Source of the DNA: Poecilobothrus nobilitatus
Lineage: Eukaryota > Arthropoda > Insecta > Diptera > Dolichopodidae
DNA length: 64,000 bases
Direction: 5' to 3'
Assembly (NCBI GenBank): GCA_947095535.1
Contig: OX352774.1
Location: 69,068,416 to 69,132,415 of the forward strand
In this document: piece after piece, positions 1-64,000 of the stretch
Layout of the letters: the number at the start of each line of letters is the position of its first letter
How positions within the stretch are numbered: the stretch's first letter is position 1
Position numbers and translations under genes: made by a program
Notes under the pieces: generated by a model
What the model was told of the DNA's origin: nothing
Databases searched by the model: none
Seen by the model: the letters and a program-made list of their open reading frames with translations, nothing else

Positions 1-654
1 TATGCGCATACAAATAAAAAATTTATGATTTTTATTTATTTAATTTTGTTAAAAAAAAAAAAAAAAAATGACTTTTAATTAAATAAAATATTAAAATATG
101 TATTTTGCAAAAATTATATGGAAATAATCAACTTGTATAAAATGTACTTTCATAGATCAAGTTTAAATCGCATCAATATAAATATTCATCAATTATATCT
201 TCATAATAACTTATTTACAATGTAATAAGTGAAAGAAAAATTATGATATCTATTGTTTACATACTTTCAGTGAAAATTAAAAATTTATCAATAAATGTAT
301 ATACATATATATATATATACTGTTTTTTTAACTTGGTACACCTGGTTATATTACGGATCTTAAACTTTTTCAAAATTTAGAACGATATTTTCTAAAACAT
401 TTTAAGTACACATACTTATAAGGCAACTATAAAGTCAATCTTTCAATTGCAAAATTAATATTCAGTAATATTTATCAATAAGTACATACCCAAATAAGGA
501 AAAAAGAATAATTTAACTTGCAGTTAAATAACTTTTTAACTTACAGTTCTAAAATTTAATCTCAAAAATTGTTGTTTTTGGTAAACATTTTTTTTTCTCT
601 TTTTCACTCCTATAAAAAGCATAGGGCATTCACTAAATCATTTATAATTCATAT
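1..654. other. A+T-rich non-coding sequence
   Basis: No gene or recognisable element. It contains a poly-A run near 51-68 and a short TA dinucleotide tract near 300-320. The last 50 bases may belong to the tail of the neighbouring SINE copy, whose outer limit is not sharp. Confidence 0.6.
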
Positions 655-960
655 TTGACTAAGGTTCAGTTTCTGCAATCAGTAGTTTCACTAAGCCGTT
701 CATTACTCAGTTGAAGTTGTACACGGTTGTGCAACTTTATTGAACGCAAATTAATATGTTTGTTAGTGCGACATCTATTATCTTGTAGAAGAATTATTTT
801 ATTTTTATTTAATTATATTATACTAATTATATGGTAATTATAAGAAAAATCTGTATGCATTATTATTTATAAGTCTACGAGTATTTAATTCAGCTGGTGT
901 TTCAATCTGAGTTTCGAATAGAAGACTGGTGTCTTAACCACTCCACCACATTTGCGGGAT
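655..960 (-). mobile_element. tRNA-derived SINE, family 2, copy A
   Basis: Read on the minus strand, the segment from about 960 down to 890 looks like a tRNA head. It has an A-box-like TGGTGGAGTGGTTAA, then a stem-loop region around CTTCTATTCGAAACTC, then a degraded B box. The body towards 655 shares blocks with the copy at 16555-16878: 'TTCAGTTTCTG' followed by 'AATC', and a long block beginning GTGCG(A/C)CAT(C/T)TATTATCTT that runs into AAGAATTATTTTATTTTTA. A shared tRNA-like head and shared body in two distant places is the signature of a Pol III-derived SINE. The 3' limit is approximate and I see no target-site duplication. Confidence 0.6.
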
Positions 961-1951
961 TTTAGGTAAATATAATAAGTTCTTATACTTATGCTTAAAA
1001 ATAACGAAGATGATCTCTTACAGTTTGGACTATGCAGTTATAAAATGAAAAATGCTTAATTAAATATATAATAGTTATAAATTGTATGTTACATTTTTAG
1101 TGCAATGTTTAAATATTTTAATACAACAATAATTTTTACAATTTTTTTCTGAATGATAACCAGACATTAGTCTATATATGGAGGTTTTTGATATATATAT
1201 ATATATAGAAAAAGAATATTTTTCATAAGAAAAGTCCTAATTAGGGTCTTAAAAACTTTAGTTGTAAAAAAAATTTAATTTCTTATTATACTCACGTGAT
1301 TTTAACAAGTAAAATTGAAGCAAAGAAAAATAAATTTGGTGGTATTATATAAAAAATTTACTTAATCTAGGAGCAATTAATCGGGGTTTACAATCTAACT
1401 AAATATATTGCTACAGTTTTTTTTGTTAAAACATTCTTTAGTTTTATTAGTTTTATATATATATAATATTATATATTGTATATACGATATAATTTAGTTT
1501 TTTTTGAATTATAAAACAATAAAAAAAAATATTAATTTTACACAAGTTAATCTAAAAATAAAAAAATAAAATAAATATGAGTCAATTTTATGAATAAAAT
1601 TTTTTTTTTATTTTTACAAAACAAAATCATGCCAACATTTTTAGATTTTTTTAAAGGATAAAACATAATTTTTAAACCCGTTGTTTATAAGTACAGTCAT
1701 TTAAAATATAAATATGACTAAAAAAAAAAAACAAAAAAAAACAAAAAACTAATGAAATATGATTATTTTTCTTAAAAGCTAAAAATAATTGTATTGAATC
1801 TATTTTTCATTGTGCAAAAGTTTTTTTTTTTTTTTTTTGATATTTATATTAACTCTACTAATATAATTTTTTTTAATACTGACCATTATAATTTTATTTT
1901 TACTTCCTGCTTTTTTTTATAATACATAATTATTTCTATTTATAATACTTA
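961..1951. other. A+T-rich non-coding sequence
   Basis: No gene seen. There are short TA tracts near 1192-1206 and 1456-1465, and many poly-T and poly-A runs. Confidence 0.6.
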
Positions 1952-2647
1952 TACAGAGTGTTACAAAATGACACTTACATATATAGAACAAGATGAAATT
2001 TAAGGGGGTCAACGTTAATCTTACCAAAAAAATTTGATGAATTTTAAAAAGATGAATTTTATTCTAAATCACTTCGGAAATATATAGATATTTTTAATGA
2101 TTTTTCATTTATAAAATAATTTGGTTCAGTTTTATGTCTATAAAATATCGGAACCATAGATATATCATAGCTAAAATTTAGAAAAATATAAAAATTCTAA
2201 AAACTTATTAAATTTAACTTCTAAAACGCAATCAATCAGATGTTATAAGATGTTATCCGAGGCGAGAATTATAAGAGTTTTTAAAAATTACGATTTAATC
2301 TACAAAATTTCATTTATCAAAATTACAACGTTATTTTTTAATGTCCCTCGTTTCGTTTTTTTTGTTTCATTTATACTTTTTAAGCATAATAAGTTAATTT
2401 TATCCTATTATATGCTTTTATATTAACTGGTCGGTGTCGGTTTATTTTAATTATATATATGATTCCGATTTTATAGACATTAAGCTGATCAAAACTTATT
2501 TTTAAAATGAAAAATCTAAAACAATTCGTTAAAAACCGTTAAAAATATACCGTATGTTTTTAAAATATTTTTTTTTGTTTGTTTTCACCTTTACTTTGCA
2601 GTTCTATACTCTTTCTTTACATCATATTCATTTCGAAACACTCTGTA
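1952..2647. mobile_element. TA-flanked MITE, Tc1/mariner-like ends
   Basis: A 692-bp element (1954-2645) is bounded by TA dinucleotides at 1952-1953 and 2646-2647. The left end reads CAGAGTGTTACAAAATGA. The reverse complement of the right end reads CAGAGTGTTTCGAAATGA, so 15 of 18 bases match. TA target-site duplication plus CAG(A/G)GTG-type termini is typical of non-autonomous Tc1/mariner-superfamily elements. No transposase is encoded inside. A related single end, CAGGGTGTTTTCTTATTC, occurs at 19541. Confidence 0.65.
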
Positions 2648-4075
2648 TGTAAGTATATTAGTTTATTGAATACAAAAAAAAAAAAAAAAACAAACAAACA
2701 AGCAAAGCAATAAAACAAAAAACAAAAAAAAAAAAAATATGTCAACTTTCTGAACAGAAAGTATCTTTATTATATTATTACTTTAATAAAATATTTTCAA
2801 TAATAAAAATATTAAGTTACTCTAACGAATTGATTGTTGCCATCTAAATATAATAATAACTACTTACTTTATAAATTTAATAGAATTATTTTATTATTAA
2901 TTTTCTTTTAAAGAAAATTTTTATTTTCAGCAATTTTTTTTACTGTACTAACAAAAAAAAAAAAAAACACAAAACGATTTTGTGTAGGTGGTTTTTTGTT
3001 TTATTCTCCTGTCTATCTGATTATTTAAAAAAAAAAAAAAAGTATATATTATTATATTAAGTTATTTTATTATACATACTTTTAATTTTAACAGATTTTT
3101 TTTTTTTCAATTAAAAAAGTGCTAATATATGTACACTATAGTTGTATTAATCCTTTTAAATACATTTTTTTTAAATCTAGGATCTAATTTATAGTTTTTG
3201 AAAATTTCCATTTCATAAATTTTGCAAATATGGCAGTTATTTTTTTAAAAGCTTTCATAAAAGCTAAGAGACTAAATTATAATGTTTTTTTTTTATAATA
3301 ATTGCCTTCTAAAATTAAATATATGGACATAAGTATATGTATTTAGAATTTTTCGAAAATAAAAGAAAAAGAAAAATATTTAATGAAGAAAAGACAAAAA
3401 GTTTTGCTGCTTTTATGAACTTATCCCCAACATTTTTGTTTGTAAACTGATTCTTATATTTTATCTGTGCTTAAACCTCTTACATTAAAAATAAAAATCA
3501 AGCTTATGAATTATTTATTTTTGATTTTTGAAACTGTTAGTTTGGAAAAAATAAAGAATATAAAAGTTTTAATTAGAGCTGTAGTACGCTTCTATTCGTG
3601 ACAGGAAAATCTATTATAAAAGGAAAATCTAATATGTGTTGCTTAAGATTTTCCTAAATCTGTTATTTAAAAGAAAATAAATAGGCTCTTCAGGGATATT
3701 GTTTTAAATAAACAAATAAAAACGTTATTATGTTCTTTTTTGAATAGGCACATTTGTATAAATAAATCCTGATTAAAGGTAAACAAGGTAAACAATAATT
3801 CTTTCTTTTTAAATATATACTTATTGATTCGATTCTTCTTCATTTTCTTCACCGAATACATCTACTATGGAATGCTTACGAATCTAAAAAACGTATTGTG
3901 TTCTGTTGAACGATTTTCTCATATCAGGACTTCTTTTTGTGACAGAACTTCTATTTCTATTGTATGTTTTGTACAAGGATAAAATCTTGGTTATATTTTT
4001 CCAGTTGTCTTATGATTACCAAAAAAATCATTGAGTTTTTGGACACATATATTTTGATAGTTTTGTTTTTTTTTT
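2648..4075. other. A+T-rich non-coding sequence
   Basis: No gene seen. It is dominated by A and T homopolymers (for example 2673-2690 and 2951-2966). The short minus-strand open frame at 3667-3861 is low-complexity (Lys/Phe/Ile-rich) and not credible. Confidence 0.6.
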
Positions 4076-4141
4076 TGTCATTTATTCTTCTAGAAACTTC
4101 AACAATTTTGTCATTTATTCTTCTACAAACTTCAACAACTT
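4076..4141. repeat. 33-bp tandem duplication
   Basis: Two adjacent copies of a 33-bp unit containing GTCATTTATTCTTCTA and AACTTCAACAA, differing at only a few positions. This is a recent small slippage or duplication event in non-coding DNA. Confidence 0.8.
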
Positions 4142-5444
4142 AGTCTTTTCTCATTCTATATCAATTTAAATTATCAATCCAATCACTAATTCAACAAACA
4201 ACACAACATTTTATACTTTCAAAATTCACATACCTCAAATTTATTTAAGGAAACGTCGACATGATGAAACATTTAACCAACCAATGTCCGAATTTCAAAG
4301 AGCATATATACATATATTCTTATAATCTGACCATTTGAACTCTTTGATTTGTTATTTTGTATATTTAAGTCCGGTTATCCAAATTTTTATCATATATGGT
4401 AAATGTGCTTTTAAAAAAGTATTACTTAAAAGAAAAACTTCTATTTATTGTTTTTTTGTTGGTGAAAATTCATACTTCTGTAATTCTCTCTTTTAAAAGT
4501 ATTTTGTTTCAAATCAGCATGATATCATTGAAGTTTCGATATCGATTTGTAAGTTTTTTTTTTTTTGCATTAATATATCTTAATATGGCTATAAGAAGTG
4601 AAAGGGAAGAAATGAAAATCTTTAACTAAACAATATTTTGAGTTTTTTATTTTTTTTTTTTTTTTTTTTATGTATATTTAGTTTTTCCTTGTAAACTATT
4701 TTACAACAATAACTGTTTGCCTGTTATGTTGTTCGTTATTTTTTTCTTCAAAAAAAAAAAACAAAAATGGTTTTTTTAAACATTGTTTTATTTTTTGTGT
4801 TCAATTTCATGTAAATTCAATGAAAAAACAAAAAAAAAGAAAAGTAAATTCACGAAAAATCTAAATAAGGATTTTGGGGAAAATTTTTGTTGCAGTAAAA
4901 AAATAAAAAAGCACCTATTGGGTAATGGGCTTGTTTTATATAATTCAAGAACACCTTACCTATTACAAATATACTTTTACCATAATAGGTAAAAAAAATT
5001 ATTTGAATAAAATTAACCGTTTTTTTTTTTTTTTACCTGTTGTATTAAAATTTAAGTAACTTTATGTCTATATTTAAAAAAAAAAATTTTTAATATAGCA
5101 CAAGACCAATTTAAGACCACCTATCAAAAAGACAGCAATTTTATTTTGTTTGTTAAATGGTTAAAAAAAAAAAAAAAATTGTATTTCCTTGTTTTGTGAA
5201 AACATAATATACATTTATATGGATCTATGTATATACATAATATATAGTATTGCCTTGTGAATTAAAATTACTTATATGTATACATTTAAATACTATGAGT
5301 GTCAAAATTACGTTAACATTTTTATTTTTTTTTATATTTGACACGGAAATCGTAATTGAATATATGCTTGTTTAATTATATAAAATGTTATTATTAATAC
5401 AAGGATATGTACAAAAAAATTATAATTTTTTTTTTAAAGCTATT
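4142..5444. other. A+T-rich non-coding sequence with spurious open frames
   Basis: Open frames at 4396-4629 and 4783-4992 translate to Phe/Leu/Lys/Ile-rich low-complexity peptides with no recognisable domain. I treat both as chance products of T- and A-runs. No RNA gene seen. Confidence 0.6.
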
Positions 5445-5500
5445 TGTGTGCCATCTATTAACTGACACAAGAATGATATTTATATTTAATTAATTATATT
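5445..5500. mobile_element. SINE family 2 fragment
   Basis: About 55 bp starting GTGTGCCATCTATTA and running through AAGAAT into TATTTAATTAATTAT resembles the body block of the SINE copies at 655-960 and 16555-16878. The tRNA-like head is absent. It is probably a truncated, diverged third copy. Confidence 0.4.
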
Positions 5501-7077
5501 GTTATATAATATTCTACTACACAAAGTACAAGTATTATGCACATATATGCCAACGGTTCTTGAAGCCCTTGCGTGAATATTTAACTGCAAATTAATTGCA
5601 CATATAGGGAAGTCGATATACTGAACAATGCACGTAGTTTTCATGTAAATATATATATATATGTACTATATATAGTTTAAATAACTTCATAACTACACAA
5701 AAGTAAAATAAATATATTAATTTCATAAACTTTTAATATTAAAGCAAAAATTTGGAATTTAAAGCCTAAAAGCGATTCGATTCGAAGCCTGAAAGCGATC
5801 TTCTCAAAAGAAGGAATAGTTTGGAAATCGTTAATAATTTTATGCCATATTTAGAAAATGAAAAATCGAAACAGCTCTTTTAAAATAACCTAATATATTA
5901 AAATTTATTTTTTATCTAAAAGTTTTTATCGAAAAGCCATGTTTTTATCTAAAGTGACATATCAAAAACTGAGCAACCTTTGATTAAAATCGACTATTTA
6001 AATTTTAAAAAGTACACTTTATGATTATTATTAATTACAAGAAAAATTGCAATATTAATTAAACATTTAAAATCTCTTCTAAAATAAATATAGAACAGTT
6101 TAATAAGCTCTTTTAATTATTATTAGAAAATAAAAAAAAAAACCAAGCAGTTCACTCACTTTTGACACTCATTGTAGATGTATATACTTAAATATATAAC
6201 ATATAATTAATTTATTCGAACCTTTTTCTTAATTTGGATGTGATTTATTCGAACCTTTATCTTAATTTTAAATGTAATGATTCTGTGTTGAAAGTTTTAA
6301 TTGAAATATTGATTGTGCATATTCAGATATTATAAAATTTTATTAAAATACACGTAAATGTTTGACTTGACTTCAAAAATGTGTTGTATTGGATAGACTT
6401 TTCATTAAAAGAAAAAGAAGGAAAACTCCATGAAAAGATTTTGCATGATGCTAAAACACAATTTTTCTGTTTAATTCACAATAAATTTCTTAATTATAAT
6501 ATGTTCATTCTTATCTTCGAACACTTCAGACTATAAGTATGTAAACTCCGGGTTGTTAAGTATTTAAATGATATTCCAATGCAGTTCTAACTCTTTCATT
6601 TAAGTATCAGATATATTTCTTAATACAAGCATTAATTAATTCATCATTTATCATTTAGAATTATCACTAACTGATTTAGTCATCATTTGCTTAGGTTAAT
6701 TTGTTAGTAAATAAAAACTAAAACTACATGATGGATGATTGGAAATTAAAAATCTAATAGAGAAAAATCAATCTCCTATTACGTATTGCAAAGGCATGCG
6801 ATTAAATTGCAATGCAAGATTAATAATACAGAGTACGAGTGTTGATCATGCTAGCATAAAATCTGGTTCTTAGTGTTAGTTTATTAACGCTGACTTTAAA
6901 AAGTGCAGACATTGCGTTTATCACTGTTTGCATACGTGATATAGGTAAAAATTTGCAGTAGTCCGTAGAATGATATAAGATACTAAAAAATTCAACAAAT
7001 TTGAAATTGTTTGAACTTTTCCTAATTCTTTGTCTCATTTGTTCGCGAAAAAAAGGTAAAATAATATCACTGCGAAT
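5501..7077. other. A+T-rich non-coding sequence, with a 33-bp duplication at 6211-6268
   Basis: No gene seen. 6211-6268 holds two copies of TTTATTCGAACCTTTNTCTT spaced 33 bp apart. A shorter repeat, AAGCCT(A/G)AAAGCGAT, occurs twice near 5762-5800. From about 6530 the base composition is less skewed, leading into the exon-like island. Confidence 0.55.
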
Positions 7078-7290
7078 AACTTACTGACTCAATATTTCAG
7101 CTGCCATTAAACGGCTTGACTGAGAGAATTGAAGTTAATCAAAGAAAGTCTATGGCGGAAATCTTTTTACGACGGAAGATGTATCAGATCAGCCCAAAGT
7201 TTCATATGAAGAAGTTGATGCCAAGGTATTAACTAACCATAAATTTTTAAACATTCTCTACAAAATTTTTTCTTACTCTTTCCCTTTTCC
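7078..7290 (+). other. Exon-like island, possible coding exon or TE relic
   Basis: A stretch of clearly more complex composition follows a good 3' splice-site context: branch-like TTACTGAC, then ATATTTCAG ending at 7100. One frame is open from 7078 to 7228 and includes the segment RKSMAEIFLRRKMYQ. A second frame is open from about 7136 and includes GGNLFTTEDVSDQPKVSYEE, which looks the more protein-like of the two. A possible donor (AAG then GTATTA at 7226) is weak. If spliced, the exon would be 125 nt (7101-7225). I do not recognise the protein. Because two overlapping frames both look open, this may be a frameshifted transposon remnant rather than a host exon. Confidence 0.3.
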
Positions 7291-9249
7291 TAATTCATTA
7301 CAGATTTTAAAGTTGGAAATAACAATAAATTATAAATTTTACTTTATTCAAGGGCTTATTAATACTGTAACATTTTCTAATGATAGGAACTAAACAGGTA
7401 AAATTGAAGTAGGAACTAAAAATATTGTCTAAACTTCATTTTAATTTTCTATAAAAATTTCAATAAGTTCGCCCAAATTTTTTGAGGACTTTTCCAAAAA
7501 AAAATTTAAGCATTATGTTATTAGATCAACTCATATAATATTTAAATAAATAACTGGGGAAACTATTAGAGTTTCAAATAATAGAATATTAACATAACAT
7601 CTCTAAGGTTTTACCACGGTTCAATAATTTTTTTTTTTTTTTTTTTACACAGTTAAAAAAAAACAATTTAAACATTTTTTCAATTTTGTTAACACAAGGT
7701 CGTTTCTTATACATTCTATATTTACATGCATTATACAGACATACAGACATATATAGAAAAATGATTTTAAATATTTTAACACTAGATATCTAATATTTGA
7801 TTATTTTAGGTAATGTAACACTATATATAATAACTAATAATTGTTTTGAAATAGTTAAAGTTTAAAAAAAAAAAAAAAAATTTAAAAGGTGTGGCCATTT
7901 TTATAATGATTTTGAATTAATACCAGTAACTATTATTAAATATAAATTGAGTAATTTTTATGTTAAAGCTCTTAATTTGAGATTTATTTTGATGAATATA
8001 TAATATATGATATTATATAATATGTATGTAGATATATATAAAGTGCATTGAAAAAGTAAAAGTAAATACAATCATAAGTTACTAATATATTATATTAGCA
8101 TTGTAAATGTCATATGTATGGTTTAGTTTCGATTGGAATTTAAATATTAAAAATGAAATTCTGGGCATTGCAAAATGCACAAAAAAAAAAACAATTATTT
8201 TCTATCACTTTTAATTTTAAGGGTTCAAGTATTTTTCTGACATTTGAAAAAGTATTCGGTATTACTTGAAGAAGTTGAAGCTCCATAGTAGGCGAGAGGC
8301 CTAACCTTTTTATCATAGACCTTCTTCATAAAATAAGTTTTTGTCAATTGCAAATACAACGCTTTGCAAATTTAACATTTGAAAATAAATAACCTTTTAC
8401 CGGTAAATTGAAATTTGCAAAATGGCTTTTTTGGAAAACGGCCTTTTAAAGAAATATATTTTTGCAATTTTGATTAAGTTTAATTCCTACCCCTTCCCAA
8501 CCAGATATAGCACTACACAAAAATATAGTTCTTCCACAAGGACATATTATTAATTACAGATTTATTTACTTTAAACTGTGTAGAAATTTTTTGAACAGAG
8601 ACGAGAATATATGTATGATGTATAGACAAAATTAAACAATTTGCCATATATTTCTATAACGTATTTTTTTTTTTGCAAATGTACTAAAAAACGGCATAAC
8701 AAAAGTACAAATAAAATAAAAATAAAAAAAAAAAGATAATTGCAGATAATTCTATAGATAGATTCTAGATTATTTTCTTTTTTTTTTTTTTGTTATTCTT
8801 CTCCACGTCACGTTTTCGATTAAAATTATAGGCGAGTATCTTACAGGTTTTTTTTTTTCTTTTTTACATTGTTAAAAGGTATATTTTCTTAATCATTATT
8901 TAAATCTAAATATTTGCAGTATATAACGATAAATAAATTGTTTGTTTATTTTTGATAATAATTATTTGTTTAAATTACAATTGAAAAAAAAAAAACAAAA
9001 CAAATGAAAAAAAAAAATTAAAATATTTCAAAAGCACTCATTCAAATTAAACTTTAAGATAAAGTCTAATAAATTCATATCCTCTCATGTTCTATAATGT
9101 TATTTATAAAATAAAGCAATAATTTTGTAAGTTTAGTTATTGATTATAGTATGTATTGTTTTATATTGTCATATTAAATTTTTAAAACCGTGTGATATAT
9201 TAAAATGCAAAGTAACCTGCAATAGATGGGAATTATTATGGGAGTTTGC
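7291..9249. other. A+T-rich non-coding sequence
   Basis: No gene or element recognised. There are several long T- and A-runs (7628-7646, 7864-7880, 8777-8791). The stretch 8220-8500 is slightly more complex but shows no open frame or repeat partner in the window. Confidence 0.55.
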
Positions 9250-9421
9250 AGGGAACATTATTTAACCAAGCAAAGAACTTTTACAAGTGGCGTGGCTGTA
9301 AAAGTCGTAAGGGGGGAATAACTCTACGACGTGTATGGGATTCGAACCGACACTACCTCGGTGTTTCCAGTATAATGTGGGGTTTTATACGCTCTTACCC
9401 ACTAAGCCACCGATGCCCCAA
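9250..9421 (-). mobile_element. tRNA-derived SINE, family 1, with intact A and B boxes
   Basis: On the minus strand the head starts GGGGCATCGG, followed by an A box TGGCTTAGTGGG (9398-9409) and a perfect B box GGTTCGAATCC (9338-9348). These are the internal Pol III promoter elements of a tRNA-derived gene. After the B box comes a conserved block that can fold back on itself, related to GTCGTAAG...CTTACGAC in the other copies, then GCCACGCCAC. The A-to-B distance is longer than in an ordinary tRNA, so this is not a functional tRNA. Four further copies of the family lie in the large inverted repeat at 39399-44714. This copy has the best-preserved promoter boxes. Confidence 0.75.
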
Positions 9422-12400
9422 AAAAAAAAAACAAAAATTTTTGAAAAAAAAGAAAATCTAACATTATTAGAAAAGCACTAAAAAAAAAATTATGACTCAT
9501 TCATTCCAGAAAAGAGTAATTATATTATAATATTTAATAGTTAATATTTCGTTATCTGGCCAATATTAGTGGGATTGCGTCAGATACATATTCCGAGGAT
9601 GAAGTGTTTTAAAATATTTTATATGAAATTTATCTTTGTTTTAAATTTTTAGAAACTGTTTAAATTTTTAATTTTTTTTTTTTGACAGACACGAAAACTT
9701 GATGATTTTTTTACAATGATTACCAACTATTGCAGGGTATATTTTTAAGCAGGTATTAGGGTATATTTAAAAGCATCTTGTATATGAGTGATATAAAATC
9801 TTTGAATTTGTTGAAATATATTTTCAATGAAGATGTGCTTGGTGCTGCAAGCTGTAAATATTTTCTTTAATATATTTAAGAACTTTTTTTAATAGATATC
9901 TATGTATGTATATAATGAAAAAAATATTTATTTAAAATACAAGAAGTATGTTTCAACATCTTGTTATAGCGATGATGTATAATTAATTACCTATATGACA
10001 TGGAATTCTCTTACAGATATAATCTTATTTAATTTCTAAATAAATTATTTTTAAATAATGATTACCATATTATAAATAAATTATGCAAAAATTTTATTAC
10101 CTGCGATATTCTTTTATTACTACATAATATTATTGTTCGTTTTTATATTTTTTTTTTTGTTTTTTTATTAATTTCATCCATAATAACACTTTATTAATAT
10201 ATTCTATACTCGTGAATTAAATTTTCAAATATAGATTTACTATTAATAAATTTATTGAACAGGTGCTAAATTAAGCTTTAACAATGATGTTGTTAACTAA
10301 CATTTTAATGTATTCGTTATATCGTCAATTTGTCTAGATTTTTTTTTAGACATAAGTAAATGTAAAACAAATATCAGAAAACTTTTGTATATAAAAATAT
10401 ATATATTTATATATATATACATATGCATACATAAAAACAATTTTTCTTTCAATAATAGTACCTGATTTTTTGGAGAATAATTTTAAAAATATTTATTCTA
10501 AAAATAGTTTACTATAACTTAAAGTATTTAGTTTGTGTTTATGACTATCTTCTTTTGAAATGTAAGCCAAAACAAGACAGAATTTAAACCAAATGTTTTT
10601 AAAGGCGCACATTTTTCAAAAGACAATAAAAACAATTTAGAAATGTGATTTGCACTAAACTTTCTTGAGTTTTCTGCGAATTATGTAGAAAAAAATGTGA
10701 AAAATCAAGAGATATTTTCTTTAGTTTTAATGAAACGTATTATAATTTAAAAAAAAACTGTTAATACGTCAATGCAATAACCATAATGTTGGAGTTTTAA
10801 TATTTACATTTTCCTTTGAAACAAAAAAATTTGTACAGGTGCCTAACTTACAGGTTTATAAAAATAATAAATTTTCAATTTTTTACGCCTAACTTAAAAC
10901 AGGTTAAACAGGTTATGGTACAGAAAAAATTTCTAAGATAGCTTATAATAATAATTTCAAAAGATCTTTTTTCTCTCAAAACTTTAAAGTTCTATGTAAA
11001 AACATTTCGGAGATAAGAAATCAAAATATTTTAAAATAGTTATAACGGTAAATTTCAATACTAAATATATATATAAATTTTTTTTTGACATTAATTTATA
11101 AATTCAATAATATGTTCTATTGTGTGACGTTTCTACATTACAAAAATATATTATACAGAAGTTGACATTTAAAAATAGAGTTTTCTTCCTAATTTGAGAC
11201 AAATGGACGTACAGAGTCATATAAGTAAGGAAATTTTTAAATGTCCTGAAAAGTGTTTGTTTATTTTTGCACTCTATGTATCCTCTTTAAATATTTTATC
11301 CTTAAATATTTTATCTATTTGCGTAAAAATTTTCTTGAAATATTCTTGTGAACATAAAAAGGAGAAGATGTTCATTTTAACCAAAATTTAACCAAATTTT
11401 TTTCATCTCAACTCAATTTTAATTTTAAGTATAAATTGACTCATGTTCTTATGACCATGAATATTCTAAAAGAAGCCATAACGAATTGAATTTTTGTTGA
11501 GTTTTTTTATGAGTTTTTTGGTCGTAACTTTTTACTGAAAGTTCATGTGCTCTAGCGACTTTAAGCTTTTTTTGGCATAACATTTTTTTTTTTTTTCGCT
11601 TTAGAAATTCAAAATTTGCATCCGGTTTTTATTTTAGATATATTGAAAATAAAGCAAATTAAATCAGCTTCACATGACATCATTTAAAAGTTGTTATTAT
11701 GTCACTTTTGAAAAATGAAGTAATTTATCTGCTTTTTTTGGAAAATTTAGGAAAAAAAACATGTTTACGCTTTCGTTAAAAAATTGTCTAATATTATGCA
11801 TAATATATATGTATGTTTGACAAATAAATTTTTTATTAACGTTCCTCATTATGGCACAACGATCGCTTAAAAAATTAACTTATGACTGAAATAAAAATGA
11901 ATTTTAAATGTTCGTTTCCTCAACATTTTCAATCATTTTTCAATTTGACAATTTGTAATTCGCCTGTACCTCCTATAAAAGTGAGAAAAGTAAAAAAAAA
12001 ATGAACTTCTTCCACTAAAACATATTTATAAAAATTTGTAAATTTTCTACCCAACGTTTGGTAACCCCACTCATTAGTTAAATATCAAAACAAAAATAAG
12101 TAAAAATTTTGCAAAAGCAAAAAAAAAAAACATATAAGGAATTAAAATTTTACGCTCTCTAATCAAAAATGCCTAAATTAAAGCTTTGAAAGTTTTTATT
12201 AAAATCAAAGTAAAACCTTGGAAAGTATTTGTGTAAATTATAATGAAAAAAAAAAAAATGTTTTCCAAATATAATAAAGTTATGTTTAGTTCAATTATTA
12301 TGCAAAATTAACTTTCAAACGTGCTTATTTAGTTGTTAGATTTCATTTAAATTTTTAATTTTTCTTTTTATAATTTTGTATTCTCATATAAATCACCTTT

Positions 12401-13197
12401 TTTTATTTTGTTTTTTCTTGTCTTTTATTATTATGTATATTTAACTCAGCAGGTGTAAATAATTATAAAGGTGGTTAATGATTATGTAAATTTCTTTTAT
12501 TTTTAATAAATGTTTTTTTTTTTTTGTAAAAAAGGAAATAAAATTAAGTGTTTATACATCACTCTTTTTTTTTTTTTTTATTTTTTTTTTTTAAAAGGCG
12601 AGGAGTTCATAAATCAAATGTTTGAAATGAAATTTATAGTGAAAATTACTATCGATGAATTACTAGTTAATATATGATATATATATGTATATGTATTTAT
12701 TTTGAATAAAATTGGAAAATTCTAGTTTACTATACCTTATAAAGTTCAATTTATTCTTAACTATATTTTTTTACCTTATCATAATCGTTGGTATAAATAA
12801 AGTATTGGAATCGGTTACAAAAAATGATTTTATAATACAAATTAACCATTACATTTTGAATCTATACCTCCTTGATTGAAAAATAAATCGTGAGTGTTTT
12901 AAAACATCATTGTATTTGTTTTCTACCACTGTTTATTTGCTTGTAGTCATTAGTCGCTGTGACAAACACTATATTCCATTAAAACCTACAGTTTGATCAA
13001 ATTAACTAAATTAATAACGGAATTATACAAAATACTTATTTCATTCCGTTTAAAGGTTAATGCTTATCATAGTTAGTTGTACAATATCTAATAGTAAAAA
13101 ATGTTTTCAAACCAAATACGCCAATGAACGCTGTCGTACGCTTCTTATATTCAGCCAAGTGTCAAAGTACAGTTAAATGTAATAAATTGTATACAAA
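9422..13197. other. A+T-rich non-coding sequence
   Basis: No gene, RNA gene or recognisable element. There are long homopolymers (12568-12592) and TA tracts (10405-10415, 12676-12688). The open frame at 11194-11391 is low-complexity and not credible. Confidence 0.55.
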
Positions 13198-13220
13198 TGC
13201 GTTTAATATATTAAACGCAG
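13197..13220. repeat. 22-bp perfect palindrome
   Basis: Bases 13198-13219 read TGCGTTTAATA followed by its exact reverse complement, with no spacer. The surrounding sequence is slightly more complex than the window average. It may be a dimeric protein-binding site or chance. Confidence 0.7.
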
Positions 13221-13904
13221 TCGTTTCGTGTCAAATGATAAAAATTAAATAGAAGTTATTTTTGTTAAGTAAGCATATTTATGTACTCGTATTTGTTTGC
13301 AATTATTTAAAATATTTTTCAAATGAATTTGAAAATAAAATGAATTTCAAATAATTTGAAAAAAAAGGAGAAAAAACCAAAATTTTATTTTATTTTATTT
13401 CATTTTGTCTCTCAAACTTAAATTTTATTGTGGGCATTCTTTTGTAGGCTCCGTAAAGAGAGTGTATCGAGAACGTTGTTTTTACATGCAGCATAAAACG
13501 TGTTGTTGTATTTAGTAAATTTCTTAAAGCAAAGTAGATATCACTATTTTTCTTGACTCCAAACTATTCATGTTCATTTAAGTCTATCAAGTCTATATGT
13601 ATGATTATGCTTTTTTCTTAACATTTTTATGCTTGTCAAATTTAACCTTCACCACTTGGTTTTTATCATAAAAAATGGCCTTAAAACACATATTGTGACT
13701 TTTACTTTTATTTTAGGGTATAAGAACTCATGAAGTCCTTAATTTTGCAAAAATTTCTATTTTTTAACTAAAATATTTAGGTACTTTAATTTTTGGTACT
13801 TAATGTTAAAAGTGGTCGAAGTTGACAAGTCGACGATAAATATTTTTGAGAATTTTTGCATGTTTATCGGAAATTGCATAAAAATCGGAATTCCAAAAAA
13901 CAAA

Positions 13905-14065
13905 ACCTGAAAATATTTAGTAAAAATCTGAATTCATTTAGAAAAACTCTGAATTAAAAAAAAAATCTGAATTTATTTTGTAAATACCTGAATGAATATA
14001 TTTAGCAAAAATCTGTATATGTTTAGTGAATACCTGAATTTGACCAGAAAATGCTATATGTTTAG
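13905..14065. repeat. Degenerate tandem repeat, unit about 25-30 bp
   Basis: A motif close to TTTAGTAAAAATCTGAAT recurs about six times with drift (AAACCTGAAAATATTTAG, AATCTGAATTCATTTAG, ACCTGAATGAATATATTTAG, TGTATATGTTTAGTGAATA). Unit length varies, consistent with an old minisatellite. Confidence 0.55.
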
Positions 14066-14229
14066 TGAAAGTGTGTTTAAAGTTAAAAGTTAGATCAAGA
14101 TCATTAAGTAATTTATTTTATTACATTGAATCCAAATGTATAATTATTACAAAAATCGGTTTAAGGAGCCGATAAATGAAAATTCGGCACATTTATCAAT
14201 ATTTATCAAGTCATTATACTTTTACAACA

Positions 14230-14290
14230 GATTATAAAACTATTGAGTTAATTTATAAAACTATTGAGTTAAAAACTATTGAGTCAACTA
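14230..14290. repeat. Short tandem repeat around ACTATTGAGT
   Basis: AAAACTATTGAGTTAA occurs three times in about 55 bp, the last slightly altered (GAGTCAAC). Confidence 0.6.
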
Positions 14291-15263
14291 TATTTATCAC
14301 TTGATTGACGTCAAGTCTTTAAATATTTTCATGCCGTCAGCGTAGATTTTTATAGAACTATGTTCTGAATATTTTGTAACATTATTTATTGATATGATAA
14401 ACAACAATTGCACAATGTGGCGTTTTTAAGATACTCCAGAATTTGCAACAAAGGAAGCTGAAATTACTGTTCTGAAAAGAACACTGTACCTCTTATTAAT
14501 TAAATACGAGTCTATTCAATTAATTATGAAAATAAATGTCTTTATACAAGCAAATAAAAAGATGAGAACACTTCCAGTTTTATTTTTTTTGAACGAAATG
14601 GAATACAAAATTTATAATTATAACGATGAATAAATGTTTATAAAATAAATAAATGAAAATATCAATAAGAATATAATCACATATTTAACATCATTTAAAT
14701 ATTACATATACATAATATGTATAAATATTTCAATATTTATTTTAGGTTTATTATTTGATTTTATAAAATAGTAAATTAACATAATTTATTATATTTTTAA
14801 AAGATCTTTAAATTTTTTTTTTATTTTATCTTTCTTCAATCGTTTTTAAATGCTTGAATTAAAAAAAAAAAAAAAAACTAAAAAATAGAATAGATTAAAC
14901 ACTTTTTATTTGAATTTTGTCACTTTTAAATTAATGATCATTTGAATTGAATATTGCTATAATATCAATAAATAAATTTTAAATATAAGTATATATAACC
15001 TTGTATTAATTTAATATCATAGAAGATATTTTGTATTTGATATCTGATATATAGGTATATAATAAAAAAGATACAGTTGAATTATATTCAAGTGAATGTG
15101 TAATACAGTGAAGAAATCGATTTAATTAACTTATTAAATTTTGAACTGTTACCATAATATTTTGAAAGAATTTAATTTTATTAAAGAGGTAGAGATCGAT
15201 TGATATTTTGTAGATTGAAATTAACTACAAAAGAAGTTATAACTAGCGGGATAGCTATAAGAC
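14291..15263. other. A+T-rich non-coding sequence
   Basis: No gene recognised. 14320-14580 is somewhat more complex but has no open frame I can relate to a known protein. Confidence 0.5.
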
Positions 15264-15338
15264 AAAATCACCAAAAACAAAATTTCCAAAAATAAAATCT
15301 CCAAAGACAAAATCCCCATAATCAAAATCACCAAAAAG
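15264..15338. repeat. Five-unit 15-bp minisatellite beside the mariner relic
   Basis: Five consecutive units have exact 15-bp spacing, each beginning AAAAT and containing CCAAAA or a near variant (AAAATCACCAAAAAC, AAAATTTCCAAAAAT, AAAATCTCCAAAGAC, AAAATCCCCATAATC, AAAATCACCAAAAAG). A loosely similar sequence in inverted orientation lies at about 16255-16295, on the far side of the transposase relic. The two could be decayed repetitive terminal inverted repeats of one element. Confidence 0.7.
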
Positions 15339-15420
15339 AATGTTTTTTTTTAAAAAAAGACACATAAATTATTCAGAGAGACCAACATTTTGTTTTTATT
15401 TAAACGGTTACGTTATGCAA

Positions 15421-15900
15421 TTATGTATGGAAAATAACATCATTCAAATGACCACCACGACTTCTACGTACGTACTGCATTCTGTCAGCCCAATTTTTCA
15501 TCACTTTTTCACATAAATCACTTTTAAACATAAATCAAATGTATTTTATCAATAGCACATTCAATATTGATTTTTAATTGTTCAATTGTTGTTGGATTAT
15601 CAGCATAAACTTGTGACTTAACATATCCCCAAAGAAAAAAATCACGTGTTGTTAAATCACACGACCGTCCTGTGCGGATAATTAACTGGATCATTTCTTG
15701 AGATAATTTCATCACCAAATTTTGTTTTCAATAAATCGACTGTTAAGGTTTGCAATTTGGTTTGCTTACATAACCATTTAACCAAAAATGAGCTTCATCA
15801 CTGAATAAAATTTAAATAATAAAGTATTGACAAATGAGCACTGATTTTGATAAAACAATTTAACAATTTCTAAACGATGGTAAAGCGTGTATTAAATGGC
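15421..15900 (-). pseudogene. Mariner/IS630-type transposase relic, internally deleted and frameshifted
   Basis: Three blocks of a Tc1/mariner-superfamily (DDE) transposase can be read on the minus strand. An N-terminal helix-turn-helix-like block includes HRLEIVKLFYQNQCS (about 15879-15824). A catalytic block reads FSDEAHFWLNGYV (15808-15765 region), whose Asp matches a DDE-motif acid in this family. A C-terminal block has RSCDLTTRDFFLWGYVKSQV (about 15664-15605), and the usual tail SRGGHLNDVIFHT is followed by a stop at 15421-15423. The central catalytic portion between the second and third blocks is missing. Two in-frame stops lie at 15740-15720, and the N- and C-terminal parts are in different frames. 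At most about 150 codons remain of roughly 340, so it cannot be active. It has no link to host genes. Confidence 0.85.
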
Positions 15901-16310
15901 ATAGGCATGATTAAATGGCATAGCCTACTGAACACAAATGACATAAGAAATGTCAAAAAATAATACGCAGTGTTGCCATTATAATCATTTTAAATTGTAT
16001 CATTCCCCTTGGAAAACCCTATATATATGTAAGATTCTGAATTAGGAAGGATTTTGGAGTTGGAAACAGAATCTTGGTATTACATTTTTTTTTAGAGCAT
16101 TTTTTATATAGTGTATATATATATGCATTTTGGAAGGATTTTAGAGTTGTTTAAAAAAGTGGTTTTAATCCCACCAAAAAAGCCTAACAAATGTAATTGA
16201 TTATTTTTTATTTTTAAATGCATTAAAAACAGTATTCTTTTTATTGACTTTGTGTTTAGGGATATTATTTTTTTTGGGGATTTTATGACCAAAACCCATA
16301 ATTAATATTT
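15901..16310. mobile_element. Probable 5' flank of the mariner-type relic
   Basis: The minus strand here contains TGGCAACACTGCG and an end-like AGGGTTTTCCAAGGGGAATG at 16000-16020, plausible upstream sequence of the transposase relic. GGAAGGATTTTGGAGTTG at 16049 is repeated as GGAAGGATTTTAGAGTTG at 16131. The boundary is not certain and no target-site duplication was found. Confidence 0.35.
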
Positions 16311-16554
16311 TGAGATTAGTTTTTTTTTTCTTTAGCTGTCTTTATTCGCTTCAGATGTTGTTCAATATAACGGCTATTACTTATAAATTAAAAACACTAT
16401 ACTTAAATTTATTAAAATATCGGGATTAGCTGAAACCCGTAAATACTACCAATTTTAAATTCTTTCACTGAAATAGAATCACCCAGTAATTTTTTTAATC
16501 ACCTATCGTGCGATTTTTTAAAGCTTGTTTTTTTCCCTTCATCTTCTATAGGAG
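16311..16554. other. A+T-rich non-coding sequence
   Basis: Nothing recognised. Confidence 0.5.
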
Positions 16555-16878
16555 TGTAGAGTACTCAGTCACCTTCAGTTTCTGGAATCGTTAATTATTC
16601 GGCTGTAGCTGTTGTAAAAGGCTACAACTCAAGTAAATCTTTTTATTTGTGCGCCATTTATTATCTTATACAAGAATTATTTTATTTTTATTTTATTATG
16701 TATTTTGATATGATTTTGATTACTTATTTTTTATTGTATTATATTTTTCTAATTATATATTAAAAGTAAAAGAAACATTTATATTATTTTTTATTAATTT
16801 ATATGATTAAGCCAGCGTTTGAATCCTAGGTCTTTCGAATGAAAGGTTAGTGTCTTAACGACTAAACTATTGCATGGA
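16555..16878 (-). mobile_element. tRNA-derived SINE, family 2, copy B
   Basis: On the minus strand this begins with a tRNA-like head: A-box-like TAGTTTAGTCGTTAAGAC, a stem-loop CTTTCATTCGAAAG, and a B-box-like GGATTCAAACGC. A body follows that matches copy A (655-960), including GTGCGCCATTTATTATCTT and TTCAGTTTCTG. Both copies share orientation and order, so this is a dispersed family and not a tRNA gene. There are no clear target-site duplications. Confidence 0.65.
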
Positions 16879-17985
16879 TAAACTGCTTTCAAAAATTAGA
16901 TTGAATTTTTTACAATAAAAAACTTGGAAGCTTAGGGATGGGGATGGATTTTTTTGTATCTATAATATATATCAGAAATTTAAGATTAGCAGGGATTATA
17001 TAGTTATGGTTACAAAATCAGAGTTATACGCTTTTTCCACAATGTGTATGTATAAGCTTATGCCAGTTTTCAAATTAGATTTAACAATTAATGATGAATC
17101 AATTAATTTGTTTTATTAGAAATACTAAAATAATCACAATTCGTGTGAATAATCACATTGTGATAGATAAAAAATTTATTTAATGTTTTTTTTCATATAA
17201 TATTAACTTGTCGGTTTCTATTTATTTATTAAGGGTGTAGTTATTGACTTACGTAAATGCATTAGAAATAGTGCATAAAAACAAGATTTCATAGGTAACC
17301 TTACGGTAAAAAACTTTCATAATGTCACTGTACCTTAACCAAAATTATGGGCTTTTAATTATTTTAATTTTAATTTACCTATGCGATAAATAAATAATCA
17401 CAAAAATATAAAATTATTCTTATGCACTTTATATGAAAAATTTTTTATAAAAATTTCAATTTATTTAAAATAAATTTTTATTTATTTAACTAAAAATAGT
17501 AATTTATTTAAAAAGAAAAAACAAAAATACTTTTATTTTTCAAAAATTTATTGAATAATTAAATTCAACCGATTGACTATGACTAGCTTTTATTGGGTAG
17601 AAAGTAATTGTATACTTCTACTTTAATTTAAAATCATGTTTGCTTAAATGTACATATACATAACTTTTATTAAAAAATACTTGAATTTTCCAACTTTGGA
17701 ATTGTCAAAAGCATTTTAATTTAACTATTTAAGAAATGCCATGTCATTATTGTCATTTGCGCAATTGTTTTTTTTTTTTCAAAATTGATCTGTTGCTATT
17801 TTAAGTTACAATTAAATATTATTGATTTTGTTATTATTAATCACATTTGGAGTTGTATCCAAAAACTAAACCAACTATATCGATAATTTAAGTTTATGGT
17901 GAATTTGGATGATATTTAATCAAAATAAAAAAAAATAAGATAACATATGCAAAGTTATCTAAATTATAATATAGGTGCAATAATT
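16879..17985. other. A+T-rich non-coding sequence
   Basis: No gene or element recognised. Confidence 0.55.
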
Positions 17986-18300
17986 CCTTTATAGGACAGG
18001 GTTGTTCCCGTTCGTCTGTCCGTTTATCCATCTGTTTGGTTGTTTCTAAAACTTCTACATCATTTAATACAAAACGTTTTACAAATTTAAACCCATACCT
18101 AAAAATAATTAGATAATTTGGTGCAAAAACTTTTTTGCAGCACTCTTTAAGTCACTCTTTGCAGCACTCTTTTATACAGATTGATTATCTTTCTTGTCAT
18201 GAATATTATATGAAGTGTATTTAGAGCACCAAAACGAACAAAAATTATACTTTAGGGGGCGGGGGGTTTATTTATCTCGGTTCCTTAAATAATGGGACAC
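17986..18300 (+). repeat. Diverged dispersed repeat containing CGTCTGTCCG
   Basis: TTCGTCTGTCCGTTTATCCATCTG followed by CTAAAACTTCTACATC resembles the Cys/Thr-codon-like 'GTCTGTCCGTC' core of dispersed repeats common in fly genomes, and loosely matches 51275-51340 in this window. A G-rich tract AGGGGGCGGGGGG lies at about 18253-18267, unusual for this composition. Confidence 0.35.
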
Positions 18301-19538
18301 TAAAGTATACACCTAATTATTTAGAAAACTGAAATGCAAAGTTTTCTGATTTTCTATCAAACTTAATTTATTACTTGCTTAGTTTTTGAGATACAAGTAA
18401 ATTAAAAAAAACAACTTTCCCTACAGAACCTCTCCCTAGATCCTTCCCTATAAAGCAATTTTATTTGTTCGTTTTAGTCTCTCAAATAAACCCTATAAAT
18501 ATTTAAATCCGAAAGAAAATCTCCCTGTTTATAAATTATTATAAATTAACTTCAACTGATTGTTTTTTCAATCTGAAATAAAAACGTCATTTTAACGTCA
18601 AAGGTCAGGAATTTTTTTTATTAACTAAAAATGTTGGAAAACTTCGTCGCAAATCTTGATATCTTTAAAACTTTGAAATCAAGAAACTTAAAGTTTTAAG
18701 ATGCATTTCGACTTGACAAATCCTAAAATGGTATCCTCAATCCTCAGTTAGTGTCATTGTCTTTGGTGCCGTATTAGAAATCAGAAATCAACTTAAATAG
18801 AACCGTGCAATTAAAATGTACATATTTTAAAAATAAAAAACTAATCAAATATAATTAAAATTAAATTTTAAATTTCTTGCAATATTTTTTTATTTATTCT
18901 ATTACGAATCCGATTTGTTTTGTTTTTTTCCAAAACAAAACATGCAATAAATTTTTGTTACCCATCCGTGAACTAATTTTAGTTTACTTATTTTCGAAAG
19001 AAAAAAACAAAGAAGTCACGCAATAAAAAACAGAATTGAAAAATTACTATTATAAAGTTTAGATTTGAATTTTTATCAAAAGAAAAAAAAAATGGTATAA
19101 AACCTTTTTATAAAGGGTTTAGTTGTAGTTAACATTTCTTTTATTAATAGACACTATCAATTTGTGGTCATAGGTATTTCCTAGAACTAAAAGAATGATT
19201 GCACTTGCAATAATTAGAAAAATTGCATTATTGATATAAAACATACAACACACACAGGTGTGTAATAGTAATAATATAGAAAGATGTGTTGTAAAGGTGA
19301 GAAAAGAGCAGAAATTCATTTTAGACATTTTCAAACAAAGCACGCAAAATATTTTTTCTATATTATATTATTTAAACCCTGTATTCAACAACTTATTATT
19401 ATTAAATTTATATTAATTTGTTGAAATAATTTCAAAGAGGAAATGAATTTTCTTGAACCCATTGTTTAATTTCAAATTTTTATATTTCATACTTTAGGAT
19501 TAGTGGCGGTCTAATTATTTTTTATTTATTTTTTATAT
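18301..19538. other. A+T-rich non-coding sequence
   Basis: No gene recognised. The minus-strand open frame 19119-19343 has a hydrophobic stretch but no family I know, and I regard it as chance. Confidence 0.5.
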
Positions 19539-19760
19539 ACAGGGTGTTTTCTTATTCATTACTCTGCATATACCGTTATGAGTAGATACATTTTTTGTAC
19601 GGAAGCTAACTTGAGGCTCTTTTAGTTTTCAAAACATTGAGGATTTAAATTAAATTTCCATATTTTCTTTTAGTTTTAAGAAAGTGGAATGTAACTTCGT
19701 TTTTAGACCCATGTATAAAAAATCTGTAAAATGTAAAAATCTGTAAATCTTTTCCCTTTT
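19539..19760 (+). mobile_element. Single end of a Tc1/mariner-like non-autonomous element
   Basis: TA followed by CAGGGTGTTTTCTTATTCATT resembles the ends of the MITE at 1952-2647 (CAGAGTGTT...). I could not find the opposite end, so the element is truncated or too diverged. The end coordinate is nominal. Confidence 0.35.
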
Positions 19761-19964
19761 AAAACTACAGGCTGCTAAAGTTGTAAAAAAATACTTACTT
19801 ATAAGAGTCTATGTAGCAGTACATAGCATTGCAGTTAATTAGGAAATACACCTGTACAATGAATTTTAAAAAAATTAACAGTAATTGAGTTCTTTGACCG
19901 AGAATTATAAAATTGAGCGTGTCATATGTCTGTAGTGTCATTTAATAATTTAACCTCTTTTTTG

Positions 19965-20110
19965 CCTCTACTATCATTTGAATGTTTTTATTTGCCGGTA
20001 TATATCATTGGATTGCTTTTCATGTTTGACTGTATTTTAGAGTTGGTTACAAATAAAATACAGTCAAATGATAATACAGGCAAATGAAAATGCAGGCAAG
20101 TGACAAACAG
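19965..20110. repeat. Fold-back of short tandem repeats with a 15-bp perfect stem
   Basis: The core is a 15-bp perfect stem (20025-20039 with 20054-20068, sequence TTTGACTGTATTTTA) around a 14-nt loop. Each arm continues with drifted copies of a 16-18 bp unit close to CATTTGCCTGTATTTT: CAAATGAAAATGCAGGCAAG on the right, and CATTTGAATGTTTTTATTTGCCGG on the left. The whole stretch is therefore an inverted pair of short tandem arrays. Confidence 0.7.
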
Positions 20111-20681
20111 CCAAGAGAGATACAGTGTTGTGAAAGTAATTCATAAGATTTTAATATAATATATGTATATACCATATATATATTATCTATACCATGATTC
20201 ACATTATTTCGATTTACGTTGTTTTTCAATATAATGTCCTTCAATTATTATACAACAAAGAACTTTGATAGGTGCGGTGCCTAAAGTTCATTTGACATTT
20301 TTAAAAGATGTTTCATTTACATTTTAAGAAGACGAACAATAAAGCTTAAGCTTTCACGGGCAATATTTTGAACGTAGCATAGGTATATTTATGAATATAA
20401 TTATGTATAATAATACATACACATATTAATTTGAGTGATATTTTTGTCAAATATGTTCGTATATGACAAAATTTATTGAATCTATTTCTTTTTATTTTAT
20501 TTTGATTATATTTTTTATTTATAATTGGTTTGTTATTCTATTAATATCTAGTTTTAAAATCAAAAATAAATTTAATTATCTTTTATTTTAAATTTTTATT
20601 AAATGAATAATTAACTAACAATGAAAATAATTAAAAAAAAAAAAAAAAAAATTATAATTTTGTTGAAATATAAAAAAATTT

Positions 20682-20726
20682 ATTTTCTTAACATTTTCTT
20701 TTTTTTTTCTATTTCAGGTGAGTGTC
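20682..20726 (+). other. Recursive splice (ratchet) site 1
   Basis: A branch-point-like CTTAAC at about 20687-20692 is followed by a strong pyrimidine tract and TATTTCAG ending at 20717. It joins directly to a consensus donor GTGAGT at 20718-20723. This 3' splice site fused to a 5' splice site with no exon between is the hallmark of recursive splicing in long fly introns. The upstream exon first splices here, regenerating a donor, and then splices onward. It implies + strand transcription through this point. Confidence 0.65.
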
Positions 20727-23395
20727 AAAACAAATGAAAATGCAGATATTTTATTTTGATGAACTTTTAAAATAATTATTTACCTGAAGCAGTTAAGTTT
20801 TAAATATCTTAAGTTCTTTGTTGGCTTTTATTATAATAACTCGTATCAGAAGCTGATGCACATAAGCATGAGAAAATATGATTTTTGTTTTGTTTTGCTT
20901 ATTGTTTCGCAATTTTATTTTTTTTTTATTTTTAGTGTTATATAAACAATACAATAAAAATTTAATAAACAAACAAATTAAAAATTCAACATGAAATTAA
21001 ATGAAAAGATAGTATAATATTGGTTAGATTTATTGTTGAAATCATGTTGTCAATCATAAAATGACGGAACATTTTTTTTTTTTTTTATTTATACGAATAT
21101 GTAATAAAATTGTAAAGTAAAGAACAACTTTGTTGTTATGATGGTGACTACTGGTTTGGAAATTATTTTAATACACTGTAATCATTTATGGTTAACTTTA
21201 TTATAAGATTTGTGAAAAAATTCCAAAAAAAAAAAAATAAGGTTATAATTAGTTGAAAGGAAATTATAAGTATAATTAAATATAACCGAAAAACTTTATT
21301 AAAATCTCAAAATTAATTTATTCAAATGATTTTTCGTATAAAATTAAATATAATTTTCTTTTTTTTTTTTTTTTGGTTTTTTTTGTAACAAAGTATAGAA
21401 AAGAATTTAATATTTAATTTTATTTTTAATGACTGTATACGGAACTGCAGATTTTGCAAAGGAATTGAAGAGCTATAAAGAGCATAAAGCTCTTTTTTTT
21501 TGCACTTTTTTTTGCACCTATCCTAGTCTGTTAAAAAAAAAAGAGAAAATGTCCAGATAGTTTCTTTTTTCAAGGTTTAGGTGAATTCTCTGACATGAAT
21601 GCGAGATGTTTTGAAAGCTTCTTCTATCAGAGTGGTGTCATTGTGGCATAAATCCGAGTAAACTAAACTACTCATAAATCTAGTCGAGTAGGTTCTATTA
21701 CGATTTGAAGATACACTACGGACCTCGAGTTTAGTGATTATAAGACGCGTTAGTTCAATTTTCATCAATAAAAAAAATTGTAAATGTATGGGTATGTCAG
21801 TTTTAACAAAATGTATTTTAAAACCTTATATAAAATTTAAAATTATATTCTAGCTAATGTAATTAAACCTAAATCCATAAAAATTTAGTTGGAAAGAACT
21901 TTGTATACATAAATTATAAAAATCTTATTCTGTAATTTGTCTATTCAGTATAGTTAAAATCACATGTTACTACTTAATCACGCCAAAATCTTTTTTTTTT
22001 TTTTTATCAAATCGCTCATTTCTTTTTTAACGGTGTATATTATATGAATTTCATAACATTAGCCGACTTTTAGGTTTAATTTAATATAATATAATGCATA
22101 GTTAGATATAACACTTAGTATACTAAAATTCATAGACTGAACTTGACATTTTCTTTCTGGTCATTAAAATTTGTTACCAAGATGACATTTAAAACTGTTA
22201 GAATTGTTTCTTTGCATTTTTGTACGAAAGAAATATTTAACAGAGTGGATATTTAAATACATAACAGAGTGAATGTTAATCTAACGCTTAAACTACTCAC
22301 GCTCTAAATATTTATACAGTTTAGCCTTTTACTGGGGTCAAGTCAAAAGTATTGAAATTTGAAACCTATGTATAGATTCATATAAAATTAGATTTAAGAT
22401 CTAAATTTTGCAGTTTTCAATTAGGGTATCCAATATAATTATCCAACTGAATTAATAATTTAATTTTGGTAATTTTAACTATTTCGAAAACATATTCACT
22501 TTAACGGCCAACTACAAATATGCTAGGAATTGAGTGGGAAGTCAACGCGCTAAAAAGGTGAAAGAAAATAAAATTATACCTAAACAAAAATGCATTTTTT
22601 AATTTGAAAATTATGCACTATTTAAAAGTTACTTTGAAGAGTTTTAAATTTTTTGTTATCCATTCTAACTGTAACGACTGTAACGAGTTAAAACTTTTTT
22701 TTTTTTTTATACATTTAAAATTTATAGTTAATCAATTTTAACTTGAAACCGATAAAATAAAAATAACACTGTACCCATTTAAAGCTTTAAAATAATTATT
22801 GAACTTTTATTATATATTTTTAAGTGTTTTTTTTTCTTCAACAACTCTCAACTCTTTTAATTATCACCATTCAAAGAAACAAAAAAGAAAAACCAATAAT
22901 AGATACAATACAACAAAAAAGTAGGTATATAATTTATAATTTTTTTTTTTTTGTTTATGAATTCGAATTCGAAATTAAATGTATATTGTGTGCTTCTTGT
23001 CAATTCATTTTCTATGCAATATACAAAACAAAACAATAGATACAAAACAATACAATGAACCACAATATACTGCAAAAAAAAAAAAATCTAACTAATCAAC
23101 TATAAAATTTAATGACCTCAGGAGTTGATAACCATTAACACAATATGAAATTTTTTTTAAATTTTAAAACTTTATGCAAAATATTTTTGGTTTTCAATTT
23201 TTTTCATAATTTTTCAATTGATATTTAAATCGATTTATTAATTAAATGTATGGGTAAACATGAACAAGACGTATTCCTAATTTTTTTTAACATTCTTTCA
23301 CTTTAAATAATTTCGATATACGCGGTGTTGCACTTTTTAAGTACTTTTGCGATGCTATGTGAAGGCCTCATTTAGCACTATATTGCGTCATTTTG
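20727..23395. other. A+T-rich non-coding sequence
   Basis: No gene recognised. Overlapping low-complexity frames at 22824-23075 on both strands and 21577-21768 are not credible. Homopolymers are frequent (21071-21086, 21359-21374). Confidence 0.55.
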
Positions 23396-23830
23396 ATACC
23401 ACTGCACTCACGTGACCTGTGTTTTTAGATTGTTTGCGATTTTATATCCAACCCCAGGAGTTCAGATACCAAATCAGTTCTTTGATTCTGTTTCAGCGAG
23501 AAAGCTCGCTGAATTGAATCATCTTTTACAAAATTTCAGATATCTGATTTTATAAAGAACAAAGATATATTGGGTCATATGAACAGATATCGAGCACATA
23601 GAGTACGTTCTGAACAGATTAAAAATATTTTATCTAGACGCTCCGAAATAATTTTGAAACACCATAAAGTTCTGAGCTGTCAAAAGTGTCAAATCATATA
23701 AAAAAATAAAATTTTTGACATTTAAATTCAATGGCTCTACGATATCTGGAAATGAAAATCGAATATTTAGATCAGATTTCCAAAATAATAAAGGCCAAAA
23801 AAATTTCAAAACCAATTTTTAATATAATGT
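23396..23830. other. Less A+T-rich island with an open + frame, unidentified
   Basis: Composition is less skewed than the flanks. After TACAAAATTTCAG (ending 23548) a + frame runs open through about 57 codons to a stop near 23700. It includes HMNRYRAHRVRSEQIKNILS and ends KHHKVLSCQKCQII. I do not recognise it. There is no convincing donor. A decayed transposon, a conserved non-coding element or an exon remnant are all possible. An opposing minus frame (23630-23815) also exists and is probably chance. Confidence 0.25.
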
Positions 23831-26165
23831 TATTATAACTGTTTAGTGACACCTTTTGAATATTGGGATCTTTAGGTTAAAATTTCTCAACAACGAACGA
23901 TCCCTGTTTTTGGAACTGTTTGTTTATGTTGACATTTCATTAGATTGACATCTCTTTTGAAAGTTCCAATGTATAAAAATAATTAATTAAATAATATTAT
24001 ATACTCGTACAAACGTACATACATACATATATAATATATGTATATAATGAACATTAATTAAAAATGAACATTTGATTATTGTTTATTTGTTAGTTTTTGG
24101 TTGGAATTTAAAATAAATTTTCTAATTTTAGTTTTTTGATTTTATATTATTGTTGTAAACGTTTTTTAATTGTTGATAAATAAGTATGTAAACTGTATGT
24201 ATAAATATATGTATAATATACATTATTTATATATCTAACTGCATATTTTTTTTTTTTATTATAAATTAAATCTAATGGTAACAGAAACATCCAATCAAAG
24301 TTTATTTTAATTACTTCTTTTACTATATTTAATTTGATCGTAGATGAACGATCTTTTAAATGAAAATCGATTTATTTTATTTTTTATTTTATCCTGTTAC
24401 TTTTTATTTTAATTACAATTTTCATATATTTATACCTTGTATATACATATACATCTACTTATGAACTGGGGTACAAAATTTTCTCTCACCAAACATATTT
24501 TTCTTATTGTCGCCTTAATTTTTTTTGTTTTTTTGTTACTTTAGTTTAAATCATTTAATTCTATTATAAAAAAATTTTTGAACGCAAATCATTTGTTTGT
24601 TTGTTTTTGTTTTTTTTTTTAATAATACTTACATATAAGATAAGATTAACCGTTATTTATAATGATATTTTAAATTGTCATTTTATGTGCATACCAATTT
24701 ATGCCTTCCTTTACATTTCAAAATTTTTTTTAATCTATACGATTTTTTTTTTTTATGTTAATCAAAACCTATGTGCAAAATATTGCCAAAAGCTAAAATT
24801 AAAAAAAAAAAAAACTATAGATATTCATGTTCAATAAAAGCGATGAATCAAGCGATTGATCTATTTACCGCTCGTTTTTATTATCACCTCAATATTATTA
24901 ACAATGATTGTGTGTGTGTGTGTAACGATATTTAACGATATTTATTTACATTTTATGATGATTATGGTTAAAGGTGTGAGCGTTAAATGTATATAAAGCT
25001 TTTTGATTGATGACAGCTCAATACAAAATATAGAATGTAGTCATGTAGGTTGTATAGTCCGTACGCAAATGAACGTATGTTTGTTTGTTTATATATTATT
25101 TGGATAAGTTAATTTAATTTTTTTTTTTTTTTTTTAATTTTCTAGTACCTATGTATTAATTTTGTTTTTTTCAAAAATTAATAAACGATAAGAAACCAGA
25201 AAACCTTGAGAATTAAATTATAACGTCAGAATAACATTAAAGTTTTATCTTTATTATTTTTTATAACAACAAAATAGAAGGCAATGGATGAAATGAATGG
25301 TTTTTAAAAAGAGACATTTATATTTTTTGTTTTTGTAAATTACTTTAATGTTCTCTTCAAAATTTCAATTTTATTATGTCTTGTCTTTTAAAAATTTGCA
25401 TATAGATGTCAATAATGTCCAAATTTTAATTTTTTGACCGACCACTGATTTCTAAATTGGGAATTTATTTGTAGGTAATACAAAAGTTTAATTTAAGGCT
25501 AACTTTTATCAAATATCTTATATTTACAATTTTCTAGTGTTAAAAGATACTAGGTAGAATATCTATTGTATAATAAATTTATTATAGGACCGATGAACGG
25601 ACGAACAATTAAATTGAAATGTACATGCATATATGTATGAATACCTGAATTTTGAATATTATATTGAATATGAATTGTTTTTATTTTTGAAATTGTGCTA
25701 AAAGATTTTTTTTTTAGCGAAGCATTAATTTATTTTTTTAAAAGGGATATAATTTTTTTACCATATTAGTACCATAATACCGTTAAGAGTTTAAATGTGT
25801 TTGAAAGTGTTTAAAAATAAAATTCATTACCTATTACTAGTGAATAGAATTTAGTGTTTTTAATTTTTTTTTTAACTTAAAAGCTTAAGATCCAAATTTA
25901 ACAGCTTAAATAAATTTAAAAGCTTAAGGTTATGTTTAAGAAATTCAATATTCGGATATTTTAAAATGAAATTAACAAAATTAGTAAAATTCACCACAAT
26001 TATTAAAATTTGAATAGGTTTCGAAATTGCATACACTCTTAAAAGATGAAATATATATTTGATGTAAGTTTATTTTCATGAAAAAAGGGATGATATTATA
26101 AATAATACCGAAAATACTTAAGTAAATTACTCACATTTACAATAAACCAATGGATATTTTTAGTT
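23831..26165. other. A+T-rich non-coding sequence
   Basis: No gene recognised. A small GT tract lies at 24908-24922 and AACGATATTT is tandemly repeated at about 24923-24945. The open frame 24601-24837 is low-complexity. Confidence 0.55.
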
Positions 26166-26769
26166 TTAACCATTCAGTGCTCACTTATGGATATTTTTGA
26201 CCCAAATCAACTTTATGAAAGATTATGACTGAATAATTATGTGCGTCCTTGATTTTCTCACAGTAGCTGAATTTTTCTATTTTCTGAAACATTAGCTGTA
26301 ATTTTTTCATTGAATTTTTAAAAACTTTACCGATATTTAGAATATGAAAAAGAGTGTGAGTCGGTTACTAGAATCCTTATTTGTTTTTATTTTGAATATT
26401 TAGTTCTGAACAAAACTACATTCTGTTCTGAAGAAATGCTTAACATCAAATTTTATATAAGACTGGTGTATTTATGAATTTGTGTGCACGCTTAGAACTG
26501 CAATAAAAAATACTAAATAATTTATAGATATAAACGTTTCTATTTTGTCACTAGTTTTGAACTTTTCTTTAATAAATTTAATCAAATATAATTATTTTAT
26601 GTTTTAATATACATATACCTAAAAAAAAAATCAAATATTTTCTGGATAAAAAATTATTTAAATCATATCTTATATTTTTAACGGCCATTTATGAATTTTT
26701 AAATTAGGGTCAATATAAACCAGCACAACTAGGTATAAAATAATTATTACGCTAGTTATGTAGGGTTAA
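26166..26769. mobile_element. Probable piggyBac-type MITE, TTAA-flanked
   Basis: TTAA at 26166-26169 is followed by CCATTCAGTGCTCACTTATG. The right side ends TAGTTATGTAGGG then TTAA at 26766-26769. Subterminally, both ends (inverted) carry a GTGCT block leading into a block ending TTGACCC, which supports a diverged inverted repeat. The length between TTAA sites is 596 bp, close to the clearer element at 46212-46824. No transposase is encoded. The outermost bases of the two ends match poorly, so the call is moderate. Confidence 0.45.
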
Positions 26770-28482
26770 AAATGGCTAAAAAATTTTGGCATTGGCATTG
26801 ATAAAAACAATTTAAGTCTTTATGTATTTTCATTGGTACAATGTGATTTAAAAGTTTAAAAATCAACCTTTTTTTTGTCCTAACTACTCTGAAACTAATG
26901 ATTTTTTTTTCCAACAAACATACAAACATCCTTTACACACATTAAAACATACATCCCTTACTTACATCTTTTAAGAAATAAAATTATGTATATATGTACA
27001 TATATATATATATTTTTTTTAATATTTAAATTGAAACCTTTCAACTAAAATTTGGATATAGTTTTATATCTCAACATAACATTAATGTTGCTTCGTTACA
27101 CTTTCGAAATGCATTCCATTATAGCCTCGAAGAATACTTGTTGCTCTGCCTGATTCTGCTGACAAATAAGAAGCTTAATTAAATTAAAATTATAGGTAGG
27201 TACCTATACTTATGTTTAATTATAATTTCTTTAGAACACTTAAAAATAATAAATATCTATGGCTTAACACAAAAAAGCTCTGTATACGACATTTTTGTCG
27301 GAATTTTTTTTTATTCAAATGCTAGAAAGCGTGGAGAGACGCTTGACAATTATTTTTTAGAGAAAGCAATCTAAAGCTGTATAAATAAAATCTTGCCTAC
27401 GTAACTAAACGTATATAAAAACAAAAATCAATGGGGTCATCGACTTAATTTTATATTAAATTTTAATTAATTTTAATTATTTTCAATTGTTTTATTAAGT
27501 CTGGTTGATTAAATAATTTTAAATCCAAAATGCAATTGAGTATAAAATTCAATAATGCATCAAATAAATAAAACGTCTTTCCCAACAGAAATGATTCATT
27601 TTAAATAAATTTAATTGTAAATTGCATGTGCATGCATTTTAAAACATCAATTACTTAATCTCTTTTGTTTTATTTTTATTTTCTGTCTCTCTCTTAAAAT
27701 TTTTTTCTTCTTTTATTATTCTCTATCTTAAAAATTTTTTTATTTTGGTTTCTTTCTTTCTTAAATTGATACAAAATTTTTATTCGACAAAACAATTGTG
27801 AAAATACTAAATTTTTAAAGTACTTACAAAAAAGATTGTAAAATATAAATATGACTAATTTAAAAAAATTTTTTTTTTTTTACTAAAAGGAAAATTTTCA
27901 AGTCAAAAGACCAAAAGTAAATGGAAATTTCTTATAAGAGTCTTTTAATTCTTTTAATATCAACAAACTATACACGATTTTTGAATGTAGCCTTTAATTT
28001 AAGCGCTATATGAATTTTGCATCAAATAAAAATGAATGCTTAATTTTGTATCAAATTTTTATTTGACGTTTCTCTGTTGACAATCTCATATAAAAATTAT
28101 TTTTTATGCTGTTTACAATCTCACAATATTAAGATTTGAGAATATGTTATTGAATTTCAAAAATTTATAGTTGCAAAACGTTTAGTAAACTTTATTTTTA
28201 ATTACCGTTGCATTATTACGATGCTTCAATTTATGATAATTCATTCATAATGCTACATTAAACTGAATGTACTCATTATTAGATTTTTTTCTAAATTTTA
28301 GATATAAAGGGCTTAGTTAAAAACTATTTATGCAATCGAAAATAAAATTTAAAAAATTTTACTGAAAAACAAAAAAACAACACTTTGAAAGTAAGTATTG
28401 TTGTGTAGTTACGTATACAAGATTTTGTTTTTGTACAAATGTTTATCAAATGTATTAAATTTTTTAATTTTTTCTTTTTTTA
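26770..28482. other. A+T-rich non-coding sequence
   Basis: No intact gene. A minus-strand patch at 27100-27170 reads QNQAEQQVFFEAIMECISKV, reminiscent of Ty3-type gag N termini, but it is too short to call. Confidence 0.5.
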
Positions 28483-29300
28483 TTACTCGCCTTGGGAACA
28501 TAAAGCTTCCACATATCCTCTCCATTCATCTCTATTTTGCGCTAGTCTTTTTATTTCGGACTATGTTTTTCGGGATAGGTCACATTCTCTCTGAACCGTT
28601 CTCCTCCAGATTATTTTTGGTCTCCAAACATTTAAATCCAGCGCTTGGCGGCCGACTGATGTTACTGGGTGTTTCAGAATGTGACCAATCCACTTCTACT
28701 TCTTTTTTCTTATTTTGGAGTCATATCAGCTCTGGTTTTGCCATTATTCATAATTCTTCGTTCATTCTTCTTCTTGACCAGAATATGCGGCATATTATTC
28801 TCAGGTATTTGTTTACAAAGACTTGCAATTTCTGGATATTAGTCATGTTTCGTTGTCGTATAACAACATCGATTTCACGCATGCGTCGAATATTCTAATT
28901 TTGGTTCCGCGTGTTATGTGTGTTGACTCCACCTGGCCCATAACCTTCCGAATTAAATTTTCGCTTTTGCTATTCTGTCTTATATGTCTCTATTTGTGCC
29001 ATTATTCGTTGATATTATACTGCAAGTACTCAAATGGTCATACCTTTTCAATTTGGGTATTCTGCAGATACATGGGAGCTTGACCTCTACTTTTTATTCT
29101 TATATATTTGACTATTCTTTCAGCTTTTTCTGTGAACTTTTTGATTAAAGTTTGTATTTCTTCAGCTGAGTGTCTAAGTAGAACCATGTCGTCAGCACAG
29201 CGTATTCTAGGCTTTGCAATTTTTATGAAAGTTTCCAGGTGGTTCCTTTACGTATTGCAGCTATCTCTCTCATGCATTTGTCGAGGACCGTAATGATGAG
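28483..29300 (-). pseudogene. 3' end of an RTE-like non-LTR retrotransposon reverse transcriptase, decayed
   Basis: On the minus strand, pieces of a retrotransposon polymerase occur in the expected order. The reverse-transcriptase motif C is preserved as ADD (29188-29196), followed by VLLRHSAEEIQTLIKKFTEK. Next come a segment matching the usual 'IRIFDACVKS...LLY..E.W' region and VFVNKYLRIICRIFW. The C-terminal tail has VWRPKIIWRRTVQREC, then LAQNRDEWRGYVEALCSQGE, with a stop at 28483-28485. Frameshifts and internal stops, including one between the last two blocks, show it is dead. The upstream catalytic domain and endonuclease are absent, as expected for a 5'-truncated insertion. The + strand open frames at 28398-28898, 28823-29083 and 29108-29293 are its antisense shadows. 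Clade (RTE versus CR1-like) is uncertain. Confidence 0.8.
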
Positions 29301-31117
29301 CACTGCAATGGTTTAATTTAATGAAGTTTTTTTAATTTTTAACAAGTTCAAAGTATAGTAAGAATATTTGAATTAAATTTTAACCGAAAATAAAGTAACA
29401 AGAAGGTATTCAAAAGTTTTAAAGACATTATGAAAATTATTACAGGTTTTAAATTAATTTTTAAATCAAGTGTGATGTTATTAAAAATTTATTTAGCTTA
29501 AAAATGTAACATTCCTTAAAATTAACATAATTTAACACTATTTATATTGCTATATTTTAAATTTAATTTTAATTTAGATATAAAGCAAGTGTCATATGAA
29601 TTCCCAAACTTTAGTCATTTTGTTTTTATCTTTTGTTACACAAACGTAATCTTTTTGTACCTGTCTTCACTGATATTATTAGATTATTATATAAGGGGTA
29701 TAAGTCACATTTCGAACTTTTCAACATGTAGATCTATCACACTTCACTAATATAAGATAATATAATACGTCATATATTTTTAGGCTTTGGATATGAGTAA
29801 GATGGTATGTATTTTTAGAAATGTATTTTCTTTAGCAACATGTTTTTAGAGTAAGGTGGATAATGAAGAATGAAATATTTAAGTGATTGTTGCTCAAAAA
29901 GAAGGATGCTTAATGCTTATTAATTTTTATTTTTTATAATGCGGGTTAATTAAATTTACTTTGACAAATTAAGTAAATATTTAAAAAAGTTTATTTAACA
30001 TTAAAACAGTATATATACAAACTAAAAAATTTTTCACAAACTATCGTAATTTTTTTTTTTTTGTTTTTGGTTCGTTATTTCATAAACTATTGAATAAAAA
30101 GTTAAACTTGTTTCTAATTATTTTGTAACTGCTAATCTATTCAAAAGTCATGTGAACATTTTATTTAGAAAGACAAAAAGTTTTTATTTTTTTTTTTGTA
30201 TATATGGGCAAAAAAACTCAATTGTTTTGTCTTAAAAATTTACAAAATATGAAATTGAAATTCACGTATAAAGTTTACCATTTTCGGTTGGTTTACAAAA
30301 AAAACAAAAAAAAGAAATACCACATACCTACCATTATTTTTTTTTTTTCAATTTTAAAAACTTAAAACATTTCTAATTCCTTAATTTGATATTAAATATC
30401 ACAGAAAATAAATAAATAATTAAATGAAATATAAATGTATATAATAAAAACAAAAACACGCATATTTCAACATCTTTCTGAAAAAGTTTTTTAATTTAAG
30501 CAAAATAAAAATTAAAATAAATAAAAAGTAAGTACATATATTAATTTAAAAAGTAACAAAAAATAATACATATTATTTTTCTTTTTAAACTCGACCTGTC
30601 ACTTGAAAAATTTTTTTGAAGTTTATTATTATAGTAATAATAATATTTGGTATGTATTTTCTTTAGCAACATGTTTTTAGTGGTGTGAAATATATGAAAC
30701 ATGTTGTTTAATATTGAATTACTTGATTATCTTTGTGTTATTTTGCTTTAAATATTTTTATAATCTGTTTTATATCAGTGTAAAACTGTAAAATATTAAA
30801 TATGCTTTATGTTTTTTTTTTTTTTTGTTTTTATTAATTAATATGAGTATTAAATTTAATTTTTAGAAGAATAAAAAAATATATATACATATTATAGTAT
30901 GTTTAGTACTTTTTCTTGTGATTGTTCCTGAATAAATGTAGTATTATATAGCAAAAATGAATAGTTATACAGTTAGTTATTTAAAAGTTTTCTTAACTCG
31001 TAAATTTCAGAAATCCTGTTAAGGAATTCAGTTACAATTTCATATTGTAGTAATATTATTTTTAATTTTTAAAGAATGCTTCACAGAGTTTTTAGAGTTC
31101 TTATGTTAAGAGTTTTT
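29301..31117. other. A+T-rich non-coding sequence with a 29-bp dispersed direct repeat
   Basis: No gene recognised. 29821-29849 and 30652-30680 are identical over 29 bp (begins ATGTATTTTCTTTAGCAAC), 831 bp apart. The flanks differ, so this is an isolated exact repeat. Confidence 0.6.
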
Positions 31118-31396
31118 CCACAGACTAAATATATTATACAGACGAACAGTTTCATATAAAAATTTTAAGTCTTTTTTAGGAGCCAGTAGGAACATTTTTT
31201 TGGAGCCAGACTAAGTATTTTAGATATTTAAATAGCAAAAATAAAAATTTATAGAATATTCTTTTGTTTCTATTTTTGTAATTTAAATATTGTAAAATAC
31301 TTAGTCTAGCTCCATAAATTGCTTAGTCTGGCTCCAAAAGAAAACTAAAAATTTTTATATGAAACTGACCATCTGTATAGTTTATTTAGTCTGTGG
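31118..31396. mobile_element. Fold-back MITE, 279 bp with long inverted arms
   Basis: The left end reads CCACAGACTAAATA and the right end is its reverse complement. The arms continue matching through CAGTTTCATATAAAAATTTT. Further in, each arm carries two copies of a GGAGCCAGACTAAG-type subrepeat, and AGTATTTTA with an ATTTAAAT block lies near the centre (about 31257). Arm length is roughly 125 bp with scattered mismatches. There is no coding capacity and no sure target-site duplication, though both flanks carry ATGTTAAGA. It would form a strong hairpin. Confidence 0.75.
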
Positions 31397-32040
31397 TTCT
31401 TCCCATGTTAAGATCCGAACTATTTAACAAATGATGATTTGAAACAAACCAAAAAAAAAACCATGTTTTTAAAATAAATAAACTTAAATTTTTGGAACTT
31501 ATTTTTGTAAAATAAAATTGGCCTTATAAAGGATCCGCAATAAAAAAGTAATTCATGATCAATTTCACTATGTATTTTACAATATGTTAGGGGTGTTTTG
31601 TCTTTTCAACATTTTAATAAGTAGTCACGTATTAATTTAAAAACTCATTAAGATTATGTTGAAACATAATCCTTCCAATTAATTAATCCAATAATTAATC
31701 CAATAATTTAATCCGGCCTTGCAAAGGCCGTTTAAAATTTGGATTAATTGTGAATAAACGTTCCCACAATGTCTTACTAAATAATTTTTAGGATAACGTT
31801 TTTTTTGGAAATTACTGTTAATTTTGTATATCCGAATATTTTATCATATCTAATGAATATATTTTCACAATGCAGCAGCCCGTTTTTAGAAGTCAGCAAC
31901 AAAAAAAGATTAACAATACCAGGTTGAACTTAGTTGGTTTTTTATTAATACTTGTACTGTGTCCAAACAAAACATGCTTATATTAGATATTATATAAGAT
32001 CAATTAGACTCTTATAACTAAATTATCGCAATATTGGTAA
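31397..32040. other. A+T-rich non-coding sequence with a G+C-rich mini-hairpin at 31714-31730
   Basis: No gene recognised. CGGCCTT-GCA-AAGGCCG at 31714-31730 is a perfect 7-bp stem with a 3-base loop in very A+T-rich surroundings. It is not followed by evidence of a terminator role. Confidence 0.5.
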
Positions 32041-32307
32041 TGTAAAGGGCGTTTTAACGGGTTATTATCTCATCGAAGGCCAGGAGATTAAGACTTATTC
32101 TTCCTCTTCTTCCATATAACAAAACTTCTTCCATATGACTTTTACAAAAACTGTAAAGATGAAGATGAAGAGGAATCAAACTTTCACCTTTTGTATAAAT
32201 GCCCCACCTCTTACTCTAAAACGAAGAAAGTTTCTGTGGAATTTCTTCTTAATAACATCTTTGATTTGTCGGAAGTGGATTTAATAAATTTACAGCACTA
32301 TTAATAA
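32041..32307 (+). pseudogene. RNase H / zinc-knuckle tail of a Jockey-type non-LTR retrotransposon
   Basis: The + strand reads KGVLTGYYLIEGQEIKTYS (about 32046-32100), matching the 'LTGH..IG.H' end of the RNase H domain of Jockey/I-superfamily elements. After a frameshift comes CKDEDEEESNFHLLYKCP (32152-32205), the usual Cys-His-Cys knuckle, and then DLSEVDLINLQHY followed by two stops. Only the very end of ORF2 is present, and the frame break shows it is non-functional. It is likely a 5'-truncated old insertion. Confidence 0.75.
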
Positions 32308-35300
32308 ACTTCCAAACGTTTAATTAGGAGCAAAACTGATTCAGGGTATCACAAGAAGTGTGAACTGGCCTAAGTATGCATATCTGCAATTCCTTTTGAC
32401 GTACCTATATCTACCTAATGTCATTAAGAACTAAACTCTTAAAAGGGGCGAGTATTTAACAGTTTTCCCATAAAAATATTTTAAAACAAACATGACATTT
32501 TTGCAATAGTGTAGTTATATGTATATGTAGAATCACTTTGATATGGAGATGTCATTTCGTTTTAATTTAATTAGATTGGGTAATGCCGAGAATTTTTCAC
32601 TTCACCCTAGCTGTTGTACAAGTGTACAAGAAAACCAATTTTTTCGTATAACTTGAAAACTATTTTATTCAAGTGACGTCTATTCAAAAGATATTTCATG
32701 GTATAATTTTATACATTATTTACCTGTCTCCTGCGGCTCACCCATTTATTATATATAAATGCTGTAATTTTATTGTTAATTACTTAACGATTACTTAAGC
32801 AGTGATATCTAATTACTACTTATTTCAAACTTACTTATTATTTGATTTAAAATTAAAAAAGCAAAAAAAAAAAATTACATTTTGGCACTTAAATTCAATT
32901 AATTTTAACACAATTAAAATCGTAAATATTAACTGAACCTGACTATAAAGTTTCGAAAATAGAAATATTTTTTATTTAAGTATCACTTATTTTATATATA
33001 TGTAAGTGTTTTTGTTTTTTTTTTGTACATTTAGTGTTAAGTTATTTATGCGGTATGCAATTAAAGTTGTCAAAATAATTGCGTTTTTATTAAGTTTTTT
33101 TTTTTTTTTTTTTTAATTTAAAACAGTTGCAAATATTTAAACTTATAATTTTCTGTTATTAAAATGTAAACCATTTTCGTGTTAAAATCATACTTCACTT
33201 TTAAATTTTTTTTTTTTTTTTTATATGTTTCCAGATTATTTTGTCGAGTTAGGCAGAAGTTATTGCGCTTCCTAAATTAAATATCTATGTATACGTTAAT
33301 GTTTTGTTTTAGCGATTTGTAATTTTTTTTTTTTTGAAGATTTGTAAAGAAAAGTTATAAACATGCAATTTAAGTATTCCTATAACTTCAAGTCACTACG
33401 TCCTGAATAGGTTATTTGATGGAGAGGAAGTTATGGTTAGGTTCAACAAAAACAAAATACAAAGTAAAATATGTGCTAAATTGCAGGAATAGTTATTATA
33501 GTTTGAGGTAATCAATTTTATACTTCAGCGGTCCTTTTAATTTGAATATTTTAATTTCCGGAATTCAGAAACTTTAACTTCTATTAGCTAATGAAAAATT
33601 TCTTGATAAATCGCTCAAGTGTAGGTTTTTTGGTGAAATTTTTTACAATTTTTTCACGTGTTTTTAATGCATGATTCAAATTTTTTTTTTTTTTTACTTG
33701 TAACTTTTATAACTGTTTGGTTCTTTCTATTTTGTTTACTTGATTTGAGAGCCACTTTTAATTGTACCTACATACATTTATATTTTTATTATGATGCAAT
33801 ATAAACTTTGAAAAAAAAAAAAATAATAAGTAAATAAATTGTATAAAAATGAAATGAGTAAATGTTTATTTTCTGCGAATACAGTTGTTTTTTAATAACA
33901 TATAGAAAGAAAAAAAAAAAAAAACAAATTTAAATTAACAAACGTATAATAAAAAAAAATGAAATAATTTCATGTTGCACGCTATATCTTTCATATATAA
34001 AACCACTTTAGATATTACAAATATACGTACATATATAAATAGAAATAAAAAAAATAGTTTATGATAAAAAAAAAAAAAATTAATTCACATTTCAATTTTT
34101 TTCAATTTAAAAAAAATTTTAAAAAAAAAAAAATTAAGTTTAAAGTATAGAAAAGATAATCAATAAGTGCACGGTGCAAATAACTAAAGGATAAAATTTA
34201 TTTTTAATTAAAGGGTCATTCGAATTAATTGCATTAATTTATTTTTAGAATACCGTTCCGTTATAGTTTTCGATCTATAAAAATAATCAATAATAATACC
34301 ATATTTAGTGCATAGTTTTTTTTTTTTTTTTTTTAATTATGTCAAAACTTTAAATAGTTCATTTGGGCATATAAAAATATCATTATGGGCAATTATTAGT
34401 TGAGTGAACTTTTATAAAACTTAACATTTTTCTTGACAAACTAGACATTTTGCATTGAATTCCATTTTTAAAATAAAATTATGTATTTTCCAATTAAAAA
34501 TATTCCAAAATCGTGAAAAATTATAAAATTTAAGGTAAAATATATGGTTCCTTATATGATGTATTTTATAAATTTTTTTAAAATAAGTGCAAATTAATGT
34601 GCAATTTAAAAATGTTTCTTATTTTTTATTTCGTAAAATTTCATGATACATTTTATATTTTAATATTTCGAATTTCTATTATTTCTTACAAGTCATATGC
34701 ATTTTTCATAACCATTTTTTTTTTTCAATTTATTTTTTTTAATCTTGGATTGTCTAAAGCATTTTTGATCTTATTATTATTTATAATATTTTCTTTTATA
34801 CCTTTCTCTTGTATTTGAATTTTGAACTAATATCTCTTATATACCTTCGTTCTTCAATATACATACATAGTTTTGCTTCATTTATATTAGTTCTGCCCCT
34901 GTAATAGCATTCTCTTGCATCATGATTTATTCTGCAATCTGCAGCAGCTGCAATAAATGTGTCTTGCTTATTTATATTGTCTATTGATATATTCTGCAGC
35001 TGTCAACAATCTCTTTTATTTTGCTATTTTTATTATGTTGCTGAATTTTATTTTGTCGACACATTTTGCAAACATTCTAAAAGTCAATAAGGTATATATC
35101 TAGTATTAGTTGGTAATCTTGTTAGAAAAGCTGGTAGTTGGTAATCTTGTTTTTAGAATAGCTGATCAATGTTAATTAAAAAAATTAAAATGGCAAATTT
35201 CTAATTTTTTCTAATAATTAATTTTATAATTATGATCCATTTAGTTAGAGGAAGGTACATATTATATACAATTATTAATAGTGATTTTTATTTGTCAAAG

Positions 35301-36396
35301 TATTTGTAAAAACTTGACAATCAATATACTTTTTTGTCAAATTTTATTTTTATTAAGTCAAATTGTTGTCACTTAATTGCTGACAATAGAATTGACAACA
35401 TGTCATAGAAAGCATTATATGTTTATTAAAATAATTTTTTTTTTTACCGTTAGTTTAATAATTTGCAATATAGTAAATATAAGTTATAGTTTCTGACCTA
35501 AATCTGAATTAAATTTTTAATTTAAAAGTTTTATAACGGCAAAATTTTTGTGGATCGAGTACAAAATTTTGATATGTTAAATCTCGTTTTTTTAAAATCA
35601 TCTCGGTCAAATATATTCAAAAATAAAACGTCATTTTTGCAAAGGGAGTGTGGGTCTACTAAAGTTAAATGACAAAAAAAGTTTTTAAAATAAATTAAAA
35701 AAAAAAATACCTTCATGTGGAGTGGTGGTCTCAGAACTAATATCACATGATTTTTTAGCCACACTTAAACGATTTATAGAAAGCCGTGTTCTTTGTACCA
35801 GCTTGTATTCAGATAATGATACTTTATAGGTGTTAAAAAGATTCTAAGAAGTGATTAGGCACTTAAAATATATAAAAGAAAATATACACAAGAATATATA
35901 CAAGAAAATGAAAACATAAGATGTTGTTTTATACCAACAATTTCTTCTAATTTTGGTGGATTGTGGGAAACGGAAGTGAAATTTACTAAGTATACCATCT
36001 AAAAATATTGTTAATCAATAACAAGCTAAATTTTGAAAAACTCATAACAACAAACAAAAACAAAAAAAGTGAAATTAAAATAACTAATTTAAAAAAACGG
36101 TTATATATCCTGATTTTGTAACCTTTGCAGTTTGTTCCCTTTAAATACAAAATCTAGCATACATGTACATATTTTGGGCATGTATTTTTCTTGTCTATAA
36201 TTGAAAAGAAAATTATTTTGTATCTTTGCAATTTGTTTAATTTTTTGTTTTTTTTTTATTTTATTTTAGGGAAAAATTTGGAAAAGTAGATTAAAAAAAG
36301 TGAAATTATGAATTTCGAGATTTTGTACCTCTCTCTAAATCATTTTAATTTAGTAGTTTTAATCCTGTCGTTTTTGAATTTGCATTTAATTTTTGT
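32308..36396. other. A+T-rich non-coding sequence
   Basis: No gene recognised. There are long T-runs at 33096-33114, 33208-33222 and 34318-34334. Open frames at 34597-34818, 35531-35764 and 36308-36514 are Phe/Ile/Leu-rich and not credible. 32560-32740 is more complex and could be an old transposon, but I find no partner or termini. Confidence 0.5.
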
Positions 36397-36457
36397 AATA
36401 CCTTTTGTTGTGACCCCAAATGTTTTTTGCAATACCTTTTGTTGTGACCCCAAATGT
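36397..36457. repeat. 34-bp tandem duplication
   Basis: A 27-bp block (begins AATACCTTTTGTTGTGACCC) occurs at 36397-36423 and again, identical, at 36431-36457. Confidence 0.85.
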
Positions 36458-37940
36458 GAACTGTGTTCTATAGATATATTTTCAACATATTTTCCCTATA
36501 TGCAAAATTTATAATTAGACAATTTTTTATTTAAGAAATAAATAAATATAGCACATGCCTAGGTAGTTTTTGTATTTAAAGAATTTTGAAAATTTTTAAT
36601 CAACGGTATTTGCATTATCAAAAATATTTCAACAATTTTATTTACAAAAACAAAACAAAAAAAAATAAAACATGTGACCATGAACGAATAATACATGAAT
36701 CCATATAAAAAATCACTTAATGGAATGACCTTTTTTTGTGTAGGCCTACATTTAACTACTATTATTTATTTATTTTCATCATATTACATCAAAATATTCA
36801 CAATAGATTATTATTTTTTTTTTTTTATTGACCATTTAACTAATATTAAATGGACAAATACAAGTTTTATCATTTTTGTTTATAATCAAATTAGATTTTT
36901 ATAATATGAAAAAATAAAAAAAAAAATAAAAAAAATGTGTAGAAAAAAATTTAATAATTATTGTGAGAAATAGGTACACAAAAAAAACACCATTGTAAAA
37001 ATTTGTGTCAATTCAAGGTTTTATAAAAATACTTTAAGTATATGTACGTACATACATATACAAATACAATTTAATATGAATGCGTGTTATATTCTTTTAA
37101 TTGTTATGTAAAATGTATTTTATAGTACCTAGGTATATAATATGTTTTACCTATTATTATAGGAATTTATTATTATATTGTTTTTACTGTCAAATAATTT
37201 TTCTATTTCATTTACAATGATTTTCAATTAAACTATTGTTTTTCTTTGTTGTTATTGTGAATTGATTTTTTTATTTTTCATTGGTATTTTTTTTTTTTCA
37301 ATGTAATTCTTTTCAAAATACACTTAATGTAAAATGTAAAATGATTAATTTTTTTTAATCAATATTATAAAATTAAATTGAAGTTATTTTTTTTTATTTT
37401 AATTAATCAAAAATGGTTTCGTTTTAGTATTTGTATATATAGAAAGATTTTCGAAAAAAATAAAAATTTGGAATCACTATTCACAATATAAAATTCATAT
37501 AAAAACTGGATCTCTGTACGTATGTACACATAGAAATGATTTTTATTTAAATTTTTTGTTGTTTTTCTCTGGTTCCATTCATAATGATGTTATTCGAGAT
37601 TTATAATAAAGATTTTTATAATACGGATATTTTGATTTTAAGAATTATATTATAATGTTTTGTTTTACAATTCTCTTTTTCAAAAAAAAATTTTGAAGGA
37701 AGTATAGGGCGTTTTTAGTAAATTTCAGTATCCCAGTTTACCGAGTTTTTCATCCTTTTTCTGCAAAGTGCCCTTCATTATTGTTTTTAATAATAATAAT
37801 TTATAAGTACAACCTATAATTTTGATATAGTCTCAAGTGTAAATAAAACTCTAATTTGGACATGTAACAATAATAATTTGATTTATCTTTGTTTGGCTGA
37901 CACTAACTTATCTAGGTTAAATTTCCTTTTAAGAGGGATG
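36458..37940. other. A+T-rich non-coding sequence
   Basis: No gene recognised. Confidence 0.55.
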
Positions 37941-38400
37941 GAATTACGAAAGACGTCATCACGTACAGATGTCATCGTTTTTTGCATTTTTTTTACTTAA
38001 CTTAAACAGTAGAACATTTCTTTATCTAAATAATGATAAAAGAACAAAAGCACCTACAAAATCATTGAAACCAGTTTTCCGGCAAACCTAATACATATAC
38101 CCTAATAAAAATTTTATTTTTTGACCAGAATACACAGAATTTTTTGATCAGCGTGACCTAAAAACCCCGTTTAGCGTGACCTAAAAAAATGCAAAATAAT
38201 TGATTTAAAAAAAAAATTGTTGTTCATTTTTAGACCACTAGACGGCGAAATCGCAAGCAATGATATATATTCTCGGAACCGTGACATCATGAAGTAGCGC
38301 TATGTGATGACTCCGTAACGTAACTCCTTCCTCCTTTTGAAAATTTCCCCCTAATCTATTCTAGCCTTAATGTTGCTGCAAGCAAATATTGTTTTCTGGA
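37941..38400. other. Less A+T-rich island, unidentified
   Basis: Composition is more balanced than the flanks. AGCGTGACCTAAAAA occurs twice at about 38149 and 38173. CCACTAGACGGCGA at about 38236 resembles the CTCF consensus (CCASYAGRKGGCRS) with two mismatches. No open frame of note. Possibly an old transposon or a regulatory element. Confidence 0.3.
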
Positions 38401-39398
38401 TACAATGTATTTTATTTACTTTTTTTATTTCTTCATTTAGTTAACACAGACAAACTAACTTCGCACTACTAAATGGGAAAAGTTAGAAGAGAGAGCGATA
38501 TTTTTTAACTCAAGATATTCATTTTTATTTTTTTGCCTAAATGCCTAAAAATATTTTCTTCCATCTTTTGAATGTGGTGTCCATTGAAAATACCATTTGG
38601 TTTTCTTTTATAACGTCTAAAATTCCGGCTTGTTCAATAAAGTTATCATTAAACGGGTTTCAAATTCAAAATTTCTGCTCGGATTCATTGTAGGGCCCTA
38701 CATCTACATAGTAGGAAAATATTGTTCGAAGTTTAATTCAAAATTTTTCAATTTGTTTAGTTTATTGTGCTTTTAAAACTTTCACTGAAAGTATAATTTT
38801 GTTTTCTTCAATAAAATTAATAAGCTGTGGGAATAAAGCAATGTTTCCACAACACAATTTTCTTCTAAAAATTAAAATATATTTTCTTCATGAATGCATT
38901 TACTTTATCACAGGTTTTGAGAAAGTTAGAATTAAAACCATATACCTGAAGATTTATGTGGTTATATTTATCGAAAATGTCGCAATGTTATGCTAATTTG
39001 CATAATCATATTTCTTTTGCAAAATATTGTGCGTAATCGGAATTTATTTCTGTTAAAACAATATCTACTTTCGTGCTTTCAATTCAAAGAGTCGAATAAT
39101 GAAATATATTAGACACAGTTCTTTTAAAATTCAATTTTTTGGTACTCATTTTAAGAAACACTGTAGACTATCTTATATAATTATGTAATAGGATTTATTT
39201 AAAATTTATGAAATAAATGAATGTAAATGACAGAAAAAATTAAAGAAAATTTGTAGAGTTCTAAATGTACCATTAGTTAGAGTTAGCAACAAAATTAATA
39301 GCAATAAGAAAATTGTAACACCCAAAAAAAAAAAAAAATTAACAAGCTGGTAATTAATACTTAATATTTTTTGAAAGAAAATAAAAATTTTAAATACA
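38401..39398. other. A+T-rich non-coding sequence
   Basis: No gene recognised. The minus frame 39206-39487 is low-complexity and runs into the inverted repeat. Confidence 0.55.
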
Positions 39399-40564
39399 TA
39401 AAAAGTTACCTTTAAAAAAAACATTAAATAAAAAAATACAAGTATGTACTTACGTACATATATGTGTGTATATTTCATTACCATCATTTATCTATCAAAA
39501 TAAAATAATAAAGATTTCTCAGAATTACTGAATTAAAAGTTCAATGAAATTTAAGATACGACTTGTTTTTTTTTTTTTTGTTTTTATTTCATTGTCACTA
39601 TTATGTCACATTAATTAATTAAACCACCCACCTGCATATATGATCACGAACAATAATGCAACGGAATTTTTTTTTTGGTTTTTAATATTTCAGAAAATAT
39701 AAAAATGAAAAAAAAAAAACATTTCTTGATTTATACATAAACGCCCTTAAAAAGAAATTGATATCATCTATAATTTAATCACAATTTCATTAAAATTTTC
39801 AAACTTATCTTAAATGTTTTACTGTTATTATCTTAATGTAATTCATTTGTCTTTTTCAATCAATCATTTACCTTTATATACTGATATACAGAAATATATG
39901 TATACATACATATATGTATATGTATATTGAAAATATAACTGAAAATTAATAGAAAGATATATACATATTAGCTAATTACTTTATTTCAATCGTGTCAGCC
40001 ATTTAAAAGATAACTTTCTTTTTTTTTTTGTTTTTTTTTTTTTATATTTAAAATATGTCGCACGAAATAAAGACAAGTTTCAATAAGTTTTCTTTTAAAA
40101 TTAAATACCATTAATAATTTTCAAATTGAATAAATCAAGTAAAAACCAACAACCTAAGATTATTTCGCAAATTAACAACATCAAAATGTAATTTTGCAAT
40201 TGATGCGCTAATTTATTGAAATTTACAGCAATCGCTAATTAAAATTTAGTAGAAACAACACAATTTTATTTATTTATTTTTTTTTTTGATCTGTTAAGAT
40301 ACGAATTAAAAGATAGTTTTGTTTTCTTGTTTTTTTTTTTGATTTTGTTATTATTTTAATTTGCCTAATAAATTGTAATTTACATTTATCTCTTTTATTT
40401 ATACATGATATTGCATTTAAACCGCTGTTTTGTTTTTCTATTATTTTTAAATTGCCTGCAATTTAGTTTTATATATTGATGTGTTACGTCTCCTTTTATA
40501 TGGTTACAACGAATTGATCTACTGTGTAAATCGAGGAATGAATATTGATATATATTTTATTTAT

Positions 40565-40735
40565 TCCCCTGCCACAGAAATGTGACAAGAAAATTTCACA
40601 GACGTACCTCTCCAGGTATGGTTGTAAATTCCTTAAGGGGGAATTATTCTTACGACGTGCGGGGAATTCGAACCTACACTCCCTTGGTGTTTACAACTTA
40701 TTTTATACGCTCCTATCTAATCAAATTTAGTTTAA
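40565..40735 (-). mobile_element. SINE family 1 copy, left arm, outer
   Basis: On the minus strand it reads GAGCGTATAAAATAAG, then a B box GGTTCGAATTCC, then the conserved GCACGTCGTAAG...CCCCCTTAAGG block, and ends near CACATTTCTGTGGCAGGGG. The A-box part is decayed (TGATTAGATAGGAGCG). The open frames over it are chance. Just upstream, 40774-40811 is a hairpin with 10-bp stems (CAATAAGGGG). Its loop, GGCATCGATGATCTAGTG, looks like a SINE head in the opposite orientation. Confidence 0.7.
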
Positions 40736-41820
40736 ATTCTTTAGATTTTTATTTATTTTTTTTGTACCTTCATCAATAAGGGGGGCATCGATGATCTAGT
40801 GCCCCTTATTGTTATATGAAAGTATCAGAAAAAAAAATAAAAATTTAAACAACTTTAATTTGGTTTTTAAAAGATGGAATCGCTTTTTTAAATAATCATA
40901 ATAAATCTTTAAATCAATGTTTTTTATTATTTTTGAAGAATAGTGATTTTATTTAATAGTTTTACCGTTTTACATTTTAAAAAAAAATCTTACCTAATAT
41001 TTTTCAAGTGGCCTTTTAAATTTTTTTTTTTTTTGGATTTTTAAACCATGTATGTATATCTAAAAGTGAAACCATCCGTACTGTAAGTCTGCAAATTAAA
41101 TTTATAATACAATAACTAAAGTAATTTTGAAACATATATGTACATATCTACTTTAATTTGTTTTAAAATTATACATATATATATGTGGAAAAAATGAGTA
41201 TAATATATAGGTAATGGATCAAGCCTATCAAACATTTTTAATTGATCTATAAGATACTTTATTGGTATATATATATTAAATTGTAAATATATAATTTTAT
41301 GAAATAACTATTCAATATAGTATCTTAAGTTTTTTTTAGTAGTTATACAATATAATATCAGTTTTTGTTAATTCAATTAATTTCGGTCGAATAGATTTTC
41401 ACGTTTTATCTATATATTATAATACCTAATAAAAAACTACATTTTTATCGAAAATTCAAACCTAGTGTTTTGTTTCGAAAAGAAAAGAAAACGCGTTTAA
41501 TTGTTTAAAGTCCAACACTATATAGGTATATATTATATGAGAAAAAGTTTTTTAGTGCTCATCTTATTTTGTGTCTTTCGAAAATCTTCTTTGTCCTAGC
41601 AAAACAAAAAAATCTAGTTAAAATGCATACCGCAAAGAAGACAAAAATCATTTTCAGAGTCTTGTATTTCAGAAAGTTTTAAATTGATATGAGAAAATTT
41701 TTTAGTTGCAGACATAAGACCTTTTCATAAACATCCTATATGACTATGCAATAGTCAAAACCACACATTTATAAACTACTGTAACTTTAGCTGAAATTTC
41801 ATAAACCAAAAATTTAAATC

Positions 41821-41989
41821 ATGGGGACTCGGTGGCCTAGTGGGTATAAGAGCGTATAAAATACGCTGTAAACACCGAGGGGATGTGGATTTGCATTCCA
41901 CACACGTCGTAAGAGTTATTCCCCCTTACGACATTTACAGCCACGCCTGAAAAGGAAAGGCTGTGTAATTTTGTTGTTACATTTATGTG
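41821..41989 (+). mobile_element. SINE family 1 copy, left arm, inner
   Basis: The head GGGGACTCGG is followed by an A box TGGCCTAGTGGG (41833-41844), a degraded B box GGATTTGCATTCC, and a perfect 8-bp stem GTCGTAAG/CTTACGAC. It then runs through GCCACGCCTGAAAAGG to ACATTTATGTG. The arm identity ends exactly here: the mirror copy continues GCAGGGAAATGC while this one continues TATTTATTTATT. The inverted-repeat breakpoint therefore lies inside the SINE tail. Confidence 0.75.
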
Positions 41990-42123
41990 TATTTATTTAT
42001 TTAGGCAGTTCTTAAGTAAACAAAAAAAAATTAAACACACGAAAAAAAATATGCATTCACAGCATTACGTTTCACGGTTGCATGGCATAATTATATTTTT
42101 TTTGTTTTGGTGCATTTCCCTGC
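41990..42123. other. 134-bp spacer of the inverted repeat
   Basis: Unique sequence between the arms. Its right part continues the SINE tail of the right arm (GCAGGG read on the minus strand). Its left part does not match any SINE tail in the window. Confidence 0.85.
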
Positions 42124-42292
42124 CACATAAATGTAACAACAAAATTACACAGCCTTTCCTTTTCAGGCGTGGCTGTAAATGTCGTAAGGGGGAATAACTC
42201 TTACGACGTGTGTGGAATGCAAATCCACATCCCCTCGGTGTTTACAGCGTATTTTATACGCTCTTATACCCACTAGGCCACCGAGTCCCCAT
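42124..42292 (-). mobile_element. SINE family 1 copy, right arm, inner
   Basis: Exact reverse-complement counterpart of 41821-41989, but its tail continues past the arm boundary into GCAGGGAAATG, matching the GTGGCAGGGG tail of the outer copy. It therefore looks like the more complete member of the pair. Confidence 0.75.
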
Positions 42293-43377
42293 GATTTAAA
42301 TTTTTGGTTTATGAAATTTCAGCTAAAGTTACAGTAGTTTATAAATGTGTGGTTTTGACTATTGCATAGTCATATAGGATGTTTATGAAAAGGTCTTATG
42401 TCTGCAACTAAAAAATTTTCTCATATCAATTTAAAACTTTCTGAAATACAAGACTCTGAAAATGATTTTTGTCTTCTTTGCGGTATGCATTTTAACTAGA
42501 TTTTTTTGTTTTGCTAGGACAAAGAAGATTTTCGAAAGACACAAAATAAGATGAGCACTAAAAAACTTTTTCTCATATAATATATACCTATATAGTGTTG
42601 GACTTTAAACAATTAAACGCGTTTTCTTTTCTTTTCGAAACAAAACACTAGGTTTGAATTTTCGATAAAAATGTAGTTTTTTATTAGGTATTATAATATA
42701 TAGATAAAACGTGAAAATCTATTCGACCGAAATTAATTGAATTAACAAAAACTGATATTATATTGTATAACTACTAAAAAAAACTTAAGATACTATATTG
42801 AATAGTTATTTCATAAAATTATATATTTACAATTTAATATATATATACCAATAAAGTATCTTATAGATCAATTAAAAATGTTTGATAGGCTTGATCCATT
42901 ACCTATATATTATACTCATTTTTTCCACATATATATATGTATAATTTTAAAACAAATTAAAGTAGATATGTACATATATGTTTCAAAATTACTTTAGTTA
43001 TTGTATTATAAATTTAATTTGCAGACTTACAGTACGGATGGTTTCACTTTTAGATATACATACATGGTTTAAAAATCCAAAAAAAAAAAAAATTTAAAAG
43101 GCCACTTGAAAAATATTAGGTAAGATTTTTTTTTAAAATGTAAAACGGTAAAACTATTAAATAAAATCACTATTCTTCAAAAATAATAAAAAACATTGAT
43201 TTAAAGATTTATTATGATTATTTAAAAAAGCGATTCCATCTTTTAAAAACCAAATTAAAGTTGTTTAAATTTTTATTTTTTTTTCTGATACTTTCATATA
43301 ACAATAAGGGGCACTAGATCATCGATGCCCCCCTTATTGATGAAGGTACAAAAAAAATAAATAAAAATCTAAAGAAT

Positions 43378-43548
43378 TTAAACTAAATTTGATTAGATAG
43401 GAGCGTATAAAATAAGTTGTAAACACCAAGGGAGTGTAGGTTCGAATTCCCCGCACGTCGTAAGAATAATTCCCCCTTAAGGAATTTACAACCATACCTG
43501 GAGAGGTACGTCTGTGAAATTTTCTTGTCACATTTCTGTGGCAGGGGA
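43378..43548 (+). mobile_element. SINE family 1 copy, right arm, outer
   Basis: Mirror copy of 40565-40735, with the B box GGTTCGAATTCC on the + strand and the same decayed A box. Confidence 0.7.
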
Positions 43549-44714
43549 ATAAATAAAATATATATCAATATTCATTCCTCGATTTACACAGTAGATCAAT
43601 TCGTTGTAACCATATAAAAGGAGACGTAACACATCAATATATAAAACTAAATTGCAGGCAATTTAAAAATAATAGAAAAACAAAACAGCGGTTTAAATGC
43701 AATATCATGTATAAATAAAAGAGATAAATGTAAATTACAATTTATTAGGCAAATTAAAATAATAACAAAATCAAAAAAAAAAACAAGAAAACAAAACTAT
43801 CTTTTAATTCGTATCTTAACAGATCAAAAAAAAAAATAAATAAATAAAATTGTGTTGTTTCTACTAAATTTTAATTAGCGATTGCTGTAAATTTCAATAA
43901 ATTAGCGCATCAATTGCAAAATTACATTTTGATGTTGTTAATTTGCGAAATAATCTTAGGTTGTTGGTTTTTACTTGATTTATTCAATTTGAAAATTATT
44001 AATGGTATTTAATTTTAAAAGAAAACTTATTGAAACTTGTCTTTATTTCGTGCGACATATTTTAAATATAAAAAAAAAAAAACAAAAAAAAAAAGAAAGT
44101 TATCTTTTAAATGGCTGACACGATTGAAATAAAGTAATTAGCTAATATGTATATATCTTTCTATTAATTTTCAGTTATATTTTCAATATACATATACATA
44201 TATGTATGTATACATATATTTCTGTATATCAGTATATAAAGGTAAATGATTGATTGAAAAAGACAAATGAATTACATTAAGATAATAACAGTAAAACATT
44301 TAAGATAAGTTTGAAAATTTTAATGAAATTGTGATTAAATTATAGATGATATCAATTTCTTTTTAAGGGCGTTTATGTATAAATCAAGAAATGTTTTTTT
44401 TTTTTCATTTTTATATTTTCTGAAATATTAAAAACCAAAAAAAAAATTCCGTTGCATTATTGTTCGTGATCATATATGCAGGTGGGTGGTTTAATTAATT
44501 AATGTGACATAATAGTGACAATGAAATAAAAACAAAAAAAAAAAAAACAAGTCGTATCTTAAATTTCATTGAACTTTTAATTCAGTAATTCTGAGAAATC
44601 TTTATTATTTTATTTTGATAGATAAATGATGGTAATGAAATATACACACATATATGTACGTAAGTACATACTTGTATTTTTTTATTTAATGTTTTTTTTA
44701 AAGGTAACTTTTTA

Positions 44715-45240
44715 ATAGATATATATAGATATATATATATAGATTGTCAGTAGCAGTGTCATTATTTAAATTTTTTTTCAAAATTGTTCATAATTTTCAT
44801 AAACAACGGCTGTCAAAAATGATATGATTGCCCTGTGATTATAGTCTTACTACAAAAATGAATCACCATATCGTGAAATTTCGCTGTTATAGGATGTTTA
44901 TGAAAAGGCCTATAAGTATACAATACTTTAAAACCTTTATATACTGGGTGTCCGAAACTCAAAGGTCACGAAGAAGGAGGTGATAGGGAAGTTCATAACA
45001 AGGAAAAAATTATTCTAGAGGGGGGAATTTCTAACGGTTTCTGAGATAACAGCCTTCAAAGTAATTTTGTTAACTTTTTAAAGAAGCAACAACATTTTTG
45101 CCCCTGTATGATATAGAACGTTCGTTTAAGTGTCGGCAGCTAGCTAAAATTATGATTTTTCACATTAATATTCGAACTTTTATTTACCTTTCATAATTGA
45201 AGAGTTACAAGGTTTTAATTATGAAAAATATTGATAATTG
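44715..45240. mobile_element. Fragments of one or more DNA transposons
   Basis: TATAGGATGTTTATGAAAAGG at 44888-44908 is a third exact copy of a 21-bp block that also occurs in each arm of the inverted repeat (42373-42393 and its mirror at 41720-41740). At about 44945, TACTGGGTGTCCGAAACTC followed by GAGATAACAGCCTTCAAAG looks like one terminus of a DNA transposon. I found no opposite end. Confidence 0.35.
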
Positions 45241-46211
45241 TCACTGTTTTTATAAAATAACTGTAATTTTTGCATAAAAAACCGGAATTGGTGTATCAAT
45301 TTTATTTCATTTTCAAAATCACCAATTCCTCAGCTTCAATTTAAGTTAAAACATTTTTCTCTTATCTATATAAGTATCTCTTATCTATATTTATGTATAA
45401 TTGGTCATAAGTTCCATGGAATTCTTATCTCTATTTCAATCGAACTTAAACTCATTTAAAACTGTACTTCACTTCTATGAAACTTAAGTCCATTTATGTG
45501 GATACAAGCTTCATGACAGTTAAATCATCCCACTCTAAAAGATACATCCATTTACAAAAAAAATAATTGTAAATATTTTAATCCTTAATTTTAATTTTTG
45601 TTTTTATTGGTATAACATTTATCTGCTTTATCTCATTTAATCTACCGTAATTTAATAAATATTACAAAAGTCAAGTTTTACTCTTATTTCCAACAAAACT
45701 CTATTTAAGACTCTATATAAGACACATCTAAAAAGCATACAAAAACTACTGCAGATTAAAAATCAAAAACCATTAACAAAGTTAATTTATGTTAACTAAA
45801 TAAAATATTAAGCCTTGATAATTTATTAGTTTAAATAAAACTTTAAATTTAGTTTTTAACTTTAATATTATTTTAGTGTTAATTAAATTTCAGGTTTTTA
45901 CTTTAATTTTAAAGATACCTTATTGAGTATCTTAATAAATTTAATACTAAAATAGATTTTAAAAGTAAATTAAAAGGGGGAGAAATTAAACTCTTATTAC
46001 ATAAGTACACATGTATGTATATATAATATGTACTTATTTACATACATATTTAAAAATTGACAATAATTATATAATATAAACAATAAAAAAGTTTTTGATT
46101 TATTTTATATTTTTAATCCATAAGTATATACTGCTAATTAAATCTAAATATAAATTAAGTTATTGTCAGCTCTAAAATCATTTGCAAATTTAAAAAAAAA
46201 AATCATGTTAT
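45241..46211. other. A+T-rich non-coding sequence
   Basis: No gene recognised. Confidence 0.55.
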
Positions 46212-46824
46212 TTAACCCTTTCGAAACACGTTGTACATATATATATACCACAAAATGTTTAAACATCTTTAAAAATTACCTACAAAATTCATGTAAATCG
46301 GTTGAAATTTGTACCAATACGTTGGTTAAACGCTTGAATGATCCACTCTGATATAAATCGGCAAAAAATGTCTTTCAAAATATTTTTAGTAACATGACGG
46401 AGTTTTTGATCGAGAAAGATATGAAAACAACAGCTGCTTGTACATTATCCAAGCGATTTTGCCGGGTCTAAAGTCAAATCACAATCAGGAATTAAATATT
46501 TTTCAATTAAAGGTTCTGTGAGACGGCGTTATATTAATTGCAGTATACAAAAAATACAATCGTAAATCAAGATGAATGGATTACCAAATACCATTGTGCA
46601 AAAAATGTTGCTAAAAATATGTACCTAACTATTAATTTTTTATTTTAGTGCACCACTCAACATCTCAACTAGTAAATTGTTTTACCACTACTCTCCGAGT
46701 AAGAGTATTTTCCCTTTTGGAGGATCAAATTGTTCCAAATATATAGACGACCAAAAACCTTTTTGAAAATAAAAAAAATGGTCCTATTTCATCACTTTTA
46801 CGAATTGCGTGTCGAAAGGGTTAA
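46212..46824. mobile_element. piggyBac-type MITE with TTAA target sites
   Basis: TTAA at 46212-46215 is followed by CCCTTTCGAAACACG. The right end is GCGTGTCGAAAGGG followed by TTAA at 46821-46824. The terminal inverted repeats match over CCCTTTCGA and then CACG with a small offset. TTAA duplication plus CCCTTT-type termini is diagnostic of the piggyBac superfamily. The 605-bp interior has no transposase. The open frames 46163-46351 and 46730-46921 merely overlap its ends. Confidence 0.8.
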
Positions 46825-47935
46825 ACTATATATGTATGTACATAACATGACGGTATGTTTAATATGGTGTAAAAAAAAATTAAATTCAATAAAATGGGGA
46901 AAAACAAAAAAAAAATTTTAAAAAGTTATTGTGACATGAAATTATAGGATAGTCATTTTGTTTAGATACATATATTTATATTATATATGTATCTTTAGAT
47001 TTATTTTATTAAGAGCAGTTTCTTTTATCTAATTTTTTACATTTATTGTTGTTATTTAAATCAACAATATTATTATTAAATCTAATCGTTTAATTTTTTT
47101 GATTAAATCACAAGACAGTTGGAAAACAAAAATTTTAAAAGAGTTTAATTGTATGTAAATAAAAAAAAAAGGAAAATTTCATTCCAATTGAAATATTTTT
47201 TTTGTATTGCAGATTTACTGAAAATGAATAATTGGGATTTGATGATTTTAATAAGTCGATTTATTTATTTTTTACTTTTTTTTTTTTTTTTGTAATTTAT
47301 ATAATTTATAGTAAAATTCATTTTAGCTTAAAGGTGGTACCATTTATCTCCTTATTATAAAATAAAAATTTAATATCTATAATCTTGTATAGTTTTTAAT
47401 ATGTATGTATTATAATCTCTAAAGTATTTAATATAGTATTTAACTTTTATATTATTAAAATTTAATACAATGATAATAATAATAAATATATTTAATGTAT
47501 ATAATATGTAATATATATACAGAGTTTATAGAGAAGTTCAAAATTGTAGAGTATATAAGTATAAATAATAGGTAAATTTATTAATTTAAAAAATTAATAA
47601 CTTTTATACTAACAAAATGTAACATAAATTGATACAAATAGTTAAAGATTTGTTTTGTTTTTAAATTTATGTTATTATTTCTATAATTGAAAATTCTTTA
47701 GGGAAAATATTAAAATATTGCTATACTTTGTTCCTATTATTCCTAAAAAAGTTTAATAAAATTGATTAAGTCTATAAGTTATTTACTAATTTTGGGTACA
47801 CAATTCGGAAGTTATTATAAAGAAATATTTTTATATATCTTTTTTTTTTTATAAATTCGAATTTAAATTCGAAAGTTAATCAATTTAATACTAAATTTTT
47901 TAGTATGTTGTTGTTCTTTGATAGGAGATATAGGG
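46825..47935. other. A+T-rich non-coding sequence with an 18-bp palindrome
   Basis: No gene recognised. 47856-47873 is a perfect 18-bp palindrome (TTCGAATTT and its reverse complement). Confidence 0.55.
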
Positions 47936-48180
47936 GATTATCTTTTACCTATAGTTCCTGTAATCCGTTGTGCACCTCTACTTCATGAAACGGTCGTTAA
48001 TCAGCTCAATGAATGAATGCCCCTAAATAATCGAAAGATTATCCCCTGGTGAAGTGGACATTTCGGAAAAATTTTCCCACTAATTCTCTCTCAAATTTTC
48101 CTCATTATAGGGATTCCAACATCAAGTATTGGTAAAATACGTATAGTATCGCCTCTGCCTCTTACCCGAAATCTCTTTGT
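47936..48180. other. Less A+T-rich island, unidentified
   Basis: Markedly more balanced composition, with AGGGGATTATCTTT at about 47950 and its imperfect inverted partner GAAAGATTATCCCCT at about 48041. No open frame relates to a protein I recognise. A fragment of a transposon untranslated region is possible. Confidence 0.35.
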
Positions 48181-49826
48181 TTTTTTTTTTGTGTTATTCT
48201 TAAAGTAAGTAATAGTAATACCTTAAATGATAAACTTTAATGACAAGATTAGATAAAATTGAAAATAACTATACATAATAATCAAGAAAAGTTCAAAATT
48301 ACACTATAATAGCCGGGAACGTCTAAAGAAAATAATCAGACTAATTTATATATGTATGTATATAATGCATGATATGTTCTGAAAAAAAAAATGCAGGATA
48401 TGTATGAAAATATCCTACAAATTTCAGAAATTAAGGACGTCTTTAAGCTATTTTTATCGCTATTTTTCATCAAATATCAAAATTTATTTACCGTATTAAA
48501 AATGGTTATCTGCAGTATAGTAAAAATAAATAAAATATATTATTTTTTTAAAGAATTTCAAGCATTTAATTTCAAAAATTATAAAATTGTTTACAACTTT
48601 TGTTTTTGGATAATTAACACTTAATTGTTAATTTTTTATAGAGTTTTAATTTTCAGTTTAATGATTTGTTTTTGCTGAAAAATACGTAATTAACAACCAA
48701 CAATTTTAAAAACTTTTAGTTCCGAACTCTTTTTCTTATTATATGCTTATTTTTGTATAATATTTTATTTTTCTTAAATAAATATTAGGAGAATACGTCT
48801 TTAAAAAGGAAAAAGAGGTCAAAAATTTTTAATTTTTTTTTTTTTTAATTTAATTTCTTATAATTAACACTTAAAATTTCATGAATTTTTAATTTTAAAC
48901 GTAACTTTTATCATTTTTATTAGTAAATTTTTAATTTAAAAGCAAACTAAAGAATTCTCTCAATTAACATTCTTATATAATTAAATGCACAAGAAAGTTT
49001 TATAGTGAGATATATTTTATTTATTTCAATCACTTTAAAACACTAAGAAAATCTTACATAACCTACAAATTTTTATGTTGGATTTGATAGCTTCCGGGTA
49101 TCGAAAATTGCTGATTTAATTAATTTTAATTGAATATCTTCAATTTTAATTTTGTGTTAAGTTAAATTTGATAATTATTGGAATAGAATGGAAAAAATCC
49201 TTTCGGGTTCTTGTCTTTGCTAAAATTTTTCTTATTTCAATTTAATATCAATTTTTTTTTCAGTATCATATAGGAAAAATTATAGAATGTTTCCAATTTT
49301 ATGAATAGGGAAATGTTTCCGGAATATTTACTTTGTTGTGTTAACAGTTTTGCTGATCAAATTCATATCCCGCTTTAGTAATTATAATGGGATTAAATGT
49401 AATTTCGAGGGAACTGTAATGGGGGAGGGCGACTGTAAACGAATAAATACGTCTATTATCGATTGTAAATCTTTGTTTAACATCTAACCAATGACTTATC
49501 TAGGTGCATTATCTATCTAATATTAAATTTTTAAAGAGAACATTTTGGGAACTGATTGAAGATTGATGCATAAGTTAATCTTTCAATTCGGTAGTCGCCA
49601 CGACAACATAAAATTTTTCCTGTTATAAAAAATATTAAATTATCATGAAATGAGGTTAAAAATTTGAGAATGAATAATGTTTGAAATATTGTCAGAAAGT
49701 TGCATTAAAGAAGCTGTCGTTGAAATGCCAGAAATTGTAGAAATTGTGACATTAGATAAGAAAATTTGTGAGTGAATTTAAAGATTTAGAAGCGTCAGAT
49801 ATTACACAATCAACCAAAGATTTATC
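48181..49826. other. A+T-rich non-coding sequence
   Basis: No gene recognised. The frame 48391-48624 is low-complexity. Confidence 0.55.
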
Positions 49827-49975
49827 TATGTACATTAGTAATGTATTTACCTTAAATTTATCTTGTTTGAAATCTTCTCTGAATTATGTCTATGTTTAAT
49901 GCAACTGCTGTTCCCCAAATTTGATGACCATAAGTTCAAATTAATTTTAATAATAACTTTGCACAGCAGTGTATA
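49827..49975 (-). pseudogene. C-terminal fragment of a Jockey-type reverse transcriptase
   Basis: The minus strand reads TYGHQIWGTAVALNIDIIQR, then RFQTR, and after stops GKYITNVHR. This corresponds to the highly recurrent 'WTYGIQLWG.A...NI.IIQRFQSK' segment after the polymerase domain of Jockey-group elements, followed by the 'Y.TN..LH.D' segment. A stop replaces the usual Trp before TYG, and two more stops follow. It is a short, dead remnant. Confidence 0.75.
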
Positions 49976-51274
49976 TATTTAGTTTTTTATATGGAAAAAA
50001 CTCAATGATTGTTTTTTATTCCGATATAAAAAGAAATAGTAAAAACAATTTTAAATTTATCTTAAATGATAAATTTTAAATGTATGAATTTCACTTTTTT
50101 TTTAGTTTTTTTTTACTTTAAAGTTTAATTTTAACCCAAAGGTTAAATAAAAATTTCAAATTAAAATGCTGTTTCTCTGTTTAAGTATACATAATTTTTT
50201 TTTAACACAAACCCATTCAACCATGTATACCTAAATAAGTTCTTAAAAACGAATTGATATACTATTTATTTAGGTTTTGACCTATATTTAGTTTTCAAAA
50301 AAATTAGACTGTAAGAACTTTCTAAAAAACACAAAAAAAAAAACAAAAAAATCGTTTTAAAAAAGTTAATGTTTGACATGCCCAAAAAATGCTTTACACA
50401 AAAACCGTCAAAATATATATTAAAAAAAATCATAATTAGATATTCTAAATATTATTTTGTTATCAAGTACAGAGTTTTTTCTTATGTCGGATTACTGTTA
50501 AAAATCAAAATACAAAAAACAAAAGAACAAGAAGAAAAAAAGAAAATTTTTTAATATTTTACCACATTTTCAAACAATTCGATTCGAATGGTCTGGAGAA
50601 TGTTTATAAGGCACACGTAAATTTTTATTTTCTTTTTTATACCACACATAAAATATCTTTAAGATAATCTCCAGGTTTTCACTTAATGACTTCACCTAAG
50701 GAAATGTAAATTATAAACATCTGTTGTATTGTTGTATGTGTGTAAGATGGTGTGTATAAATATATACATAATTTATAAAAAAAAAAAACTAATTTTGGAA
50801 GTTAAAAAAAAAATGTACAAAAATTAAAATAAAACAAAAAAAAAATTGAAATAAGCCAGTCAAAAAAAAAAACAAAAAACAAAATAAAATAAAAGGGGTT
50901 TATTACAGTCAGAGGCTACGATTTCTAAACATTTAAAAATTACAAAAGAATCCAATCATTATTTTCATGTAAAATTATCCAATTTACAAGTAACAATAAA
51001 ATAAAAAAAAACCTTAATATATAATTTGCAATAACATTACAATACCTCAACCAAATACCCAAGTGAACAAATAAATTTTGACCTAAAATTGCGTTTATTA
51101 AAAATAAGCTTAAATTATGGTGTTTTTTTTTTTATTATGTGTATAATTTGAAAACAAAAAAAAAAAAATTTAAAATTCCCAAAATTATAGTTTTTCAAAA
51201 TTTAATGGTAGTATTTTTTAATATGATTGCTCCAATTTTAGGTTTTTAGTTATAGTATATAATGTCTTATTAGT
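49976..51274. other. A+T-rich non-coding sequence
   Basis: No gene recognised. The frame 50369-50554 is low-complexity. There are many A-runs at 50780-50880. Confidence 0.55.
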
Positions 51275-51660
51275 TCCATTCTGTCCTTCTGTCAATTCAT
51301 TCTTCTGCATCTATCTACAAAACTTGTACATCTTTTGGAATAAAACATTGAGCTTTGAGCCATAGGTATAGGTATATTTCTTAGAAAATTATTTTTAGTC
51401 CTAATTTTATAGATGCAGCTTAAAGTTTTGGTATGGCTTGTTCCTAAAGGGTTAAAACTCAAGATTTCCTAGATATTTTTTATACCCATATAAAGATAGG
51501 TAGAGTCTATGGTATATTCAATTTTGCGATTACTTTTGTGACACCTGAAATTTTAAAGAATACCGACATACATATAGAAAAATATACATAAATTCTTGTT
51601 AAGTATTGAAGGCTGAATCGATTAGGATGAGTACTTCCACCCGTCCGGCCATACTTCCAC
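51275..51660 (+). repeat. Fly-type dispersed repeat, two diverged pieces
   Basis: 51478-51660 runs TATACCCATATAAAGATAGG, then GATTACTTTTGTGACACCTG, then ATACATAAATTCTTG, GCTGAATCGATTAGGATG and CGTCCGGCC. This is the order seen in a dispersed repeat class common in fly genomes ('tataccc...gtaacacc...tatattcttg...gtcgat...gtccgtc'). 51275-51340 (TTCTGTCCTTCTGTCAATTC, then ACAAAACTTGTACATC) resembles the part that follows the GTCCGTC core. No protein is encoded. The family name is left open. Confidence 0.45.
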
Positions 51661-52054
51661 ACAACAACTAAAACAATAATAGGTTTAGATCCGGAAATTT
51701 TTTCTCTATCGGATTCATGTAAATGCTAGTTTCGCTATTGAAATTGAACAAATTTAACTAACGAGTTTAACGACTAACGAGAACCGCTTTGTCTAATTAA
51801 AGTTGAGTATTTGAAATTTTGTTAAAAGAAGTTGCTTTTTATGGCAACGACTTCTACAAAATTTTGGTTGGTCTGACAAAACAGGTTCGGTTATCTATAT
51901 GACCACATCTTGGTATTTAAAAAAGATAATAGTTATATACAATTAATTTTTGCAATCCAATACTTTAATTTACCTTAAATTTTCGAAAAATTTTTCAAAA
52001 TCTGCGACTCTAAGACGCTTTTAGTTAATAACTTAAATCATAAGTGATTATTAA
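51661..52054. other. Non-coding sequence
   Basis: Slightly more complex composition. No gene recognised. It may be further 5' remnant of the retrotransposon that follows. Confidence 0.4.
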
Positions 52055-52524
52055 TTGAAAGATTTTTTCACCTTCTCATCCATTTCGAAAAATGACTGTG
52101 GTAACAAATTTGTTGTTTTTTGTCCCATGAAATCTAAGCATTTGACATTGTCCCTTAAGAAGGCATTTGAGACGATCTGGTTATATGGAATCATTTTCAA
52201 AATGCGAATCATATCATTAATTATATCATTAAATATTTGGTTTACTTAATTAATGATATGATTTGCGACAAAAATCTTTAAAGTCACTTCATTCAATCAG
52301 AAGTGCTCTAAAGAGTTTGTAATAGTAAACGGCTTACAACAAGATGCAGTTAACTCTCCAATTCCATTTAACATTTTTATAAGCAAACTACTGGATTCTC
52401 TAAACAGAAGTTTAGGGTACAATCACAGTATCGCATTTGCGGATGATTTAACAATCTATATCGCTAATAGAAATACCGCAAACAAATACCGTTACCGTTT
52501 ACAAATAAAAGTTAAGGTATTTTA
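52055..52524 (+). pseudogene. Reverse transcriptase domain fragment of a Jockey-type retrotransposon
   Basis: One + frame carries the central palm of a non-LTR reverse transcriptase. Motif A is at about 52151-52180 (SLKKAFETIWLYGIIFKM), then the segment SKEFVIVNGLQQDAVNSPI (52307-52363), then FNIFISKLLDSL, and motif C as FADD (52436-52447). Only two stops (52247-52249 and 52259-52261) interrupt the whole stretch and there is no frameshift, so this relic is younger than the others here. In motif A the catalytic Asp is replaced (SLKKAFE where DLEKAFD is expected), so it would be inactive even without the stops. Endonuclease and C-terminal domains are absent nearby. Confidence 0.85.
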
Positions 52525-52815
52525 ATAAAGCAAACTTTTCAAAAATAAGATGTAAAAATTAAAGTTTCGTAAAATATGTAAACAGTTTTTCATATAAATT
52601 TAAATAACGTTTCCCTAAAATTGAAAAAGTATCATTTAATTTTTCACAATTTTCATTACAAAAAAAAAGGATTTGTAAGAAAAATATTTGATGATCAAAT
52701 AATCGCAAGCATAATTCTAGAATAATTTATTATAATGTAATCGTTTTGAAAATGTACTTAATTTGATTAAATATATCTTTAGTTTTATATATACCACTTT
52801 TCTCATACTAAAATC

Positions 52816-52853
<38 letters not shown>

Positions 52854-54598
52854 CAAAAAATAATTTCTTTGTATTTGTAACTTTTAAGTTGTCACTTAAT
52901 ATGAATTTTTTTTAATTCAATTCTTTTAAAAAAAAAAATCCTCCACTTCTTCCTCATTACATTATATTTTTTTTTTCTTTATTTCGGACTTCCTTACATT
53001 AAAAGAGCGTGGTACTTAAAAATTTTGCTTGTCACATTAAAAATGTTTTTTCTTTGTTACTTGAAACAAAAATATTGTGCGTGCTTTGTCCAAAAGTATA
53101 AAAATAAACATAATAAAAGTCTGGTTATAAAATGTTTTTTTTGTGTGTTCAAATAAATTTGATTTTGGCATTGAAATCAATCAGTTTAATAATCACCAGT
53201 AACATATCACGCACATATACTTCAGTTTTACCTTTAAAATTATCAGAATTAAATTTTTTTTACATGTTAATACATTAAAAATGACATCAGCACAACATTT
53301 ATTAAAATGTCACTTTTAAAGGGCTTATTTATATTATATATGTGCATATGTATACCTTTACTACACAATAAAAATTTGACAGATTATCAAATACTGTCAC
53401 CATTATTTATAAAAATCGTCTAATATTGACGGAATTTGTATTTTATTTTTTTTAATTGAAAAAAAAAAATTTTTTTTTTATTTATTTTTTAATTTTTTAC
53501 AGCCTAAAACATTTTTAAAGTTTCATTGAAATTGTGCAATTCATTCATCTCAATTATTAACTGATTTAAGGCACTTGTTTAATTTAAATAAACGTATATA
53601 TGTATATGTAATTCGGTCGGTTTTTTTTTTTTTTACTTATATATTTTTAAAAAATCATTAGATTTTATGCTATTAATGTATAAATCGCTCATAATGATCA
53701 TGAGTTTTAAATTATTTTTTAAATATGTTTTTTTTGTTCTTTTTTTTTAATTGTTTTTAGTTTAGTCCAATTTTTTTTTGATTCAGCCATTTTTTTATTT
53801 TTTTTTTGTTTGTTCGATAAAATTAGTTTGTTTTTTGCTGTCAATTTTAAGTTTCACATATATTCATTGCTTTTAATCAAAATTAGTGTTGGAATGGTTT
53901 TAGTAAATATAAACAGTTGGACACTTGGAAGAACAAAAAATAAAGTTAACCTATTTTGGATTTCTGGTACATGTTAGAATAAAATCGAAAAAAAAAAAAT
54001 CCGAAATTAGCAAAAAAAGCTAAAAATAAATTAACAAATAAGTATAGGAACCCAGAAAAGTTTTATGTATTTTTTAACATTTTGACCACTTCAGAACATT
54101 TGTGATCACTCATCCGCAAAGAATTGAACAAAGAATAAAAAATTTAATATTAAATCATGGTGTCTAGACAATAAATAGAAATTTTTGTATAAATAAAATT
54201 CTTTAGGCAATCTAATAAGTTACTTGTAGTAGAAAATATCTTACATCTAAAAAAAGTATCTTAAAGTCCCATAGTTTTACATTATAATAGAATTTTAATA
54301 GTATGTATAGAATTTTGGGCAGTTAAAAAAAGCAATTCATTAGATCATTGGTGGCAAGTAAATTTTTAATGTTACAAACTAAACTTTTAATTTTTTGTTA
54401 TAATTTTAATGAAATTTTTTTTTAGAATATTTACAGTTAATTGTTCGAATCGAATCGCTGGTGGTTCATTTTATAGTTTTTTTTTTTACCTTTAAGGTGG
54501 ATGGGAATTCTAAAACGAAATCAAGAATACGCCATTGGCTGTGTTGAATTTTTAATGACTATAGTCTAAACTTACCTCTGCCTTTAACCAATATAACT
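52525..54598. other. A+T-rich non-coding sequence with a 36-base poly-T
   Basis: No gene recognised. 52818-52853 is an uninterrupted run of 36 T, the longest homopolymer in the window. Confidence 0.6.
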
Positions 54599-54711
54599 GG
54601 ATGAATCTCCTAACTGCTAGAACAGGATATTGACTTTGTAGGAGTAGGGAGTAGGGATGAATCTCGTAACTGCTAGAACAGTATATTGACTTTGTAGGAG
54701 TAGGGTAGAGA
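54599..54711. repeat. 56-bp tandem duplication
   Basis: Two copies of a 56-bp unit (begins GGATGAATCTC, contains TAACTGCTAGAACAG and TTGACTTTGTAGGAGTAGGG) with very few differences. Confidence 0.9.
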
Positions 54712-54885
54712 GAGGAATTGGGTAGGGACTCTAAGTCAACAATGAGCCTTCGTTTATTATATTATTACTATATTGCTATGTTACAATATGTAATAGTATA
54801 TATAGTATCTTTCTGCATTATGGCGTATTTAAAGGCAGCTTCACTTCAGCATTAAATGTAAAATTAATATTTATTTTTTTATATG
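54712..54885. other. Non-coding sequence
   Basis: Nothing recognised; possibly the body of the tRNA-like element that follows. Confidence 0.35.
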
Positions 54886-54953
54886 ATCTGAAAGGGGTTT
54901 GAATCCAAAACCCTCTGATTAAAAGGCTGGCAATTTAATCACTACACTATGAA
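54886..54953 (-). mobile_element. tRNA-like sequence, tRNA-Lys(UUU)-like head of a SINE or tRNA pseudogene
   Basis: The minus strand reads TAGTGTAGTGATTAA (A-box-like), then CAGCCTTTTAATCAGAGGG, which has the CTTTTAATC anticodon loop of a tRNA-Lys(UUU). GGATTCAAACCCC (B-box-like) follows. The acceptor ends do not pair and the D-arm is poor, so it is not a working tRNA. The layout resembles the heads at 890-960 and 16800-16878, so it may be another SINE family 2 member with a diverged body. Confidence 0.55.
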
Positions 54954-57208
54954 ATTAATTATGTTGTATTATAGATACTAATACTGCTACTACATAACAT
55001 TTATTTTATCAGCATTTTCAAAAATCATTTAACCAAAAAATTAATAAAAATTACCGTCGACAAAATGTATTCATCCCTTTTAAAATTCTTTGAAGAGTGT
55101 TTCGAATACAATTCATATAAAAATATGTATTAAATAACAATAAGAGTAAAACATAAGTAAATGATTTCATAAGATTTAAAACATAAAAAATTAACAAGCA
55201 ATAAATTATGAAAAGTATCAAAAATAACATAATATAAAATCTTTTTAACTCATAATTTTTTGTATTTTTTATGTTCAAGGGCAAATTTGGGGTTATTTTA
55301 GATTTTAAGCAAAACCTAACAAAGTAAATAAAAAAAATCTTTTGCGCCATTGTGCGGGATTTCTTTGATCTGTTTTTTTTTTTTTTTTTTGCGGTTTGAC
55401 CTCTTGTTAAAAGCATATTTTTTTTATTTTGCACATTAAAACAAATTATCATTTTGGCAAATAAAATGTTAGTAAAATAATTATTTATAAAATTTTAAAT
55501 CAAATTAAATTATTGAATCAAACAGTGACAATCAATTTTGTTAACAATATAAAAATTTATTATATAATTTTCAATTATTAGTTTTATAGCGATATTTAGA
55601 TAGGCTTTATCTTCAAATGAGATCTTGTCTGCTTAGAAAAGCATTTTTAATACATTTGACTTTATTACCTCTCGATTGGCAGCCATTGTTCAGCCACAGG
55701 AAATTAAATATCGTACTTGTATTATGAATTCGTTTTTTGATCTCAAAAGTTCACTCTTGATTCGTAATGTTCATTAACCACATTCTTCCTTTTTTCTCTT
55801 CTAATACCCTATCCAAGGCGTACTGACATTAAAAAACCATTAATTCATATAATCATCTAATGTTCTCATAAGAATTGTAATCGAATTCTTTCTGTTTTCT
55901 GCGTTATCTTATATACCATTGCCCACATCAACATAGTTCTATTACAGGTATATTGATTTAATTGCTTAGAGTATTTACGAACCTATCGCATTTGACACTA
56001 AATATTAGCTAATTGCAGTTAATGAGTTTTCGAAAACTCCGAAAATTTTGAAAACTCGGAAAATGTTTTAGTACACTCTCGACTACATTAGATGTTTGCG
56101 TACTAAACGAGTAATACATACATATAAGAAAATAAGTGTTAAATGTCTTTCAACTGCTAGTGCGATAAGTTCTGAAACGCCCTTTATACTGAAAGCTATG
56201 TAATAAGATTTTTGTTCATACATTTTTGAATTTCTATGACATTTATTAAGCTTTCCAGTTCTTCTTGATGACTCACATTGTTAATCGATGCTATCGGACA
56301 TTATTAATATCTTTTCTTCCTTAATTTCTAGGAAGCATTTTATAGCACAGTTTTGAACATCCTACAAACTTTTAATCTGGAAATGTTATTGTGATTATTA
56401 CCATTGTTCTTAGCTTAGGCACGAGAAAGTTAATTACAGTAACACCAAACCTTTTTTTGTTACACTCATTTACAGTAAGTCCTTAATAATTCGAAAAGTT
56501 GTAAGCAATAAAGATTTAGGAATTAAATTAGCACAACAAATAAAATCCACGAAAACAAAATCAGGTTAAAAAATCTAAAGCTTTCCATTGTTTTATTACT
56601 ATACAAATAATCCGTGGTTGTTTTGAAGTAGTAACATGGTTTAGTTTTGAAAAAATTAAAGAATTCAATGAAACTTTTTGTTTTTTTTTTTTTTTTTTTT
56701 TGAGAAGAAGCGAACTGCAATATGATGAAATTGATAAAAACAACAGTCTAATTAATTTAAATTAAACTGTCTTTTTTAAAACAATAGCAACAATTAATCG
56801 CCATATTTATTTACAAAAAATAAAAAAAAAAAAACAAATTTAGGCGTAAATTTTTGAAGGGATTTTTATTTTGTCAAAATTATTCGCTTATTTAATTTTG
56901 AGTAGGAAATGGCTTAACACACAACAAATAAAAAAAAATAATAAAAAATTATAAATTAGTTATAATTAATTACTTATTTAGATAAAAGAAAAAGACTTTC
57001 GCGTTATTTGATGATTGAGGGGAAAAAACAAAATGACAAACAAGATTTTATTGACCGTCGTCATTATATCTAATAATATAAGTTAAATTTTGCTGACATA
57101 ATAGGGCATAAAGTTAAATGTCAAATGAGCGAATTTCCGTGTATTATGATTTCATTTAAACGTATTTGAAACAAATTTTTAGAAGTTTGTTACGTAATTT
57201 TTAGTTAA
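54954..57208. other. A+T-rich non-coding sequence
   Basis: No gene recognised. The 133-codon minus frame at 55051-55452 is Lys/Phe/Leu-rich with a poly-Lys tract from a T-run and shows no domain. 56024-56039 is a perfect 16-bp palindrome (GAGTTTTC and its reverse complement). 55600-56400 is less skewed but unidentified. Confidence 0.5.
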
Positions 57209-57229
57209 ATATATATATATATACGTATA

Positions 57230-57274
<45 letters not shown>
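57209..57274. repeat. AT dinucleotide microsatellite
   Basis: Nearly continuous (AT)n with an interruption ACGTATATATATTTTATA in the middle. It is the longest dinucleotide tract in the window. Confidence 0.95.
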
Positions 57275-57277
<3 letters not shown>

Positions 57278-59605
57278 TTTTTTAATTACCTTTTAAAGTC
57301 TTTGTTTTTTGTTGTTTTTTTTTGAATTAAGAAAAGAATGTTTGTCTATACTTGGAATCAATATACAATATATTATAATGGTGGCTTCCTGTCTAATTAA
57401 TTAATAACAAATTCTTTTTAAAAAATGTTTTTTTTTTTTTATTGTATCTAATATTGAGTCTTAATTTAACTTTTTGATTGTTTATCTATTAAAAAAAAAA
57501 CTTTTGTCTGTAGCTTAATTTGGTATTATTATAAGTATATTATATAAATATTCTTATGTAAGTAGGTATGTATTATATAATATTTCAAATTATAAAAAAT
57601 AAATATTTCAGCTAACATTTTTTTTATAATTAATAAAATTGATTTCCTAGTAGATAAATAATAAATAAATAAACAAATTCCTCTGTCTAAACGTTTTTTT
57701 TTTTTCTATAAAAAAAAAAAAAGAAAAAATATTTTTTTAAATTCTTTCAGGTTAACGTCTCTGAAAAAGGTTTAAACTAATTAATGATGACAAGATCGAT
57801 TACATTTCAAATTATTGTTGATGGTTGATTATGAGTTTGTTTTTTTTTTATGCATAAGTAAAATCGTATTTGTTATGAAAAAACAGGATGATAAATATTG
57901 TCCATTTTGTTTTTGTTTCGCATATAGGAGAATAGGATAATCCTAATCATAGTGTATTACTTTTTAATTAGTTTCAAATAAATAACTTCACATCGTTCAT
58001 TCAGTAGATTTCTTAATATTAATTCGTATGATTGGACTACAATTATAAACTATAAAATAACACTTACAAAATGTTTTTCTTTCAAAATTCCTGTCATAAA
58101 TTTTCTATCAAGAGATATTAAAAAAGTGTTTGATATAAAAAGTTTCTGCCATTTTCTGCCTCAACTTAATTAGATTTGCATGTCTTCTTGTCTTTGTCTT
58201 TTTACGAAGTATGATATAATATCAGTATACTATAATATATTCTAGATTTCTCACTAAAGCTACTTACTCACTCACTAGAAATGTTTCTTTGAACGTTTTT
58301 GTTTTTTTTTCTGCATTTGGATCAATTACAAGTTGATTTTTCTTTACTACTTTTATTGATTACTATTTGAATTATTAGCCTGTTGAAATAAATAACCTTT
58401 GATGACTCAACTCAGCAGTTTGAAAAAATTGAGTATTTTGGAATTATAGGTTAAATAACAAAAACTTATAGGTTATTTCAATTTTTTGTTTTTCCTAAAG
58501 GATGTGTGAATCTTCCAATACACCAAAAATTCCCCCTGGGATGGGAAAGGATGGGAAAGGATAGGCCAAGGATTTGAAAAATTTAATTGAAAGTGGGATT
58601 CTAAGGAAATAATAATTCTGCCTATTTTTATTATTATTTTGCTAACAGTGATTATTGGTAACTGTTGATGGCTATAGTTACAACATGCACTAATATATAA
58701 CACTTTCCTGCATGAAGGTAATCCCACTGTCACTGTAGCAACAATTACTATTGTTATTGGTAATATTTATTAATATTATTATTATTTACTACAGAGTCAG
58801 GGCCATCATCAGTGGATTACAAAATGTCACTCAAAAAAAATTATTTATTATAGGTAACACTTAACTATAATATAATTTAACGTATCTTAGCACCTGTATT
58901 ATGTATGCAGTATAAAATTCCCAGAGACTATTTTAAGAATTTGAGATATAATTAAAATAAAAATCTTAAAGAAAATTTTATAAAGCAATAAGAATAAGGT
59001 TCAATTATTTTAAAATTGGAAATAATAAAAAACTAAACCAACTCCTAATAATTGAAAAATGAAAATGAATAAATGTTCGCAAGGGCTCTGAAAATAAACA
59101 AAAATAATTTGCTCCTAAAATTGATCTGTAACTATTTGTATTGCCAATGACTATTATTACAGAAGTTAACTTTTATGACATGGAATTAAAATTTGGTAGA
59201 AAATAAAAATTTCAAATGTTATTTCAAAACTAAATATTATGAACTATAATATGATGCGATAATTATTTAAAAATCACATTTTAACCTTTTTATTTTAAAT
59301 TGAAAAACTTCTTTATATCCGCAACTTTTAATGCCTCAAGTAAAATGTTTCAATTGCAAAAGTTTAATATAAAAAGTATCACATTAAAAGTTCAAAAAAA
59401 AAAACTAAAAAGAATATTAAATAAATTTTATATGAGCATATACAATTGATAATACATAACTTTATATGTATAATATGTATTTACAAATAAGTAAATAAAT
59501 AATAATATAAACCTTTAAGTTGAAGTACGTGCTTTTTAGTTTATCTTATGGTTACATGACAGGTCAATATAATCTTAATGTTTTTGTATGTTTAATTTTT
59601 GATTT
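57275..59605. other. A+T-rich non-coding sequence
   Basis: No gene recognised. GGGATGGGAAAGGATGGGAAAG at 58540-58561 is a short tandem duplication inside a more balanced patch (58490-58820). The minus frame 58473-58733 across it matches nothing I know. Confidence 0.5.
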
Positions 59606-59662
59606 TTTTTTTTTTTTTTTTTTGATTTTATGCATTCAGACAAAATTGATGATTTAACAGTA
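59606..59662 (+). other. Candidate microexon B context, weak
   Basis: A run of T followed by TATGCATTCAG ends at 59639. A donor GTAAGT follows at 59660-59665, leaving a 20-nt putative exon (59640-59659) with one frame open. In T-rich DNA such pairings arise by chance, so confidence is low. Confidence 0.15.
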
Positions 59663-59979
59663 AGTTTGAATGGTTAAGTTAGTTAATGATTAAATTAACC
59701 AAAAACAAAATAAATAAAAAAAAAAACAGAAAAACTAACTAAACACTAACAAGTGCTAAAGTGTGCTTTGTTGCACCAGTCAAAAACTTTATTAAGTATT
59801 TTTATTATGCTTTAAGATCTTTTTTTTTTTTTTATTGCTTTCACTTTTTATACATTAAATCTTTAAAAATAAACAAACAAACAAAAATAGTTGAAAAAAA
59901 TTGTACAACCCTAATCCTTCAACTTTAACATTTCACAAAGTGAAATTTCAATTTCATGTTTTTTTGTTATCCAATTCGG

Positions 59980-60038
59980 AATTAACTATAACTGGTTTTT
60001 TTTTTTTGCTTCAAGACATCATGACATCCAGTAAGTGT
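59980..60038 (+). other. Candidate 15-nt microexon, 60016-60030
   Basis: A branch-like CTATAAC followed by a run of 12 or more T and GCTTCAAG ends at 60015. The 15 bases ACATCATGACATCCA come next, then a strong donor GTAAGTG at 60031. A 15-nt exon keeps the reading frame; two of three phases are open (for example IMTS). Both splice signals are better than typical background here, and the strand agrees with the recursive splice sites. Confidence 0.3.
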
Positions 60039-61630
60039 TCAAATTTTATATATTTGAAAATAATTTTAATGTTTTTAATTGAAATTTACAAAGATTAAAG
60101 TATTATTGTATAATTTTATATTGTGTTTAGGTGATACATAATAGTCACAGGTAACGGTTTTTGTTTTTATTTCCGGTAAATTTGAAGATGGTTAAAATTA
60201 AATGAAGTAAATAGAAATTAAATGAATATCTTATGGTTAATATAGTTAGGTGTTTAAAGAAAAAAGTGTTGAAATGTTTTTGTTTTTTCTGCATATGTGC
60301 CGCATACTTTAATTTATTAATTAAAATAAAGAAACGAATCCGTTTGAAGTGGCGTTAAATAAACGGTAAAAGGTATTGATTATCATATGTGTATACGAGT
60401 TTGTATATATGTATACGTTTGTATATATGTATAATGTTAATTTTCAATAAAGTTTCTTACAGTTCCAAAGCTGTTCCAATCGAAAGCCATTCGAAATTTA
60501 TTATCAGTTAGTATATTTGCACAAAACAAATGAATTGACATTTAACGCACTGCTACTGCGAAATTGCCTTGACGGTTGGCATGCCATGTGTAAATTTTGA
60601 TGTTGAATTTTATGCTAATGTCAAAGGTAGTTTATAAATTTTTAACTTTGACTAATGCATTGTCATGTTATAACTGGTTCATTAAAATACTTAATTAAGT
60701 TAAATTTGAATTCAACGTTAGCACAAAAAGTTAAACTTTAAACAGGTTTAGGAAAGTATGATTTTTAAAACCTTCGACTAAGTCATCATTTAAATTGGGT
60801 AATAAAAAAGTCAAAAGGTGTAACGTGGAAGAATCTGCTGCATATACTATGAATATGAATTGCAAAATCAAAAAACAAAAGATATCATAAATGATAGTAT
60901 GATCATTTTACTATTTTGTAATTTTAAATCAGTACATCCAATAACTTTACATAATACTTCTAGCTCAAGCTTTCCGATCAGTTTGTGGCCTTTGTTTTAA
61001 AATTTAATGGCTTAGTAATTTATCTCTGATGTAGATATGTATGTATATAGTGATAAGATAAGTTTACATTTAATTTGTTTGCAATTTTAATCTAATAATA
61101 TCTGTATATATCTCAGAAAACTGTTTGAAAATTTTGGAAAACTTGAGAATTACATTGAAGTAGCTTTGAATATTGTTTCATCAATTCGTTTTTCCTCAAT
61201 TTAAGAGTGAATTAACGGTAGTGCCAATTTTAAATAAAAATTTAGATATATAACTTTGACGGAATGTCCATGTTATCATAAATAATTGCAATTTTTTGTC
61301 ACTTGAACACCGCTCTGTCTTAAAATGAAAAACTCGAATCCATTGTGTTATAATCACAGTTGACACCAAAAAACGGTGTTATTTGGATTACAATTTCAAA
61401 AAATAATTAACTACTTAAATCCAATGTTTTTGATTATGGAATTGAAATTTAAATTAAAACTGTGTTTTAATACTTTACATAACCTTTCTTATCTTTAGTT
61501 ACAATATCCTTTACTAATTAATTTAACATTTGCTATACATTTAAAAAAATTTTTTTTTTTAATTAATTCACAGTTATAAAACTATTGTTAATTAACTACA
61601 CACATTATACACCCATACACACTATATTAA
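60039..61630. other. A+T-rich non-coding sequence
   Basis: No gene recognised. 60530-60610 is slightly less skewed. Confidence 0.5.
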
Positions 61631-61690
61631 TTTTTTCTGCTAATTAAAATAATTTTTTTTTTTTTAATTTTTCTTTACAGGTAAGTTTGT
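61631..61690 (+). other. Recursive splice (ratchet) site 2
   Basis: A branch-point-like TGCTAAT at about 61638-61644 is followed by a long T-rich tract and TTTCTTTACAG ending at 61680. It joins directly to a consensus donor GTAAGT at 61681-61686. As at 20717/20718, acceptor and donor are abutted with no exon. With site 1 it marks + strand transcription across at least 41 kb of intron. Confidence 0.7.
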
Positions 61691-62249
61691 GTTGTTTTTG
61701 TTTTTTTAACATGATTGTGCAATTTACAAAAAATTTTCTACTAATTTTAATGTGTTTATGCTAAGGTAAATTGAATTAACAAATAAACTTCACTTCAAAT
61801 TGAAAATCGTGAGTAATTTTATTTTTTTTTTTGTTACAATCAAAATTTAACTTTTTTTTTTTACATTATAAAAGTTAAATAATCTAAACTTTATTTTTAT
61901 TTTTTTTTTTATTTTTGAAGGGATGTTTCAAGGTTAAATTTTTTGTACTGTAAAAATTGTAAATATGCAAATATGTAGGAACAACAAGAACAAAAAGGGC
62001 AAAAAAAAAAAATGGATTTGTATGATATGATGTTAAAAAATATGATTAAAGTTCTGCTTGCAAAAAATTATGTAAAAAATTCTTATAATTAAAATTAAAA
62101 TTACCTACATAGGTATATATGTATTTATTGTTTTTATATATGTATGTAAATACTTAATATTTTTAATTGGGACAAAGGATTTTAATCGTTCGTTCTTATT
62201 TTGACATATTATGTACATATGTATATATATATACAGGTAGACGATATCT
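61691..62249. other. A+T-rich non-coding sequence
   Basis: Nothing recognised. Confidence 0.55.
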
Positions 62250-62319
62250 TTATTTGACATCTTCATTCATATTTGACATCATTTATTTGACATTCACATT
62301 TGACATCATTTATTTGACA
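62250..62319. repeat. 27-bp tandem repeat around ATTTGACATCATTTATTTGAC
   Basis: Two exact 21-bp matches at 62271-62291 and 62298-62318 (period 27), preceded by a less perfect third unit (TTTATTTGACATCTTCATTC). Confidence 0.8.
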
Positions 62320-64000
62320 AACGATACGGGACGAAGAGGTGAAAACAAAAAAAAAAAAAAAAGACAGTTAAGAAAAAGTATCTACTTTTTAGGTATCCTT
62401 TTCTTAAGAATCATTAGAAATGGCTAAACCCTTTTTCGAAATCAATGTTTACTTTATGACCGGCTTCTCTTACTAATTCTCTTAGCAATCATAATAATAT
62501 TCGCAATCGCAATACAGGGGAGATAAAAGCAAAAAATTATTATTATATTCATTGATTCGCATTTTCTTAAGAACGATTACCAATATAGACAATTTTCCTT
62601 GGAATATTTTTTGGTTAATTCGACCTCCCCAAAATCACGCAATATCCTTGAAAATATAAATTCTTTTAAAGATAACATAATATGACATACTACAATTAAA
62701 AAATGTTAATTATAAAAACAAACTGTAATAGATGCACATCATAGGGTCTTTTTCTATAGGTACGTAATACAAAATTTTCAAACAAAGGTTGGTCTACTAA
62801 AAACTCGTGATATTAGGTACACGCAAATTTAATTTTGAAAAATCTGGTTCTTCTGGTTAAGAACGATTTTAGTATTTGACCACTTTAAGGACAACATTTT
62901 TTGAGTTAAGTTTTTGCATTAATTAATTAATTTTTTTTTCTGCGATTATCTTTTAATACTTTTCAGTTAAAAATGTTCTAAACTGTATAAAAAATCATTA
63001 TTTTAGTCTTTCAAACCATTATATTTTAAATACCGAAAAGGTCATCACAACCTTTTCGACATTGAAGAATGAGAAACTATGAAATTAAAATTTTTTTTTT
63101 TTTATCGCACAATAACTAAAAAAAAAAAACGGTAGTTTTTTATGATTAAACTTATTTTTTGTTTTTTTTTTTCTTTTCTTAAAAAACTTACAAGTTTAAT
63201 TGCTTTTTTTATATTTTTGTGTTGCATTTTGTAAATAATGATAACAAGAGTTCAGAACAGTTACAAAAATAAAAAATGTTGCAGATTTTACAACAGTTAA
63301 AATAACAATAAAAAAAAAAAAATTTTTTTTTTATGTCACTGTGAAACTTAACAGTTTTACGGTAGTTAAACTTGAATAACTATTTTAACAAATTTTTAAA
63401 TGATTTTTTTTTGTTTTTTATTTTTTATTCTGTGATTTAACTAAAGTTTTAAATAACTTCGTTTTATAATAATTAATAATAATTAAAAAAAAAAAATTTA
63501 TCTTATTAAATTTTTTGTCTGTCCATGTTTTTTTTTTAATAAAAATTTAAATTAATCTTATTTTATTTTATATATGTACATACATAGGATTTGTTTTTGA
63601 TTGTCACTGGATACAAACGTACTTATCCAAAGTTTATTTTTTGATTTCTTAATATTTGTTTACCTTTATTTATTTATTAATTCCTCTATGTTTTACCGTT
63701 TGTGTGTTTTTGCAAAATTCTATAGGACGAATTCTTTAGTTACCAGAATTATTTTCCAACTACTTATGATGAACATCATTCCAAATATTTCAGGAATTAT
63801 TACCGTGCTGTCTAGCTATTGAACATAAAAATAAAATTTTAAGTTTAAAGTTTCAGTTTTTCATGAATGCCGAAGCAATTTAAAATGCATTTACCATTGT
63901 TTCAGTAAGCTGAAATTTTGACAGCATACTTATCATTCAAATTTAACATATTATTGATGGCAGTTAAAATGTCTTAGTTTATGTCTAAGTTAGAACTGAA
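62320..64000. other. A+T-rich non-coding sequence
   Basis: No gene recognised. The frame at 63601-63822 is hydrophobic low-complexity. 62420-62650 is less skewed but unidentified. Confidence 0.5.

Follow-up and report, generated by a model that had tools for sequence, protein, structure and literature searches.

A probable recent templated inverted duplication in Poecilobothrus nobilitatus, its ancestral order rebuilt from a SINE nested in a MITE

Human inverted duplications with a single-copy ('disomic') spacer are formed by fold-back (PMC3907307). In the rows of that series covered here, the duplications reach 41.7 Mb and end in a telomere or a translocated chromosome. The spacers at 21 sequenced junctions measure 766-70,466 bp; 13 of these junctions show inverted microhomology of 2-8 bp, 3 have longer repeat homology and 5 have insertions. 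Replication template-switch mutations yield a reverse-complement copy through brief replication along another strand, and the four-point model accounts for the product, inverted loop included, by four switch points; the part of that work used here concerns the stems of RNA genes (PMC8794818). Small inverted triplications of yeast rad27 mutants and cancers have short spacers and are ascribed to a misaligned 3' flap in replication; in the portion considered they keep a DUP/INV/DUP structure of three copies and two spacers (PMC13334657). Finally, the Drosophila hpRNA loci treated in the corresponding part of PMC10317233 are evolutionarily young inverted repeats, some nearly perfect and one with arms homologous to a transposable element, which are identified by transcription and Dcr-2-dependent siRNAs.

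The locus described here lies in a 64,000-nucleotide stretch of the Poecilobothrus nobilitatus genome (the window; positions refer to it) and shares something with each of these portions of the published work. As in the human series, two inverted copies surround a short single-copy spacer; however, the copies are of 2.6 kb, the position is interstitial, the spacer is 134 bp and inverted, and junction microhomology is 0 and 2 bp. It has the reverse-complement copy expected of template switching, but with a copied tract of 2725 bp and a switch in AT-rich non-coding DNA. It has the inverted copy and short spacer of the triplications, whereas no third arm copy was found within 30000-55000. Like the hpRNA loci it is an inverted repeat and apparently young but, unlike them, it is known from sequence alone.

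The left arm (39399-41989, + strand) and the right arm (42124-44714, - strand) are perfect reverse complements of 2591 bp each, on either side of a 134-bp spacer (41990-42123, - strand). The first-pass annotation had proposed a 5.3-kb inverted repeat with 2.6-kb arms, a 134-bp spacer and paired positions summing to 84113, all of which was borne out. The base-by-base alignment that it had recommended revealed 0 mismatches in 2591 positions. Since the arms do not differ, the 8 homopolymer runs of at least 10 bp in each arm (longest 14 bp) are the same in both, as had been noted for the poly-A/T runs. This identity stops abruptly, with an end-anchored score of 0 both for the flanks beyond the arms and for the two spacer ends. 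A chance match is out of the question. Moreover, in a survey of contig C1 that took 20 evenly spaced stretches of 10 kb (200 kb of the 944-Mb genome), none contained a comparable inverted repeat, the longest self-complementary match in them spanning 286 bp at 82%. Two unique parts of the arm, 39399-40540 (25 of 25 candidates scored) and 40745-41815 (40 of 62 scored), each had two full-length places in the 944-Mb genome, which are the arms themselves. Beyond the dispersed repeats inside the arm, no further copy was found in that genome among the candidates scored.

These dispersed repeats are two copies of a tRNA-type SINE and the first part of a MITE, with one SINE nested in the MITE. The nested copy in the left arm (41821-41989, +) is broken before its 3' end, at ATTTATGTG|TATTTA, where the other copies continue with GGC (6/6 looked at). 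Its counterpart on the right-arm side (42090-42292, -) has an intact 3' end with an A-rich tail that extends into the spacer. The intact end is found only on this side of the locus and was present in all six other copies looked at (L003-L008, compared by eye); genome-wide, 40 of 6283 candidate SINE matches were scored. The second SINE of the same family, ~80% identical and on the opposite strand, lies at 40563-40716 (-), with its mirror at 43397-43550.

The MITE is an element of ~430 bp with terminal inverted repeats, and it is split three ways. Its 5' part, which carries the terminal repeat (AGACCTTTTCATAAACATCC...), lies in the left arm (41717-41820, +; mirror 42293-42396), its middle is in the spacer, inverted, and its 3' part starts directly to the right of the right arm, in the original orientation (44715-44911, +). 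This last part, within the right flank (R), comprises an AT-rich microsatellite (44715-44741), a body and a terminal inverted repeat from 44889; the 20-mer ATAGGATGTTTATGAAAAGG occurs exactly in it and also, inverted, in the left arm. At least 38 further genomic matches to the 5' part were found (40 candidates scored), of which 21 of the 38 listed (L034 and 20 others), all picked by their match to the arm part, were used for comparison. The three pieces fit together only with the spacer turned round, which restores one collinear MITE. The joined pieces agree with the majority of 15 copies at 364/435 positions (arm 98/121, spacer 90/103, R 176/211 over 44715-44925), the spacer part being its reverse complement minus the first 31 bases. 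This alignment left out L034, L035, L036, L049 and L052, in which the R part was not found, and also L047, which does have the R motif by motif search.

BLAST of the 21 copies, with one best match kept per copy and piece, gave the spacer part in the inverted orientation in 19, and the R part downstream on the same strand in 13. For the other eight, the best R match was elsewhere in four (opposite strand, at a terminal repeat or another place) and absent in four; three of the eight (L046, L047, L051) show the R motif by motif search. As a control, the left flank (L) matched 1/21 copies (40 bp, in L045). Of the 18 copies in which the motif search detected the middle motif, 14 had the R motif 16-48 bp downstream, the 18 including L049, whose middle motif is a chance match at an odd position; the same interval in the rebuilt ancestor is 31 bp by hand count. 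The 3' terminal repeats were visible in only 8/21 copies because 20 of the copy stretches stop ~400 bp beyond the 5' part. The motif search of these copies revealed no clean target-site duplication of the MITE.

Because the flipped spacer gives one collinear MITE, we infer that the ancestral order was L - arm (39399-41989) - t - R, with t denoting the present spacer in reverse complement and consisting of the SINE 3' end, its tail and the MITE middle. The present order reads L - arm - [reverse complement of (arm + t)] - R, in which the spacer is thus inverted relative to both the left arm and R. Spacer and right arm together are the exact reverse complement of left arm plus t (2725 bp), so a reverse-complement copy sits beside its source with a single-copy spacer between, and switch points suffice to derive the present sequence from a single ancestral order. 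On the simplest assumption the left arm is in its ancestral place and orientation and the L|arm join is ancestral; the MITE 5' part in the left arm and the 3' part in R are both on the + strand. The net gain would then be 2591 bp, with two new junctions. At N1 (41989/41990) the cut-short left-arm SINE meets the inverted spacer at its far end with 0 bp of microhomology, and at N2 (44714/44715) the outer end of the right arm is joined to the MITE microsatellite of R with 2 bp (TA). Both touch the AT-rich microsatellite, where the ancestor is defined only to a few bp. With so little microhomology, the junctions themselves do not point to fold-back priming.

Taken together, these data favour a recent templated inverted duplication, to which we give a probability of roughly 85%. 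The SINE would have entered the MITE long before, at a time when the MITE spanned arm, t and R. The event may have begun with a break or a stalled fork in the MITE's AT-rich microsatellite, at the t|R boundary; the repairing strand would then have copied 2725 bp backwards on the opposite strand, through t and the arm, and rejoined R at, or a few bases from, the same microsatellite. Described as a four-point template switch, the path would run from an exit at 41989 to a landing at the end of t, through reverse copying to 39399, and back to R. The same product might be reached by fusion of two sister ends, of which one had lost 134 bp more than the other, with a second break thereafter, or by a fold-back duplication with t as the loop, t later being flipped by recombination between the identical arms.

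A coincidence would explain the MITE differently: the right arm and spacer would be original, and the MITE piece in R would come from a second, unrelated copy. The SINE on its own fits this polarity, and with at least 38 matches to the dispersed MITE a second copy nearby is conceivable. However, the end of the spacer piece and the start of the R piece coincide within the MITE to the length of the microsatellite, and when two breakpoints are placed at random in an element of 435 bp they fall no more than 5 bp apart in ~2.6% of trials, a figure that precedes the demands for complementary parts and matching orientation. We regard such a coincidence as very improbable; the right arm as original, read from the SINE alone, is overturned by the MITE end in the right flank. 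The locus also has, in part, the look of the Foldback or Galileo type of transposable element, whose terminal inverted repeats are very long, in that long inverted arms flank a short middle. Elements of this type are defined by multiple copies with target-site duplications, but the unique arm parts have two full-length places among the candidates scored, no target-site duplication was visible by eye at the outer arm ends, and a single MITE that was already present accounts for both spacer and right flank. A long-TIR transposon was rejected on these grounds and is scarcely credible. An inverted triplication was likewise rejected, on the absence of a third copy within 30000-55000 and the two full genomic places among the candidates scored.

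The first-pass annotation had offered a very recent event, gene conversion and a fold-back artefact as readings, of which the recent event is best supported, conversion is not required and a single fold-back read fails. Such a read would run back into the reverse complement of L, whereas the right arm enters a different flank that carries the matching 3' part of the MITE. A wider class of assembly or library artefact, in which the consensus took in a chimeric or folded-back molecule and the true locus is L - arm - t - R, accounts well for perfect identity including homopolymers, as one molecule read twice would, and the order that it needs is the one rebuilt here. It calls, however, for a double chimera, since the reads that formed the consensus would have to contain two false joins, each at the same microsatellite, and we consider it unlikely. 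An older palindrome homogenised by gene conversion between its arms, as on mammalian sex chromosomes, concerns age and is compatible with the origin proposed above. Perfect identity alone cannot distinguish youth from conversion, and arm recombination can cause a spacer to be inverted relative to its flanks; conversion is not needed yet is possible, as arms without differences keep no record. Long-lived palindromes, however, usually have boundary decay and indels between the arms, and neither arm end here has an eroded zone, which makes this history improbable as well. The recent event is favoured because the ancestor can be rebuilt, only two junctions are new, and identity ends sharply without eroded zones. 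Zero differences would set 95% upper bounds of ~580,000 to 120,000 generations at substitution rates of 1e-9 to 5e-9, and of ~190,000 to 19,000 generations if run-length mutation is taken to occur at 1e-6 to 1e-5.

The intronic position and the hairpin RNA that the first-pass annotation had mentioned are unsupported, as the exon search established no exon in the window. Of six translated ORFs compared with Pfam, only 52262-52522 matched (RVT_1, a retroelement scrap); Rfam gave no match at the gathering threshold in the window, and a tRNA scan was empty. Elsewhere, the first 9000 of the 17390 bases of contig C84 contain reading frames that we take to be ND2, COX1, COX2, ATP6 and COX3, arranged in the order usual for insect mitochondria. 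The inverted repeat can be read as a product of mutation for which no selected function is needed, and the event seems to be an ordinary kind of mutation in a cleanly resolved example. That the locus is a newborn hairpin-RNA locus is a distant prospect, as is the milder variant in which the spacer has already flipped and is orientation-polymorphic. If the locus were transcribed throughout, its perfect 2591-bp stem would offer Dicer-2 a long substrate; with two SINE copies and the 5' part of the MITE in the stem, small RNAs against both families would be possible from its origin onward. In the flipped-spacer variant, in which recombination between the arms is the cause, the locus would report such palindrome recombination as it happens.

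A second genome is usually needed to establish what preceded an inverted duplication; here the earlier state could be inferred from one assembly. The SINE nested in the MITE acts as a built-in ruler from which the prior order, the two new junctions and each piece's orientation can be read, and it points to the AT-rich microsatellite inside the MITE as the probable starting site. The inverted spacer, in turn, sets forward template switching or a later flip apart from a simple fold-back. The same use of nested elements could serve for other young palindromes.

The inverted repeat consists of a left arm (39399-41989) and a right arm (42124-44714) of 2591 bp each, with 0 differences between them, which bears out the identical arms and 134-bp spacer of the first-pass annotation. 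Arm identity ends at one and the same base pair on either side, and no end-anchored similarity was found beyond the arms when the outer flanks and the two spacer ends were compared. The arms are AT-rich (24% GC), as is the window (23.5%), and the same eight homopolymer runs of 10-14 bp occur in both. The window lies at 69068416-69132415 of contig C8 in an assembly of 943.8 Mb and 84 contigs; contig C84 (17390 bp) carries reading frames recognisable as mitochondrial, arranged as is usual for insects. A genome search with the whole arm (40 of 6283 candidates scored) gave two full-length hits, which are the arms, together with many matches to a SINE. Positions 39399-40540 likewise had two full places genome-wide, other matches being at most 91 bp (25/25 candidates scored), and 40745-41815 had two full places plus a ~100-bp dispersed repeat at its end (40/62 scored). 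The duplicated sequence thus appears to be otherwise single-copy, a statement that holds for the words searched, as the search passes over simple repeats. No comparable inverted repeat was present in 20 sampled 10-kb stretches of contig C1; such repeats are not common in these stretches, and so small a sample says no more.

The SINE, which we take to be tRNA-type from promoter-like boxes seen by inspection, is interrupted in the left arm (41821-41989) between ATTTATGTG and TATTTATTTATT. On the right side it runs on into the spacer as GGCAGGGAAATGCACC (reverse strand) with an A-rich tail; all six other copies inspected have their own versions of this 3′ continuation and tail. Since the SINE is intact across right arm and spacer and broken at 41989, we read spacer and right arm as contiguous and 41989/41990 as a new junction. 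A further partial copy, ~79% identical, lies at 9289-9420.

The SINE is nested inside a ~430-bp element, referred to here as a MITE on the strength of its size and terminal inverted repeats. Its start is the dispersed repeat at 41717-41820 (+). In the copies sampled (21 of 38 listed, 20 plus L034, all picked through their arm-part match), the arm part leads into a middle ending CCTAAATAAATAAATA, a short AT microsatellite of variable length in the alignment, TTGTCAGTAGCAGTG, the body and the inverted terminal repeat. In three (L034, L036, L049) the 3′ part is, by eye, seemingly lost at or near the microsatellite. The middle matches the reverse-complemented spacer (t) in 19/21 copies. The last MITE part begins at 44715 on the + strand, in the right flank (R); its best match lay downstream on the same strand in 13/21 copies, elsewhere in 4 and nowhere in 4. 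By motif, it follows the middle in 14/18 copies after 16-48 bp, recovering 3 of the 8 copies without a downstream best match; the rebuilt window MITE has a 31-bp gap, counted by hand. As a control, the left flank (L) matched 1/21 copies, over 40 bp. With the SINE omitted, left-arm part, t and right-flank part form one 435-bp piece, 364 positions of which agree with the majority of 15 copies (98/121, 90/103 and 176/211, respectively). Either side of the SINE, AAAATTTAAATCAT and AAAATATAATTATG look, by eye, like a decayed target-site duplication. To the right of the MITE, another dispersed repeat (44940-45360) occurs twice in stretch L004, in opposite orientation (1045-1468, 2137-1979).

Because the MITE end in R is on the + strand, it belongs with the + start in the left arm, which points to an ancestral order L - arm - t - R. 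The SINE alone had suggested the right arm as the original, a candidate overturned by this orientation. Today the pieces run L - arm - rc(arm + t) - R: over 2725 bp, spacer and right arm are identical to arm plus t when the latter is reverse-complemented. That equality follows from the identity of the arms; the MITE's own contribution is that R once joined t. Microhomology is 0 bp at 41989/41990 and 2 bp at 44714/44715, and each junction has one side at the t/R point, within the MITE's AT-rich microsatellite. The apparent 3′ losses in L034, L036 and L049 fall at or near this point too, and the microsatellite may be a recurrent break site.

Of the first-pass annotation's three readings (recent event, gene conversion or artefact), youth is argued for, though not proven, by the sharp arm ends. 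Zero differences across 2591 bp would allow for an age of a few hundred thousand generations at most under assumed substitution rates, and of fewer with assumed homopolymer rates. Arm-to-arm conversion, known from mammalian palindromes (PMC6790999), could hide a greater age; being a question of age and not of origin, its odds overlap with those of the best explanation. A single folded-back molecule should run into the reverse complement of L, but the right arm adjoins a MITE piece whose remaining parts lie in the left arm and spacer, which contradicts that version of the artefact. A false consensus from a chimeric or folded-back molecule would require two false joins at one MITE point and is improbable, at about one chance in ten.

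Three routes would yield the identical product. One is a single template switch, which in the four-point description (PMC8794818) would exit at 41989, enter at the end of t, copy backward to 39399 and re-enter R. Alternatively, after a break at the microsatellite, two sister ends would have fused, one of them shortened by a further 134 bp; a second break, 2.6 kb along, would then have been joined to R. Finally, the duplication could have arisen by fold-back, t forming a loop of 134 bases that was later inverted as the identical arms recombined. Human inverted duplications (PMC3907307) have single-copy spacers, with short inverted microhomology at 13/21 sequenced junctions and longer repeat homology at 3; the 0 bp at 41989/41990 thus does not speak for priming by pairing. 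Of three wild-type inverted duplications in yeast, two made use of a 5-bp inverted repeat whose spacer measures 35 bp (PMC10622511).

The window yielded no established exon, leaving the earlier term 'intronic' unsupported. Judged by eye, a segment at 7104-7196 looks like an exon, in that its ends resemble an acceptor and a donor and its frames are open; the ORF overlapping it (7139-7390) had no Pfam match. A reverse-transcriptase fragment (52262-52522, Pfam RVT_1, E 7.9e-9) is a LINE-like remnant. A self-complementary element of ~280 bp (31118-31396, 81% across the whole element), which seems to be a different MITE, is similar in size to one at L024:1383-1665, with no BLAST match between them, and a 56-bp unit forms a tandem pair, 91% identical, at 54599-54710. 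The inverted duplication needs no function. If the locus were transcribed, its stem would be akin to Drosophila hairpin-RNA loci, which include one with transposable-element-homologous arms (PMC10317233).
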